From Protofrankia sp. CiT1 (GTDB lineage Bacteria; Actinomycetota; Actinomycetes; Frankiales; Frankiaceae): 50,950 nucleotides of DNA. Under the pieces are notes generated by a model that was not told the origin of the DNA, did no database searches, and saw nothing but the letters and a program-made list of their open reading frames with translations. How positions within the stretch are numbered: the stretch's first letter is position 1; every line of letters starts with the position of its first letter. Location of the stretch: positions 1 through 50,950 of the forward strand of contig NZ_CAKJTL010000085.1 of the NCBI RefSeq assembly GCF_917627385.1, written 5' to 3'. Positions 1 to 50,950 of the stretch are shown piece after piece. A program made the position numbers and the translations under genes.

Positions 1-59
1 CCTGACTCGGAGGGCCACGACCACCCACCGCTGGGCCACCCGGCCCACCACCCGCCGCC

Positions 60-88
60 TGAAGTGAGCCTATTGCCGGTCGCTCTTA
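60..88. repeat. End fragment of the palindromic MITE-like element
   Basis: The stretch CCTATTGCCGGTCGCTCTTA matches the right terminus of the full-length elements at 34.4 kb and 49.9 kb, including the terminal CGCTCT followed by TA. The sequence to its left is not clearly related to the element body, and the window edge prevents seeing a left terminus. It is therefore either a truncated copy or one whose interior has diverged. Confidence 0.5.
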
Positions 89-407
89 ACAAAGTACTAC
101 CAGCCGTCCGGCGGCTTCACCACGAGGGCGGGCGTGATCACGACATAGGCGGCCTGGTCCCAGGTGGGCAGCGGCCGCAGGGACCTGCCTGATCGCCACT
201 CAGATGAGAGTGGAGCAGGACGAGGGGCCCGCTGACGCGCTGGGAATCGGTGTGGATGGATCAGAAGGGATCTGCCGCCGCGCGGGCCGCCCTTGGCGAC
301 GGGGTCGCGCGCTGGTCCAGCGCTCTTTCGCGGAGTTCGGAATTCAAGCCCTGCGCGGTGGTAGGAGCCATTCGCGGCGACGAGAGCTAGGACTTTTCGC
401 CCCTGGC
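89..407. other. Intergenic stretch, no gene seen
   Basis: This stretch lies downstream of the minus-strand Nudix gene and of the repeat end. The only open frames are plus-strand ones antisense to the Nudix gene, with no recognisable protein. No clear terminator or RNA gene was found. Confidence 0.5.
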
Positions 408-884
408 TCAGAAGCCGTCGCTGGAGACCATGGGTCCTTTTGTAAGGTAGTTGACCAGGGCGGTGCGGGTCGTGGACACGAACTGGGCGGGGATGCGGTC
501 GGCGGGAGTCCAGGCGATTTGGGAATGCTTGTAGGGTTCAGCGTTGGTTGCTTCGCCGGTCCAGGTGTGGGTGGCGAAGACGACGGTGAGGAACCCGTTG
601 GGGCCTTCGACGCCCCAGGAACTGTGGATGATGCCCGCGACGGTGAGATCGGCGGCCTCGACGATCAGGTCGGTTTCCTCTTTCAATTCCCGGGTGGCGG
701 TGGTCGTGATGAGTTCGCCTTTGTCGGCTTTCCCGGCGGGCAGGTCCCAGTGCCCTGCGGCGAATTTGGCGTGGGGTGAGCGCTGAAGGAGAAGGACCCG
801 GTCGGTTGCCTGATCGTGGACGATGACGGCAGCAACGAGCAGCGTATGGGAGTCCAGCGCCGGCGGTAGGGCGGTGTCGTTCAC
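408..884 (-). CDS. Nudix hydrolase
   Basis: This 158-residue protein should hydrolyse a nucleoside diphosphate linked to another group in the cytoplasm; the substrate cannot be told from sequence. A Nudix box is visible at about residues 51-73: G, then E five residues on, then REL-K-EE. The usual Gly after the EE is a Thr here, a tolerated variation. The length is normal for a single-domain Nudix protein. The gene sits 13 bases behind the regulator on the same strand, so the two are probably co-transcribed. A Nudix gene behind an HTH/TPR-like regulator is a recurring actinomycete pairing, but its link to the lanthipeptide genes is inference. Confidence 0.85.
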   Translation of the reverse strand: MNDTALPPALDSHTLLVAAVIVHDQATDRVLLLQRSPHAKFAAGHWDLPAGKADKGELITTTATRELKEETDLIVEAADLTVAGIIHSSWGVEGPNGFLTVVFATHTWTGEATNAEPYKHSQIAWTPADRIPAQFVSTTRTALVNYLTKGPMVSSDGF

Positions 885-897
885 GGCACGATCCTAT

Positions 898-2259
898 TCA
901 GATGGGCGCGTGTCGGATCCGCTGCGCGAGCCGGGCGGCGCCCGGGACCTTGCGGCGCTGGTACAGGGCGAGCGTGGGGCCGATGGAGGTGAGCGCTGAT
1001 CGGGTGCGCGCCGAGGCCATGCCTTCTGCTAGGTCCAGTGCATTGTTCCAGGACGCGATGGCCTCGTCGGAGCGTGCTTGGGCGGCGAGGCAGTCGCCAA
1101 GATCCATGTGGGTGAGCAGGTGGACACGCGGGAACGCCTTCTGGTCCCACGAGGTGAACGCGGCCCGGTGCCTCAGCTCGGTGCCGCGATGGTCGCCGAG
1201 CTCGGTGAGGGTCCGGGCGGTGTGAGAGTCGACAGTCCCGGCGGCTGGTCCCATCAGCAGGGAGTAGCTCGGCTGCCGGTCACCGCCGCGGGTGAGGGCA
1301 TCTTCAGCGGCCAGAAGCGCCCGCGCGGCGGAGGGCTTGTCACCGAGGGCGGCTTGGGCTCGGGCGTGGGTGATGTGCAGAAGCGCTTCGGTCGCACCGT
1401 CGGCGTGGCCCTGAGCGCGCCTGAGGGCGGCTTGGATGAGGTCACGGCTGTGCTGGTGCTGGTCCAGGCTGAGGGCTTGGTGGGCAACGGCGCGCATCAT
1501 CCAGGCGGCGTGCGCGTCGGGGTCGGCTTCGACGGCGAGCTGGAACCCGAGCATGTAGTACCGCTGGGCTGCCCCTTCCTCACCGAGGTCATGGTGTTTC
1601 CAGCCCAGCAGCCACGCCAGTTCGGCCACGGCAGCGTAGGCGTCGCCACGGACGGTGCCGCTGGCGAACCGTCCGATCAGCAGCGGAGCGGCGGTGTCGG
1701 CGAAGTAGGTCGCGACGGTGGACAGTCCGTGCCCGCCGCCGAGAACTTCGTCGGCCGCACCGAATGCCCCTGTGATGTGCCGAACCACCATGATCTCTGC
1801 GGCGCCGACCCGTGCATTTCCGGTCCGCGCCCGCAGTAGCCGCGAGACCGGTTCGGCGTCGTAGTTCAGCGGCATCGCCACATCGGAGGCCGTGTACACG
1901 GCGGCGGCCAGGTAGCTGCGGTGTTCGACATCGGCGCGGCCGAGGAGGGTGGCTGTCTCGATGGGCTGCGCTCCGGCCAACCGCGGCTCGCTGCTTGCAG
2001 CGAGGCCGAGTTCCGTGAGGGTCACCGGACGTCCGGTCCGGCGCGACAGAGCCTCGGCCAGGTAGAGGGCCGTGCGCTCGACGGGGGCGACGCCCGCGAC
2101 CCAGTGGGCGACCGCCGATTTGTTGGTCCGCAGCACTTCACCGTTCTCGGCCGCGACGCGGACTACGGCGCGCGCCACACCGTCGTAGCCCAGACCGGCC
2201 CCGGTGATGGCATCCCTGAGCCGATGATTCGGAGCGCGCTGGTCAGGTGCCCGTGGCAT
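898..2259 (-). CDS. HTH/TPR-like transcriptional regulator next to the lanthipeptide cluster
   Basis: This protein of about 453 residues has an N-terminal segment resembling an XRE-type helix-turn-helix (residues about 10-75, with the LRTNKSAVAHWVAG stretch as the likely recognition region). An Ala-rich all-helical body follows that looks like degenerate TPR repeats. Large actinomycete regulators of this shape are common near ribosomal peptide clusters and act as cytoplasmic DNA-binding proteins. The ATG at 2259 is chosen because GGTGGGA lies just upstream; an in-frame start 42 bases earlier would extend into the divergent promoter. It is transcribed away from the precursor gene, so it may control both directions, and it is followed closely by the Nudix gene. 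The ligand is unknown. Confidence 0.75.
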   Translation of the reverse strand: MPRAPDQRAPNHRLRDAITGAGLGYDGVARAVVRVAAENGEVLRTNKSAVAHWVAGVAPVERTALYLAEALSRRTGRPVTLTELGLAASSEPRLAGAQPIETATLLGRADVEHRSYLAAAVYTASDVAMPLNYDAEPVSRLLRARTGNARVGAAEIMVVRHITGAFGAADEVLGGGHGLSTVATYFADTAAPLLIGRFASGTVRGDAYAAVAELAWLLGWKHHDLGEEGAAQRYYMLGFQLAVEADPDAHAAWMMRAVAHQALSLDQHQHSRDLIQAALRRAQGHADGATEALLHITHARAQAALGDKPSAARALLAAEDALTRGGDRQPSYSLLMGPAAGTVDSHTARTLTELGDHRGTELRHRAAFTSWDQKAFPRVHLLTHMDLGDCLAAQARSDEAIASWNNALDLAEGMASARTRSALTSIGPTLALYQRRKVPGAARLAQRIRHAPI

Positions 2260-2417
2260 CAGATTCCCACCTGGATAAACCGAATAAACGCTCTGGAGCA
2301 CCTAAGACCATAGCCGGCTGAGGTCGCGCCATCGTTCACTGATGCCGGTTCAGATCGCCGCGACCACTCTTGCGGCGCGCCAAACGTCTAGGGGTTTCAA
2401 CGAGGGAGCAGAGCATC
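2260..2417. promoter_or_regulatory. Divergent promoter region between regulator and lanthipeptide precursor
   Basis: This 158-base gap separates two divergently read genes and must hold the promoters of both the regulator and the precursor operon. A purine-rich ribosome binding site (GAGGGAG, 2402-2408) lies nine bases ahead of the precursor ATG. No -35/-10 pair or operator could be assigned with confidence by eye. Confidence 0.55.
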
Positions 2418-2603
2418 ATGAGCACTCCGACGATCGACCAGCCGTCCACGGCGAGCCCCGCCGCGGACCTCTCGGCGGGCTTCGACCCGTTCAACCTCGA
2501 CATCAGCTTCATCGAGGACACCCCCGCCGCCGACACGATCTTGATGTGCAGCACGAACGACACGTGCGGGAGTTCCTGCCCGAGTGCCTGCACGACGTCC
2601 TAG
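2418..2603 (+). CDS. FxLD-family lanthipeptide precursor peptide
   Basis: This 61-residue peptide has an acidic leader of about 40 residues carrying FNLD at 25-28, the motif that names the FxLD precursor family, followed by a Cys/Ser/Thr-rich C-terminus. The tail has four Cys (44, 50, 54, 58) and about ten Ser/Thr, enough for several thioether rings. The leader is thought to recruit the LanB-type enzyme; the core would be dehydrated, cyclised and probably methylated at an Asp by the downstream proteins. Asp48 in the TNDTC stretch is the only Asp in the Cys-rich region, so it is the natural candidate. The ATG at 2418 has a well-spaced GAGGGAG site; an earlier in-frame ATG at 2370 lacks one. 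No protease or exporter gene lies nearby. Confidence 0.9.
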   Translation: MSTPTIDQPSTASPAADLSAGFDPFNLDISFIEDTPAADTILMCSTNDTCGSSCPSACTTS

Positions 2604-2673
2604 ATCCTCCCTATCGCGACCGCCAGTCCTTCAGGCCGCAGCCAGGCCCCTCCCGTTCATGGATCGGAGTGAG

Positions 2674-4734
2674 ATGACCCGTTCGCGGCGCAGGCAGTAC
2701 CGGCGCTTCGGTCCGCCGATGCTGAGGGCCACAGTGAATCTTGCCGCCCCTGAACTCCCTGCTTGGCCTGGGTCGGGTGCCTCGACGGATCAGTGGCGGT
2801 GCTGGCTGGGCCAAGTCTGGGCAGACGAGACGTTTCAGCGGACGGTCGCGGCTGCCAGCCCGGACCTGGCCCGCCAGGTTGCGGCGATCCTCTCCGGGCG
2901 GCAGGTGGAAGCTCGTCGGGCGCGCCGGGCGGCGCTGGCCGTCGCCCGGTATGCCATCCGCTACGCCTGCCGTTTCACGCCGTTCGGGCTGTTCGCCGGC
3001 GTCGCGCTCGCCGACTTTGGAGACCGGGCAGCGGTGCGGGTCGGGCAGGCACACGAGATCATCGATCGGGCCGATTCGGTAGCGGTGGAGGCGCTGGTCA
3101 GAGCAGGGGAGGCGGACGCGGCCGTGATGGCCGGCCGCGAGGTGTGCGTCAACACCCTGACCCGGGTGGCGGACGGCCGGGTGCACATACCGGCCGAGGG
3201 GACCGCGGAGTTCTCGATGGCGCTGACCGCGGCGGTGGCACTGGTTCTAGACGCAGCCACCGCACCCATCTCCTACACCACGTTGCTGGGGAAGCTCGCC
3301 GCCGAATTCCCCGAGAGCAGCGAGCCGCGCAGGGTCGGGCTGGTGACAGAGTTGCTGCGCACCGGTCTGCTGCGGTCGGGCCTGCGGGCCGCGGCGACCG
3401 TCGTCGATCCGACCGTCGTCCTTCCTACCGCAACGATGCCGGGCGGTGAGGTGCCGGGAACTGTGGCCCAGAGAGCATCAGACGTGCGGCTGGACGCGCA
3501 GGTGCGGTTGCCCGAATCGGTGGCGGTCGAAATGGAGACCGCCGCGACGGTGCTGGCCCGGCTGGCGACGTGCCCACGGGGGACCGGGCCGTGGCGCCGC
3601 TACCTGGAGGAGTTCGCCGACCGGTTCGGTGAGGGTACCGAAGTCGCCTTGCTGCGGCTGACCGACCCGGCGACGGGGCTGGGGATGCCGGACGGGTTCG
3701 GCGCGGCGTCGGAGCCGCCACGCCCGATGTCACGCCGCGACCGGCTGCTGCTGGACCTGGCCGGGGGCGCCGCGCTGGAGGGCCACCGGGAGGTGGTGCT
3801 GTCCGAGGCGATGATCGAAGAGCTGGAGGTGGCCGCAGGCGACCCGCCGACCGCTCTGGCTCCGCATTTCGAGGTGTGCGCGCAGGTCGAGGCGCCGTCA
3901 ATTCAAGCATTGGATCGGGGCGATTTCCGGCTGCGCCTGCACACCGTCTCACGGGCGGCCGGGACGATGACGGGCCGGTTCTGGCACCTGCTCCCCGAAG
4001 CCACCGAACTCGCCGGCCTGCCCACCGTGACGGCGGGGGCGAGACTGGCGCAGCTGTCGTTCCACCCGTCCCGGCTTGGGGCCGATCTGCTCACCCGGGC
4101 ACCGCAGGTGCTGCCGGAGGTGGTGAGCGTGGGCGAGTTCCGGGGAAGCGGCGAGCAGGTGCTGCGGCCGGCCGATCTCGCCGTCGGAATGGAGAACGGC
4201 CACCTGTATCTCGTGGTGGCCGCAACGGGCGTCCGGCTGGAACTGGTGACCCCGACGGCGATCAACTTCGTGTGGAACAACTTCACGCCGCCGCTGGTCC
4301 GGTTCCTGGCCGAACTCAGCCGCGCCGCGACTCCGCAGGTGACGTGGTTCGACTGGGGAGCCGCGTGGACGTTGCCATTCACCCCGGCGCTGCGCTATCG
4401 GCGGAGCCTCCTGGTCGCCGCCCGCTGGCAGCTGCGCGCCCGAACCCTGTCGGGCGCGAAAGCCCTCCTCGGCCGACAAGCGCCGTTACGCGCGTGGGCG
4501 GAGCAGTTGCACGCCTGGCGTGACCGCGCAGGGGTACCCGAGCGGGTCCTTCTCGCGCTGGACGACCAGCACCTTCTCCTTGACCTCACCCGGGACCTGG
4601 ACCTCGACCTGCTCCGCACCCACCTGGCCACGAATCCGGTCGCTGTGCTCTACGAAGCCCCGCCGCCGGATGCCGACGCCTGGATCGGCGGGAGGGCGCA
4701 CAGCATCGTCCAGGCGGTGGCGGCCCGCCCATGA
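2674..4734 (+). CDS. lanB: Short class I lantibiotic dehydratase (LanB N-terminal/glutamylation domain)
   Basis: This protein of about 686 residues resembles the N-terminal domain of LanB dehydratases, which use glutamyl-tRNA to activate Ser/Thr of the precursor. An early FTPFGLFAG stretch (about residues 100-108) is typical of the family, and much of the rest is Arg/Leu-rich as in actinomycete LanBs. Full-length LanB is near 1000 residues and ends in a SpaB_C elimination domain; here that domain is absent and instead appears at the N-terminus of the methyltransferase two genes on. The start at 2674 is preceded by GGAG; the ATG at 2659 is possible. Its stop overlaps the lanC start by ATGA, so the two are translationally coupled. 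Confidence 0.88.
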   Translation: MTRSRRRQYRRFGPPMLRATVNLAAPELPAWPGSGASTDQWRCWLGQVWADETFQRTVAAASPDLARQVAAILSGRQVEARRARRAALAVARYAIRYACRFTPFGLFAGVALADFGDRAAVRVGQAHEIIDRADSVAVEALVRAGEADAAVMAGREVCVNTLTRVADGRVHIPAEGTAEFSMALTAAVALVLDAATAPISYTTLLGKLAAEFPESSEPRRVGLVTELLRTGLLRSGLRAAATVVDPTVVLPTATMPGGEVPGTVAQRASDVRLDAQVRLPESVAVEMETAATVLARLATCPRGTGPWRRYLEEFADRFGEGTEVALLRLTDPATGLGMPDGFGAASEPPRPMSRRDRLLLDLAGGAALEGHREVVLSEAMIEELEVAAGDPPTALAPHFEVCAQVEAPSIQALDRGDFRLRLHTVSRAAGTMTGRFWHLLPEATELAGLPTVTAGARLAQLSFHPSRLGADLLTRAPQVLPEVVSVGEFRGSGEQVLRPADLAVGMENGHLYLVVAATGVRLELVTPTAINFVWNNFTPPLVRFLAELSRAATPQVTWFDWGAAWTLPFTPALRYRRSLLVAARWQLRARTLSGAKALLGRQAPLRAWAEQLHAWRDRAGVPERVLLALDDQHLLLDLTRDLDLDLLRTHLATNPVAVLYEAPPPDADAWIGGRAHSIVQAVAARP

Positions 4735-5795
4735 ACGCGACCGTGACGAAGCAGCCCAGGACACAGGCGTTGGCCGAACAGGGTCTGGGCGTGGCGCTGC
4801 TGCACCTCGAACGCGGTGACCTCGCGGCCACTCGCTCTTTGCTGACCGACGCGGTCGCCGGTGGCGTGAGCACCGGCGCGAACGCGAGCCTGTTCCACGG
4901 CGCCCCCGCGCTGGAATTCGTACTCGGCCGTACGGGCAACGCCGGGCAGGCGGTCACCTCCGCGGTTGATCGGATCGTGGCCGTTCGCCTGGCCGCTGCC
5001 GCCCGGCGGCGGAAGGAGGGGCGGCTGCCGGTGCTGGCGGAGTTCGACCTCATCGGGGGCTTGGCCGGGCTGGGAGCGGTGTTGCTGTCCCGCCCCCACG
5101 CGTCCCAGCTCCGAGAAGTACTGGCCCACCTGATCGGCCTGGCCGTCCCAGCCACCGCTGATCCGTCGGTGCCGGGATGGTGGTCCGCGGACGGGCCGGG
5201 GCACGAGGAGATTCCCGGCGGGCACAGCAATAACGGGATGGCCCACGGTGTCGCCGGGATTTTGTCGCTGTGTGCGCTGGCCGCTTGCCACGGTGTAGAC
5301 GTGCCCGGCCAGCGGCCGGCGATCGAGACGTTCTCCGACTGGTTGGAACTCCACGGCGGCTACTGGACGACCCGCGACCAGCTCACCACCACGAAACCGA
5401 CGATGCCGAGGGGACGGCCGTCGTGGTGCTACGGAGATCTCGGGATCGCCCGTGCCCGGCAGCTGGCCGCGCTCGCCCTTGGCGATCGGGCACGTGCCCG
5501 ATCGGCCGAGAACGCCGCGGTGGCCGCCCTGGACGATCCGGCCCGCATCGGCTTGATCACTGATGCGTCGCTGTGCCATGGCTGGGCGGGGCTGCTGGCC
5601 CTCACCCGCGCCATCGCCGCTGACAGCCCGGACCCCGGCCGGCTCTCCGGCCACGTGGACCAGCTCGCCGATCGTGTCGCCGCCGGGATCGACGACCTCG
5701 CCAAACCGGGGTTCTTGGAAGGCCGTGCTGGTGCGCGCCTGGCGCTGGAGGGGACCGACGTCATCGGCTGGACCCGCGCGTTGCTGATCACCTGA
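4731..5795 (+). CDS. lanC: Lanthionine synthetase C-like cyclase
   Basis: This 354-residue protein should catalyse addition of core Cys thiols to dehydrated Ser/Thr, forming (methyl)lanthionine rings. The zinc-site signature of LanC is present: Cys in WCYGD (about residue 232) and the Cys-His pair in CHGW (about 283-284). The NNGMAHGVAG segment (about 167-176) corresponds to the conserved Gly-rich helix turn of the toroid. It is slightly short for the family (about 400), mainly at the N-terminus. It starts inside the lanB stop codon and is followed after 40 bases by the methyltransferase gene, consistent with one operon. Confidence 0.9.
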   Translation: MNATVTKQPRTQALAEQGLGVALLHLERGDLAATRSLLTDAVAGGVSTGANASLFHGAPALEFVLGRTGNAGQAVTSAVDRIVAVRLAAAARRRKEGRLPVLAEFDLIGGLAGLGAVLLSRPHASQLREVLAHLIGLAVPATADPSVPGWWSADGPGHEEIPGGHSNNGMAHGVAGILSLCALAACHGVDVPGQRPAIETFSDWLELHGGYWTTRDQLTTTKPTMPRGRPSWCYGDLGIARARQLAALALGDRARARSAENAAVAALDDPARIGLITDASLCHGWAGLLALTRAIAADSPDPGRLSGHVDQLADRVAAGIDDLAKPGFLEGRAGARLALEGTDVIGWTRALLIT

Positions 5796-5835
5796 ACCCC
5801 GTTCACCTCGAGATTGCGCGGAGTGACCAGACACG

Positions 5836-7872
5836 ATGGACTGGAACGACGAGAACCTCCCGACCTCCGAGATTCCGCAGTGGTGGCACGCCACGATCTT
5901 CTTTCCCGGCAACACCGGAGTGGACGCGAAGGCCGCGACCGCGCTGGCGGAGAGGCTGGCGGGGCAGCGTTGGCACTTCCTGCGTAAGGAGGGAAAGCTC
6001 CGGCTGCGCACCACACACCCCGCTAACGAGATCCTCGACGACCTCGTCGCCGACCAGCTTGCCTCGCTCTGGATCGGCGGCGTGTACGAGCCCGAGACCG
6101 AGGCATTCGGCGGCCCGGCCGGCATGGCGCTGGCACACGACCTCTTCTGCGCCGACAGCCCGCTCGCCCTCACCGAGACCGGCGACCCGCGAGCACGGGA
6201 ACGGTGCGTCCTGCTGTTGTCCACGATGTACCGAGCCGCTGGCCTCGACCCCTTCGAGATCGGGGACGTGTGGGCGCGCCTGGCCACACTCCGCCCCCAG
6301 ATCGACCGACCCGACCCGGCTGGCCGCACCGCGGCCGTCGCCGGGATGCGGCGGCTGATGCACGCCGACGCCGCGCGGCGGGATACCCCAGAACCCGGCT
6401 GGGCTGAGCGCGTCGCCGCGTTCCACACTGCCGGGCGCGACCTGGCGCGGCTTGCCGCCGACGGCCGCCTGACACGGGGGCTGCGCGCCGTCCTCACCCA
6501 CCAGGCGATCTTCGCCCTCAACCGCGCCGGCACCTCACCGCACCAGCAGGCGGCACTCGCCTGGCTCGGCCACCACGCATCCTTCGACGTCGACACGACC
6601 ACCGCCGTTACCGCACTCACCGCCCCTAACCTCAACCGCGTGGAGTCCGCCATCATCACGACCACCGATCCCACCGAGCGCCGCGAAGCCCTGGTGACCG
6701 CGCTCACCGCTTCCGGGCATCTGCGCACTCCCGAGATCATCGCGGCTTTCCGTGCCGTCGAGCGGCACACCTTCATCCCTGACGCCGATATCGAGACCGC
6801 CTACGTCGACGACGCCGTGTCGATCAAGCGCGACGAGCACGGCGAGATGGTCTCCTGTATCTCCGCGCCGTCTATCGTGGCCACCCAGCTGGAGCAGCTC
6901 GGTGCGCGGCCCGGCCACAAGATCCTGGAGGCCGGGGCCGCTACCGGCTACAACGCCGCTCTCCTCGGCCGCCTGGTCACCCCGGGCGGGCATGTGTGGA
7001 CCGTGGACGTCGATGACGATCTCGTCCGCCATGCCGCCGCTTGCGTCGCGGCGTCAGGCGCCGACAACGTGTCGGTGCTGATGGCCGATGGGGCTGCGGG
7101 ACTCGCCGCCTACGGCCCCTACGACCGAATCCAGTTCACCGTGGGTGCCGGCGACGTCCCCCCGGGCGTTTTGGAGCAGCTGGCCCCTGGCGGACGGCTG
7201 GTCATCCCGATGCGGATCCGCGGCAGCATCTCTCGCAGCTTCGCCTTCGAGCGCGCCGATGACGACACCTGGAAGATCGTCTCGTGCGAGATGGCGTCGT
7301 TTGTGCCGCTGCGCAAGGGCGTGTGCGACGACGTCCACACCCTCATCCGCCACGAGGGAGCAGGCAACGTCAGGCTCGACACCTTCAGCGAGCAGCAGGT
7401 GGACCGGGAGGCGATGCGCACGATCCTCGACCAGCCGTCCCACAAGGTCTACACCGGCGTGAAGTTCCGGCAGGGGTCAGCCTGGCAGTGGCTCTACCTG
7501 TGGCTGGCATGTGTCCTACCCAACGGCCTGTCGCGAATGCCGGGCCGCCGGCCCGGCTTCACCCCGCACTTCGGCTGGGGCTCCATGGCCGCCCTGGACA
7601 GCGACAGTCTGGCCTACCTGACCGTTCGGGAAGGAGACGACAGCATCGGCCGGTACTGGGAGATCGGCGTCATCGGTCACGGCAGCGGCGCCGCAGCCCT
7701 CGCCGAACAGGTCTCGGCCGCGATCGCCGAGTGGGACCGCGACTACGGCAACGACGCGCCCGAGCCCGGCTACCGGATGGCCACCGCGGCGCACCGCGAC
7801 CTGCTCAAGGCGACGGACCCGCGATTCATCATCGACAAGCGCCTCAGTCGTCTCGTCGTCGACTGGCAGTAG
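5836..7872 (+). CDS. FxLD-system methyltransferase with N-terminal SpaB_C-like domain
   Basis: This 678-residue fusion has a thiopeptide-type/SpaB_C-like region at about residues 10-280 (starts with the PQWWHATIFF pattern) and a protein-L-isoaspartate methyltransferase-like region at about 300-500, with SAM motif I LEAGAATGYNAALL near 364-377. A C-terminal extension of about 170 residues ends the protein. In known class I clusters a related methyltransferase esterifies a core Asp, leading to aspartimide or isoaspartate. The N-terminal part probably supplies the glutamate-elimination activity missing from the short LanB, so one polypeptide would both finish dehydration and methylate. The fusion architecture is seen in the sequence; the division of labour is inference. 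Confidence 0.88.
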   Translation: MDWNDENLPTSEIPQWWHATIFFPGNTGVDAKAATALAERLAGQRWHFLRKEGKLRLRTTHPANEILDDLVADQLASLWIGGVYEPETEAFGGPAGMALAHDLFCADSPLALTETGDPRARERCVLLLSTMYRAAGLDPFEIGDVWARLATLRPQIDRPDPAGRTAAVAGMRRLMHADAARRDTPEPGWAERVAAFHTAGRDLARLAADGRLTRGLRAVLTHQAIFALNRAGTSPHQQAALAWLGHHASFDVDTTTAVTALTAPNLNRVESAIITTTDPTERREALVTALTASGHLRTPEIIAAFRAVERHTFIPDADIETAYVDDAVSIKRDEHGEMVSCISAPSIVATQLEQLGARPGHKILEAGAATGYNAALLGRLVTPGGHVWTVDVDDDLVRHAAACVAASGADNVSVLMADGAAGLAAYGPYDRIQFTVGAGDVPPGVLEQLAPGGRLVIPMRIRGSISRSFAFERADDDTWKIVSCEMASFVPLRKGVCDDVHTLIRHEGAGNVRLDTFSEQQVDREAMRTILDQPSHKVYTGVKFRQGSAWQWLYLWLACVLPNGLSRMPGRRPGFTPHFGWGSMAALDSDSLAYLTVREGDDSIGRYWEIGVIGHGSGAAALAEQVSAAIAEWDRDYGNDAPEPGYRMATAAHRDLLKATDPRFIIDKRLSRLVVDWQ

Positions 7873-7878
7873 AAGACA

Positions 7879-8742
7879 GTGAGCGCGATGAATCCCACGA
7901 TCACCGACCGCATCCCGCCGGTCTGCCGGACCAAGCCGCCCGGGACTTCGCTGGCGACCCGCATCGCCGACCTCACCGCGCTGACCGTCGAACTCCCAGG
8001 GGCGGACCACCACGACCAGGTGGCCCGCGCCTGCGGGGTCCTCAACTTCGCCGCCCTCATCGCCTCCGACGTCGGCCTGCCCGGCCTTGCCGCCGACCTG
8101 TGCTGGAAGCAGCACGGCATCTTTGCCGAAACCGAACATCTGGCGCCGGACATCGCCGTGATGGGGTTGATGCCGATCGTGAACATTGCGCGGCTCCTGA
8201 TCCGCGAGGGCGATGGCAACGCCGCCTACGACGTCCTCCACCGGCTGTACCGCGCCGCCCAAGACCGCGGCGCCACCAGCATCCGCGACCGCGACGTCGA
8301 TCTCGCCCCGTGGATCCTCACCACCGGCCACCACCAGAAGATCTGCACCGAACTGTGGATCACCCTGCTCATCGACGGTGCCAGAGCCCTCGCCCGACAG
8401 GGCCGTTGGACCGAAGCTAGCCAAGCCATGGCCGCCCACCGAGGCATCGGCAACCGGCTTCTGGACGGTCGCCAAGTCAAAATCATGGCCCTACTGGAGG
8501 AAGGCCGCACCGACGAGGCCATCGCGACGATCGACTCCACCACACCGACCGAACCTTGGGAGAAGACTGTCGCCGCACTTCTACGCCAAGCCATTCAGCC
8601 GGGCTCCCCGGCCCGGAAGGGACTGGACTGTACGGTGGAGGAGACGCTCGCGCTGATGAGACAGCCTGACCCGCACGCCCCGAACTTGACCCATCCTTCA
8701 CGGCTTTCGCCGCCCAAGCCCTCTAGCCGAGAAAACCGTTGA
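7879..8742 (+). CDS. Helical accessory protein of the lanthipeptide operon, function unknown
   Basis: This 287-residue protein has no catalytic motif that I recognise. It is Ala/Leu-rich and predicted helical, with repeat-like segments around residues 50-120 and 150-220 that suggest a TPR-type scaffold resembling the C-terminal half of the upstream regulator. It starts (GTG 7879, or ATG 7888) six bases after the methyltransferase stop, so it belongs to the operon. Its last 20 bases overlap the 3' end of the convergent GGDEF/EAL gene. A role as regulator partner or precursor chaperone is possible, but nothing in the sequence decides this. Confidence 0.7.
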   Translation: MSAMNPTITDRIPPVCRTKPPGTSLATRIADLTALTVELPGADHHDQVARACGVLNFAALIASDVGLPGLAADLCWKQHGIFAETEHLAPDIAVMGLMPIVNIARLLIREGDGNAAYDVLHRLYRAAQDRGATSIRDRDVDLAPWILTTGHHQKICTELWITLLIDGARALARQGRWTEASQAMAAHRGIGNRLLDGRQVKIMALLEEGRTDEAIATIDSTTPTEPWEKTVAALLRQAIQPGSPARKGLDCTVEETLALMRQPDPHAPNLTHPSRLSPPKPSSRENR

Positions 8743-10909
8743 GGCTGACCTCGCGCGTTTCGGGATCCGCATAGGGGACCTCGGCAAGCAGATCCGTCAA
8801 TGGCCGGGGACGACCGGTGAGAAACCCCTGCGCGTAGTCCACTCCAAGATCACGCAGTGCCAGTGCCAGGGATTCACGATCGACGTTCTCGGCGATGGTG
8901 TACATACCGAGACAGCGCGCGACCCGTACCACCGCGTCCACCAAGACGGTGTCCGCTGGCGACGTATCCACCTGGCGGAGAAAATCGCCGTCGATCTTCA
9001 CATTGGTGAAGGGGAGGTTGCGCAGGTAGACGAACGAGCCCACGCCTGCGCCGAAGTCGTCCAGGGTGAACCGGCAGCCCGCGTCGGTGAGGGTCTCGGC
9101 AAGCTGGCGTGCCGCGTCCAGGCTGACCACCGCGACGCTTTCGGCGATTTCAAGACCAAGCTGGGATGGATCGACCCGGGCCGCACGCAGTGTCCCAAGG
9201 ACGAACTGGCCGAACTCAGGGTCCGCGACCGACCGGCCGGAGATGTTCACATGCAGGCGAAGCCGTTCCCGGCGAGCGGTGGCGGAAGCGAGCGCCGCCA
9301 CCGCCTGCCGCAGCACCCAGCGGTCCAGAGCCAGCGTGAGGTCGCTGTGGGCGAGCGCGCTCATGAACTCGGCGGGGGCCAGCTCTGGCTGCCGGCCGTC
9401 GCGCAGCCGTAGCAGCAGTTCGTATCCCTGCACTTCGCGGGATGTCAGGTCGACGATGGGCTGCGCGTCCAACGCCATCAGCCCCCCGTCGAGCGCGTCG
9501 CGTACCCGCCGCGCCAGCGAGATCCGCCGGTCGACGTGCTCATAGTGCTCCGCTGTGAACAGCCGCGCGCGGCCACGGCCGGCATCCTTGGCCTCACGCA
9601 GGGCGAGGCCGGCACGAGCCAACGCGGTGTCGCTGTCGGTCGCGGACGACAGCGGCAGGACGCCGATACTGATCGTGACACGGATCGTGACATCATCGAT
9701 GATGATGGCGTGCCGCGCGACCTTCGCGCACAGAGTATCGGCGACACCGAGTCCGTCCGGGCCGTTGGCGGACTCGAGAATCACCACGAACTCGTCGCCG
9801 CCGAGCCGCCCGAGAACCGATGTGGGCAGCGTCTCCGCCACGGTCTGGGCCAGGGCTCGCAGCACCGCGTCGCCGACGGCATGGCCACGCGTGTCATTGA
9901 TGTCCCTGAAGTTGTCAATATTGATCAAGAGCAACGTCCCGGCCGGGGCACTCCCGTTCGGCGAGGCGTCGATCCGCTCGCTGCCCGCGCTGCCCGCGAT
10001 CCGCTCGGCCAGCAGCCCGGTCACCGCCTGCCGGTTACGCAACCCGGTGAGCGGGTCATGCGTGGTGAGCTGGGCGAGCTCACGGCGCGCCCGGATCAGC
10101 TCGGTGACGTCATGCGCCGTGCCCATGATCCGGATTGGCGTGCCCGCGTGATCGGTGAGGACGTCGCCGTGGCACTCGAGCACGCACTCGGTGGCCCGGT
10201 CGGCGAAGTACATACGGTGGGTGAATTCGAACGGGCTGACCTCGGCGATCGCCTGCTCCAGAACTCCTTCCACCCTCGTCACGTCGTCCGGATGTATCAG
10301 CGACCGGTAGGTGTCGTAGTCGAGATAGGTGTCCGTGGGGTAGCCGAACATGGCGAGAAGCTCGTCAGACCATGCCACCTCGTTGGTGACCAGGTCCCAC
10401 TCCCAGATACCCGTCCGGGCGATCGTCTCGACATGGCGGAGCCAGCGTTCGCGCAGCCCCGCGACCTCCTCTTCATGGTGACGTGCGGTGTTGTCGACAA
10501 TCTCGTAGAGAAGGTAGCCCTCGGCGCCGAACTGGCCGCCCCAGGTGGGATCACCGTCAGCAAACGCACGGCAACGGATCTCCAGCCAACGGCTGCTACC
10601 GTCCGGCGCCTGCCAGCTAGCCGCGCGGGGCTCGTCGTCCGGGACGACCCGCGCCAATGGCAGCCCGGCCTCGGCCACGGCAAGGCGAGCCGCAACCAGG
10701 TCGACCGGGTCGACGGAACCAGAACCAGCGCGTCTGAACGCGCCGAGACCGGCCGGGCCCGGCGCCGCTGTCTCCTCCGGCACCGTTGCGGCGCCCGTCA
10801 CGAGGGCGAACAGAGCCCGATTAGCCCAGACCACACGGCTGTCGGACGTCACCACCAGCAGCCCGGTGGACACCACGTCAGCCACCAAGCCGACCACGCT
10901 CGCGACCAA
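8723..10909 (-). CDS. PAS-GGDEF-EAL cyclic-di-GMP signalling protein
   Basis: This 728-residue cytoplasmic protein has a PAS-like N-terminus, a second PAS domain (about 160-275, GIWEWDLVTNEVAWSDE), a GGDEF domain with intact RLGGDEF near 366-372, and an EAL domain. The EAL signature reads ELL, but other metal and catalytic residues are visible: HVNISG, LEIAES, LDDFGAG, VKIDG, AENVD and AQGF. Both synthase and phosphodiesterase activity are therefore possible. No RxxD inhibitory site is seen before GGDEF. The start is TTG with a strong GAGGAGG upstream. No membrane segment is present, so sensing must be of a cytoplasmic signal. Confidence 0.9.
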   Translation of the reverse strand: MVASVVGLVADVVSTGLLVVTSDSRVVWANRALFALVTGAATVPEETAAPGPAGLGAFRRAGSGSVDPVDLVAARLAVAEAGLPLARVVPDDEPRAASWQAPDGSSRWLEIRCRAFADGDPTWGGQFGAEGYLLYEIVDNTARHHEEEVAGLRERWLRHVETIARTGIWEWDLVTNEVAWSDELLAMFGYPTDTYLDYDTYRSLIHPDDVTRVEGVLEQAIAEVSPFEFTHRMYFADRATECVLECHGDVLTDHAGTPIRIMGTAHDVTELIRARRELAQLTTHDPLTGLRNRQAVTGLLAERIAGSAGSERIDASPNGSAPAGTLLLINIDNFRDINDTRGHAVGDAVLRALAQTVAETLPTSVLGRLGGDEFVVILESANGPDGLGVADTLCAKVARHAIIIDDVTIRVTISIGVLPLSSATDSDTALARAGLALREAKDAGRGRARLFTAEHYEHVDRRISLARRVRDALDGGLMALDAQPIVDLTSREVQGYELLLRLRDGRQPELAPAEFMSALAHSDLTLALDRWVLRQAVAALASATARRERLRLHVNISGRSVADPEFGQFVLGTLRAARVDPSQLGLEIAESVAVVSLDAARQLAETLTDAGCRFTLDDFGAGVGSFVYLRNLPFTNVKIDGDFLRQVDTSPADTVLVDAVVRVARCLGMYTIAENVDRESLALALRDLGVDYAQGFLTGRPRPLTDLLAEVPYADPETREVSLNGFLG

Positions 10910-11215
10910 CGCACCTCCTCGCGCATGTCAGCCCCGTGCAGATCCCGGCCGTCACGCTACTTCCAGATCGCGTGCCGAGTGTAGTGGCAATCGGGTGAGC
11001 ACAGAACGTTAGAGCCTGTCGCGCGTCGTGGTTTCGGTCAGGGAGCCGCGTCCAGGCGGCCCCTGGCAAGGCTGCGGGGCACATCGATAGCGGACGCGTT
11101 GTATCGGTTCGTCCGAGAACGCGGCCGGGAGCCGCCTGGCGGCGGGAGCCGGACAGATGACTGTCGCAACACGCCCCAGTGCGTCCGCCGCGCGGCGCGG
11201 CGGGAGTATGCGGGT
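10910..11215. promoter_or_regulatory. Divergent intergenic region between the GGDEF/EAL gene and glycerate kinase
   Basis: This 306-base gap lies between two divergently read starts and should carry both promoters. The first bases hold the GAGGAGG site of the GGDEF/EAL gene. No small gene or convincing operator was seen. Confidence 0.45.
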
Positions 11216-12403
11216 ATGCCCACGGTCACGCGGATCGTTGTCGCGCCCAACGCCTTCAAAGGCACGCTGACCGCGAACGAGGCGGCCCACGCCATCGCTG
11301 ACGGCGTCGGCGACGCCTGCCGGCACGCGGACATCCTCATGCGCCCGGTGGCCGATGGCGGCGACGGGACCGTGGCCGCGGCGCTCACCGCGGGCTTCAC
11401 CCGCCATGAGGCCACCGTGTCCGGGCCGCTCGGGACCGCGGTGCGCGCGGCGTTCGCCGTTCGCCATGACGCCGCGGTGCTGGAGATGGCCGAAGCCTCC
11501 GGCCTGCGGCTCGTGCCGCCGGGACGGCACGCGCCACTGACAGCGTCCACTACCGGTACCGGTGAGCTGGTGCGCGCGGCCCTGGACGCCGGCGCCCGGC
11601 GGTTGCTGCTCGGGGCGGGCGGGAGCGCGACGACCGACGGCGGCACCGGGATGCTGTCCGCGCTCGGCATCAGGTTCCTGGACCGGACCGGGCGCATCCT
11701 GCCGCCCGGCGGCGCGGCCCTGCGCCATCTTTACATGATCGATGCCGGCGGCCTGGATCCACGGATCACCCAAGCCGAGATCACTGTCGCGGCTGACGTT
11801 GACAACCCGCTGCTCGGGCCGCACGGAGCGGCGGCGGTCTTCGGCCCGCAGAAGGGCGCGGGGCCGGCGGACGTGGCCGTTCTCGAGGACGGGCTGCGCA
11901 CGCTCGTCGACCGGCTTGGCGCACGGCCTCGGGGTGTCCTGGGCCTGTCGGCGAGAGCTGCCATGGTCGCCGCGAGCGCGGGCGCGGGCGCGGGCGGCGG
12001 TCTCGGCTTCGGCGCGATGGCTTTTCTGGGCGCGCGGGTACAGGCCGGTGCCGAACTGCTGCTCGATCTCGCCGGCTTCGACGCGGCCCTGGACGGCGCC
12101 GATCTCGTGATCACCGGCGAAGGCGCGTTGGATGCTTCGACCATGCGGGGCAAAGCTCCGGCGGCCGTCGCGAGACATGCCCAGGCAGCCGGGGTCCCAG
12201 TGATCGCGGTCTGCGGGCAGGTGAACGTCAGTCCGAGTGCCTGGCGGGAGGCCGGCTTCACAGGGGTCTTCAGCGCCCAGCCGGTGCCCGCTGGCGCGGC
12301 CGCCCGCGGGATGACGGGAGCGCCCGCGTTGATCAGCCGGGCCGAGGCGGCCAGGGCACTACGACGCGCCAGCGCCGAAGCTGTCCGCCTTGTGCTCCCC
12401 TGA
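11216..12403 (+). CDS. glxK: Glycerate kinase
   Basis: This 395-residue cytoplasmic enzyme of the GlxK family phosphorylates glycerate with ATP. It shows the family hallmarks: APNAFKGTL at the N-terminus, RPVADGGDGT near residues 42-51, GTGELVRAALDAG, and LGAGGSATTDGGTG near 130-143. A second Gly-rich segment at about 260 is also typical. The ATG at 11216 gives the standard N-terminus; an upstream in-frame ATG would add 39 residues unrelated to the family. It is monocistronic and convergent with bfr, with a GC-rich hairpin between them. Confidence 0.92.
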   Translation: MPTVTRIVVAPNAFKGTLTANEAAHAIADGVGDACRHADILMRPVADGGDGTVAAALTAGFTRHEATVSGPLGTAVRAAFAVRHDAAVLEMAEASGLRLVPPGRHAPLTASTTGTGELVRAALDAGARRLLLGAGGSATTDGGTGMLSALGIRFLDRTGRILPPGGAALRHLYMIDAGGLDPRITQAEITVAADVDNPLLGPHGAAAVFGPQKGAGPADVAVLEDGLRTLVDRLGARPRGVLGLSARAAMVAASAGAGAGGGLGFGAMAFLGARVQAGAELLLDLAGFDAALDGADLVITGEGALDASTMRGKAPAAVARHAQAAGVPVIAVCGQVNVSPSAWREAGFTGVFSAQPVPAGAAARGMTGAPALISRAEAARALRRASAEAVRLVLP

Positions 12404-12452
12404 CGCCTGTGCTTGGGACGTGTGCCCAGCTCGCCGCGCCCAGGCCACGCCA

Positions 12453-12469
12453 GGCCCCGGCGCGGGGCC
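12453..12469. terminator. GC-rich hairpin between convergent glxK and bfr
   Basis: GGCCCCG and CGGGGCC form a perfect 7-bp stem with a 3-base loop in the 75-base gap between the two convergent stop codons. No T-run follows, as is usual in high-GC actinomycetes. It could end transcription from both sides. Confidence 0.5.
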
Positions 12470-12478
12470 CGCCACTGG

Positions 12479-12949
12479 TCACTCGTGGATCTGCTGTGCG
12501 AGGTAATGCGCCTCACCGAGCTGGGCAAGCAGTTCGATCTGGGCGTCCAGCCAGTCGATGTGGTCCTCCTCGGAGACGAGGATGTCCTCCAGGATGACGG
12601 CTGAGCCCACATCGTCGCGGGCGCGGGTCAGGACGATTCCAGCACGCAGGAGGCCGCATGCCTCGATCTCGTGGGTCCGGTCGGAGTTCAGCTGCTCGGC
12701 AACGGTCTCACCGACACGCAGCGTGTTGAGTCGCTGAAGGTTCGGGACACCGCCGAGGTAGAGCACCCGATGCACCAGTTTGTCCGCATGGCGCATCTCG
12801 TCGATCGACTCGTCGTAGGTGTGCTTGCCGAGCCGGTGATATCCCCAGTTGACCTGCATCCGCGAGTGCAGGAAGTACTGGTTGACAGCTGTCAGTTCAT
12901 TGGTGAGCACACGGTTGAGTAGTTCGACAATCTCCGGGTCGCCCCTCAC
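12479..12949 (-). CDS. bfr: Bacterioferritin
   Basis: This 156-residue subunit forms the 24-mer that oxidises and stores iron. The ferroxidase ligands are visible (Glu18, Glu51, His54, and a later E-x-x-H pair in SEEDHIDW), as is Met52, the haem ligand shared by two subunits. The length is standard. The GTG start has GGAGG six bases upstream. The gene follows bfd by 17 bases on the same strand, so storage protein and release ferredoxin are co-expressed. An iron box further upstream suggests control by an IdeR/DtxR regulator. Confidence 0.95.
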   Translation of the reverse strand: MRGDPEIVELLNRVLTNELTAVNQYFLHSRMQVNWGYHRLGKHTYDESIDEMRHADKLVHRVLYLGGVPNLQRLNTLRVGETVAEQLNSDRTHEIEACGLLRAGIVLTRARDDVGSAVILEDILVSEEDHIDWLDAQIELLAQLGEAHYLAQQIHE

Positions 12950-12966
12950 CTGGAACCTCCACTGTC

Positions 12967-13155
12967 TCAGCCCGACTGGACGACCGGACGGGCCCGACGG
13001 TGGTCGGTCAGCAGCTCCTCGATCTCGTCAAGGCAACCACCGCACCCGGTACCGGCCGCACAGACCGCACCCACCTCGCACGTGTCACGCGCGCCCGATT
13101 CGATCACGCCGCGCAACGTCTGGTCGTTGACAGCAAAGCATGAGCAGACCAGCAC
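12967..13155 (-). CDS. bfd: Bacterioferritin-associated [2Fe-2S] ferredoxin
   Basis: This 62-residue protein has the Bfd cluster pattern Cys4-x-Cys6, 31 residues, Cys38-x2-Cys41. Bfd donates electrons to bacterioferritin to mobilise stored iron. The GTG start is preceded by GAGGTG. Two additional Cys (26, 32) lie between the ligand pairs. It is the first gene of the bfd-bfr unit. Confidence 0.93.
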   Translation of the reverse strand: MLVCSCFAVNDQTLRGVIESGARDTCEVGAVCAAGTGCGGCLDEIEELLTDHRRARPVVQSG

Positions 13156-13286
13156 CGCACCTCACCACACCTGTTCTGGAGCCGTTCGCCGCGTCATCCG
13201 GAAAGCGGTCGTGCGCAACCGGGATGATGATCACGAATGCTCATTACTCGGCCAGAGCTTCCCAGGTCGACCACAGCTTTTTGGTC

Positions 13287-13379
13287 AGAGCGCCCGGCAG
13301 CAGGGGACGCGGTGTCGTGGGGCTGGGGCACGCAGCCCAGCCCCGCTCCTTGATCCACACCTCTATTGCCGGGCGTTCT
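13287..13379. repeat. Short copy of the palindromic MITE-like element
   Basis: This 93-base element runs from AGAGCGCCCGGCAGCAGGGG to CTATTGCCGGGCGTTCT, with an inner palindrome GGGGCTGGGG/CCCAGCCCC. It shares termini with the 160-base copies at 34.4 and 49.9 kb but lacks their central part. TA follows the right end; the left flank is not TA. It sits between bfd and the iron box. Confidence 0.7.
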
Positions 13380-13397
13380 TAGCTAAGCCTTCCCTAA
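13379..13397. promoter_or_regulatory. IdeR/DtxR iron box upstream of bfd-bfr
   Basis: TTAGCTAAGCCTTCCCTAA agrees with the 19-base consensus TWAGGTWAGSCTWACCTWA at 17 positions, missing at positions 5 and 14. It lies about 225 bases upstream of the bfd start, in one of the few AT-rich stretches of the window. In mycobacteria IdeR with iron activates bacterioferritin from upstream boxes, which fits this placement. Function is inferred from the match. Confidence 0.65.
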
Positions 13398-13471
13398 TAT
13401 TTCTCAACGAAAGCTTGCCATACAAAAAGATCAAAAACAACGGTTACCAACCGACAGGCATCCTTTGCTCA

Positions 13472-13535
13472 GGGCAACTCCATAGCCGGGCAACTCCATA
13501 GCCGGGCGACTCCATAGCCGGGCGACTCCACGGCC
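13472..13535. repeat. Four tandem 16-base repeats
   Basis: GGGCAACTCCATAGCC is repeated exactly at 13472 and 13488. It then occurs with one change at 13504 and a few changes at 13520. The array lies just past the 3' end of the OmpA-like gene, in the upstream region of bfd. Confidence 0.85.
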
Positions 13536-13552
13536 TACCGCACAAGCACGGC

Positions 13553-14641
13553 CTACGGCGCAAGCGGAGAGATCTCCACCCTGCGGTTGGCGGCACGGCC
13601 GGCGTCCGTGTCGTTGGTCGCCGCCGGATAATCGGCGGCGAACCCAGCTGCCCGCAACCGCCCTTCCGGGACTCCGTGACTCGCCAGGTAGGCGGCCGCG
13701 GCGCGGGCGCGCGCCAGCGACAGGGCCGCGTTGGTCACCTGGGAGCCTCGCGCGTCGGTGTGACCAGCAATCAGAACTCCCAGCGCACCGTCACGCAGCG
13801 CCGCCGCGATCTGGTCGAGACGAACACGATCGATCTCGGTGAGCTCCGAACTGTCCGTCGCGAAGGTGACCCAGCCCCCGGCCACGGCAGCGGCGAGGCG
13901 GTCGACCGCACCGTCACCCGGCCGGACGGGATCAGGAGCCACCGGTCGCACGGCCAGCCGATTGTCGAGGGAGATCGCGGGCCGCGCGGTACGCACCGCG
14001 GCAAGCACCGCGGCACCCAGGCGCGCGCGCTCGTCCACGTCCGCCACGGCCCCCTCGACGACAGCGGTGGAACCGATGATCGTCACCTGATGTTCGCCAA
14101 TCACCGCTGTCAGCGAACGGACCAGATCCGCCAGCATCGTCACCGGTGGCGCGGCCACGTCGGGATCAACCGTGACTCGTCCGGTCAACGTGCCGGAACT
14201 CGCCGCGGCCGCCGCGCCCAGAAGCCGCTCCCGAGCATCCTGGCCCGGCACGGTCGCCGTGACGGTGAGCGATCCTCCGTTGACATCGATCACCAATGGC
14301 TTCGCGGCGGCGGCCGGCACCGGCACAATCTGAACATCATCGGCCAGGGCCGCTGATCGCGCGCCGGACATACGCGCGACAGCCTGGCGGGCCGTTTCAG
14401 CGGCGGACACGCTGGGGAACGTCCCATGCACGGTCGCGTCCTGACCGCGGAAAGTCACCTCAGCCCCGGCCTGACCGCTGGAGCGGACCACCGAAGCCGC
14501 CCGCCTGGACAGCCCGTTCTCGATCGGCCCGCGCCGCAGGCCGAATGCCAGCAGCCCAATCAGCAACCAGGCGACGACAAGGGAGAACAAAAACACAACG
14601 GGATGAGGCCGCCGTAGCGCGGCCAGTTGGACCAAGGACAT
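13553..14641 (-). CDS. OmpA-domain envelope protein, ArfA-like
   Basis: This 362-residue protein has one N-terminal membrane segment (about residues 14-35), then two BON-like regions (about 55-110 and 115-215), then a C-terminal OmpA peptidoglycan-binding domain (about 250-362) with the AGHTDARGS and NRRVEI signatures. This layout matches mycobacterial ArfA/OmpATb. It should be anchored in the membrane with its C-terminus binding peptidoglycan. No ArfB/ArfC-like partners lie beside it, and a tandem repeat array follows its stop. Confidence 0.82.
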   Translation of the reverse strand: MSLVQLAALRRPHPVVFLFSLVVAWLLIGLLAFGLRRGPIENGLSRRAASVVRSSGQAGAEVTFRGQDATVHGTFPSVSAAETARQAVARMSGARSAALADDVQIVPVPAAAAKPLVIDVNGGSLTVTATVPGQDARERLLGAAAAASSGTLTGRVTVDPDVAAPPVTMLADLVRSLTAVIGEHQVTIIGSTAVVEGAVADVDERARLGAAVLAAVRTARPAISLDNRLAVRPVAPDPVRPGDGAVDRLAAAVAGGWVTFATDSSELTEIDRVRLDQIAAALRDGALGVLIAGHTDARGSQVTNAALSLARARAAAAYLASHGVPEGRLRAAGFAADYPAATNDTDAGRAANRRVEISPLAP

Positions 14642-14880
14642 CGAAATGGTCTCCGCGCGGAATCTGCTGGAACGCCTTCAGGACGCGCCGCCACGATGCC
14701 TTCGGGCGGCCCAACGGACCAGAAAAGTACGGCGAACAACCCCGCCGTGGGTCAACTGTCGCACATCGGGACGCCCACCACATACACCGGGTAGGTCCAC
14801 GCAACGGCCGTTGCGCAAACGGCGATGGCGCAGGCCGCGGCCGTCGCAGAGGCGGTGCGGGAGCCGGGCGGGGGCGTGTT

Positions 14881-15858
14881 TCAGCGCCCTTCCCGGCCGT
14901 ATGACCGGCACTGCGCCGTCGGCTGTCCCAGCCCCGCGCTGACGGCTCCGGCGGGCTCAGGCTCGGGCTCGGATGCGGATCCGGGCCGCGCGGGCTCGCT
15001 CGGCGAGCCGACCAGGTCCGCGCGGCCGTCGTGGCGGCCTTGCTGGCGAGCCAGTCGTGTGACGACCACCGCCAGCAGGGCCCCGAGGCCGAGCACCAGC
15101 CACCCGGCGACGGCATCGAGCACGTAGTGGTTGGCAGTGGCTATCACCACGAACGCCGTCGTGCCCGGATAGACCACGCCGAGCGCCCTGACCCAGCGGC
15201 GGTGGGTGAGGCTGGCCACATACCAGCCGCACCACAACGCCCAGGCACAGTGCAGGGACGGCATGGCGGCGAACTGGTTGGCAAGACCGGCCAGCCCCCG
15301 CGGCGCGGCGCTGGAACCGCCGCCCCACCAGCCCCAGCTGTGGAACGACGCCATGGTGTCGACGAAGCCGGCACCGGGTAGCAGGCGCGGCGGGGCCGTC
15401 GGTAGCACAATGAACCCGACCAGACTGATCACGGTCGCGCACAGGATCGTCCAGCGGGCCCGTAGGTAGTGCCCGGGACGCCTGCGGTAGAGCCACACGA
15501 GAGTGGCGGGCGTGACGATGAAGTGCAAGGTCGCGTAGTAGTAACAGCTCGCCACAGCGAGCACGGGGATGCTCTGGAGCCAGTGGTTCAGCCCGAGCTC
15601 GACGTCGAGGTGGAGATCCGTCTGGATGCGCAGGAGGTCCCGGCCGACCGCGAGCGCGTCGCTGACGGAACCGTCCGCCACCGCGCGGGTCGCCGTGTAG
15701 GTGTAGTAGAAACCGATGATCATAACGGCTTCGATCCACACCACCGGCAGCCCGTCCGACCTGCGGCGTATGCGGATCACCCGCGACCTCCCCGGCTTCG
15801 ACCTGGCCCATCCGGTGGACCGGTTCCTGACCTTCCCCTGCCTACCCAGGCACCCCAT
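14881..15858 (-). CDS. PAP2-family membrane phosphatase/inositol phosphotransferase-like protein
   Basis: This polytopic membrane protein of about 325 residues resembles the PAP2_3/Aur1-like branch. The MPSLHCAWAL segment supplies the PSxH motif and HYVLDAVAGW the distal His/Asp pair. Several hydrophobic helices precede and follow them. The start at 15858 (upstream GAGCGAAAG) avoids an extension that would overlap the divergent TetR gene. The C-terminal 50 residues are hydrophilic and rich in Glu/Pro. The substrate, a lipid phosphate or an inositol phospholipid, cannot be told from sequence. Confidence 0.8.
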   Translation of the reverse strand: MGCLGRQGKVRNRSTGWARSKPGRSRVIRIRRRSDGLPVVWIEAVMIIGFYYTYTATRAVADGSVSDALAVGRDLLRIQTDLHLDVELGLNHWLQSIPVLAVASCYYYATLHFIVTPATLVWLYRRRPGHYLRARWTILCATVISLVGFIVLPTAPPRLLPGAGFVDTMASFHSWGWWGGGSSAAPRGLAGLANQFAAMPSLHCAWALWCGWYVASLTHRRWVRALGVVYPGTTAFVVIATANHYVLDAVAGWLVLGLGALLAVVVTRLARQQGRHDGRADLVGSPSEPARPGSASEPEPEPAGAVSAGLGQPTAQCRSYGREGR

Positions 15859-16018
15859 CTTTCGCTCAACGTGTTCAGTCAAGTACCTTTGCGTAACCAA
15901 CCGCAGCACCGACAACGGCTCGTTCCCGGGGGTAGCGATGACGCACCCGATAGCTGGCATACCGCCCGGCGCGGTGCATCCGACGCCCGCCGACGGCAAG
16001 GAGGTGACGCCCACCTCG

Positions 16019-16750
16019 ATGATGCCCACGACGGCGTCCGCGGTAGCCCAACCGACGGCCGTGACGATATCCGCCGATATTCAATCATCACCCCTTCCCC
16101 CTTCCGCAACGGGTTTCATGCCGGCGGCCAACGGCCCGCGCCGGCCGCCGCACGCACCGGCCATCCCCCGGCGACGCGGGGAGGTCCTGGAAGACGCGAT
16201 CCACACCGCCGTGGTCGAACTGCTCGCCGAACACGGGTACGGCGCGCTGACAATGGATCTCGTGGCAGCCAGCGCCCGCGCCGGCAAGGCCACCCTCTAC
16301 CGCAGGTGGTCGTGCAAGCTCGACCTGGTGATCGACACAGTACGACGCCTCGGCCACAGCCCTGTCACCGATCCGGACACCGGAAGTTTTCGTGACGACC
16401 AACTCCTGCTGCTCCATGAATTCGCCGACGTGCTCCGCGGCCGCCAGGGCGCGGTGACCGCGACCCTTGTCGGTGAGCTCACCCGGCACGCCGATCTCGC
16501 CGCCGCCCTGCGCGCCGTTCTCCTGCACCAGCGGCGGGCGGTCCAGATGACCATTGCGGAGCGGGCCATCAAGCGCGGTGACGTCCGCCATGGCACCCCA
16601 TGGCCGCTGGTCAACGAGATCGGGCCAGCCCTGCTGTTCGCCCGCTGCCTCATCTCGGGTGAGCCCCTGGACCACGGATACATAGTCGATGTTGTGGATG
16701 GCATAGTCATGCCCCTCGTCACGGCAGTTCATGGTACATCGGATAAGTAA
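16019..16750 (+). CDS. TetR-family transcriptional regulator
   Basis: This 243-residue protein has a Pro/Ala-rich N-terminal extension and a TetR DNA-binding domain at about 60-105 (helix-turn-helix ending in KATLYRRW), followed by a helical ligand domain. The ATG pair at 16019/16022 is preceded by AAGGAGGTGA (15998-16007), a perfect anti-Shine-Dalgarno match though at slightly long spacing. It is divergent from the PAP2 gene and convergent with the ABC exporter, which it may regulate; that target is inference. Confidence 0.85.
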   Translation: MMPTTASAVAQPTAVTISADIQSSPLPPSATGFMPAANGPRRPPHAPAIPRRRGEVLEDAIHTAVVELLAEHGYGALTMDLVAASARAGKATLYRRWSCKLDLVIDTVRRLGHSPVTDPDTGSFRDDQLLLLHEFADVLRGRQGAVTATLVGELTRHADLAAALRAVLLHQRRAVQMTIAERAIKRGDVRHGTPWPLVNEIGPALLFARCLISGEPLDHGYIVDVVDGIVMPLVTAVHGTSDK

Positions 16751-16754
16751 TATA

Positions 16755-16770
16755 TCGAACCTACGTTCGA
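16755..16770. terminator. Short hairpin between convergent tetR and ABC exporter stops
   Basis: TCGAAC and GTTCGA form a 6-bp inverted repeat with a 4-base loop in the 21-base gap between two convergent stop codons. It is AT-richer than its surroundings. It may be a terminator; an operator role is less likely at this place. Confidence 0.35.
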
Positions 16771-16771
16771 A

Positions 16772-19700
16772 TCACAACGACTGACCGGCCGGCGCGCCCG
16801 CACCGCTGTACTCCGCCCACATCCGCGCGTACCTGCCCTGGGCACCTATCAGCTGGGCGTGCGAGCCCTGTTCGACGATCCGTCCGGCAGCCATCACCAC
16901 GACCCGGTCCGCGCGGGCGGCGGTGGTCAGCCGATGCGCCACCACGAGGGTCGTCCGCCGCCGCGCGACGCGGTCGGTCGCCTCGGTGACCGCGGCCTCG
17001 GTGGCCAGGTCCAGCGAGGCGGTCGCCTCGTCGAGCAGCAGGATGTCGGGGTCCGCGAGCTCCGCCCGGGCAAGCGCGAGCAGCTGGCGCTGCCCAGCGG
17101 ACAGGCCCCGGCCGTTCTCGCCGATCCGGTGCAGATAGCCCCCGGGCAAACGCATGATCATCTCATGTGCGCCAACCGCCCGCGCCGCTGCCCGCACCTC
17201 GGCGTCCGCCGCATCCGGCCGGGCGTAGGCGATCGTGTCCCGGACCGTCCCGGCGAACAGGAACGGCTCCTGCGGGACGACTCCCAGCCGGTGGCGGTAA
17301 CCAGCCAGGTCGAGCCGGGTCACGTCGGTGCCGTCGATGCGCACCACGCCGCCGGTGGCGTCGTAGAAACGCGCGGCCAGCTTGACGACGGTCGACTTGC
17401 CGGCTCCGGTCTCACCCACCAGCGCGACGGTCTCCCCGGCGGCCACCCGGAGGTTCACCCCGTCCAGCGCGGGACGCTCGGCGCCCGCGTACCGGAAGCA
17501 CACACCGACAAACTCGATCTCGCCGGAAAGCCGGCCCACCGGCACCGGGGCAGGCCGGGCCGGGGTGGAGGTAGGTGTGCGCAGCAGGTCCGACAGCCGG
17601 CGCAGACCCACCTTGGCCTGCTGGTAACCGTCAAACACCTGGGAGAGCTGCTGGATGGGTGAGAAGAACAGGCCGAGGTAGAGCAGATAGGCGATGAGCC
17701 CGCCGGTCGTCAGCGATCCGGACGCGACAAGCCCCGCGCCGGCACCGAGAACGAGCGCGGCGGCCAGCTCCGAGCAGAACTCCATGAACGGGAAGTACAG
17801 TGCGATGAGGCGTTGCGCACGCAGCCTCGACACCCGGTAACGCTCAGCGAGCGCCCGGAAGTCCGCGATGTTGCGCCCCTCGCGGCGGAAGGCCTGCACC
17901 ACCCGGATGCCGGCGAGGTTCTCCTGCAGCGCCGCGTTGACCGCGGCGACGCGCTCCCGTGACTCGACGTAGGCCGCCGACGCCTTCGCACGGAAAACCA
18001 CCGTGGCAAAGACACCGACCGGCACCATCGGCAGCACGACCAGGGCCAGCCGGGCGTTGAGGACCACCAACGCCACCCCCACACCGACGAACGACAGCAT
18101 GCCGACCACCGCGGTCGTCAGGCCGGTCTGCAGGAATGTCGACAGCGCGTCGACGTCCGTGGTCATCCGGGTCATGATCCGGCCCGAGAGCTCACGTTCG
18201 TAGTAGTCCAGGCCGAGCCGTTGCAGCTGGGCAAACGTCTTGACCCGTAGGGTGAACAGCAGGCGCTCACCCAGCCGTCCGGCCACCCGGCCCTGGCTGA
18301 CCTGCACCGCCCAGGCTGTGAGAACCACGGCGAGCGCCACCGCGGACGTCATGACCAGCGCCGCTCCCGCGGTCCGCGACACACCCGCGTCCACTCCGTG
18401 CCGCACCAGCGCGGGCAGCGCGAGACCCGTGCCCGCGTCCAGGACCACGAGCAGCAGGCCCAGGGCGAGCAGCGCGCGCACCCCGCCCAGCAGACGGCGT
18501 AAGGAGAAAGCCGGGTCGCCGGCGGCGGCGTCAGCCATCCGCACCCCCACCGCCTCGGTGGCCGGCGGGAGCGCCTCGACCCGCGCGAGCAGTTCGGGAG
18601 TCGCGGGCATATCCCCGGCCACGCCGCCGAGAACGCGCTGCCCGCCGCCACCGGACGCCTCAGCCGGCCGCGGCCTGAGCGGCCCGAGCGGGACGGGCCG
18701 CAGGCCGCCGACGCCGGTGGCGGGTGCCTGCCTGGGCCGGGGAGTGGTCACCGCCGGCTCGCGGACCCGGCCGTCCAGCAAGAGGGTATAGAGCTCACAA
18801 CGAGCGGAGAGCTCCTCATCGGTGCCGATGTCGACCAGGCGGCCGGCGTCGAGTACCGCGATGCGGTCAGCCAGCTGCAGCGTCGATCGGCGATGGGCGA
18901 TCAACAGCGTGGTCCGGCCGCGCGTGTTCGCTCGCAACGCCGCGTGGATCTCGGCCTCGACCCGGACGTCGACCGCGGACGTCGCGTCGTCCAGGACCAG
19001 GATGGGCGAGTCGGTCAGCAGGGCGCGAGCCAGCGCGATCCGCTGCCGCTGCCCGCCCGAGAGGGTGAGCCCCTGCTCACCGACGACCGTGTCGTAACCG
19101 GCTGGCAGGGCGCGGATGAAGCCGTCCGCGTGGGCCGCGCGGGCCGCGGCCACGACCGAGGCCTCATCCGCGTCCGGGCGCCCGTAGCTGATGTTGGCAC
19201 GAACCGAGTCGGAGAACAGAAAACTGTCTTCAAACACCATCGCGATCTGCGCCCGCAGTGATGGCAGAGCCAGTTCCCGGATGTCGTGGCCGTCCAGGCG
19301 CAGCGCGCCGGTGTCCGTGTCGTAATAGCGGGACAGCAACGCCGCCACCGTCGACTTGCCCGACCCGGAGGCGCCGACCAGCGCGAGGGTCTGGCCCGGT
19401 TCGATCCGCAGGCTCACCCCGTCAAGAACCGGGCGGTCCCGGCTGTAGCCGAATGTGACGTTGGCAAGCTCGACGCAGCCCCTGGCCCGGGTGAGGTCGC
19501 GGGCGCCGGGCCGTTCGGTGACGACCGGCTGGCTGTCCATGACTTCGAACACCCGGATCGCGCTGGCTCTGGCCTGCTGTCCGATGGTCAACAGACCCGC
19601 CAGCATCCGGGTCGGCGCAACCAGCTCGCCGAGGTAGGCGGTGAAGGCCAGAAAGGTGCCGAGGCTGATGCTGCCGCGCAGTGCCAGCCATCCGCCCAGC

Positions 19701-20584
19701 GCCAGCATGCCCACCTGCCCGAGCGCCGGCACCGCCGCCAGCGCGCTGGTGTACAGACTGGTGAAGCGGACCGCACGCATCCGCAGCGAGAACAGGGCGC
19801 GGGCGGCCGTGGCGAGCTTGGCCAGCTCCCGCTCCTCCTGCCCGAAGCCCTTGACCACCCGCACGCCCGCGGTTGCCTCCGCCACCACGGCCGCGACCTC
19901 ACCGGCCTGCTGCTGGGCCGCCCAGGTCGCGGGGAAGACGGTCCGCCGGGCCCGCAGCCCGATAATGATCACCAGTGGGCCGACGGCGAGCGCGAGCAGC
20001 GTCAGCAACGGGGACAACAACATCATGATCACAATGGCGAGCACGAACAGCAGCAGGTTCCCGCTCATCAGCGGCAGGAACGCCAGCAGGCCCTGGACGA
20101 CCGTGACATCGGAATTGGCCCGGCTGACGACCTGGCCGGTCCGGAGGCCGTCCTGACGGACGCCGTCCAGGCGCGTGAGCGCGGTGAAGAACGCGTCCCG
20201 CAGGTCGTACTGGACGTCGAGGGCCAGCCGGCCGCCGATGTAGCGCCGGACGAACCCGGCGGCGAAACGCAGCACCCCGGCGGCGAGCAGCGCAAGGACA
20301 TAGGGCGCGAGCGGCTGCCTGTGCGCGACCACAACGTTGTCGATCACCGCGCGTTCGATCAGCGGAGTGACCGCGGCGATCGCGGTGCCGAACACGGCGG
20401 CGCCGAACGCCAGGGTCGCGTTGCGGCGGTATCTGAGGACGTGGCCGGCCAACCGGCGCAGCCAGTGCTGCCGGGAGGACGGGGCGCCGGCCCACCAGGA
20501 CCGCGAAGCGCCACCGGGTTCGGATTGGTTGCTGATCGCGCGGACCTCCTGGGAGATGCGGGCGGGACAACCTTCCCCAACCAT
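16772..20584 (-). CDS. Fused two-half ABC exporter (TMD-NBD-TMD-NBD)
   Basis: This 1270-residue protein joins two complete half-exporters. Half 1 has a membrane domain (about 45-340) and an ATPase domain with GASGSGKST near 402, LSGGQRQR near 506 and LVLDDATSAVD near 531. Half 2 repeats this after a Pro/Gly-rich linker, with GETGAGKST near 1056, LSAGQRQL near 1160 and LLLDEATASLD near 1180. In half 1 the catalytic Glu after Walker B is Asp, so one of the two ATP sites is degenerate, as in heterodimeric multidrug or lipid exporters. Single-chain fusions of this type occur in actinobacteria. The substrate is unknown; the convergent TetR gene hints at inducible efflux. Confidence 0.92.
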   Translation of the reverse strand: MVGEGCPARISQEVRAISNQSEPGGASRSWWAGAPSSRQHWLRRLAGHVLRYRRNATLAFGAAVFGTAIAAVTPLIERAVIDNVVVAHRQPLAPYVLALLAAGVLRFAAGFVRRYIGGRLALDVQYDLRDAFFTALTRLDGVRQDGLRTGQVVSRANSDVTVVQGLLAFLPLMSGNLLLFVLAIVIMMLLSPLLTLLALAVGPLVIIIGLRARRTVFPATWAAQQQAGEVAAVVAEATAGVRVVKGFGQEERELAKLATAARALFSLRMRAVRFTSLYTSALAAVPALGQVGMLALGGWLALRGSISLGTFLAFTAYLGELVAPTRMLAGLLTIGQQARASAIRVFEVMDSQPVVTERPGARDLTRARGCVELANVTFGYSRDRPVLDGVSLRIEPGQTLALVGASGSGKSTVAALLSRYYDTDTGALRLDGHDIRELALPSLRAQIAMVFEDSFLFSDSVRANISYGRPDADEASVVAAARAAHADGFIRALPAGYDTVVGEQGLTLSGGQRQRIALARALLTDSPILVLDDATSAVDVRVEAEIHAALRANTRGRTTLLIAHRRSTLQLADRIAVLDAGRLVDIGTDEELSARCELYTLLLDGRVREPAVTTPRPRQAPATGVGGLRPVPLGPLRPRPAEASGGGGQRVLGGVAGDMPATPELLARVEALPPATEAVGVRMADAAAGDPAFSLRRLLGGVRALLALGLLLVVLDAGTGLALPALVRHGVDAGVSRTAGAALVMTSAVALAVVLTAWAVQVSQGRVAGRLGERLLFTLRVKTFAQLQRLGLDYYERELSGRIMTRMTTDVDALSTFLQTGLTTAVVGMLSFVGVGVALVVLNARLALVVLPMVPVGVFATVVFRAKASAAYVESRERVAAVNAALQENLAGIRVVQAFRREGRNIADFRALAERYRVSRLRAQRLIALYFPFMEFCSELAAALVLGAGAGLVASGSLTTGGLIAYLLYLGLFFSPIQQLSQVFDGYQQAKVGLRRLSDLLRTPTSTPARPAPVPVGRLSGEIEFVGVCFRYAGAERPALDGVNLRVAAGETVALVGETGAGKSTVVKLAARFYDATGGVVRIDGTDVTRLDLAGYRHRLGVVPQEPFLFAGTVRDTIAYARPDAADAEVRAAARAVGAHEMIMRLPGGYLHRIGENGRGLSAGQRQLLALARAELADPDILLLDEATASLDLATEAAVTEATDRVARRRTTLVVAHRLTTAARADRVVVMAAGRIVEQGSHAQLIGAQGRYARMWAEYSGAGAPAGQSL

Positions 20585-20619
20585 CCCAGGAGATCATCGC
20601 GTCCCGGCGGCCCGCGCTG

Positions 20620-21978
20620 TCAGGAACGCGCCGTCGGCGGGGCCGCCGCCGCGGCGCCGCGATCGGTCTGCGCCTGCCCGGCGGTGCTCTGGGTGTCAGC
20701 GAGCGGCAGTGCGCTGCCCGCGCTCCAGCGCTCCCAGGAGATCGACCACTCGTTGCCCAGCTGCGTGGTGTCCGGCGGGCGGCCGGTGTTGCGCACGTCG
20801 ACGATGTCACCCAGCCGGCTGAACCGGTAGAACCACTCGGCATCCGCCGGGGCCGCGTTGACACACCCGTGCGAGACGTTGTTCTCCCCCTGGGAGCCGA
20901 CCGACCACGGCGCCGAATGCACGTACTCACCACCGCTGGTGAACTGCACGTTCCACTGCACGGTCTCGTAGTAGTAGTCCGGGTCCCCCTTGGGGATGCC
21001 GACCGTCGCGGAGTCCATAATCACCGTCGGCGCGGTGGCAATGACATTGTGCGGGCCATCCATGGTCGGCGACGACGGCTTGCCCAGACTTACCGGCAGG
21101 GTTCGCTGTAGAACGCCGTCCCGATACACCTTCATGGTGTGCGCCGCCGCGTCGACATAGCTGATCTGAGCCGGCCCGATGACGAAATCCATGGTCCGGT
21201 CCTTCAGCCCGAACCGGTTACCACCAGCGTCGAAACCGGCGAGGCGCGCCTCGACGTGCACACGGGTACCGGCCTTCCAGTACTGTTGCGGACGCCAGCG
21301 CGCCACTGTGCTGGACGCCCAGTTCCAGGCACCGGCAACCGGTGGATTCGCGGTGACCGCAAGGCGCCGCTGCACGGCTGCGCGGTCGGTGACCGGCGCG
21401 CTGAAAGTCAGCGTGATCGGGGTGCCGATGCCGACGGTCTGACCGTCGACCGGCCCCCAGGAAACCTTGAGGGACTTCTCCGGATTAACCGTCGTGAAAG
21501 TCGCGCCGGTGACCGTTGGACCCGATCCGCCCGGTGCCGCGGACGTCTGCGCGGTCACCTGGTACCGCGTGTCCGCGAACAGCCCGTCGGTCGACGTCCA
21601 GGTCCTGGCGTCCGCGGAAAGCTCGCCCCGGAGAACGCCCGCGGCGGTTTCCTGGGACTTGCTGGCGTTCCGGATTGCGGTTACCGACTGTAGCGGAACG
21701 CTGCTGCGCACAACCACGGTGCTGGTGACCGCGACTGCCTCAGCGCCGTCCGAGGGAGTGATGACAACCTGTGGTGCCGTCGCGGTCGGCACCGGCTGTG
21801 CCGACGGCCCGGCCTTCGGTTTGTCGGCAGCCGGCGGCGAACATGACATGAGGGCGGCCCCGGCGAGCAGCGCCGCGACGACGGTCGACATCAGCGGTCC
21901 GTGTGATCCGAACACCCGCGGCACGGGGTAAGCCCGCACCAACGACCGACATATCTTCAGTGACCGCCGCTCATTCAC
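20620..21978 (-). CDS. L,D-transpeptidase lipoprotein
   Basis: This protein of about 452 residues has a signal sequence ending in a lipobox (LAGAALMSC), then two Ig-like regions (about 60-155 and 160-260) and a YkuD catalytic domain with the motif VSHGCVN near residue 368. This is the layout of mycobacterial LdtMt2-type enzymes, which make 3-3 crosslinks in peptidoglycan outside the membrane. The Cys of SHGC is the nucleophile. The GTG at 21978 is chosen because it places the hydrophobic segment near the N-terminus; longer starts add charged residues before it. The C-terminal tail is Ala/Thr-rich and probably disordered. Confidence 0.92.
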   Translation of the reverse strand: MNERRSLKICRSLVRAYPVPRVFGSHGPLMSTVVAALLAGAALMSCSPPAADKPKAGPSAQPVPTATAPQVVITPSDGAEAVAVTSTVVVRSSVPLQSVTAIRNASKSQETAAGVLRGELSADARTWTSTDGLFADTRYQVTAQTSAAPGGSGPTVTGATFTTVNPEKSLKVSWGPVDGQTVGIGTPITLTFSAPVTDRAAVQRRLAVTANPPVAGAWNWASSTVARWRPQQYWKAGTRVHVEARLAGFDAGGNRFGLKDRTMDFVIGPAQISYVDAAAHTMKVYRDGVLQRTLPVSLGKPSSPTMDGPHNVIATAPTVIMDSATVGIPKGDPDYYYETVQWNVQFTSGGEYVHSAPWSVGSQGENNVSHGCVNAAPADAEWFYRFSRLGDIVDVRNTGRPPDTTQLGNEWSISWERWSAGSALPLADTQSTAGQAQTDRGAAAAAPPTARS

Positions 21979-22503
21979 AGCCGGACCGTACCCAGCATTG
22001 CCGACAGACGACCTGTTGATCATTAAAATGACCGGTGTCAAACGGACGACCACAACCATTCGTAGAACAATTGAATACAGAGAGTAGCACCCACTGGCAA
22101 CGATCCACGACCCCTCCCCTGTCCTTCCATCCGACGCTCGAGGACTTCCAGAAGTTGCGCCCGATCGGCACCTGATTTTTTGGCTCATGCCCGTCACGGC
22201 GTTCGGCGAATCAACGACGCGGGCTGGTCACCCAAATCGGAGTACCGGTAGCGTCACACAGGGTTATGACACGCACGTTCCACCGCGAGCGCCCAGTGCC
22301 AGCGCATAACACGGCACCACGGCACGGCAGGCAGGCAGGAAGGGCAGGCAGGGCACCACCGCACGGCAGGCACGGCGGCAGATCCAGGTTGACGCACCAC
22401 GGGAGATCACGGGCGCACCGCCCGGCAATCTCCCTGTTCGCTTTCCGGCGTCCCCACCGCCCCAGGGGTGTTGGGGCGTTCCTCGGCCCGGCTTGGAGGC
22501 GCG
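21979..22503. promoter_or_regulatory. Long divergent region between L,D-transpeptidase and urate oxidase
   Basis: The left half (about 22010-22090) is unusually AT-rich and probably holds the transpeptidase promoter. At about 22310-22382 there is a low-complexity run of GGCAGGCA/GGCACGGC units. GGAGG precedes the urate oxidase ATG. No small gene was recognised. Confidence 0.45.
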
Positions 22504-23397
22504 ATGGCAGTCGTTCTCGGCGAGAACCAGTACGGAAAGGCCGAAGTCAGGCTCGTCCATATCGATCGTTCGACCCGGGCGCATCGGCTCAGGGACATCA
22601 GCGTCTCGTCAGCGCTACGGGGCGACTTCACCAGCGCGCATCTCGACGGGGACAACAGCCACGTGCTGCCCACCGACACCCAGAAAAACACCGTCTACGC
22701 GTTTGCGCGCGACGGTGGCATCGGCGAGATCGAGGAGTTCGGCCTGCGGCTCGCCCGGCATTTCGTCGCATCCAACGTATGGACGACCAGTGCCCGAATG
22801 GAGATCGTGGAGCACGGCTGGCAGCGGATCAGCACCACCGGCGGCACAGCTGACCACGCCTTCTCGCGGGCCGCCGGTGAATACCGGACGGCCGTGGTCA
22901 CCGTCGACCGCGACAGGGCCTATGTCATAGCCGGAATTGGCGGCCTGCTCCTGCTCAAGTCGACCGGATCGGAATTTCGCGGCTTCGCCCGGGACAAGTA
23001 CACGACTCTGGTTGAGACGGACGACCGGGTCCTCGCCACCGAGCTCACCGTCCGGTGGCGGTACGCGGCCACGGACATCGAGTACGGAAGCCTGTTCGCG
23101 AGCATCCGGGAGATCCTTCTCCGGACGTTCGCGGACGTACACAGCCTCGCGCTTCAACAGACCTTGTACGCAATGGGCCGGGAGGTGCTCGCCGCGCACG
23201 CCGACGTCGCCGAGATTCGCATGTCGATGCCGAACCGGCACCACTTCCTGGTTGATCTCACCCCCCTCGGGCTGGACAACCCCGACATCGTCTACCAACC
23301 GGCAGACCGGCCGTACGGGAAGATCGAGGGCAGCGTGCTGCGCGACGACGCGCCCGCGCCGGGACCGGCCTGGCTGACGATCCCGGGCTTCTGCTGA
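22504..23397 (+). CDS. uox: Urate oxidase (cofactor-free uricase)
   Basis: This 297-residue enzyme oxidises urate to 5-hydroxyisourate with oxygen. Family signatures are clear: YGKAEVRLVH at the N-terminus with the catalytic Lys, LPTDTQKNTVYAFAR near 55-69 with the catalytic Thr, LQQTLYAMG near 218, and MPNRHHF near 240. The length is standard for the tunnel-fold uricases. The ATG at 22504 has GGAGG just upstream. Genes for the next steps of ureide breakdown are not adjacent. Its last 140 bases are antisense to the 3' end of the SAM hydrolase gene. Confidence 0.93.
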   Translation: MAVVLGENQYGKAEVRLVHIDRSTRAHRLRDISVSSALRGDFTSAHLDGDNSHVLPTDTQKNTVYAFARDGGIGEIEEFGLRLARHFVASNVWTTSARMEIVEHGWQRISTTGGTADHAFSRAAGEYRTAVVTVDRDRAYVIAGIGGLLLLKSTGSEFRGFARDKYTTLVETDDRVLATELTVRWRYAATDIEYGSLFASIREILLRTFADVHSLALQQTLYAMGREVLAAHADVAEIRMSMPNRHHFLVDLTPLGLDNPDIVYQPADRPYGKIEGSVLRDDAPAPGPAWLTIPGFC

Positions 23398-24271
23398 TCC
23401 ATGGGGGGCTGCCGCCCCCGGGAACGTCGCCATGAAGCGGTGCCAAGCGGACGATGTCCCCCGCGGTGACCGCCAGCCGGGCAGCCGCGCTCCCCCTGTT
23501 CACCGCGATCGTCACAAGGCCCGCGGAATCCACGTAGACAACAGGATCTCCTGGCTGCACCGAGGCAAAGGTGGCCCCGAACAGGGCCGTGGCCACCGTC
23601 TGACCCACAGTGATCTCGATATTCCGGCCCGGGACGACGCCCGCCGGGACGAGCGGGCCCGCGGCCGTGGCCAGTTGGACGTTGCCGAAGGTGTCCACCG
23701 TGAGGACCTCGACCTCGACCTCGGTGGCGGCGACCTCGGTGGCGGCGGACGCGGTGGCGGCGGCCGGGCGGACAAGCCGCAGCACCGGCGGGGGGAGCCG
23801 CACGAGCCCGGCAGGGTCCACCGGCGCACCGAGCCCGGCCAGGCTGTGGCCGGCCGCGAGGGCCGCGGCGGCGGGCGCGAACACATCCCGCCCGTGGAAT
23901 GTCGCCGGTGCCTCGGCGGGAACCGCCAACGCGACCGCGGAACCCACACCCCCGAGCGCGTCGGCCGCAGGCGGCAACAGCCCGTTGTCGGGACCGACAA
24001 GAAATCCCCGCGGGGTGGACACCGCGAGCGCCCGCCGCGAGGTTCCCACCCCCGGGTCGACAACCGCGAGGTGCACCGCGCATGGCAGGTGGCCGACTGT
24101 CTGGGCGAGCACGACCGATCCCCGCCGCAGGTCACCGACAGGTATCAGATGGGTGATGTCAATAATGCGCACGCCAGGCGCCCGGCACAGCAACACCCCA
24201 TGGCAGGCAGCCACGAAACCGTCAACCAGGCCGTAGTCAGACAGAAAGCTGACATACGCCGGCCGGATCAC
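23258..24271 (-). CDS. SAM hydrolase (DUF62/SAM hydroxide adenosyltransferase)
   Basis: This 337-residue protein belongs to the family that splits S-adenosylmethionine with hydroxide to adenosine and methionine, related to fluorinases. Conserved elements include SDYGLVDGFV, DPGVGTSRR (the Asp and Arg) and FHGRDVFAP (the His), plus DTFGN in the C-terminal domain. The family fold should end near residue 275; the remaining 60 residues are Arg/Pro-rich and are encoded antisense to urate oxidase. The GTG start overlaps the CoA-transferase stop (GTGA), so the two are coupled. Confidence 0.85.
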   Translation of the reverse strand: MIRPAYVSFLSDYGLVDGFVAACHGVLLCRAPGVRIIDITHLIPVGDLRRGSVVLAQTVGHLPCAVHLAVVDPGVGTSRRALAVSTPRGFLVGPDNGLLPPAADALGGVGSAVALAVPAEAPATFHGRDVFAPAAAALAAGHSLAGLGAPVDPAGLVRLPPPVLRLVRPAAATASAATEVAATEVEVEVLTVDTFGNVQLATAAGPLVPAGVVPGRNIEITVGQTVATALFGATFASVQPGDPVVYVDSAGLVTIAVNRGSAAARLAVTAGDIVRLAPLHGDVPGGGSPPWISRSPGSSARPVPARARRRAARCPRSSRTAGLPVGRRCRGCPARGG

Positions 24272-25449
24272 ACGACCCCGTTCGTCCGGAGCCGGGCGAT
24301 CTCCCGGGCCGGGTAACCGAGCTCGGCGAGGATGGCGTCCGTGTGCGCGCCGAGCGCTGGCAGCGGTCCCAGCGACGCCTCCTCGCCGGGGAAAAGGACC
24401 ACCGGGCGGAGCTGGCGTACCGGTCCCACCGGGGAGTCAACCGAGGCCCACCGGTTCCGGGCAGCCAACTGAGGATGATCAAGTAAATCGCGCGCGGTGT
24501 TGAGACGGGCGTAGGCGATACCGGCGGCCGCCAGCCGGGCTTCGGCCTCGGCCGTGGTCAGCGTCGCGACGGCGGCCGCGACCAACGCCTCGGTGCGCGC
24601 GCGGTTACGCACCCTGGCCTGATTGGTGGCGAAGTCCGGGGCGGTAGCGGCCTCGGGCCGGTCGAGCACGCTGGTTGCCAGCCGGACCCATTCACGATCG
24701 TTCTGGACCCCGATCAGCAACCGGTCGCCATCGATCGTGGCGAACGCCTCATAGGGCGCGATCGACGGATGGCCAATGCCCAGCCGTGGCGGTTCGACAC
24801 CGGTGTGCTCGACGGTCTGCACCGAGTACCCCATCCACTCGGCCAGCGCGTCGATCATCGTGATCTCGAGGGCGGCACCGGCGCCGGAACGCTCACGGCG
24901 CAGCAGCGCCGCCAGCACCGCCTGGACGACATAGGTCCCGGCGGAGACGTCGCCCGCGGCGAACCCCGCCTTCGCGGGGTGCTCATCCGTGCCCGTCGCG
25001 GAGATCAGCGCGCTCTCGGCCTGGACGAGCATGTCGTAGGCGCGCCTGTGCGCATAGGGGCCATGCGCGCCATAGCCGGAGAGATCCACCGCCACGAGCC
25101 GGGGATGCGCCGCGACCAGCGTGGCCGCGTCCAGACCCAGCCTGGCCGCCGCGCCCGGCGCCAGGTTCTGTGCCACCACGTCCGCGCGGCCTACCAACCG
25201 GTGGACTACCGCACGGCCTTCAGGGGCCTTGAGATCGATCGCCAGTGACTGTTTGGATCTGTTCAGCCAGGCGAAGTGGGCCGACATCGCGCCCCGGACC
25301 GCCGTGTCGTAGGCCCGAGCGAAGTCCCCCGACCCCAGCCGTTCGACCTTCACCACCCGGGCGCCGAGGTCAGCGAGATGACGGGTGGCGAACGGCAGCG
25401 CCACCGCGTGCTCCACGCTGACAACGGTCATACCCTGCAGCGGCAGCAC
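24268..25449 (-). CDS. CaiB/BaiF-family CoA-transferase
   Basis: This 393-residue class III CoA-transferase moves CoA between carboxylic acids. The N-terminus (LGARVVKVERLGSGDFAR) and the LDLKAPEGR-type segment (LAIDLKAPEGR near 70) are typical, as is YGAHGPYAHRRAYDML near 128-143 preceding the region of the catalytic Asp. The substrate pair cannot be assigned. The start is GTG. It sits between a DUF3099 gene (10 bases upstream) and the SAM hydrolase (4-base overlap), a probable three-gene operon with no obvious shared pathway. Confidence 0.87.
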   Translation of the reverse strand: MLPLQGMTVVSVEHAVALPFATRHLADLGARVVKVERLGSGDFARAYDTAVRGAMSAHFAWLNRSKQSLAIDLKAPEGRAVVHRLVGRADVVAQNLAPGAAARLGLDAATLVAAHPRLVAVDLSGYGAHGPYAHRRAYDMLVQAESALISATGTDEHPAKAGFAAGDVSAGTYVVQAVLAALLRRERSGAGAALEITMIDALAEWMGYSVQTVEHTGVEPPRLGIGHPSIAPYEAFATIDGDRLLIGVQNDREWVRLATSVLDRPEAATAPDFATNQARVRNRARTEALVAAAVATLTTAEAEARLAAAGIAYARLNTARDLLDHPQLAARNRWASVDSPVGPVRQLRPVVLFPGEEASLGPLPALGAHTDAILAELGYPAREIARLRTNGVV

Positions 25450-25458
25450 CCCCTCACA

Positions 25459-25920
25459 CTATCGGCCGGAGGCGGCGCGATCCGCGGCCACACCGTCGGC
25501 GGCCACACCGTCGGCGGCCACACCGTCGGCAGCCACACCGCCCGCAGCGCCGTCCATCGCCACACCGTCCACGACCGAACCGTCGACAGCCTCACCGTCG
25601 ACAACGACGTGATGAGCCCGCGGCAAAGCCGGCGGCGGCACATCGCCAGCCGGCCGTCGTGGGATGAACAGCGACGGGGTGTCCCGCTGGATCGGCGGGC
25701 CGCCGTTGGCGAACACCACCGCCAGCCACGGGAGGACGACAGCGATGGCGATCGCGGCGAACCGCGCCCAGCCGCGCAGCGCAACCACGGCGAGAATGAG
25801 GCACAGCGTGCGGAACAGCATCGAAATCACGTAGCGTCGCTGGCGGTGTTGGATCTCCTCCGGGCGCGACAGCGCCGCGCGGGTAATCAAGGTGGCGTCG
25901 CTGTTCCGCCTGATCCGCAC
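25459..25920 (-). CDS. DUF3099 membrane protein with pentapeptide-repeat tail
   Basis: This 153-residue protein has the N-terminal pattern of actinobacterial DUF3099 proteins: a charged segment ending in RQRRYVISMLFRTLC, then two hydrophobic helices (about 33-48 and 50-72). Residues after about 105 are unusual, with repeats of VDG and VAADG giving a low-complexity Ala/Asp/Gly/Val tail. The start is GTG with GGAG upstream. The function of the family is unknown; it is a small inner-membrane protein. Confidence 0.75.
   Translation of the reverse strand: MRIRRNSDATLITRAALSRPEEIQHRQRRYVISMLFRTLCLILAVVALRGWARFAAIAIAVVLPWLAVVFANGGPPIQRDTPSLFIPRRPAGDVPPPALPRAHHVVVDGEAVDGSVVDGVAMDGAAGGVAADGVAADGVAADGVAADRAASGR
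25484..25543. repeat. 15-base tandem repeats inside the DUF3099 gene
   Basis: GCGGCCACACCGTCG is repeated exactly at 25484, 25499 and 25514, with a diverged fourth copy at 25529. Read on the minus strand it encodes VAADG units, so repeat number changes keep the frame. Confidence 0.9.
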
Positions 25921-26169
25921 TCACGCGCTCCCTGTGACTGGCTTCCTGACCCACCCAGACGCCCGGCGCCGCGGCACCCTGCGGACCGCGCCGCGCATGG
26001 TGGCCAGAGGAGGTCTCCGTGCCTGTCAAGTGTGCGCCGATGCTGCCCGACCCGCCCGCAAAGCCCCTTCCAGCACGCCTTGCCATACCGATTTCAAGAT
26101 CAACACCGGCCGCAAAGTCACTGTTGGCTACACAATCAGCACACAGTCGGCTGTCAGGGCGGCCGGCCG

Positions 26170-26274
26170 AGAGCGCCCGGCAACAGGGGCATGGACCACG
26201 GGACGGGGTTCGAGGCGCGGGCATCGCGAGGCGGGGCGGGGAGCCACCGGAGGTGTTGGGTGGCTGGGCGCTCT
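26170..26274. repeat. Internally deleted copy of the palindromic MITE-like element
   Basis: This 105-base copy begins AGAGCGCCCGGCAACAGGGG and ends CTGGGCGCTCT. It keeps the GAGCCACCGGAGGTGTTGGG core of the full elements but lacks the right half. It lies in the 509-base region between the divergent DUF3099 and ftsH genes, where no other gene is visible. Confidence 0.6.
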
Positions 26275-26429
26275 GATTCCCGACAGCACGGTGAGGATAG
26301 CCACGACGCCAATCGGAGGACTCGTGCGTTGAAAGGGGTATCGATCGTCTGTGACGGACGCAACAGCGGGCTACCGAGTTCGGGTGATGTTTGCCTGGGT
26401 GGCAGCGGTGCAGGCAGGAGCAACAGAAA

Positions 26430-28409
<1,980 letters not shown>

Positions 28410-28458
28410 CGCCTCCTTGACCGGGACCGGACCACGAGCACGGCCGGGACCGGGACCG

Positions 28459-29244
28459 CTATCTGGCCATGGACTGCGAGGGATCGAAGGCGCCGTAGGC
28501 TGACTCGCAGGCTCGGCGGACCGCCGCGGACAACGCACGCAGGGTGGTCGAGCGCCGGCCGATCTCCTCGGCTGTGACCGCCGCCCCATCGTCGCGGGCC
28601 GCGAGGTCGATCAGGCCCGCGATCCGCACGGCCCGCGCGAGCAACGCGTGCGCGGGCGGCGGGTAGCCCGGCGCGAGCAACGCGGCCGGCTCGTCGGTGT
28701 GGCGGTCACGGAGCACCGAGAGCACCGCGGGCCCTGCCTTCGCGCGGTCAAGATTGACCAGCGCGGTGGTCGCGGTCCGGATGGCTTCGTTGAGTTCGTG
28801 CTCCGCCGCGCGCAACGGCGAGGGTGGCGGCGGCAGGTGGGCACCGGCCGCCGAGCGCCAGTGCACCGACTCCAGGCCGCCCTCGACCGCCGGACCGTGC
28901 GCGGTCACCGAAGGCACCAGGAGCAGCGGCGGGACGGGGCCGAGCAGGACAATTGCCTCGCCGGCGGCAAGGGCTTCCCGGTTGGTCTCCGGCGGTCCCG
29001 GCAGACCGCTGACATCGCCCGGTACCGGCAGGACGAGCCGCAGCCGCCGGGCGCCGACGGTCCGCAGCCAACCGAGCCCCAGCGCGAGTCCCTGCCCGTC
29101 GACGGTGTGCGGGGCGCCGGGCCCGCCGGAACCCCGCTGGATCTGGGCGATCGCCTCGTCAGTGCTGACAAGCCCGGCGAGCCAGGCATTACCCCATCCG
29201 GTGAGTGCCCCCGAGCGAGGCGAGGCAGCTTGGCCGCAAATCAC
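28459..29244 (-). CDS. Conserved hypothetical actinobacterial protein
   Basis: This protein of about 261 residues has no catalytic motif that I recognise. It has a mixed alpha/beta N-terminal half with hydrophobic strands (RRLRLVLPVPGD, AIVLLGPVPPLLLV) and a helical C-terminal half rich in Ala/Arg. The GTG at 29244 is preferred since longer frames run into the upstream SGNH hydrolase gene. It follows that gene by 62 bases on the same strand and may share its transcript. Confidence 0.65.
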   Translation of the reverse strand: MICGQAASPRSGALTGWGNAWLAGLVSTDEAIAQIQRGSGGPGAPHTVDGQGLALGLGWLRTVGARRLRLVLPVPGDVSGLPGPPETNREALAAGEAIVLLGPVPPLLLVPSVTAHGPAVEGGLESVHWRSAAGAHLPPPPSPLRAAEHELNEAIRTATTALVNLDRAKAGPAVLSVLRDRHTDEPAALLAPGYPPPAHALLARAVRIAGLIDLAARDDGAAVTAEEIGRRSTTLRALSAAVRRACESAYGAFDPSQSMAR

Positions 29245-29306
29245 GATGCCTACGTTAAGGAATGATGCCCCTGTCCTGCGACGATCCGGGCTAGGATTGC
29301 TGAGGG

Positions 29307-30182
29307 TCACATGCGTTCGACAGTTGGCAACGAACCGGTCGTGGCCGGCATAACCCCATATCCGTACATCCGCCCCGGCGACGATTTCTCGCGCGCCGCC
29401 CGGATGCGGTGGAGCTGGCGACGCATGGGCGAGGCTGGGCGGGCCAGCAGCCACGGTAGGCCCACCAACGCCAGCCAATGGGCGTGAGCGAGCCGGGTAG
29501 GCGCCACGGGCGGCGCTCCCACCGTGGGCAGGACCACCGGGGAAGCACCGGCTTCGTGGAGAGCTTCAGCGAAGGCCCGGGCGATGAGCTGGTGGCCGCG
29601 AGGCCCCGGGTGCACCCGGTCCACGTCGAAGGTGGCCAGCTGGTAGACGTCGGGATGGCGCGCCAGATCGACGACCAGCACACCGGGGTCGGCCGCGGCG
29701 GCGGCGTCAACGGCCGCGTTGAGGTGTCCGACCCGGGTCGTGAGCAAGCGCCGCGCCGGGCCGGGCAACCGCAGCAGGCGTCCGGGATCGTGCAACCGCG
29801 CCATCAGTACCCAGCTGCCCGCCGCCCGCAGATCCCGGACGCTCCACACGAGGTTGTGCCGCAGACGCAGCGGATCGAACCCCGGTGACAGCACGTCGTT
29901 CATGCCCGCGATCAGGCTCACGATCTGCGGGCGCATGGCGAGGGCTACGGGGATCTGGCTACCGCGGACATCCCGCGTGGTCGCGCCGGTGGCCGCGAGG
30001 TTCGCGAACCGCACCTGGCCGGCCGGGGCCAGGCACGCGGCCAGCGTGGCGGCCCATCCTCGGCCGGCGAGCGCGCGCTCGGCCTGCGCCCGGCGGTACC
30101 GGCCCATGCTGACCCCGTCACCCAGCCCGGCCGTGATGCTGTCGCCGAGCGCGACAAAACAGATCCCGTTCGCCGTGGCCAT
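29307..30182 (-). CDS. SGNH/GDSL-family hydrolase
   Basis: This 291-residue protein has the SGNH blocks: GDSITAG with the nucleophile Ser (near 15), the Gly block around residue 65, GMND near 92, and DRVHPGPRGH near 188 holding the catalytic Asp and His. Such enzymes remove or transfer acyl groups on lipids or sugars. No signal peptide is visible, so it should act in the cytoplasm. Its ATG overlaps the stop of the upstream glycosyltransferase by one base (TGATG), suggesting action on the same glycan or glycolipid. Confidence 0.88.
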   Translation of the reverse strand: MATANGICFVALGDSITAGLGDGVSMGRYRRAQAERALAGRGWAATLAACLAPAGQVRFANLAATGATTRDVRGSQIPVALAMRPQIVSLIAGMNDVLSPGFDPLRLRHNLVWSVRDLRAAGSWVLMARLHDPGRLLRLPGPARRLLTTRVGHLNAAVDAAAAADPGVLVVDLARHPDVYQLATFDVDRVHPGPRGHQLIARAFAEALHEAGASPVVLPTVGAPPVAPTRLAHAHWLALVGLPWLLARPASPMRRQLHRIRAAREKSSPGRMYGYGVMPATTGSLPTVERM

Positions 30183-31405
30183 CAGGCCGCTCGCGTGGCG
30201 CCGCCGTAATGCCCACCGGCAACGTGCTGGTCAGCGGCAACGTGCTGGTCACCGGCAACGCCCAACACGACGCTATGCGCGGGCAGCGAGGGCAGGCCGT
30301 GCGCGGCGAGGAACCCGTCGACGGTGACGGCCCACGGGAAGTCCTCGGCGCGCGCCCGAGCCGTGCGCCGACGGGTGGGCGTATCGATGGCAAGCAGCTC
30401 TTCGACAGCGTCGGCGAAGGTCCAGCCGCTGCCTGCCGCGACGATTCCGCTGCCCGGTGTGACAAGCTCCGCAAGCGCGCTGCTGTGGTGGACGACCACC
30501 GGGGTACCGCTCGCCATCGCCTCCAGCGCCGCCAGGCCGAACGTCTCCACCGGCCCGGGAGCGAGTACCGCGTCCGCGGTGGTCAACAGGCTGGCCAGAC
30601 GGTCCCGGTCCGCCACGTGACCGAGGAAGATGACCGGGAGGCCGCTCGCGCGCCGGGTGAGCCGCCCCCGGCTCGGACCGTCACCGGCGATCACCAGGCG
30701 GGCGGCCACCCCGCGGCGGACGAGCTCCGCCAGCGCGTCCACGGCGGTATCCGCCCGTTTTTCCGGCGACAGCCGGCCGACGTTGACCAGGAGCACCTCG
30801 CTGTCACGGGCGAACGCCCGACGCAGTGCGCTGTCGTAACGGCCGGGGTGGAAACGATCGAGATCGACGCCCAGCGGGATCTGGCGCAGGTTCGCCGCGC
30901 CGATGCGGACGAACTCGGTCCCGGCCCACGCGGTGGTGGCGACCACCGTGTCAAAGGTCCGGGCAAGCGCGCTGTTGGACCGGTCAGCCGCGGCACGGAC
31001 CGGCAGCACTCCGCGCAGCGGACGCGGCGTCCACAGGTTCAACAACCGGTCAAGGCGCTCATGGCTGACGACGAGAGAGCCCACGCCGGCACGGCTGGCC
31101 CAGCGGCCCAGCGGCCGCAGCGACGCCCGGTCGTGCACCTCGACGCGGTCGGGCGCCGCGGCGTCAAGATGCCGGATGACCCGCCATGGGTCGGTCAGGA
31201 CACGGTAGTCCGTGCCAGGCACCAGCGGTGCGCGCATGGTCACCACCCGAGCCTCGGGAGCGTAACGGACGCTGTCCCGCTCCCCGGGCAGGACCTGGAT
31301 GACCTCATGACCGGCCGCGGTGTAGCCGGCGGCGAGATGGCGCATGGTTGTGCGGATACCACCGGACCGCGGCGCGACGAAGTTGGCGGCCTGAACGATT
31401 TTCAC
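30182..31405 (-). CDS. GT4-type glycosyltransferase
   Basis: This 407-residue retaining glycosyltransferase has a GT-B fold. The N-terminal PRSGGIRTTMRHLA loop contacts donor or acceptor, and the C-terminal donor site shows NVGRLSPEKRAD and the E-x7-E motif in VETFGLAALEAM. The GTG at 31405 overlaps the stop of the preceding gene (GTGA); the reading frame continues upstream but inside the mgtA-like coding region. Its coupling to an MgtA-like mannosyltransferase suggests a mannolipid or polysaccharide product. Confidence 0.87.
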   Translation of the reverse strand: MKIVQAANFVAPRSGGIRTTMRHLAAGYTAAGHEVIQVLPGERDSVRYAPEARVVTMRAPLVPGTDYRVLTDPWRVIRHLDAAAPDRVEVHDRASLRPLGRWASRAGVGSLVVSHERLDRLLNLWTPRPLRGVLPVRAAADRSNSALARTFDTVVATTAWAGTEFVRIGAANLRQIPLGVDLDRFHPGRYDSALRRAFARDSEVLLVNVGRLSPEKRADTAVDALAELVRRGVAARLVIAGDGPSRGRLTRRASGLPVIFLGHVADRDRLASLLTTADAVLAPGPVETFGLAALEAMASGTPVVVHHSSALAELVTPGSGIVAAGSGWTFADAVEELLAIDTPTRRRTARARAEDFPWAVTVDGFLAAHGLPSLPAHSVVLGVAGDQHVAADQHVAGGHYGGATRAA

Positions 31406-32664
31406 CGGATGCTCCCGTCCTCGTAGTGATATGCGCCGTTCCCGCCGCTGTCTGGGCCGTAGTGGTCGGCAGCGGCCCGGCGGAGCCGCGCCCGGCGGGC
31501 GAGGACGGTCCGCGAACGCAGGGCGCCGACCCGCGCCTGCGCCATCCTGAAACCGCGGACGTCGTGGTAATGGCCGATAAGCTCGTCCCCGATCGCGCTC
31601 CACCCGCAGCCCGCGACCGATCGCCGGGCGGCGGCGCCCATCGCCCGGCGCCGATCGCCGTCGGCGAGGAGCATCGCGACGCGGTCGGCCAGCGCGGCCG
31701 GGGAGTCCGGGGTGAAGTGCAGGCCGGTGTGCCCGTCATCGACCACGTCGAGCAGGCCGCCCGCGGCCGGGGCGACCACCGGGACGCCGCTGGCCTTCGC
31801 CTCCTGCGCGGCCTGGCAGAACGTCTCGTGGGAGCCGGTGTGGACGAACATGTCGAGGCTCGCGACAGTCGCGGACAGTTCCCGGCCGGACTGGAAACCG
31901 AGAAACGTGGCCTGCGGCAACTGACGTTCGAGCGTCGCCCGCATCGGCCCGTCGCCGACGATGACCAGCCGGACCCCGGGAAAATCCCGCACCGCGCCGA
32001 GCAGGTGTATCCGCTTCTCCCGGGCGAGCCGGCCGACGTAGCCGACCAGTACCTCGCCCTCGGGCGCGAGGCGGCGGCGCAGCTCGGCGTCCCGATGACG
32101 CGGGTTGAACCGCTCGAGATCGACCCCGCGGGCCCAGCGGGCGATCCGGTGAACGCCCTGGCTCAGCAGCATGTCGACCGCGGGCCAGGACGGCGCGAGC
32201 GTCCGCCCGGCCAGCCGGTGGACGGTCGCCACCCATCGCCAGATGGTGCGTTCCGCCTGGCCCAGTCCGTAGCGAGCGGCGAAGCCGGCGAAGTCGGTCT
32301 GGTAGACGGCGACGCTCGGCAGCCCCAGCCGCCACGCGGCGAACGCCGACTGCGCGCCCAGCCCCGCCGGAGCCGCCAGGTGCACGACGTCGGGCCGGAA
32401 CCCCGCCAGCACACCGACCAGCCGGGGCCACGGGGTGGCCACCCGGAACGTCGGATACCCTGGCAGCGGAACAGATGGTGCGCGTAGTATCCGAGCGCCG
32501 GCATAGATGTCCGGATCGGCGGCGGGTACGTGCGTGCCGGCGGCTGGGGCGATGACAAGCGCTTCGTGCCCGCGGTCCCGAAGGTGTTCGAGCACACGGC
32601 AAACCGAGTTTGTCACCCCGTCCACGTGCGGCAGGAACGACTCGGTTACCACCGCTACGCGCAC
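31402..32664 (-). CDS. mgtA: MgtA-like GDP-mannose-dependent alpha-mannosyltransferase
   Basis: This 420-residue GT4 enzyme closely follows the pattern of mycobacterial MgtA (Rv0557), from VAVVTESFLPHVDGVTNSV at the N-terminus to the HETFCQAAQEA donor motif with E-x7-E. That enzyme mannosylates a glycolipid acceptor at the membrane. The GTG at 32664 gives the family N-terminus. It is the first gene of the coupled mgtA-GT4-SGNH set and is divergent from the FAD oxidoreductase. The family is well supported; the exact acceptor is inference. Confidence 0.85.
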   Translation of the reverse strand: MRVAVVTESFLPHVDGVTNSVCRVLEHLRDRGHEALVIAPAAGTHVPAADPDIYAGARILRAPSVPLPGYPTFRVATPWPRLVGVLAGFRPDVVHLAAPAGLGAQSAFAAWRLGLPSVAVYQTDFAGFAARYGLGQAERTIWRWVATVHRLAGRTLAPSWPAVDMLLSQGVHRIARWARGVDLERFNPRHRDAELRRRLAPEGEVLVGYVGRLAREKRIHLLGAVRDFPGVRLVIVGDGPMRATLERQLPQATFLGFQSGRELSATVASLDMFVHTGSHETFCQAAQEAKASGVPVVAPAAGGLLDVVDDGHTGLHFTPDSPAALADRVAMLLADGDRRRAMGAAARRSVAGCGWSAIGDELIGHYHDVRGFRMAQARVGALRSRTVLARRARLRRAAADHYGPDSGGNGAYHYEDGSIR

Positions 32665-32781
32665 AACATTACGCTCCCAAGCTACGGCTATAGATCCCGG
32701 ACATCCGCTCGTCCACAACGTGAACATTGTGGCACGACTTGGTGTTACTGATCGCGGCGTAGCGTGAGAAGGCAGTCATTC

Positions 32782-34314
32782 ATGGAGGCCGGGATCGTGA
32801 GCGGGATCGTGGATGGGACCGTCCGGCGCAACACCGGCCGTTCTGGCGACAGCCGGCTGATCACAGATCTCATGGGGCTCCTTGGCGCGGCCCACGTCCT
32901 GGTCGATCCCGATCTCACCGCCGGTTACGAAACCGACTGGACGGGGGCCTTCACCGGTCGGGCTACCGCCGTGGCCCGGCCCGGGTCGACCGATGAGGTC
33001 GCCGCCGTGCTGCGCGTCTGCGCCGCCCATGGCGTACCCGTCGTGCCGCAGGGCGGCAACACCGGCCTGGTCGGCGGTTCGGTACCGGCCGGGGCCGCCA
33101 TCGGCGCGGTGGTGCTCAGCCTGCGCCGGCTCACCGCGATCGAACCGGTCGACGCGGCCGCGGGCCTGGTCACCGCGGGCGCGGGCGCTACTCTCGCCGA
33201 CGTCCAGGCGCATGCGCGCGCGGCCGGCCTCGACAGCGGCGTGGACCTCGCCGCACGGGATTCGGCGACGCTGGGCGGCATCGCCGCGACCAACGCCGGC
33301 GGTGAACGGGTCCTACGGCACGGGATGACCCGCGGCCAGGTCGCCGGGCTGGAAGCGGTACTCGCCGACGGCCGGGTCGTGCGGCGGCTCACCGGGCTCC
33401 CCAAGGACAACGTCGGTTACGATCTACCCGCCCTGTTCGTGGGCAGTGAGGGCACCCTGGGGGTCATCACCAGGGTGCAGCTGCGACTGGTCGGGCTGCC
33501 CAGCGCGCGGACCACCGCGCTGATCGCCCTGGCCGACGTCACCAGCGCGGTCGAGCTCCTCGCCCGGCTGCGGGCCGCGGTCGGTTCTCTGGACGCCGTC
33601 GAGCTGATGTTCGACGACGGCATCGATCTGGTGCGCGGCCACCAGGGCCTGCCGCCGCCCTTTCCCGACCGTCCCGCCGGCCGGTCCCGGCCGTCCCGGG
33701 CGCACAACACTCCCTACCTGCTGGTGGAGTGCGCCGGGCGCACCGATCCCAGCGACGAGCTCGCCGCCGTGGTCGAGACCGCCACCGGCGTCCTCGACGT
33801 CGCCGTCGCGGCCACCCCCACCGAGCAGGCGCGGCTGTGGGCCTACCGGGAGGGCCACACCGCGGCGGTGAACGCCCTCGGCGTCCCCGTCAAACTGGAT
33901 GTCGCGGTCCCCCTCACCCGCATCACCGCCTTTATCGACGACCTGCGCGAGCTGGTGCCAACCGTGGCGCGGCCGGCCCGCCTCCACCTGTGGGGGCACC
34001 TCGCCGAGGCGAACCTGCACGTCAACGTGACCGGCCTCGACCGCGACGACAGCCGCGGGCGCGAGAGGCTCACCGACGCGATCCTCACCCGGGTCGCGGC
34101 CGACGGCGGCGGCATCGGCGCCGAACACGGCGTGGGACGCGCCAAAATGGCCTGGGCAGGCCTGTCCCGCTCCCCCGCCGAGCTTGCCGTGATCGCCGCC
34201 GTGAAACACGCCTTGGATCCGGCCTGCCTGCTCAACCCCGGTGTCCTCGTCCCACCCTACGGCATCGCGCTCACGCCAGGCTCGCCCGTGCCCACGCCCC
34301 CGCCCCCCGCGTAG
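32782..34314 (+). CDS. FAD-linked oxidoreductase, GlcD/D-2-hydroxyacid dehydrogenase type
   Basis: This protein of about 510 residues has the VAO-type FAD domain with PQGGNTGLVGGS near 92-103 and the NVGYDLPALFVGSEGT stretch near 212-227. The C-terminal cap ends in HGVGRAKM, a His-containing motif of the GlcD, D-lactate and D-2-hydroxyglutarate dehydrogenase group. The substrate is a D-2-hydroxyacid, not decided by sequence. The ATG at 32782 has AAGG upstream; a GTG at 32764 is possible. It is divergent from mgtA and followed by a MITE-like element. Confidence 0.87.
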   Translation: MEAGIVSGIVDGTVRRNTGRSGDSRLITDLMGLLGAAHVLVDPDLTAGYETDWTGAFTGRATAVARPGSTDEVAAVLRVCAAHGVPVVPQGGNTGLVGGSVPAGAAIGAVVLSLRRLTAIEPVDAAAGLVTAGAGATLADVQAHARAAGLDSGVDLAARDSATLGGIAATNAGGERVLRHGMTRGQVAGLEAVLADGRVVRRLTGLPKDNVGYDLPALFVGSEGTLGVITRVQLRLVGLPSARTTALIALADVTSAVELLARLRAAVGSLDAVELMFDDGIDLVRGHQGLPPPFPDRPAGRSRPSRAHNTPYLLVECAGRTDPSDELAAVVETATGVLDVAVAATPTEQARLWAYREGHTAAVNALGVPVKLDVAVPLTRITAFIDDLRELVPTVARPARLHLWGHLAEANLHVNVTGLDRDDSRGRERLTDAILTRVAADGGGIGAEHGVGRAKMAWAGLSRSPAELAVIAAVKHALDPACLLNPGVLVPPYGIALTPGSPVPTPPPPA

Positions 34315-34411
34315 ACCACCGCACCCCAGGAGAGCGCACGGATCCTATCCGTAACCACCACACGATCCATGATCTCGACGTGCTTGTTGTTATGTACGGT
34401 TTTCAGCCGCA

Positions 34412-34577
34412 TAAGAGCGCCCGGCAATAGGGGCGTGGATCAAGGAGCGGGGCTGGGGCACGTACATCGCAAGGCGGCGGAGGGAGCCACCCTGGTATTG
34501 GGTGGTGACCGACAACAACACAGCGAGGTGCGTGCCCCAGCCCCGCGACGCCGCGTCCCTATTGCCGGTCGCTCTAA
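34412..34577. repeat. Full-length palindromic MITE-like element
   Basis: The element starts TAAGAGCGCCCGGCAATAGG and ends CCTATTGCCGGTCGCTCT. An inner inverted repeat pairs GCGGGGCTGGGGCACG with GTGCCCCAGCCCCGC. The whole 162-base body can fold into one long hairpin. The left flank is TA. It lies in the 408-base gap between the FAD oxidoreductase and the DUF3090 gene, and the rest of this gap shows no gene. Confidence 0.85.
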
Positions 34578-34722
34578 ACGTACCCAACGACAAACACACG
34601 CCGATCTTGCCAGCGAAATATGACGGCTCGCATCAATCAACATATGCCACGAGCCACACAAACAAACGCGTCATCCACCGGTGGTCGTCGAGCTGGGCCA
34701 AAGGGCAAGGGCCAAAGGACGA

Positions 34723-35247
34723 TCAGTTGAGACGGGGGCAGAAGTGCCCGGTCGGCCCGTCCGGGCGTCCGCACAGCACGCACGGGGGCCTACCAGCCGC
34801 GACGATGCTGCGGGCCCGTTCCACGAAAGCCTTGGTCTGGTCAAGGGAGAGGGATACCTGGAGGGTGTCGAGCGAGGTGTCGTCGGCGGCGGCGCCTGCC
34901 TCACCGCGAGCTCTGCCCGCGGCTTCGACCAGCACCCGCTTGCCGTCCCATGACACGGTGAGCTGGCCGAGGTGGAAGTCCTCCTCGAAGGGGGCGTCCA
35001 GCGGCGCGAGATCGACGAAGACCTCCCGGGCCTCGGGTACCCGCACTCCCCCGGTGCGGCTAAGCTGGCCGAGCAACGTCGTCAGCCCTTCAGTGAGCGC
35101 ATTGACCTCGATCTTCTCCAGGCCGACAGTGACGACATGTCCACGCGAGCTGGCTTGAAGGTAGAAGTCACGTTCGCCGGGCTGGCCGACGGTTCCGACC
35201 ACGAAACGGTCTGGCGAGTCGAACACGTGCCGCTGCTGCTGGTACAC
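34723..35247 (-). CDS. DUF3090 family protein
   Basis: This 174-residue protein fits the actinobacterial DUF3090 family of unknown function. The N-terminus RFVVGTVGQPGERDFYLQ and the C-terminal CVLCGRPDGPTGHFCPRLN, a zinc-ribbon-like C-x2-C...C arrangement, are characteristic. The GTG start has a GGGAGGGAT site. In many actinomycetes the gene sits beside a histidine phosphatase and a PI3/4-kinase-like gene; neither is seen here. Confidence 0.85.
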   Translation of the reverse strand: MYQQQRHVFDSPDRFVVGTVGQPGERDFYLQASSRGHVVTVGLEKIEVNALTEGLTTLLGQLSRTGGVRVPEAREVFVDLAPLDAPFEEDFHLGQLTVSWDGKRVLVEAAGRARGEAGAAADDTSLDTLQVSLSLDQTKAFVERARSIVAAGRPPCVLCGRPDGPTGHFCPRLN

Positions 35248-35355
35248 CTCATCCCTCCCTGATGCCCTTGGCCACGCTGGCCTTTCTCGACGCCCTCGGT
35301 GCCCGCGAGCGCGCGAACAACATCATGACTGTGCACTTCTCGATCGCTAGATCAG

Positions 35356-36552
35356 TCAACGTCGCGTCCGCCGGGATTCGTCCCCGGCAACGTTAGCGAT
35401 ATCGAATCTGGTAGTGGTATGGCGGGTAGGCTCTTCATCCGCCGGCGTACCGGCCGCGGCCGGTCGACACGTCCGGTCGGCGCAGCACCGCAGCGGACAC
35501 ACATCGTGGCTTGGCCCCAGCTCGCTGACCGCTAGCCGTGGGCCGTCCCCATACCTACGCTCGTCCAGCAGCTCCCGGACCATGACGACGAACCGCCGGT
35601 CGATCCCCACCGTTGCCGCCCGGCGGAATACCAGACCCGCGGCCCTGGCCCGCGCGGCCGCCTCCACATCAAGATCGTAAACGACCTCCATGTGGTCACT
35701 GACAAAACCGATCGGTACCACCACAACCGCAGTGATGGTATCAGCGGCGCCGAGCGCGGCCAGCTGGTCGCCGATGTCCGGGGTGAGCCAGGGGACGCCC
35801 GGCGGCCCGCTGCGGCTGACATAGGCGAGATCGTGACGATAACGGTGGCCGGTCCGGGCAGCCACCCGGTCGGCGACCGCGGTGGCCGCCGCCGCGAACT
35901 GCCGAGGGTACGCGTCACCGTCCGGGCCGCTGGCCACCGACTGCGCGACGGGGATCGAGTGGGCGACGAAGAGCAGCCGTGTGCTCTCCCGCGCCGGCTC
36001 GGGAATCGTCCCAAGCGCGTCAACGACATGGTCGACCATGGGCAGAACGAAGCCGGGATGATCAAAGTAGTGCCTCAGCTTGATCAGTTCTGGGGCGGCC
36101 GGGCCGGCCGCGGCCCGAGCGTCGGCGAGATTTTCGCGGTACTGGCGACAGCCGGAGTAGGAGGCGAAGACAGACGTGACGAAGCAGGCCGCCCGCCCGA
36201 CGCCGTCACGGCGCATCCGCTCAAGAGCGTCACCGAGAAACGGCGACCAGTTGCGATTGCCCCAGTACACGGGCAACGGTGCGAGCTCAGCTTCCAGCGC
36301 GGCAAGCAGTGCCCGGTTCTGGTCGTTGATCGGGCTGCGGCCGCCGAACCGCCGGTAGTGCTCGGCGACCTCGGCCAGCCGGTCATCGGGGACACCGCGC
36401 CCACGGGTGACGTTGCGCAGGAACGGCATGACGTCCTCGGGCGCCTCCGGCCCGCCGAAGGAGACCAGGAGCAACGCGTCGATCCCGACCGGATCGACCG
36501 GCCCTGGGCCGCTTCCGATACGAACACCTGTGATCCCGCTGTCGCCCGACAC
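35356..36552 (-). CDS. hemH: Ferrochelatase (coproporphyrin III type in actinobacteria)
   Basis: This protein of about 398 residues inserts iron into a porphyrin; in actinobacteria the substrate is coproporphyrin III. Signatures are LLLVSFGGPEAPEDV, YWGNRNWSPFL and LLFVAHSIP with the catalytic His. Near the C-terminus the cluster DVCPLRCCADRTC could ligate the [2Fe-2S] centre known from mycobacterial ferrochelatases. The GTG at 36552 is used since further upstream residues do not match the family, but the start is not certain. It lies 253 bases behind fabG on the same strand. Confidence 0.92.
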   Translation of the reverse strand: MSGDSGITGVRIGSGPGPVDPVGIDALLLVSFGGPEAPEDVMPFLRNVTRGRGVPDDRLAEVAEHYRRFGGRSPINDQNRALLAALEAELAPLPVYWGNRNWSPFLGDALERMRRDGVGRAACFVTSVFASYSGCRQYRENLADARAAAGPAAPELIKLRHYFDHPGFVLPMVDHVVDALGTIPEPARESTRLLFVAHSIPVAQSVASGPDGDAYPRQFAAAATAVADRVAARTGHRYRHDLAYVSRSGPPGVPWLTPDIGDQLAALGAADTITAVVVVPIGFVSDHMEVVYDLDVEAAARARAAGLVFRRAATVGIDRRFVVMVRELLDERRYGDGPRLAVSELGPSHDVCPLRCCADRTCRPAAAGTPADEEPTRHTTTRFDIANVAGDESRRTRR

Positions 36553-36805
36553 GCCTCGATCGTCCCCCGCGCACGGTGCGCACCGCATCCCGGGCCTGCT
36601 GTGCGACCCCGCTTTCAGCATTTCATCAGGTACGCCGGCCAGCGGGCATGGCTGACGCCGCCAGCCACCCGAACGCCCTGACGACCCTCCCGGGCAGCCC
36701 GCCCGGCCGGGTGTGGTTCCAGATGAGCTGTATCGCGGTTCGGCCGGCAACGCAGCCAGGGGCCAGCTGGGTGCGGATCACCCGGATAAAGGCTCCGAAA
36801 AAGTT

Positions 36806-37522
36806 CTAATGCCCCATGCCCAGCCCACCGTCAACCGGGATCAGCGCCCCGGTGATGTAGGAGGCCTGCGGCGAGGCCAGGAACGCCACGAGCGCCGCGA
36901 CATCCTCCGGTTCGCCCATGCTCCGGGCCGGCACATGAGCGACCATATTATCGCGCTGGGCGTCGGTGAGTGCGTCGGTCATGTCGGTGCGGATCGGGCC
37001 GGGAGCCACCACGTTCGAGGTGATACCGCGCGGCGCGAGCTCGCGGGCAAGCGAACGGGACAATCCGATCAGCCCGGCCTTGGACGCGGCATAGTTCGCC
37101 TGCCCGGCAGCACCCACCGTCGCGACCACCGACGAAATGAAGATCAGACGGCCGCGCCGCATCCGCAGCATCGGCCGAGCCGCCCGCTTGGCCACGCGGT
37201 ACGCGCCGAGCAGGTTGGTGTCGATGACGTCCTGGAAGACGTCCTCACTCATGGTCAGCAGAAGCGTGTCGCGGGTGATCCCGGCGTTGGACACCAGCAC
37301 TTCCACCGGCCCCAGCTCAGCTTCGACCTCGGCGAAGGCCTTGTCGACCGTCTCCGCGCTGGTGACATCGAGCCGAACGCCGTACATCCCCTGCGGGGCG
37401 TCTCCCCCGCGGCTGGCCACGACCACCCGGTCACCGGTCGCGGCCAACGCGGCCGCGCATGCGGCACCAATGCCTCGGTTACCCCCGGTTACAAGCGCCA
37501 CACGCCCTTGAGCCTCCGCCAT
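36806..37522 (-). CDS. fabG: 3-oxoacyl-ACP reductase FabG/MabA
   Basis: This 238-residue SDR reduces beta-ketoacyl-ACP in fatty acid synthesis. It shows TGGNRGIG for NADP binding, the SNAG motif, the catalytic Ser of SSVVATVG, and NYAASKAG with Tyr/Lys. Residues 180-190 (APGPIRTDMTDAL) are typical of FabG. The ATG at 37522 fits the family start. In mycobacteria fabG1, inhA and hemZ form a run; here fabG is followed by hemH, while the fabI gene is 4 kb upstream. Confidence 0.92.
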   Translation of the reverse strand: MAEAQGRVALVTGGNRGIGAACAAALAATGDRVVVASRGGDAPQGMYGVRLDVTSAETVDKAFAEVEAELGPVEVLVSNAGITRDTLLLTMSEDVFQDVIDTNLLGAYRVAKRAARPMLRMRRGRLIFISSVVATVGAAGQANYAASKAGLIGLSRSLARELAPRGITSNVVAPGPIRTDMTDALTDAQRDNMVAHVPARSMGEPEDVAALVAFLASPQASYITGALIPVDGGLGMGH

Positions 37523-37691
37523 AGTTCGGATGGTAACCGCCAAACGGCGCGCCCAGAGCTCTTCACCGTTGCCAACACACCGAGCTCCCGCGGCGGTGGC
37601 TGCCGCCGGCTGTTTCCCGGCCGCCGCCAGCCCGATCCGTGCCCTGGCCGGTGGCCGTATTCGCGTGGACGATGCGCGAGACGATGCGGCC

Positions 37692-38006
37692 ATGCGCCTG
37701 ACGATCAGAGTCCACCCCGGATCGGCCCGGACCTCGGTCGGCGGCTTCCACCATGGCGCGACCGACGGCCGGTCCAGCGACAGCGCGCTCGTCGTGCGCG
37801 TCACCGCCCCCGCTGTGGACGGCCGGGCGACCGCGGCGGCGCTCGCGGCGCTCGCCACCGCCTTTGGCGTCCGCCGCGGCGAAGTCGTGCTGGTAAAGGG
37901 GATGACAAGCCGTATGAAGACCGTCGACATCGGCGGGCGGCCCGAGCCCGAGCTACACGACCGGCTCGCCGAGCTCGCTGTCGGCCCCGCCCGGCCGCCA
38001 ACGTGA
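37692..38006 (+). CDS. DUF167/YggU-family protein
   Basis: This 104-residue protein matches the UPF0235/DUF167 family: an N-terminal RVHPGSARTSVGG, then VRVTAPAVDGRATAAALAAL and GEVVLVKGMTSRMKTV. The family has a small alpha/beta fold and no settled function. The ATG at 37692 gives the family start. It is divergent from fabG and convergent with the next SDR, with a hairpin at its 3' side. Confidence 0.85.
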   Translation: MRLTIRVHPGSARTSVGGFHHGATDGRSSDSALVVRVTAPAVDGRATAAALAALATAFGVRRGEVVLVKGMTSRMKTVDIGGRPEPELHDRLAELAVGPARPPT

Positions 38007-38030
38007 GTCGACACCCCCGACGGCCTCGGC

Positions 38031-38105
38031 CTCGACCTCGGGCCCGCCCTCGGGCCGGCGGCTGCCGAGCACCGAGCCGGGGCCGGGGCTGGGCCCGAGG
38101 TCGAG
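38031..38105. terminator. Large hairpin between convergent DUF167 and SDR genes
   Basis: CTCGACCTCGGGCCC (38031-38045) and GGGCCCGAGGTCGAG (38091-38105) form a perfect 15-bp stem with a 45-base GC-rich loop that can itself fold. It lies between two convergent stop codons, suited to terminate from both sides. Confidence 0.5.
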
Positions 38106-38126
38106 CCGGGTAACGCCTCCGGCAGG

Positions 38127-38909
38127 TCAGTCGCCCAGATACGGCAGCGCGAGCTTCGCGCTCGTCCCACCGTCGAGCGGCAGCGCCACACCCGTCACAT
38201 ACGCCGACGCATCCGATGCCAGCCACAACACGGCTTCGGCGATCTCCTCCGCGGTCGCCAGCCGGCCGAGGGGGATCTGCCGTTCGTAGCGGGCGAGCCG
38301 GTCGTCTCCACCGATCCGGTCGGTGAACCGCGGGCTCGCGACGGCGCCGGGCACGACGGCGTTCACCCGAACCCCGCTGGAGCCGTACTCGACCGCGGCG
38401 GAACGCACCAGCTGTACGACGCCGGCCTTGGCCGTCCCGTAGGGGCCTGTCCCCGGCACCGCGCCCATGCCCGCGCCGGAGGCGGTGACAATGATCGAAC
38501 CACGCCCGGCCGCCGCCATGACCCGCAGCGCCGAACGGACGCAGTAGAAATTGGCATCAAGGTTGAGCGCGATCTCCGCGCGCCATCGGGCGTCGTCGAT
38601 GGACGCCAGCGGGCCCTGCGCAAGCCCGGCACCGGCGTTGCTGTGCATGACGTCGAGCCGTCCCCGGCTGGCCACGACATCGTTGACAAGGCTGTCGACA
38701 AAGTCCGGCTGGGTGACGTCGCCGGGATACTGCTCGGCGCTACCGCCGTCGGCATGGACCCGCGCGACCGTCTCCTTCGCCCGACCATGATCAAGGTCGT
38801 TTACCACGACGTGGGCGCCCCGGGCCGCGAACAGGCGTGCGGTTGCCCGCCCGATCCCCGAACCACCGCCGGTGACGATCGCCGTACGGCCGTCAAGACA
38901 GTTGATCAT
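38127..38909 (-). CDS. SDR-family oxidoreductase
   Basis: This 260-residue short-chain dehydrogenase has TGGGSGIGRA near 12-21, an Asp in VVNDLD that suggests NAD(H) preference, SNAGAG in place of NNAG, and the catalytic pair in YGTAKAG. The C-terminus LPLDGGTSAKLALP is usual. The substrate is unknown. The ATG at 38909 is favoured over an upstream extension of 17 residues. It is divergent from the next SDR. Confidence 0.87.
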   Translation of the reverse strand: MINCLDGRTAIVTGGGSGIGRATARLFAARGAHVVVNDLDHGRAKETVARVHADGGSAEQYPGDVTQPDFVDSLVNDVVASRGRLDVMHSNAGAGLAQGPLASIDDARWRAEIALNLDANFYCVRSALRVMAAAGRGSIIVTASGAGMGAVPGTGPYGTAKAGVVQLVRSAAVEYGSSGVRVNAVVPGAVASPRFTDRIGGDDRLARYERQIPLGRLATAEEIAEAVLWLASDASAYVTGVALPLDGGTSAKLALPYLGD

Positions 38910-39054
38910 TGTAATCAGCCCTCTCCCATTCCCTGCACCAGCCCGCCCGCCCGTCGCCAACGACGGGACCTGGCGCGCCAGACAATCGACATCCCATCAA
39001 GTAGCCAGATAAATTAACTCTAATGAAATCCATGCGGACGGACGGAGACCGGTG

Positions 39055-39813
39055 ATGACGGGGATGCTTGTCGGGCGCAAGGCGCTGATCACCGGCGCCG
39101 GGCAGGGGGTCGGCCGGGGCATCGCTCTCGCGGTCGCCGCACAGGGCGCCGCTGTCGCCCTTGTCGGGCGGACCGAGTCAAAACTGCTCGACGTCGCGAA
39201 GGAAATCCGTGAGGTCGGCGGCGAGGCGGTGACGATACCCGCCGACGTGACCCGCCCCGAGGACATCGCCCGGAGCGTGACCACGGCGGTCGACAGCCTC
39301 GGCGGCCTGAACATCCTCGTCAACAATGCCCAGCAGACCGCGCTCGGCACGCTCCTCGACATCGACGAGCCCGCTCTCCAGGCCTGCTGGGAGTCGGGCA
39401 CCCTCGCCGCCTTCCGGTTGATGCGCGCATCTCACCCGTACCTGCGCAACGGCGGCGTTGTGATCAATCTGGGCAGCTCGACGGCGGTGAACCCGATGCC
39501 GGTCGGCCGGGGTGTCTACGCTTCGGTCAAGGCCGCGACCCACACGCTCAGCCGGGTGGCGGCGGCGGAGTGGGGCAAGGACGGGATCCGGGTGCTCACG
39601 GTACTGCCCGCGTCCACCAGCCCGGCCTCGGAAGCGTGGGCGCAGGCCCAGCCCGCGGAGTACGCCCGCAGCCTCAGCGCCATCCCGCTGGGCCGGCTCG
39701 GCGACCCGCTGCGCGACATCGGAGGCGTCGTGGCCTTCCTGTGCAGCGACGCGGCCGGTTACATAACCGGCACGACCATCGCTCTTGACGGTGGCCAGGC
39801 GTTCCTGCGCTGA
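39055..39813 (+). CDS. SDR-family oxidoreductase
   Basis: This 252-residue short-chain dehydrogenase has TGAGQGVGRG near 12-21, VNNAQQT, the Ser of LGSSTAVN and the active pair in YASVKAA. It ends in LDGGQAFLR. It is only moderately similar to its divergent neighbour. GGAG lies seven bases before the ATG; a GTG one codon earlier is possible. The substrate is unknown. Confidence 0.87.
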   Translation: MTGMLVGRKALITGAGQGVGRGIALAVAAQGAAVALVGRTESKLLDVAKEIREVGGEAVTIPADVTRPEDIARSVTTAVDSLGGLNILVNNAQQTALGTLLDIDEPALQACWESGTLAAFRLMRASHPYLRNGGVVINLGSSTAVNPMPVGRGVYASVKAATHTLSRVAAAEWGKDGIRVLTVLPASTSPASEAWAQAQPAEYARSLSAIPLGRLGDPLRDIGGVVAFLCSDAAGYITGTTIALDGGQAFLR

Positions 39814-39933
39814 CGCCCCCGGCTCGTCTCGACAGGCGGCACACCGGTGGCCGGTGTGCCGCCACGAGCCGCAGCCGCGCGGACCGCCTTCTGGATCACC
39901 GCCCGCATCGACCACCGTCCACCAGACAGACCC

Positions 39934-40184
39934 GGGTCGTGGGCCTCATAGCCGAGATGGGTGGTCATCTCGGCATCGAACGCGGTCTCGAGGAGCAGCT
40001 TCGTCAACTTCCTGAGCATCCCGCCCGGCCCGGTCAGCGACACCCCTCGGCCCTTGCCTGCTCGACCAGACGCCGAGTGAGTTCCAGTTCCTCGTCGAGG
40101 ATCGCAGCGCCGCTCTCGGTACCGGCGACCGCTCGTTCGCCCGCGATGGTCTCCGCTGCTGGATGTGTCGCCATGCTGGTCATC
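39934..40184 (-). pseudogene. IS256-family transposase remnant with frameshift
   Basis: The N-terminal part of an IS256-type transposase can be read from 40184. The first frame ends soon after LTRRLVEQARAEG, and the continuation SLTGPGGMLRKLTKLLLETA and MTTHLGYEAHDP lies in another frame. The shift maps to a four-G run (minus strand, about 40043-40046) where one base is missing. Homology stops after the HDP motif, so over 300 residues including the DDE catalytic region are gone. No clear element termini were found. Confidence 0.8.
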
Positions 40185-40235
40185 TGGTGCCTCCCCTACC
40201 TGCGTCTATACACAGAGCGCGATATGGGAGTTACA

Positions 40236-40267
40236 CCGTTGTTCTTACAGCCCGTTGTTCTTACAGC
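40236..40267. repeat. 16-base direct duplication
   Basis: CCGTTGTTCTTACAGC occurs twice in direct contact between the IS256 remnant and the toxin-like gene. Confidence 0.85.
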
Positions 40268-40297
40268 CCCGGAGGCACCTGGGTTCCATTCCCAGGA

Positions 40298-40621
40298 TCA
40301 GACAGGCCGGTTCAGCGTAGCGAAGCTGTCGCAGCGCACCACATGATCTCGCTCCTCGATCCAGTAGGAGCAGCAGACTACCGACCACTCGCCATGCTCA
40401 GAGCTCGGTACCGGACCGAACCACAGGTTCGGGAAGCCCGGCTCCCGGCGGACACCCTGATACGGATCATCGATACGGGTGAAGATCCAGGCCAATACGA
40501 GCTGGCGTAGCTCGTCAGCCGGCTTCTCCTGATCGGCCCACAGGTCGAACCGCTCCAGGAAGCCGACCAGCTGCCAGGGTGTGGTGTCAGCCACTCTGTC
40601 CCAGCCGGGCATGTAGCTCAT
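40298..40621 (-). CDS. Candidate toxin partner of the Panacea protein, 107 residues
   Basis: This small protein overlaps the 3' end of the Panacea gene by 35 bases, the usual layout of antitoxin-toxin pairs. It has an N-terminal helical segment (WQLVGFLERFDLWADQE) and a strand-rich C-terminus (NLWFGPVP, VVCCSYWIEERDHVVRCDS). That C-terminus loosely recalls RelE/ParE-type folds, though no family can be claimed. Toxin function is inferred from context only. Confidence 0.6.
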   Translation of the reverse strand: MSYMPGWDRVADTTPWQLVGFLERFDLWADQEKPADELRQLVLAWIFTRIDDPYQGVRREPGFPNLWFGPVPSSEHGEWSVVCCSYWIEERDHVVRCDSFATLNRPV

Positions 40622-41144
40622 TCAGGTCATCGGGCCGGCCCGGGCCGCGCCGCTCGGCCGCGCCGGCCAGCCAGCCAGCGACCGCCGCGGAGTCCAGGAC
40701 GGGTTCGTCCTCGGCGGTGGCCGGTGCGCCGGCGGTCGCGAAGTACTCCCGCATGGACTGCACGGTAATCGGCGCCGAGTCACCGGGGCGCCGACCCTGG
40801 TTCGCCGTGTACCAGGGGAGCTCGCCGTGGCTGAGGATCTCGAGGTCGTGGCCCGTTAGCGCGCCGTACCGGCTGAGCACGTACCCGATGGTGTTCAGTT
40901 CGGCCTCGCCGCCGGCGTCGACGCGGCCGGGCGGCCGGGCCGTCCCGTATTTCTCGTCCCGCCACAGCTCAGCCACCACGGGGCCCATGTCCCACGCTGA
41001 GATCGCCTCGCTGAACAGCGGTTCGTCGAAGGCCGCGAGATGGTGGCCCTGGCAGTAGTAGAGCAGCTTGTGCAGCTTCTTCGCGCCCAGGCCGGGAAGC
41101 CGGGCACGGAGGATGGCTGCCACGTCGCGTGCCGGGATCGGCAT
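40587..41144 (-). CDS. Panacea-domain (DUF4065/SocA-like) antitoxin candidate
   Basis: This 185-residue protein has the Panacea core: LHKLLYYCQGHHLAAFDEPLF near 26-46 followed by AWDMGPVVAELW near 52-63. The family neutralises many unrelated toxins encoded next to it. AGGAGG lies just before the ATG at 41144; a longer frame would run through the CRISPR-like repeats and is rejected. The downstream gene overlaps it and is the presumed toxin. The pair sits in an accessory block between fabG and fabI. Confidence 0.85.
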   Translation of the reverse strand: MPIPARDVAAILRARLPGLGAKKLHKLLYYCQGHHLAAFDEPLFSEAISAWDMGPVVAELWRDEKYGTARPPGRVDAGGEAELNTIGYVLSRYGALTGHDLEILSHGELPWYTANQGRRPGDSAPITVQSMREYFATAGAPATAEDEPVLDSAAVAGWLAGAAERRGPGRPDDLNELHARLGQSG

Positions 41145-41187
41145 GGCGCCTCCTGATCGGTCGTCAAGGATGTCTCTGGCTACTGTA

Positions 41188-41281
41188 GTTTCAATCCCTC
41201 CTGGGAGCGATGAGGACCGGAGCCGCGCGGATGACGTCCGTCCGATCGTCGGTTTCAATCCCTCGTAGGGGCGATGAGGAC
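41188..41281. CRISPR. Two-repeat CRISPR-like unit
   Basis: Two 30-base direct repeats (41188-41217 and 41252-41281) share GTTTCAATCCCTC at the start and GCGATGAGGAC at the end. They differ at three central positions and flank a 34-base unique spacer. The 5' GTTTCAATCCC is common in known CRISPR repeats. No cas gene is in the window and there is only one spacer, so it is either a decayed array or a repurposed unit upstream of the Panacea pair. Confidence 0.55.
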
Positions 41282-41479
41282 CCTACGGCCGCCAGCCACA
41301 CCACCCTGTAGGCCGGATGGGCGTTAATGCTCGGCGAGGTCCCGCTCCAGCCGGATCACCTGGAGCTCGCGGGCAGAGGAAGGCGCCCTGCTGCTGGGCG
41401 CCGGCTGACGACAACGCGGCCGGGCGGGATGCGGGGAGCCGCGAGCCGGACAGTCCTATCCTCGGTCGCTCTTGTTCGG

Positions 41480-42274
41480 CTAGGTGCCGATCGCGTGCAC
41501 ACCGCCGTCCACATGAATGATCTCCCCGGTGGTGGCGGGGAACCAGTCCGACAGCAGCGCCACGCAGGCTTGCGCTGTGGGGCCGGTGTCGTGGATGTTC
41601 CAGCCCAGTGGCGCACGCTCGTCCCAGACGCTCTCGAACCGCTCGAACCCGGGGATGCTCTTGGCGGCCATCGTGCGCAGCGGCCCCGCCGCGACCAGGT
41701 TGACCCGCACCCCGCGAGGTCCAAGATCACGAGCGAGATAGCGGGTGGCGGACTCCAGACCGGCCTTGGCCACCCCCATCCAGTCATAGGACGGCCAGGC
41801 CACCGCCGCGTCGAAGTCGAGCCCGACGACCGACACCCGCTCGCTGAACAGCGGCAGGGCTGCCCGGCACAGGGCAGCCAGCGACCAGGTCGAAACCTGT
41901 ACCGCGGTGGCGACCTCGGCCCAGGGGGCCTCCACGAACGGCTTCCCGCCCAGCACGGATTCGGGTGCGAAGCCGATCGCGTGCAGTACGCCGTCCAGCC
42001 CGTCGGTGTGCTCAAGCACCCGGTCGGACAACGCGCTCAGGTGCCCTTCGTCGGTCACGTCCAGCTCGATGACGGGAGCCTCGGCAGGCAGCCGCCTGGC
42101 GATCCGCCGGGTCAGCGACAGCCCGCGGCCGAAGCCTGTCAGCACCACCGTCGCGCCCTGTTCCTGAGCGATCCGGGCGACCCCGAACGCGATGGACGCA
42201 TCGGTCAAGACGCCGGTGACAAGGATGCGCTTACCTACAAGGAGTCCACTCACAGGCGGCATCCTGTCAAACAT
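41480..42274 (-). CDS. fabI: Enoyl-ACP reductase FabI/InhA
   Basis: This 264-residue enzyme performs the last reduction of fatty acid elongation. The N-terminus GLLVGKRILVTGVLTDASIA, HAIGFAP and the active-site stretch YDWMGVAKAGLES (Tyr and Lys) are those of InhA. GPLRTMAAKSIPG near 192-204 forms the substrate loop. Possible starts are ATG 42274, ATG 42262 and the GTG at 42250 that would give the usual MSGLL-type start. It is separated from fabG by 4 kb of accessory genes. Confidence 0.92.
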   Translation of the reverse strand: MFDRMPPVSGLLVGKRILVTGVLTDASIAFGVARIAQEQGATVVLTGFGRGLSLTRRIARRLPAEAPVIELDVTDEGHLSALSDRVLEHTDGLDGVLHAIGFAPESVLGGKPFVEAPWAEVATAVQVSTWSLAALCRAALPLFSERVSVVGLDFDAAVAWPSYDWMGVAKAGLESATRYLARDLGPRGVRVNLVAAGPLRTMAAKSIPGFERFESVWDERAPLGWNIHDTGPTAQACVALLSDWFPATTGEIIHVDGGVHAIGT

Positions 42275-42658
42275 CACCAGTGCCTGGCGAGACGCCGCAC
42301 CGACAAATTCACCCGCCGCCAGCCGTGGATCCCGCACGACCGAGCGCCCACAGCATGATCGCTTCGATGACGCTGGCCGGCGTCAACACGGCGTAGGAAT
42401 TTTCCGGATGACCGTACACAGGGCGTCAACGCCGGCCGCATGTGCCGCCCGCCTGGTCCAGCATGACCGACGGCAGACCAGGGCGGCTGCCGTGAGCTGA
42501 AGGAGTGTGCGGTGTCCGGTGCGCCGCGGGGCTGGCAGGTCCGCGCCTGCGGGCGGACGGCATCCGGCTGGCCTTCCGCCGCTGCCCGTGTGACGAGCCC
42601 AGTGGCGGCCGGCCACCGGACATCCCCTGCCCGACCGACTCGAAGGCCAGGAGCACCC
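42275..42658. promoter_or_regulatory. Upstream region of the kdp operon
   Basis: This 384-base divergent region should hold the kdp promoter and the fabI promoter. GGCGTCAAC occurs twice in direct orientation (42379-42387 and 42422-42430), 43 bases apart, each inside a small inverted repeat; these could be regulator sites. No cyclic-di-AMP riboswitch signature was recognised. AGGAG lies just ahead of the first small gene. Confidence 0.4.
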
Positions 42659-42742
42659 ATGCGTGACGTTCTGTTCGTGCTTATCACCGTCGTGGTCTTC
42701 GCGCTGCTCGCGCTGACCGCGAAAGGGGCGGAAAAGCTGTGA
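42659..42742 (+). CDS. 27-residue membrane peptide at the head of the kdp operon
   Basis: The peptide is a single hydrophobic helix (FVLITVVVFALLALTAKG) between a short charged N-terminus and a KL end. AGGAG precedes its ATG and its stop overlaps the kdpF start (GTGA), so it is translated in the operon. Similar one-helix peptides occur ahead of kdpF in actinomycetes. It may stabilise the pump as KdpF does; that is inference. Confidence 0.7.
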   Translation: MRDVLFVLITVVVFALLALTAKGAEKL

Positions 42743-42828
42743 ACGCGGAAAACATCGTCGGCTTGGTCCTCGCCGCCGCGACCACGGTCTTCCTGGTGGT
42801 CGCCCTCCTGTTCCCGGAGAGATTCTAG
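42739..42828 (+). CDS. kdpF: Potassium-transporting ATPase small subunit KdpF
   Basis: This 29-residue one-helix peptide matches KdpF: a VNAENIVGLVL start and LLFPERF end. KdpF lies beside KdpA and stabilises the complex. The GTG start overlaps the previous stop by four bases, and kdpA starts at the base after its stop codon. Confidence 0.9.
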   Translation: MNAENIVGLVLAAATTVFLVVALLFPERF

Positions 42829-44490
42829 ATGAACACAACGACCGCGGGGCTCGTCTTCGTCGTCGTGCTCGTTGGCGCCCTTGCTCTGTCCTATGGGCCG
42901 TTCGGCGACTACATGTACCGCGTCTACACGAGCAAACGGCACCTGCGGATGGAACGCGCCGTGTACCGGCTGGTGGGGGTGGATCCCGAGGCCGACCAGC
43001 GCTGGAGCACCTACCTGCGCAGCGTGCTGGCGTTCTCCGTCGTCGGCGTGCTGTTCCTCTACGCCCTCCTGCGGCTGCAGCATCGGCTGCCGCTCAGCCT
43101 CGGTTTCGCGGGGATGGAACCGGGCCAGGCGTTCAACACGGCGGTGAGTTTCGTCACCAACACGAACTGGCAGTCGTACTCCGGTGAGTCGACGCTCGGC
43201 CATCTCGCGCAGATGGCCGGTCTCGCCGTACAGAACTTCGTCTCGGCCGCGGTCGGCATGTCGGTCGCGATCGCGCTGGTCCGCGGCCTCACCCGCAAAC
43301 GGACCGACCAGGTCGGCAACTTCTGGGTCGACCTGACCCGGACCTGCCTGCGCATCCTGCTGCCGGTCGCCGTCGTGGCCGCGGTCGTGCTGATCGCCGG
43401 CGGCGCGATCCAGAACCTGCACGGCAGCCGCGCCATCACCACGCTGGCCGGCGGCACGCAGAGGGTGACCGGCGGCCCGGTGGCCAGCCAGGAGGCCATC
43501 AAGGAGTTCGGCACCAACGGCGGCGGTTTCTACAACGTCAACTCCGCGCACCCGTTCGAGAACCCAACGAGCTGGACGAACTGGCTCCAGATCTATCTGC
43601 TGCTGCTCATCGGCTTCTCGCTGCCGCGGACGTTCGGCCGGATGGTCGGCAACACCCGCCAGGGGCTCGCGATCGTGGCGGTGATGGCGGGCCTGCTGAT
43701 CGCGAGCTTCGCGGTGAACGCGGGCTTCCAGATGGCCCACCACGGCACCGTGCCGAGCGCGGTCGGCGCGGCGGCGGAGGGCACCGAAACCCGGTTCGGG
43801 ATACCCGGCTCGGCCGCATTCGCCAGTAGCACGACGATGACCTCCACCGGGGCGGTCGACTCGTTCCACGACTCCTACACGAGCCTCGGCGGGGCGACAC
43901 TCCTAGTGAACATGATGCTCGGGGAGATCGCTCCGGGCGGCACCGGGTCGGGGCTGTACGGCATGCTCATCCTGGCCGTGATCACGGTGTTCGTCGCCGG
44001 GCTGATGATCGGACGGACGCCTGAGTACCTCGGGAAGAAAATCGGCAGCCGGGAGATCAAGTTCGCCTCCCTCTACATCCTCACCACACCGGCGGTCGCG
44101 CTGATCGGCACGGCGGCCGCGATGGCCCGGCCCGGTGAGCGAGCCGGGATGCTCAACGCGGGCGCGCACGGCCTTTCCGAGGTCCTTTACGCCTTCACCT
44201 CAGCGGCGAACAACAACGGCTCCGCCTTCGCCGGCATCACCGTGAACACCAACTGGTACAACACGGCGCTGGGCATCGCGATGCTCGCCGGGCGGTTCCT
44301 GCCGATGGTGTTCGTTCTCGGCCTGGCCGGGTCGCTGGCCCGCCAGCAGCCGGTGCCGATCTCGGCCGGAACCTTGCCGACCCAACGGCCGCAGTTCGCC
44401 GGGATGCTCGCCGGCGTCGCCGTCATCGTCGTCGCGCTCACCTACTTCCCGGCGCTCGCGCTCGGGCCTCTCGCGGAGGGCCTGCACTGA
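42829..44490 (+). CDS. kdpA: Potassium-transporting ATPase subunit KdpA
   Basis: This 553-residue membrane subunit is the potassium channel-like part of the KdpFABC pump. The four selectivity-loop regions are recognisable: [13 protein letters not shown] near 108-120, [20 protein letters not shown] near 225-244, a third around 345-370, and [13 protein letters not shown] near 458-470. Length and helix content are standard. Its stop overlaps the kdpB start by one base (TGATG). Confidence 0.97.
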
Positions 44491-46679
44491 TGTCCACCAC
44501 TGCGATCGGAGCGCCCGTGTCACCGCCTGACATCCCAGCCCACCCGGCGCACCCAGCCCAGCCGGGGCAGCCGGGGCCACCGCGCCAGGTGCGGGGCGGG
44601 CTGCTCGACCCGAGACAGCTGTGGCGTTCCGCCCCGGACGCGCTGCGCAAGCTGAATCCGGCGACGCTCTACCGCAACCCGGTCATGTTCATCGTCGAGA
44701 TCGGCGCGGTCTTCACCACGGTGCTCGCGATCCGCGACGAGACGGCGTTCGCCTGGCTGATCGTCATCTGGTTGTGGCTGACCGCGCTGTTCGCCAACCT
44801 CGCCGAGGCGGTCGCCGAAGGCCGCGGGAAGGCACAGGCCGAAGCGCTGCGGCGGACGAAGACCGACACCCTCGCCCGGCGCCTGACGCCCGCGGGCGGC
44901 GAGGAACAGGTGCCCGCACCGCGGCTACGCCAAGGTGACCGGGTCGTCGTCGAAGCGGGCGAGTTCATCCCCGGTGACGGAGACGTCGTCGAGGGCATCG
45001 CCAGCGTGGACGAGTCGGCGATCACCGGCGAGTCCGCGCCGGTGATCCGCGAGGCGGGCGGCGACCGCTCGTCGGTGACCGGCGGCACCCGGGTGCTGTC
45101 CGACCGCATCGTCGTGGAGATCACCCAGAAGCCGGGAGAGAGCTTCATCGACCGGATGATCGCGCTGGTGGAAGGCGCGAACCGGCAGAAGACCCCGAAC
45201 GAGATCGCACTGAACATCCTGCTGGCCTCGTTGACGATCGTCTTCGTGCTCGCGGTCGCGACACTGCAGCCGCTGGCGATCTTCTCGAAAGCACAGCAGC
45301 CCGGTATCCCCGACACCTCGGCGCTGGGCGGCAACGGGGTGACCGGCATCGTGCTGGTGTCGCTGCTGGTCTGCCTGATCCCCACCACGATCGGTGCGCT
45401 GCTGTCGGCGATCGGCATCGCCGGCATGGACCGGCTGGTGCAACGCAACGTGCTGGCGATGAGCGGCCGGGCCGTGGAAGCCGCCGGTGATGTCAACACC
45501 CTGCTGCTGGACAAAACCGGGACGATCACAATCGGCAACCGGGAGGCACGCGAGTTCCTCCCGGTCGGCGGCACCGATGAGCACGAGCTGGCCAGGGCCG
45601 CGCAGCTGTCCTCGCTGGCCGACGAGACGCCCGAGGGCCGCTCCATCGTCATCTACGCCAAGAACACCTACGGCCTGCGGGAACGCGCCCCCGGCGAGTT
45701 GACCCACGCACGGTTCGTCGCGTTCACCGCGCAGACCCGGATGTCGGGGGTGGACCTCGGCGGCAGCGCCGGGGGCCAGCCGGCGAGCGAGGTCCGCAAG
45801 GGCGCGGCCAGCTCCGTCATGGCCTGGGTCACCGAACGCGGCGGGACGATCCCGCCGGACGCCGGTGAGCTGGTGGACGGCATCTCCGCCTCCGGCGGCA
45901 CCCCGCTGCTGGTCGCCGAGGCCACGGACGGGGCCGCTCGGGTCCTCGGCATCGTCGCCCTGCGCGACATCGTCAAGCAGGGCATGCGGGAGCGGTTCGA
46001 CGAGATGCGGCGGATGGGCATCCGGACAGTAATGATCACCGGTGACAACCCGCTGACCGCCCGCTCCATCGCCGAGGAGGCCGGGGTCGACGACTTCCTC
46101 GCCGAGGCGACCCCCGAGGACAAGCTCGCGCTGATCCGGCGGGAGCAGGAGGGCGGCAAGCTGGTCGCGATGACCGGCGACGGGACCAACGACGCTCCCG
46201 CGCTGGCCCAGGCCGACGTCGGCGTCGCCATGAACTCCGGCACGTCGGCGGCGAAGGAAGCCGGCAACATGGTTGACCTCGATTCCAACCCGACGAAGCT
46301 CATCGAGATCGTCGAAATCGGCAAGCAGCTCCTCATCACCCGCGGGGCGTTGACCACGTTCTCCATCGCCAACGACGTCGCCAAGTACTTCGCGATCATC
46401 CCGGCGATATTCGCCGCGGTGTACCCGGGCCTGGACACACTCAACATCATGCGGCTGCACAGCCCGCAGTCGGCGATCCTGTCCGCGGTCATCTTCAACG
46501 CTCTGGTCATCATCGCGCTGATCCCGCTCGCCCTGCGCGGGGTGCGCTATCGGCCTGCGAGCGCCTCGCGGATGCTGCGCCGTAACCTCTGCCTCTATGG
46601 TCTCGGCGGGCTGATCGTTCCGTTCATCGGCATCAAGCTCATCGATCTGGCCATCCAGTTCATCCCCGGAGCCCGGTGA
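44490..46679 (+). CDS. kdpB: Potassium-transporting P-type ATPase subunit KdpB
   Basis: This 729-residue ATPase energises potassium uptake. It shows the TGESAPV actuator motif near 175, the phosphorylation site DKTGTIT near 341-347, TGDNPLTA and the hinge [16 protein letters not shown] near 564-579. The N-terminus is Pro-rich ([12 protein letters not shown]), longer than in E. coli. It starts within the kdpA stop and ends within the kdpC start (GTGA). Confidence 0.97.
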
Positions 46680-47572
46680 CTGTCATGTTCTCTCGCGTCC
46701 CTGTCTGGATCCGCCAGCACCTTGCCGCGCTACGGGCGATACTCGTCTTCACCATCCTGCTCGGCTTGGGCTACCCGCTGCTGGTTCTCGCCATCGCCCA
46801 GCTCCCCGGCCTGAAGGACAAGGCCGACGGCTCGTTCGTCCGCGATGCCAGGGGCACCGTGGCCGGCTCGAGCCTGATCGGCCAGTCGTTCACCGACGAC
46901 AAGGGCAACCCGATCACAAAGTACTTCCAGAGCCGGCCGTCGGCGGCCGGCGGCGGCTACGACCCGACCGCGACCAGCGCGAGCAACCTGGGCCCGGAAA
47001 GCATCGTCGACACCCTGGCGGACCCGAACGTGACCGACGATTCCGGCAAGCAGAGCCTGCTCACCCAGGTCTGTGCCCGCAGCGTCGCGATCGGCACGCT
47101 CGAGGGCGTCGACGGGTCGCGGCCGAACTGCACGCCTGGCGGCGTCGGGGCCGTCCTGTCGGTGTTCTACGACCAGCCCGGCTACCAGGGCGCTGTCACC
47201 CGCGTGGTCAGTGTCAACGAGGAGTGCCCGGCTGCTCCGTTCATCACGAGTTTCGCCGGGGTGAAGGTCGAGTGCCACACCTTCGGTGACGATGTCTCCG
47301 CCGGCAAGCTGGTCGTCGTGCGTGGCGACGCACCCGCCACACCGGCGGTGCCTGCCGACGCGGTTACCGCCAGTGGCAGTGGGCTTGACCCCGATATCTC
47401 CCCCGCCTATGCCCGCCTGCAGGTCAACCGGGTGGCGAAGGCCCGTGGCCTCGATCCGGCCGTTGTCCGCGCGCTGGTCGACGACCACGTCCACGGCCGG
47501 GCGGTGGGCTTCCTGGGTGAGCCCACCGTCAACGTCCTCAACCTGAACAGGGCGCTGGAGCGGCTGCGCTGA
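46676..47572 (+). CDS. kdpC: Potassium-transporting ATPase subunit KdpC, with large insertion
   Basis: This 298-residue protein has one N-terminal membrane helix and the KdpC blocks [16 protein letters not shown] near 83-98 and [17 protein letters not shown] near 231-247. Typical KdpC is about 190-220 residues; here about 90 more residues lie between these blocks, with four Cys (133, 152, 184, 200) that may form disulfides outside the membrane. The GTG start overlaps the kdpB stop. KdpC assembles with KdpA and KdpB. Confidence 0.93.
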
Positions 47573-47641
47573 AGCAGACTGCACAGTAGTCGCCAGCTGA
47601 CAGCGGCCAGGTGACAGGGGCCAGCCTGGGGAACCGCGCAC

Positions 47642-47680
47642 CCGCTCATCCGCGCCTGGCCCGCTGGCGCGGATGAGCGG
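47642..47680. terminator. Perfect 15-bp hairpin after kdpC
   Basis: CCGCTCATCCGCGCC and GGCGCGGATGAGCGG pair perfectly around a 9-base loop, 70 bases after the kdpC stop and 25 bases before the next small gene. With no T-run it may be an intrinsic terminator of the high-GC type, an attenuator, or an mRNA-stability element separating the structural genes from kdpE. Confidence 0.6.
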
Positions 47681-47705
47681 CCCGCGCCGAGGAACGGAGT
47701 CGGAT

Positions 47706-47810
47706 ATGCCCGGTCATGGTTCGGTCGGCGGAGCTGCCGACAAGGGGCGCGCGGCTCCGGCCAGCACCAGCCCCGCCGCGGGGGCCGCGCATCCGGCGCG
47801 CCGGCCATGA
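47706..47810 (+). CDS. 34-residue open frame coupled to kdpE
   Basis: The frame begins at an ATG preceded by GGAG and ends in ATGA with the kdpE start, so ribosomes finishing it could restart on kdpE. The peptide is low-complexity (Ala/Gly/Pro/Arg) and resembles no known family. It occupies the place where kdpD usually stands. It may be a leader frame only. Confidence 0.4.
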   Translation: MPGHGSVGGAADKGRAAPASTSPAAGAAHPARRP

Positions 47811-48526
47811 GCCGGGTCCTCGTCGTCGACGACGAGCCGCAGCTCGTGCGTGCCCTGCGCATCAACCTGCATGCGCGCGGCTACGAGGTACAGACCGCCG
47901 AGGACGGACGGCAGGCGCTCCGCCGCGCGGGCTCTTACCAGCCCGACATCATCCTGCTCGATCTGGGCCTGCCGGACCTTGATGGCGTTGAGATCATCCG
48001 CGGGGTTCGCGGCTGGAGCACGGTCCCGATCATCGTGCTGTCAGGCCGGGTCGGCAGCAGCGACAAGGTCGCGGCGCTCGACGCCGGGGCCGACGACTAC
48101 GTCACCAAACCATTCGACATCGACGAATTGTTAGCACGCCTGCGCGCGGTGTCACGCCGTACGCCGGGCGGCGAGGACCTGGAACCGATCATCATCGGCA
48201 ACTGCCAGATCGACCTCGCCGCCCATACGGTCACCTGTGCTGTGCCCGCGGCGAGGGCCGCCCGCGGCCCGGCCGTGCCGGCTGGGGCGGGCCGCGACAT
48301 CCGGCTCACCCCGACCGAGTGGGCGCTGCTGGAGGTCCTGCTACGCCACCCGGGCAAACTGGTCAGCCAACGCCAGCTCCTCACCACGGTGTGGGGACCA
48401 TCCACGCCAGACAGCCATTACCTGCGCGAATACATGGCCCGGCTCCGGCGCAAGCTGGAGCCCGACCCATCGCGCCCCCGCCACCTGCTCACCGAACCGG
48501 GCATGGGCTGCCGCTTCCGGCCATAA
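47807..48526 (+). CDS. kdpE: KdpE-type response regulator, OmpR family
   Basis: This 239-residue regulator has a receiver domain with Asp8/Asp9, phosphoacceptor Asp52 and Lys101, and a winged-helix DNA-binding domain with LTPTEWALLEVLLRHPGK. An Ala/Gly-rich insert of about 20 residues lies between them. The match to KdpE (SDKVAALDAGADDYVTKPF) and its place behind kdpC support the name. The sensor kinase gene kdpD is absent from the window, so its phosphodonor must be elsewhere. Its TAA stop is formed by the left end of a MITE-like element. Confidence 0.9.
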   Translation: MSRVLVVDDEPQLVRALRINLHARGYEVQTAEDGRQALRRAGSYQPDIILLDLGLPDLDGVEIIRGVRGWSTVPIIVLSGRVGSSDKVAALDAGADDYVTKPFDIDELLARLRAVSRRTPGGEDLEPIIIGNCQIDLAAHTVTCAVPAARAARGPAVPAGAGRDIRLTPTEWALLEVLLRHPGKLVSQRQLLTTVWGPSTPDSHYLREYMARLRRKLEPDPSRPRHLLTEPGMGCRFRP

Positions 48527-48675
48527 GAGGCTCCGGCGACAGGGGCGTGGATCACGGAGCGGGGCTGGGGTGCGTGCATCGCGATGCGGTGGAGGAGCCA
48601 CCGGAGGTGGTGGGCGGCGACCGACGGCAACGCGGCCAGGTGCGTGCCCCAGCCCCGCGTCTTCCGGTGCCGCTG
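48524..48675. repeat. MITE-like element whose left end forms the kdpE stop
   Basis: This copy begins TAAGAGGCTCCGGCGACAGG, contains GCGGGGCTGGGGTGCG and GTGCGTGCCCCAGCCCCGCG, and carries the conserved GAGCCACCGGAGGTG core. The right end (CTTCCGGTGCCGCT) has diverged. The TAA at its left edge is the kdpE stop codon. Confidence 0.75.
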
Positions 48676-48764
48676 GCTGGGTACCGTGGCGAGGACGTGC
48701 CCGGACCGGCGTCGACGCCGACGGTTATTGATACCGGCACGATCCGTGGGAAGGCGGTGCCGCG

Positions 48765-49295
48765 GTGTTGAACAGGGGTGTTCGCCTCGTTCGCCGGATC
48801 GCGGTGACCACGGCCGGGGTGAGCGTGCTCGGGGTGGGCGTCGCGCTGCTCGCCCTGCCCGGCCCGGGGTTCCTCATCATCGCGCTGGGGTTCTTCATCC
48901 TGAGTCTGGAGTACGAATGGGCCCGCCGGCGGTTCGACAAGGCCCGGAAAAAGGCCGCCGACCTTGCTGACCAGGCCGCGGCGGCAATGTGGTCAGCCGC
49001 CTTCACGATCGTGTTCGGGCTTGGCATGGTTGCCGCCGGTATCGTGTGGATCACGGTGAAAGGGCTGCCCTTCTCCTCCGCGTGGACGGGAGGCAGCGTC
49101 ATCTTCGGGGGCCTGGTGATTCTCGCCACGATGCTGGTCAGCCTGTGGCAGGCCAGGCAGGCACGCAACGCCGGCCGGCTGACCCCGGCGCAGCTACTCG
49201 ACCGGGCGGAGGAACACCAACGCCGCGAGCGGGCGTCGGCCGTCTCTCCCTCCACCGCTGGAGGTTCCCAACCAGGTGAGCCACCGCCTGCCTGA
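48765..49295 (+). CDS. PGPGW-type transmembrane protein (TIGR02611-like)
   Basis: This 176-residue protein starts with GTG and has an amphipathic Arg-rich N-terminus. A hydrophobic segment follows with the LPGPGFLIIALGFFIL pattern of the PGPGW family, then a charged helix and two further membrane segments (about 74-97 and 104-126). The tail is hydrophilic and probably cytoplasmic. The family is common in actinobacteria and has no assigned function. Confidence 0.85.
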   Translation: MLNRGVRLVRRIAVTTAGVSVLGVGVALLALPGPGFLIIALGFFILSLEYEWARRRFDKARKKAADLADQAAAAMWSAAFTIVFGLGMVAAGIVWITVKGLPFSSAWTGGSVIFGGLVILATMLVSLWQARQARNAGRLTPAQLLDRAEEHQRRERASAVSPSTAGGSQPGEPPPA

Positions 49296-49855
49296 GAGCG
49301 TGTGTGAGAACCCCCAGCACGATGGGCTTGTCGAAAGCATCGCGGCGTGGCTGGCCGACCGGCTGCCTGCCGGCCGCGATGGTCAGCGGGGCTTGGCTTC
49401 GCCGCCGCGCTCAATAATCCGCGGCGTGCGGCCCACAGCGATGGGCGTGCAAACACACTGCCAGGCAGAGCGTTTCTGCTGGAAGTGCATTGCACCGAAG
49501 GTGCAGGGATGGCATCCTTCTCTCAGCGGACCGGAACGCACCTCAGCCAGCCGGGGGAGTTCATACCAACTACGCGAAGATGAGGGGTGGCGCGTATCGC
49601 TCGTGACAGGCGCACTGAGGCGTTCCGGTCCCGAGTCCTGGTGACCCACACCGCCGGACCCCGCACCCGCTCGACGGCGAGCACATTGCCGTCGAGCGCG
49701 CGGTCGCACGTCGCCACACCCTGCGCTAGGAATCCACCGCCCGATCTGCGCAAGATGGAGTAGCACTGGTCTCCAGAGGATTCCCTGTTTGGCCTACAGT
49801 TTCTGGATCTCTAGCGGAGAGAACGGCTGGCCCCTGACCACCACTTCCAACTTAC
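49296..49855. other. Non-coding stretch, no gene recognised
   Basis: This 560-base region has only short overlapping frames of low quality on both strands, none with a recognisable protein. CTCGACGGC and GCCGTCGAG (near 49671-49698) form a 9-bp inverted repeat. It may be decayed sequence. Confidence 0.45.
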
Positions 49856-50023
49856 TAAGAGCGACCGGCAATAGGGGACGCGGCGTCGCGGGGCTGGGGC
49901 ACGCACCTCGCCGCGTTGTCGTCAGTCGCCACCCAACACCTCCGGTGGCCCCCTCCGCCGCCTCGCGATCCATCCGCCCGGACGCCGCTCCCTGATCGAA
50001 CGCCCTATTGCCGGAGCCTCTTA
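49856..50023. repeat. Full-length palindromic MITE-like element, reverse orientation
   Basis: This copy begins TAAGAGCGACCGGCAATAGG and ends CCTATTGCCGGAGCCTCTTA, so TA stands at both edges as expected for a TA target duplication. Its body, read on the minus strand, matches the 34.4-kb copy over most of its length. Only 214 bases separate it from the transposase gene. Confidence 0.85.
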
Positions 50024-50237
50024 GCTTGCGATTTAAGGTTCTGGGCACGTCAATCCTGCGACCTGACCGTAAGTCATCCCAACCGTGACCCACTCACCTA
50101 CCACCGGCCCGCCAACGGAGGGCCACTCAGGCCCGGCGACCTGGACCCAGGGTGCAGCTGGCATCCAGACAGCAGGACGGCCCTGGCACGATCGTGCGTT
50201 GCGAAACCATGATCGGACCAAGGCCGTAAGGACGAGT

Positions 50238-50950
50238 GTGCCCGACTACCCCGAACCCGTCGACCTCCTCGCCAAGATAGTGACGTTCCGTCGCCAGTTG
50301 CGGGACTGTTTCACCCGCCATAGTGACGCCCTGTTCGAGTTGGCGGATGCGATGCTGTGCGCCCAAGGGCCGGTCCGTTCGGCGGCCGAACTCTCCCTCG
50401 AGCCAGAGTTCGGCCGCGGTTACGGCTCGGCCTACGCCGCCCTGGCCACGGGTCGGACCGACGAGGTCGCGCTGCGCCGGCTGCTGGTCGGGCACGTGGC
50501 CCCGGCCCGGGACGGCGAGCCGCTGATGTTCGCAGTGGACACCACCCCGCTGGCCCGCCCCGACGCCGCCTACGCCGATGACCGAACGATGGTGCAGGTC
50601 CGTGGCAAGGGCGGCGACGTGTTCCTACCCGGCTACTCCTTCAGCATCCTGGTCGGTATCGGCTGGGGCGCCTCGTCCTGGGTCGACCCGGTCGAGGCCC
50701 GCCGCCTGGCCCCCGGCGACAACCACACCGAGGTCACCTGCGGCCAGATCCGTCATCTGCTCGCAGACCTGGCCGCCACCGGCCGGCAGACCCTGGGCAC
50801 CCCACCCCCGCTGGTGGTCCTGGACGCGGGCAACGACCCGAGCGCGCTCGCCCACGAACTGGCCGGGGAACACGTCCAGCTCCTGGTCCGGCTACGCGGC
50901 AACCGTGTCTTCCACACCGACCCCGGCCCCCGCCCGGCCGGCGCGCCGGG
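50238..50950 (+). CDS. Transposase, IS701-like (NF041680-type), truncated by window end
   Basis: The open frame runs from the GTG at 50238 (AAGGA upstream) past the window edge, giving 237 residues. The start FRRQLRDCFTRHSDALFELA and the DD-type acid residues in FAVDTTPLARPDA (about 95-107) and LVVLDAGND (about 193-201) match transposases common in actinomycetes. It is open to the edge without a frameshift, so the copy may be complete beyond the window. The IS terminal repeats were not identified. Confidence 0.8.
   Translation, partial: MPDYPEPVDLLAKIVTFRRQLRDCFTRHSDALFELADAMLCAQGPVRSAAELSLEPEFGRGYGSAYAALATGRTDEVALRRLLVGHVAPARDGEPLMFAVDTTPLARPDAAYADDRTMVQVRGKGGDVFLPGYSFSILVGIGWGASSWVDPVEARRLAPGDNHTEVTCGQIRHLLADLAATGRQTLGTPPPLVVLDAGNDPSALAHELAGEHVQLLVRLRGNRVFHTDPGPRPAGAP

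Follow-up and report, generated by a model that had tools for sequence, protein, structure and literature searches.

Which enzyme completes dehydration in a lanthipeptide cluster whose dehydratase LanB ends without an elimination domain, and what does it mean that the only candidate in the cluster is fused to a methyltransferase? We address this question on a stretch of 50,950 nucleotides from Protofrankia sp. CiT1 (positions 1 to 50,950 of contig NZ_CAKJTL010000085.1), hereafter the window, in which five co-directional genes encode the precursor LanA, a LanB restricted to its N-terminal part, LanC, a lyase-methyltransferase fusion and a TPR protein (Table 1). We consider it highly probable that the locus is an FxLD cluster of class I whose dehydratase is split, in which glutamylation, syn-elimination by the fusion protein and ring formation by LanC would be followed by methylation of Asp48.

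Architecture of the split dehydratase

The assignment of the locus to the FxLD family agrees with profile searches, in which LanA scores 54.1 bits against the FxLD family lanthipeptide model TIGR04363 (cut-off 30). Residues T40, C44, T46, D48, C50, S53, C54, C58 and T60 are identical across the window-clade LanAs compared, and the residue after Asp48 is Thr, Asn or Gly within the clade, Thr being that of the window's own precursor.

The match of LanB to PF04738, the lantibiotic dehydratase N-terminal model, runs to the final position of the profile (649/649), and the elimination domain PF14028, sought in the window LanB by profile search, was not found, in keeping with the original prediction that this LanB has no C-terminal elimination domain. 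The LanB stop overlaps the LanC start (ATGA, 4731-4734), and therefore no lyase remnant is left between the two genes. At its other end LanB most likely begins at 2674, a small correction to the original account; the invariance of M1, T2, R3 and R5 in 18 homologues supports this start. The AlphaFold2 model of LanB was poor (pLDDT 52) and permits no docking argument.

The fusion protein (5836-7872; 678 aa) unites a lyase and a PIMT-like methyltransferase on one ORF, with both domains detected by profile and both folds recovered. Residues 34-244 match PF14028 (E 1.4e-16) and residues 42-245 match TIGR03891, followed at residues 280-677 by a match to TIGR04364, "methyltransferase, FxLD system" (412 bits, cut-off 320); a SpaB_C-like domain at the N-terminus of an isoaspartate-type methyltransferase is what had been described from the letters of the sequence. 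In an AlphaFold2 model derived from 27 homologues (mean pLDDT 79.6), residues 7-253 align with the elimination domain of NisB (6m7y 725-990; Z 12.3, rmsd 3.3 A over 206 residues) and residues 278-499 with L-isoaspartyl methyltransferases (Z 27), among which the T. maritima PIMT 1dl5 aligns over 313 residues and reaches fusion residue 678. The structural comparison suggested for the N-terminus has therefore returned a fold of the expected kind. It also corrects the earlier domain limits of 1-280, placing the end of the lyase near residue 251, ahead of a low-confidence linker to about residue 276 and a methyltransferase domain of about 400 aa. The relationship to NisB emerged by structural comparison; a phmmer search of PDB sequences with the lyase domain alone gave chance matches only.

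Table 1. Features of the lanthipeptide locus and its divergent neighbour, in window coordinates
Feature	Position	Strand	Basis
NsdA-family TPR-like regulator	898..2301	-	NF053720, 311 bits; divergent from precursor
FxLD precursor LanA, 61 aa	2418..2603	+	TIGR04363; leader motif FNLD, core ...TILMCSTNDTCGSSCPSACTTS
LanB glutamylation half, 686 aa, without elimination domain	2674..4734	+	PF04738 present, PF14028 absent
LanC cyclase	4731..5795	+	PF05147, E 2.3e-24; WCYGD, CHGWAG and MAHGVAG motifs present
Glutamyl lyase domain, predicted syn type, fusion residues 1-251	5836..6588	+	PF14028, TIGR03891, NisB fold, residue signature
Interdomain linker, fusion residues 252-276	6589..6663	+	AlphaFold2 model, pLDDT below 50
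PIMT-like aspartyl O-methyltransferase domain with C-terminal extension (LanSA / FxLD type)	6664..7872	+	TIGR04364, PIMT fold
TPR protein, role unassigned, conserved in operon	7879..8742	+	TPR models; cut short in window

The TPR protein shares 93% identity over residues 1-267 with a 367-aa protein of locus L052 and diverges afterwards. A 93.6% identical DNA block common to the window and Frankia sp. AgB1.9 (window 1313-8673) stops within the TPR gene, and a convergent PAS-GGDEF-EAL gene comes after the shortened TPR gene (window 8673-8742). Given this truncated gene, the window copy of the cluster could be in early decay, although the remaining genes are intact. The divergent NsdA-family gene possibly regulates the cluster; a close homologue occupies the same place in loci L052, L066 and L070, and none was found in most of the other loci searched.

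Lyase type and the search for a second lyase

Residues were compared in NisB numbering: 64 lyases located outside LanB were aligned with those of LanBs and then mapped through the NisB chain alignment. Tyr776, Arg786, Glu823 and Arg826 of NisB correspond in the window lyase to Lys51, Arg58, Glu87 and Ala90, which together with N229 and R230 make up the residues listed for the domain, and the column of the catalytic His961 holds a hydrophobic residue. Sarksian and co-workers give the replacement of Tyr by Lys, combined with that of Arg826 by a hydrophobic residue, as the mark of syn-lyases (PMC9486935, PMC9011353); the His is also reported missing from SptBb (PMC9011353, PMC9486935), an enzyme shown experimentally to make (E)-Dhb (PMC9890492). 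The window lyase carries this published signature, including the CoiSA-type combination of Lys at the Tyr776 position, a residue other than Arg at Arg826 and no His961, CoiSA and SptBb being compared here through their published residue descriptions. The product had originally been regarded as not predictable in detail; the predicted syn type, overlooked at that stage, makes it partly predictable.

The loss of the NisB catalytic His and of Arg826 could also indicate that the fused lyase is catalytically idle and serves only as a dock between the methyltransferase and either LanB or the modified peptide. We judge this very improbable, since the same residues are missing from SptBb and CoiSA, active syn-lyases in which elimination requires the conserved Lys, since Lys51, Arg58 and Glu87 are invariant among 27 homologues, and since the cluster would then have no eliminase. 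A different doubt concerns LanB itself. Peptide aminoacyl-tRNA ligases (PEARLs) resemble LanB but lack a lyase domain, and the short LanB, which is alike in this respect, might extend the C-terminus of the precursor instead of transferring glutamate. Its neighbours, namely an FxLD precursor rich in Cys, Ser and Thr, a LanC and a glutamyl lyase, make such a role exceedingly improbable, as does the alignment and joint tree of its N-domain with those of FxLD LanBs, in which it has a long branch and which included no PEARLs.

If LanB glutamylates the precursor and the fused lyase is active, a full-length LanB elsewhere could still supply anti-elimination in trans and leave the fused lyase to serve one residue only, as in coi, where CoiB and CoiSA divide the work (PMC9486935). 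The window genome offers a candidate in a second lanthipeptide cluster on contig C122, which encodes a 1035-aa full-length LanB, and a published survey predicts all full-length LanBs to be anti-lyases (PMC9486935). The genome contains three PF14028 domains, namely the fused one, which is the only one on its contig (C85), a stand-alone syn-type lyase on C122 and, on that contig too, the lyase within the full-length LanB. This last domain is degenerate: its HLRLR motif reads YLAVL, with loss of the glutamyl-binding arginines, and the Glu of its PE motif is lost as well. An intact anti-lyase sought across the window genome was not found. Six of the 19 genomes with a window-type cluster (N. lactucae, Planomonospora sp., S. 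canum, M. catharanthi, Saccharopolyspora sp. NFXS83 and Microtetraspora sp.) hold exactly one PF14028 domain, the fused one, and in each of them the short LanB is the only strong match to PF04738; two of the six (G233, G117) are listed as 99% complete. On these grounds rescue by another LanB was rejected for the window genome and for the six relatives, and we regard it as quite improbable overall. A competent full-length LanB able to process this precursor, which would have counted against the original prediction, has thus not come to light.

The C122 LanB (L015 6586-9693, minus strand) forms a single clade of 11 full-length LanBs with those of L126, L131, L133, L138, L148 and L151-L155. Their own lyases are without the HLRLR arginines and the PE Glu, mostly with equivalents of Arg826 and His961, and each of these LanBs adjoins a syn-type lyase unfused to a methyltransferase. 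At L127 (4706-6847) and L148 (7057-9522, minus strand), a syn-type lyase shares an open frame with a TPR protein, not with a methyltransferase.

Conservation and origin of the split form

In named genomes a scan returned 24 related loci with best-segment identities of 62-94%, the closest in Frankia sp. AgB1.9 (94%) and Actinocorallia (80%) and further ones in Nonomuraea, Streptosporangium, Sphaerisporangium, Microbispora, Actinomadura, Saccharopolyspora, Streptoalloteichus and others. The operon, with LanA, the N-terminal LanB, LanC, the lyase-methyltransferase fusion and the TPR gene in this order, recurs in 20 further loci from genera that include Frankia, Actinocorallia, Saccharopolyspora, Actinomadura, Microbispora, Nonomuraea and Streptosporangium, and is therefore not an assembly artefact. 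LanB measures about 675-687 aa in the readable clusters without a LanB lyase; that lyase is absent from all window-clade loci with a readable LanB (21/21), and a lyase is fused to the methyltransferase in all those classified (21/21). At locus L059 an interruption breaks the LanB frame close to the N-terminus. The 298 Streptomycetaceae genomes searched include 14 with a LanB that shares 58-64% identity with that of the window; ten of these LanBs were read, all ending before any lyase domain, and the start of a syn-type lyase was seen in the short flank of nine. In the window, as in about 30 other actinomycetes, the cluster has no eliminating enzyme besides the fused lyase. Between the window and L052, dN is 0.02-0.04 and dS 0.11-0.16 for every gene (0.042 and 0.141, respectively, for the lyase domain), and all cluster genes, lyase included, are under purifying selection in this comparison.

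The coi-like fusions read, from 17 loci, are accompanied by a full-length LanB. In the lyase tree the window clade groups with these fusions (97/84) and the lyases of L129 and L137 are placed elsewhere, a topology that suggests two losses of the LanB lyase. The methyltransferase tree sets the window clade beside the coi-like enzymes (84/93), and together with the LanB tree it would allow a single origin of the split form. At L129 (5002-10455) and L137 (4979-10540), which form a second and distinct lineage, a LanB without a lyase adjoins a lyase-methyltransferase fusion about 40% identical to that of the window. L145 was at one point taken for another LanB without a lyase; its lyase was found in an overlapping frame, probably through a frameshift, and the locus was left out of the counts.

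Known systems and the proposed pathway

Elimination-domain proteins fused to PIMT-family methyltransferases were reportedly noted by Walker in 2020. The lyase-methyltransferase fusion CoiSA of S. coelicolor has been characterised in detail (PMC9011353, PMC9486935); it sets the stereochemistry of one ring, and methyltransferase-fused syn-lyases are placed by the published survey in clusters that also hold a full-length LanB (PMC9486935). The fusion itself is thus already known, and what sets this locus apart from the clusters of that description is a fused lyase as the sole lyase beside a LanB without one.

The coi cluster of Streptomyces coelicolor A3(2) resembles the window locus in its class I precursor, in a syn-type lyase fused to a PIMT-like methyltransferase, with Lys for Tyr and a hydrophobic residue for Arg826, and in an extra gene of unassigned role (CoiH, possibly the TPR gene). 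It differs in that it contains a full-length LanB with an active anti-lyase, whereas the window cluster has no LanB with a lyase of its own, and in that CoiSA sets only one of three MeLan residues. SapT (spt; SptBa and SptBb; PMC9011353, PMC9890492) shares the division of glutamylation and elimination between separate polypeptides and a sole lyase of syn type through which all dehydration passes, but SptBb stands alone whereas the window lyase is fused to an aspartyl methyltransferase. The window locus may be described as SapT-like logic built with a CoiSA-like enzyme. The olv system (OlvSA lanthimiditide; Acedo 2019; PMC13001092) shares with the window locus this kind of aspartyl methyltransferase, an N-terminal Cys, which CoiA1 lacks, and, within a TxDxC ring, a conserved Asp; it differs in that OlvSA lacks a lyase domain and that its dehydratase, OlvB, is canonical. 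The window shows the combination that defines lanthimiditides (PMC10787088), with the conserved Asp, here the invariant Asp48, inside a TxDxC ring and over 100 aa of C-terminal extension on the PIMT homologue, although the lanthimiditide Asp typically precedes Gly whereas Asp48 precedes Thr.

Gene content, architecture, fold, residue signature and conservation, with the absence of a second competent lyase from the cluster and from several genomes, are the observations on which the proposed pathway builds; its reactions and their order are modelled on characterised homologues. The 686-aa LanB would transfer glutamate from Glu-tRNA onto Ser and Thr residues of the precursor, and the N-terminal lyase domain of the fusion would eliminate it at every activated residue; as a predicted syn-lyase, this domain would turn Thr into (E)-Dhb and Ser into Dha. 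LanC would then close the rings, likely T40-C44, T46-C50, S53-C58 and C54-T60 by position with OlvA and CoiA1, and the C-terminal methyltransferase would methylate Asp48 within the T46-C50 ring, leading to an aspartimide or isoaspartate. Any MeLan formed from (E)-Dhb would be D-allo-L. The ring pattern and this stereochemistry are predictions, as is the requirement that LanC accept (E)-Dhb at every position.

The original prediction had a single polypeptide finish dehydration and then methylate, linking both steps on one leader-bound substrate. The split dehydratase and the fusion of lyase to methyltransferase stand, and consecutive steps on a leader-bound substrate have become unlikely: the homologue OlvSA methylates its peptide only once LanC has formed the rings, with no need for the leader (PMC13001092), so the LanC step probably lies between the two activities of the fusion, and the isolated CoiSA lyase domain works without the methyltransferase. 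In lasso peptides, Thr following Asp steers aspartimide hydrolysis back to Asp; by analogy, a lasting aspartimide is possible on the window peptide.

Once the lyase of CoiB itself was inactivated, the CoiSA lyase domain cleared glutamate from all three Thr (PMC9486935), and CoiC was unable to cyclise the resulting all-syn CoiA1 (PMC9486935); the LanC of the window cluster must therefore differ. No LanC alignment column separating the window clade from the others passed the threshold used, and we therefore claim no residue basis for the use of (E)-Dhb. We lean slightly towards the broader reading of a conserved family in which the anti-lyase has been lost, the fused syn-lyase performs all dehydration, every MeLan is D-allo-L and LanC is adapted to (E)-Dhb where CoiC fails. 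A conserved clade without an anti-lyase is a natural version of the CoiB lyase mutant that does not cyclise in the laboratory. With it one could test directly how LanC enzymes accept (E)-Dhb, whether a lanthipeptide whose MeLan rings are all of the allo type is produced and has activity, and why a lyase and an aspartyl methyltransferase share one chain despite the intervening cyclase step.
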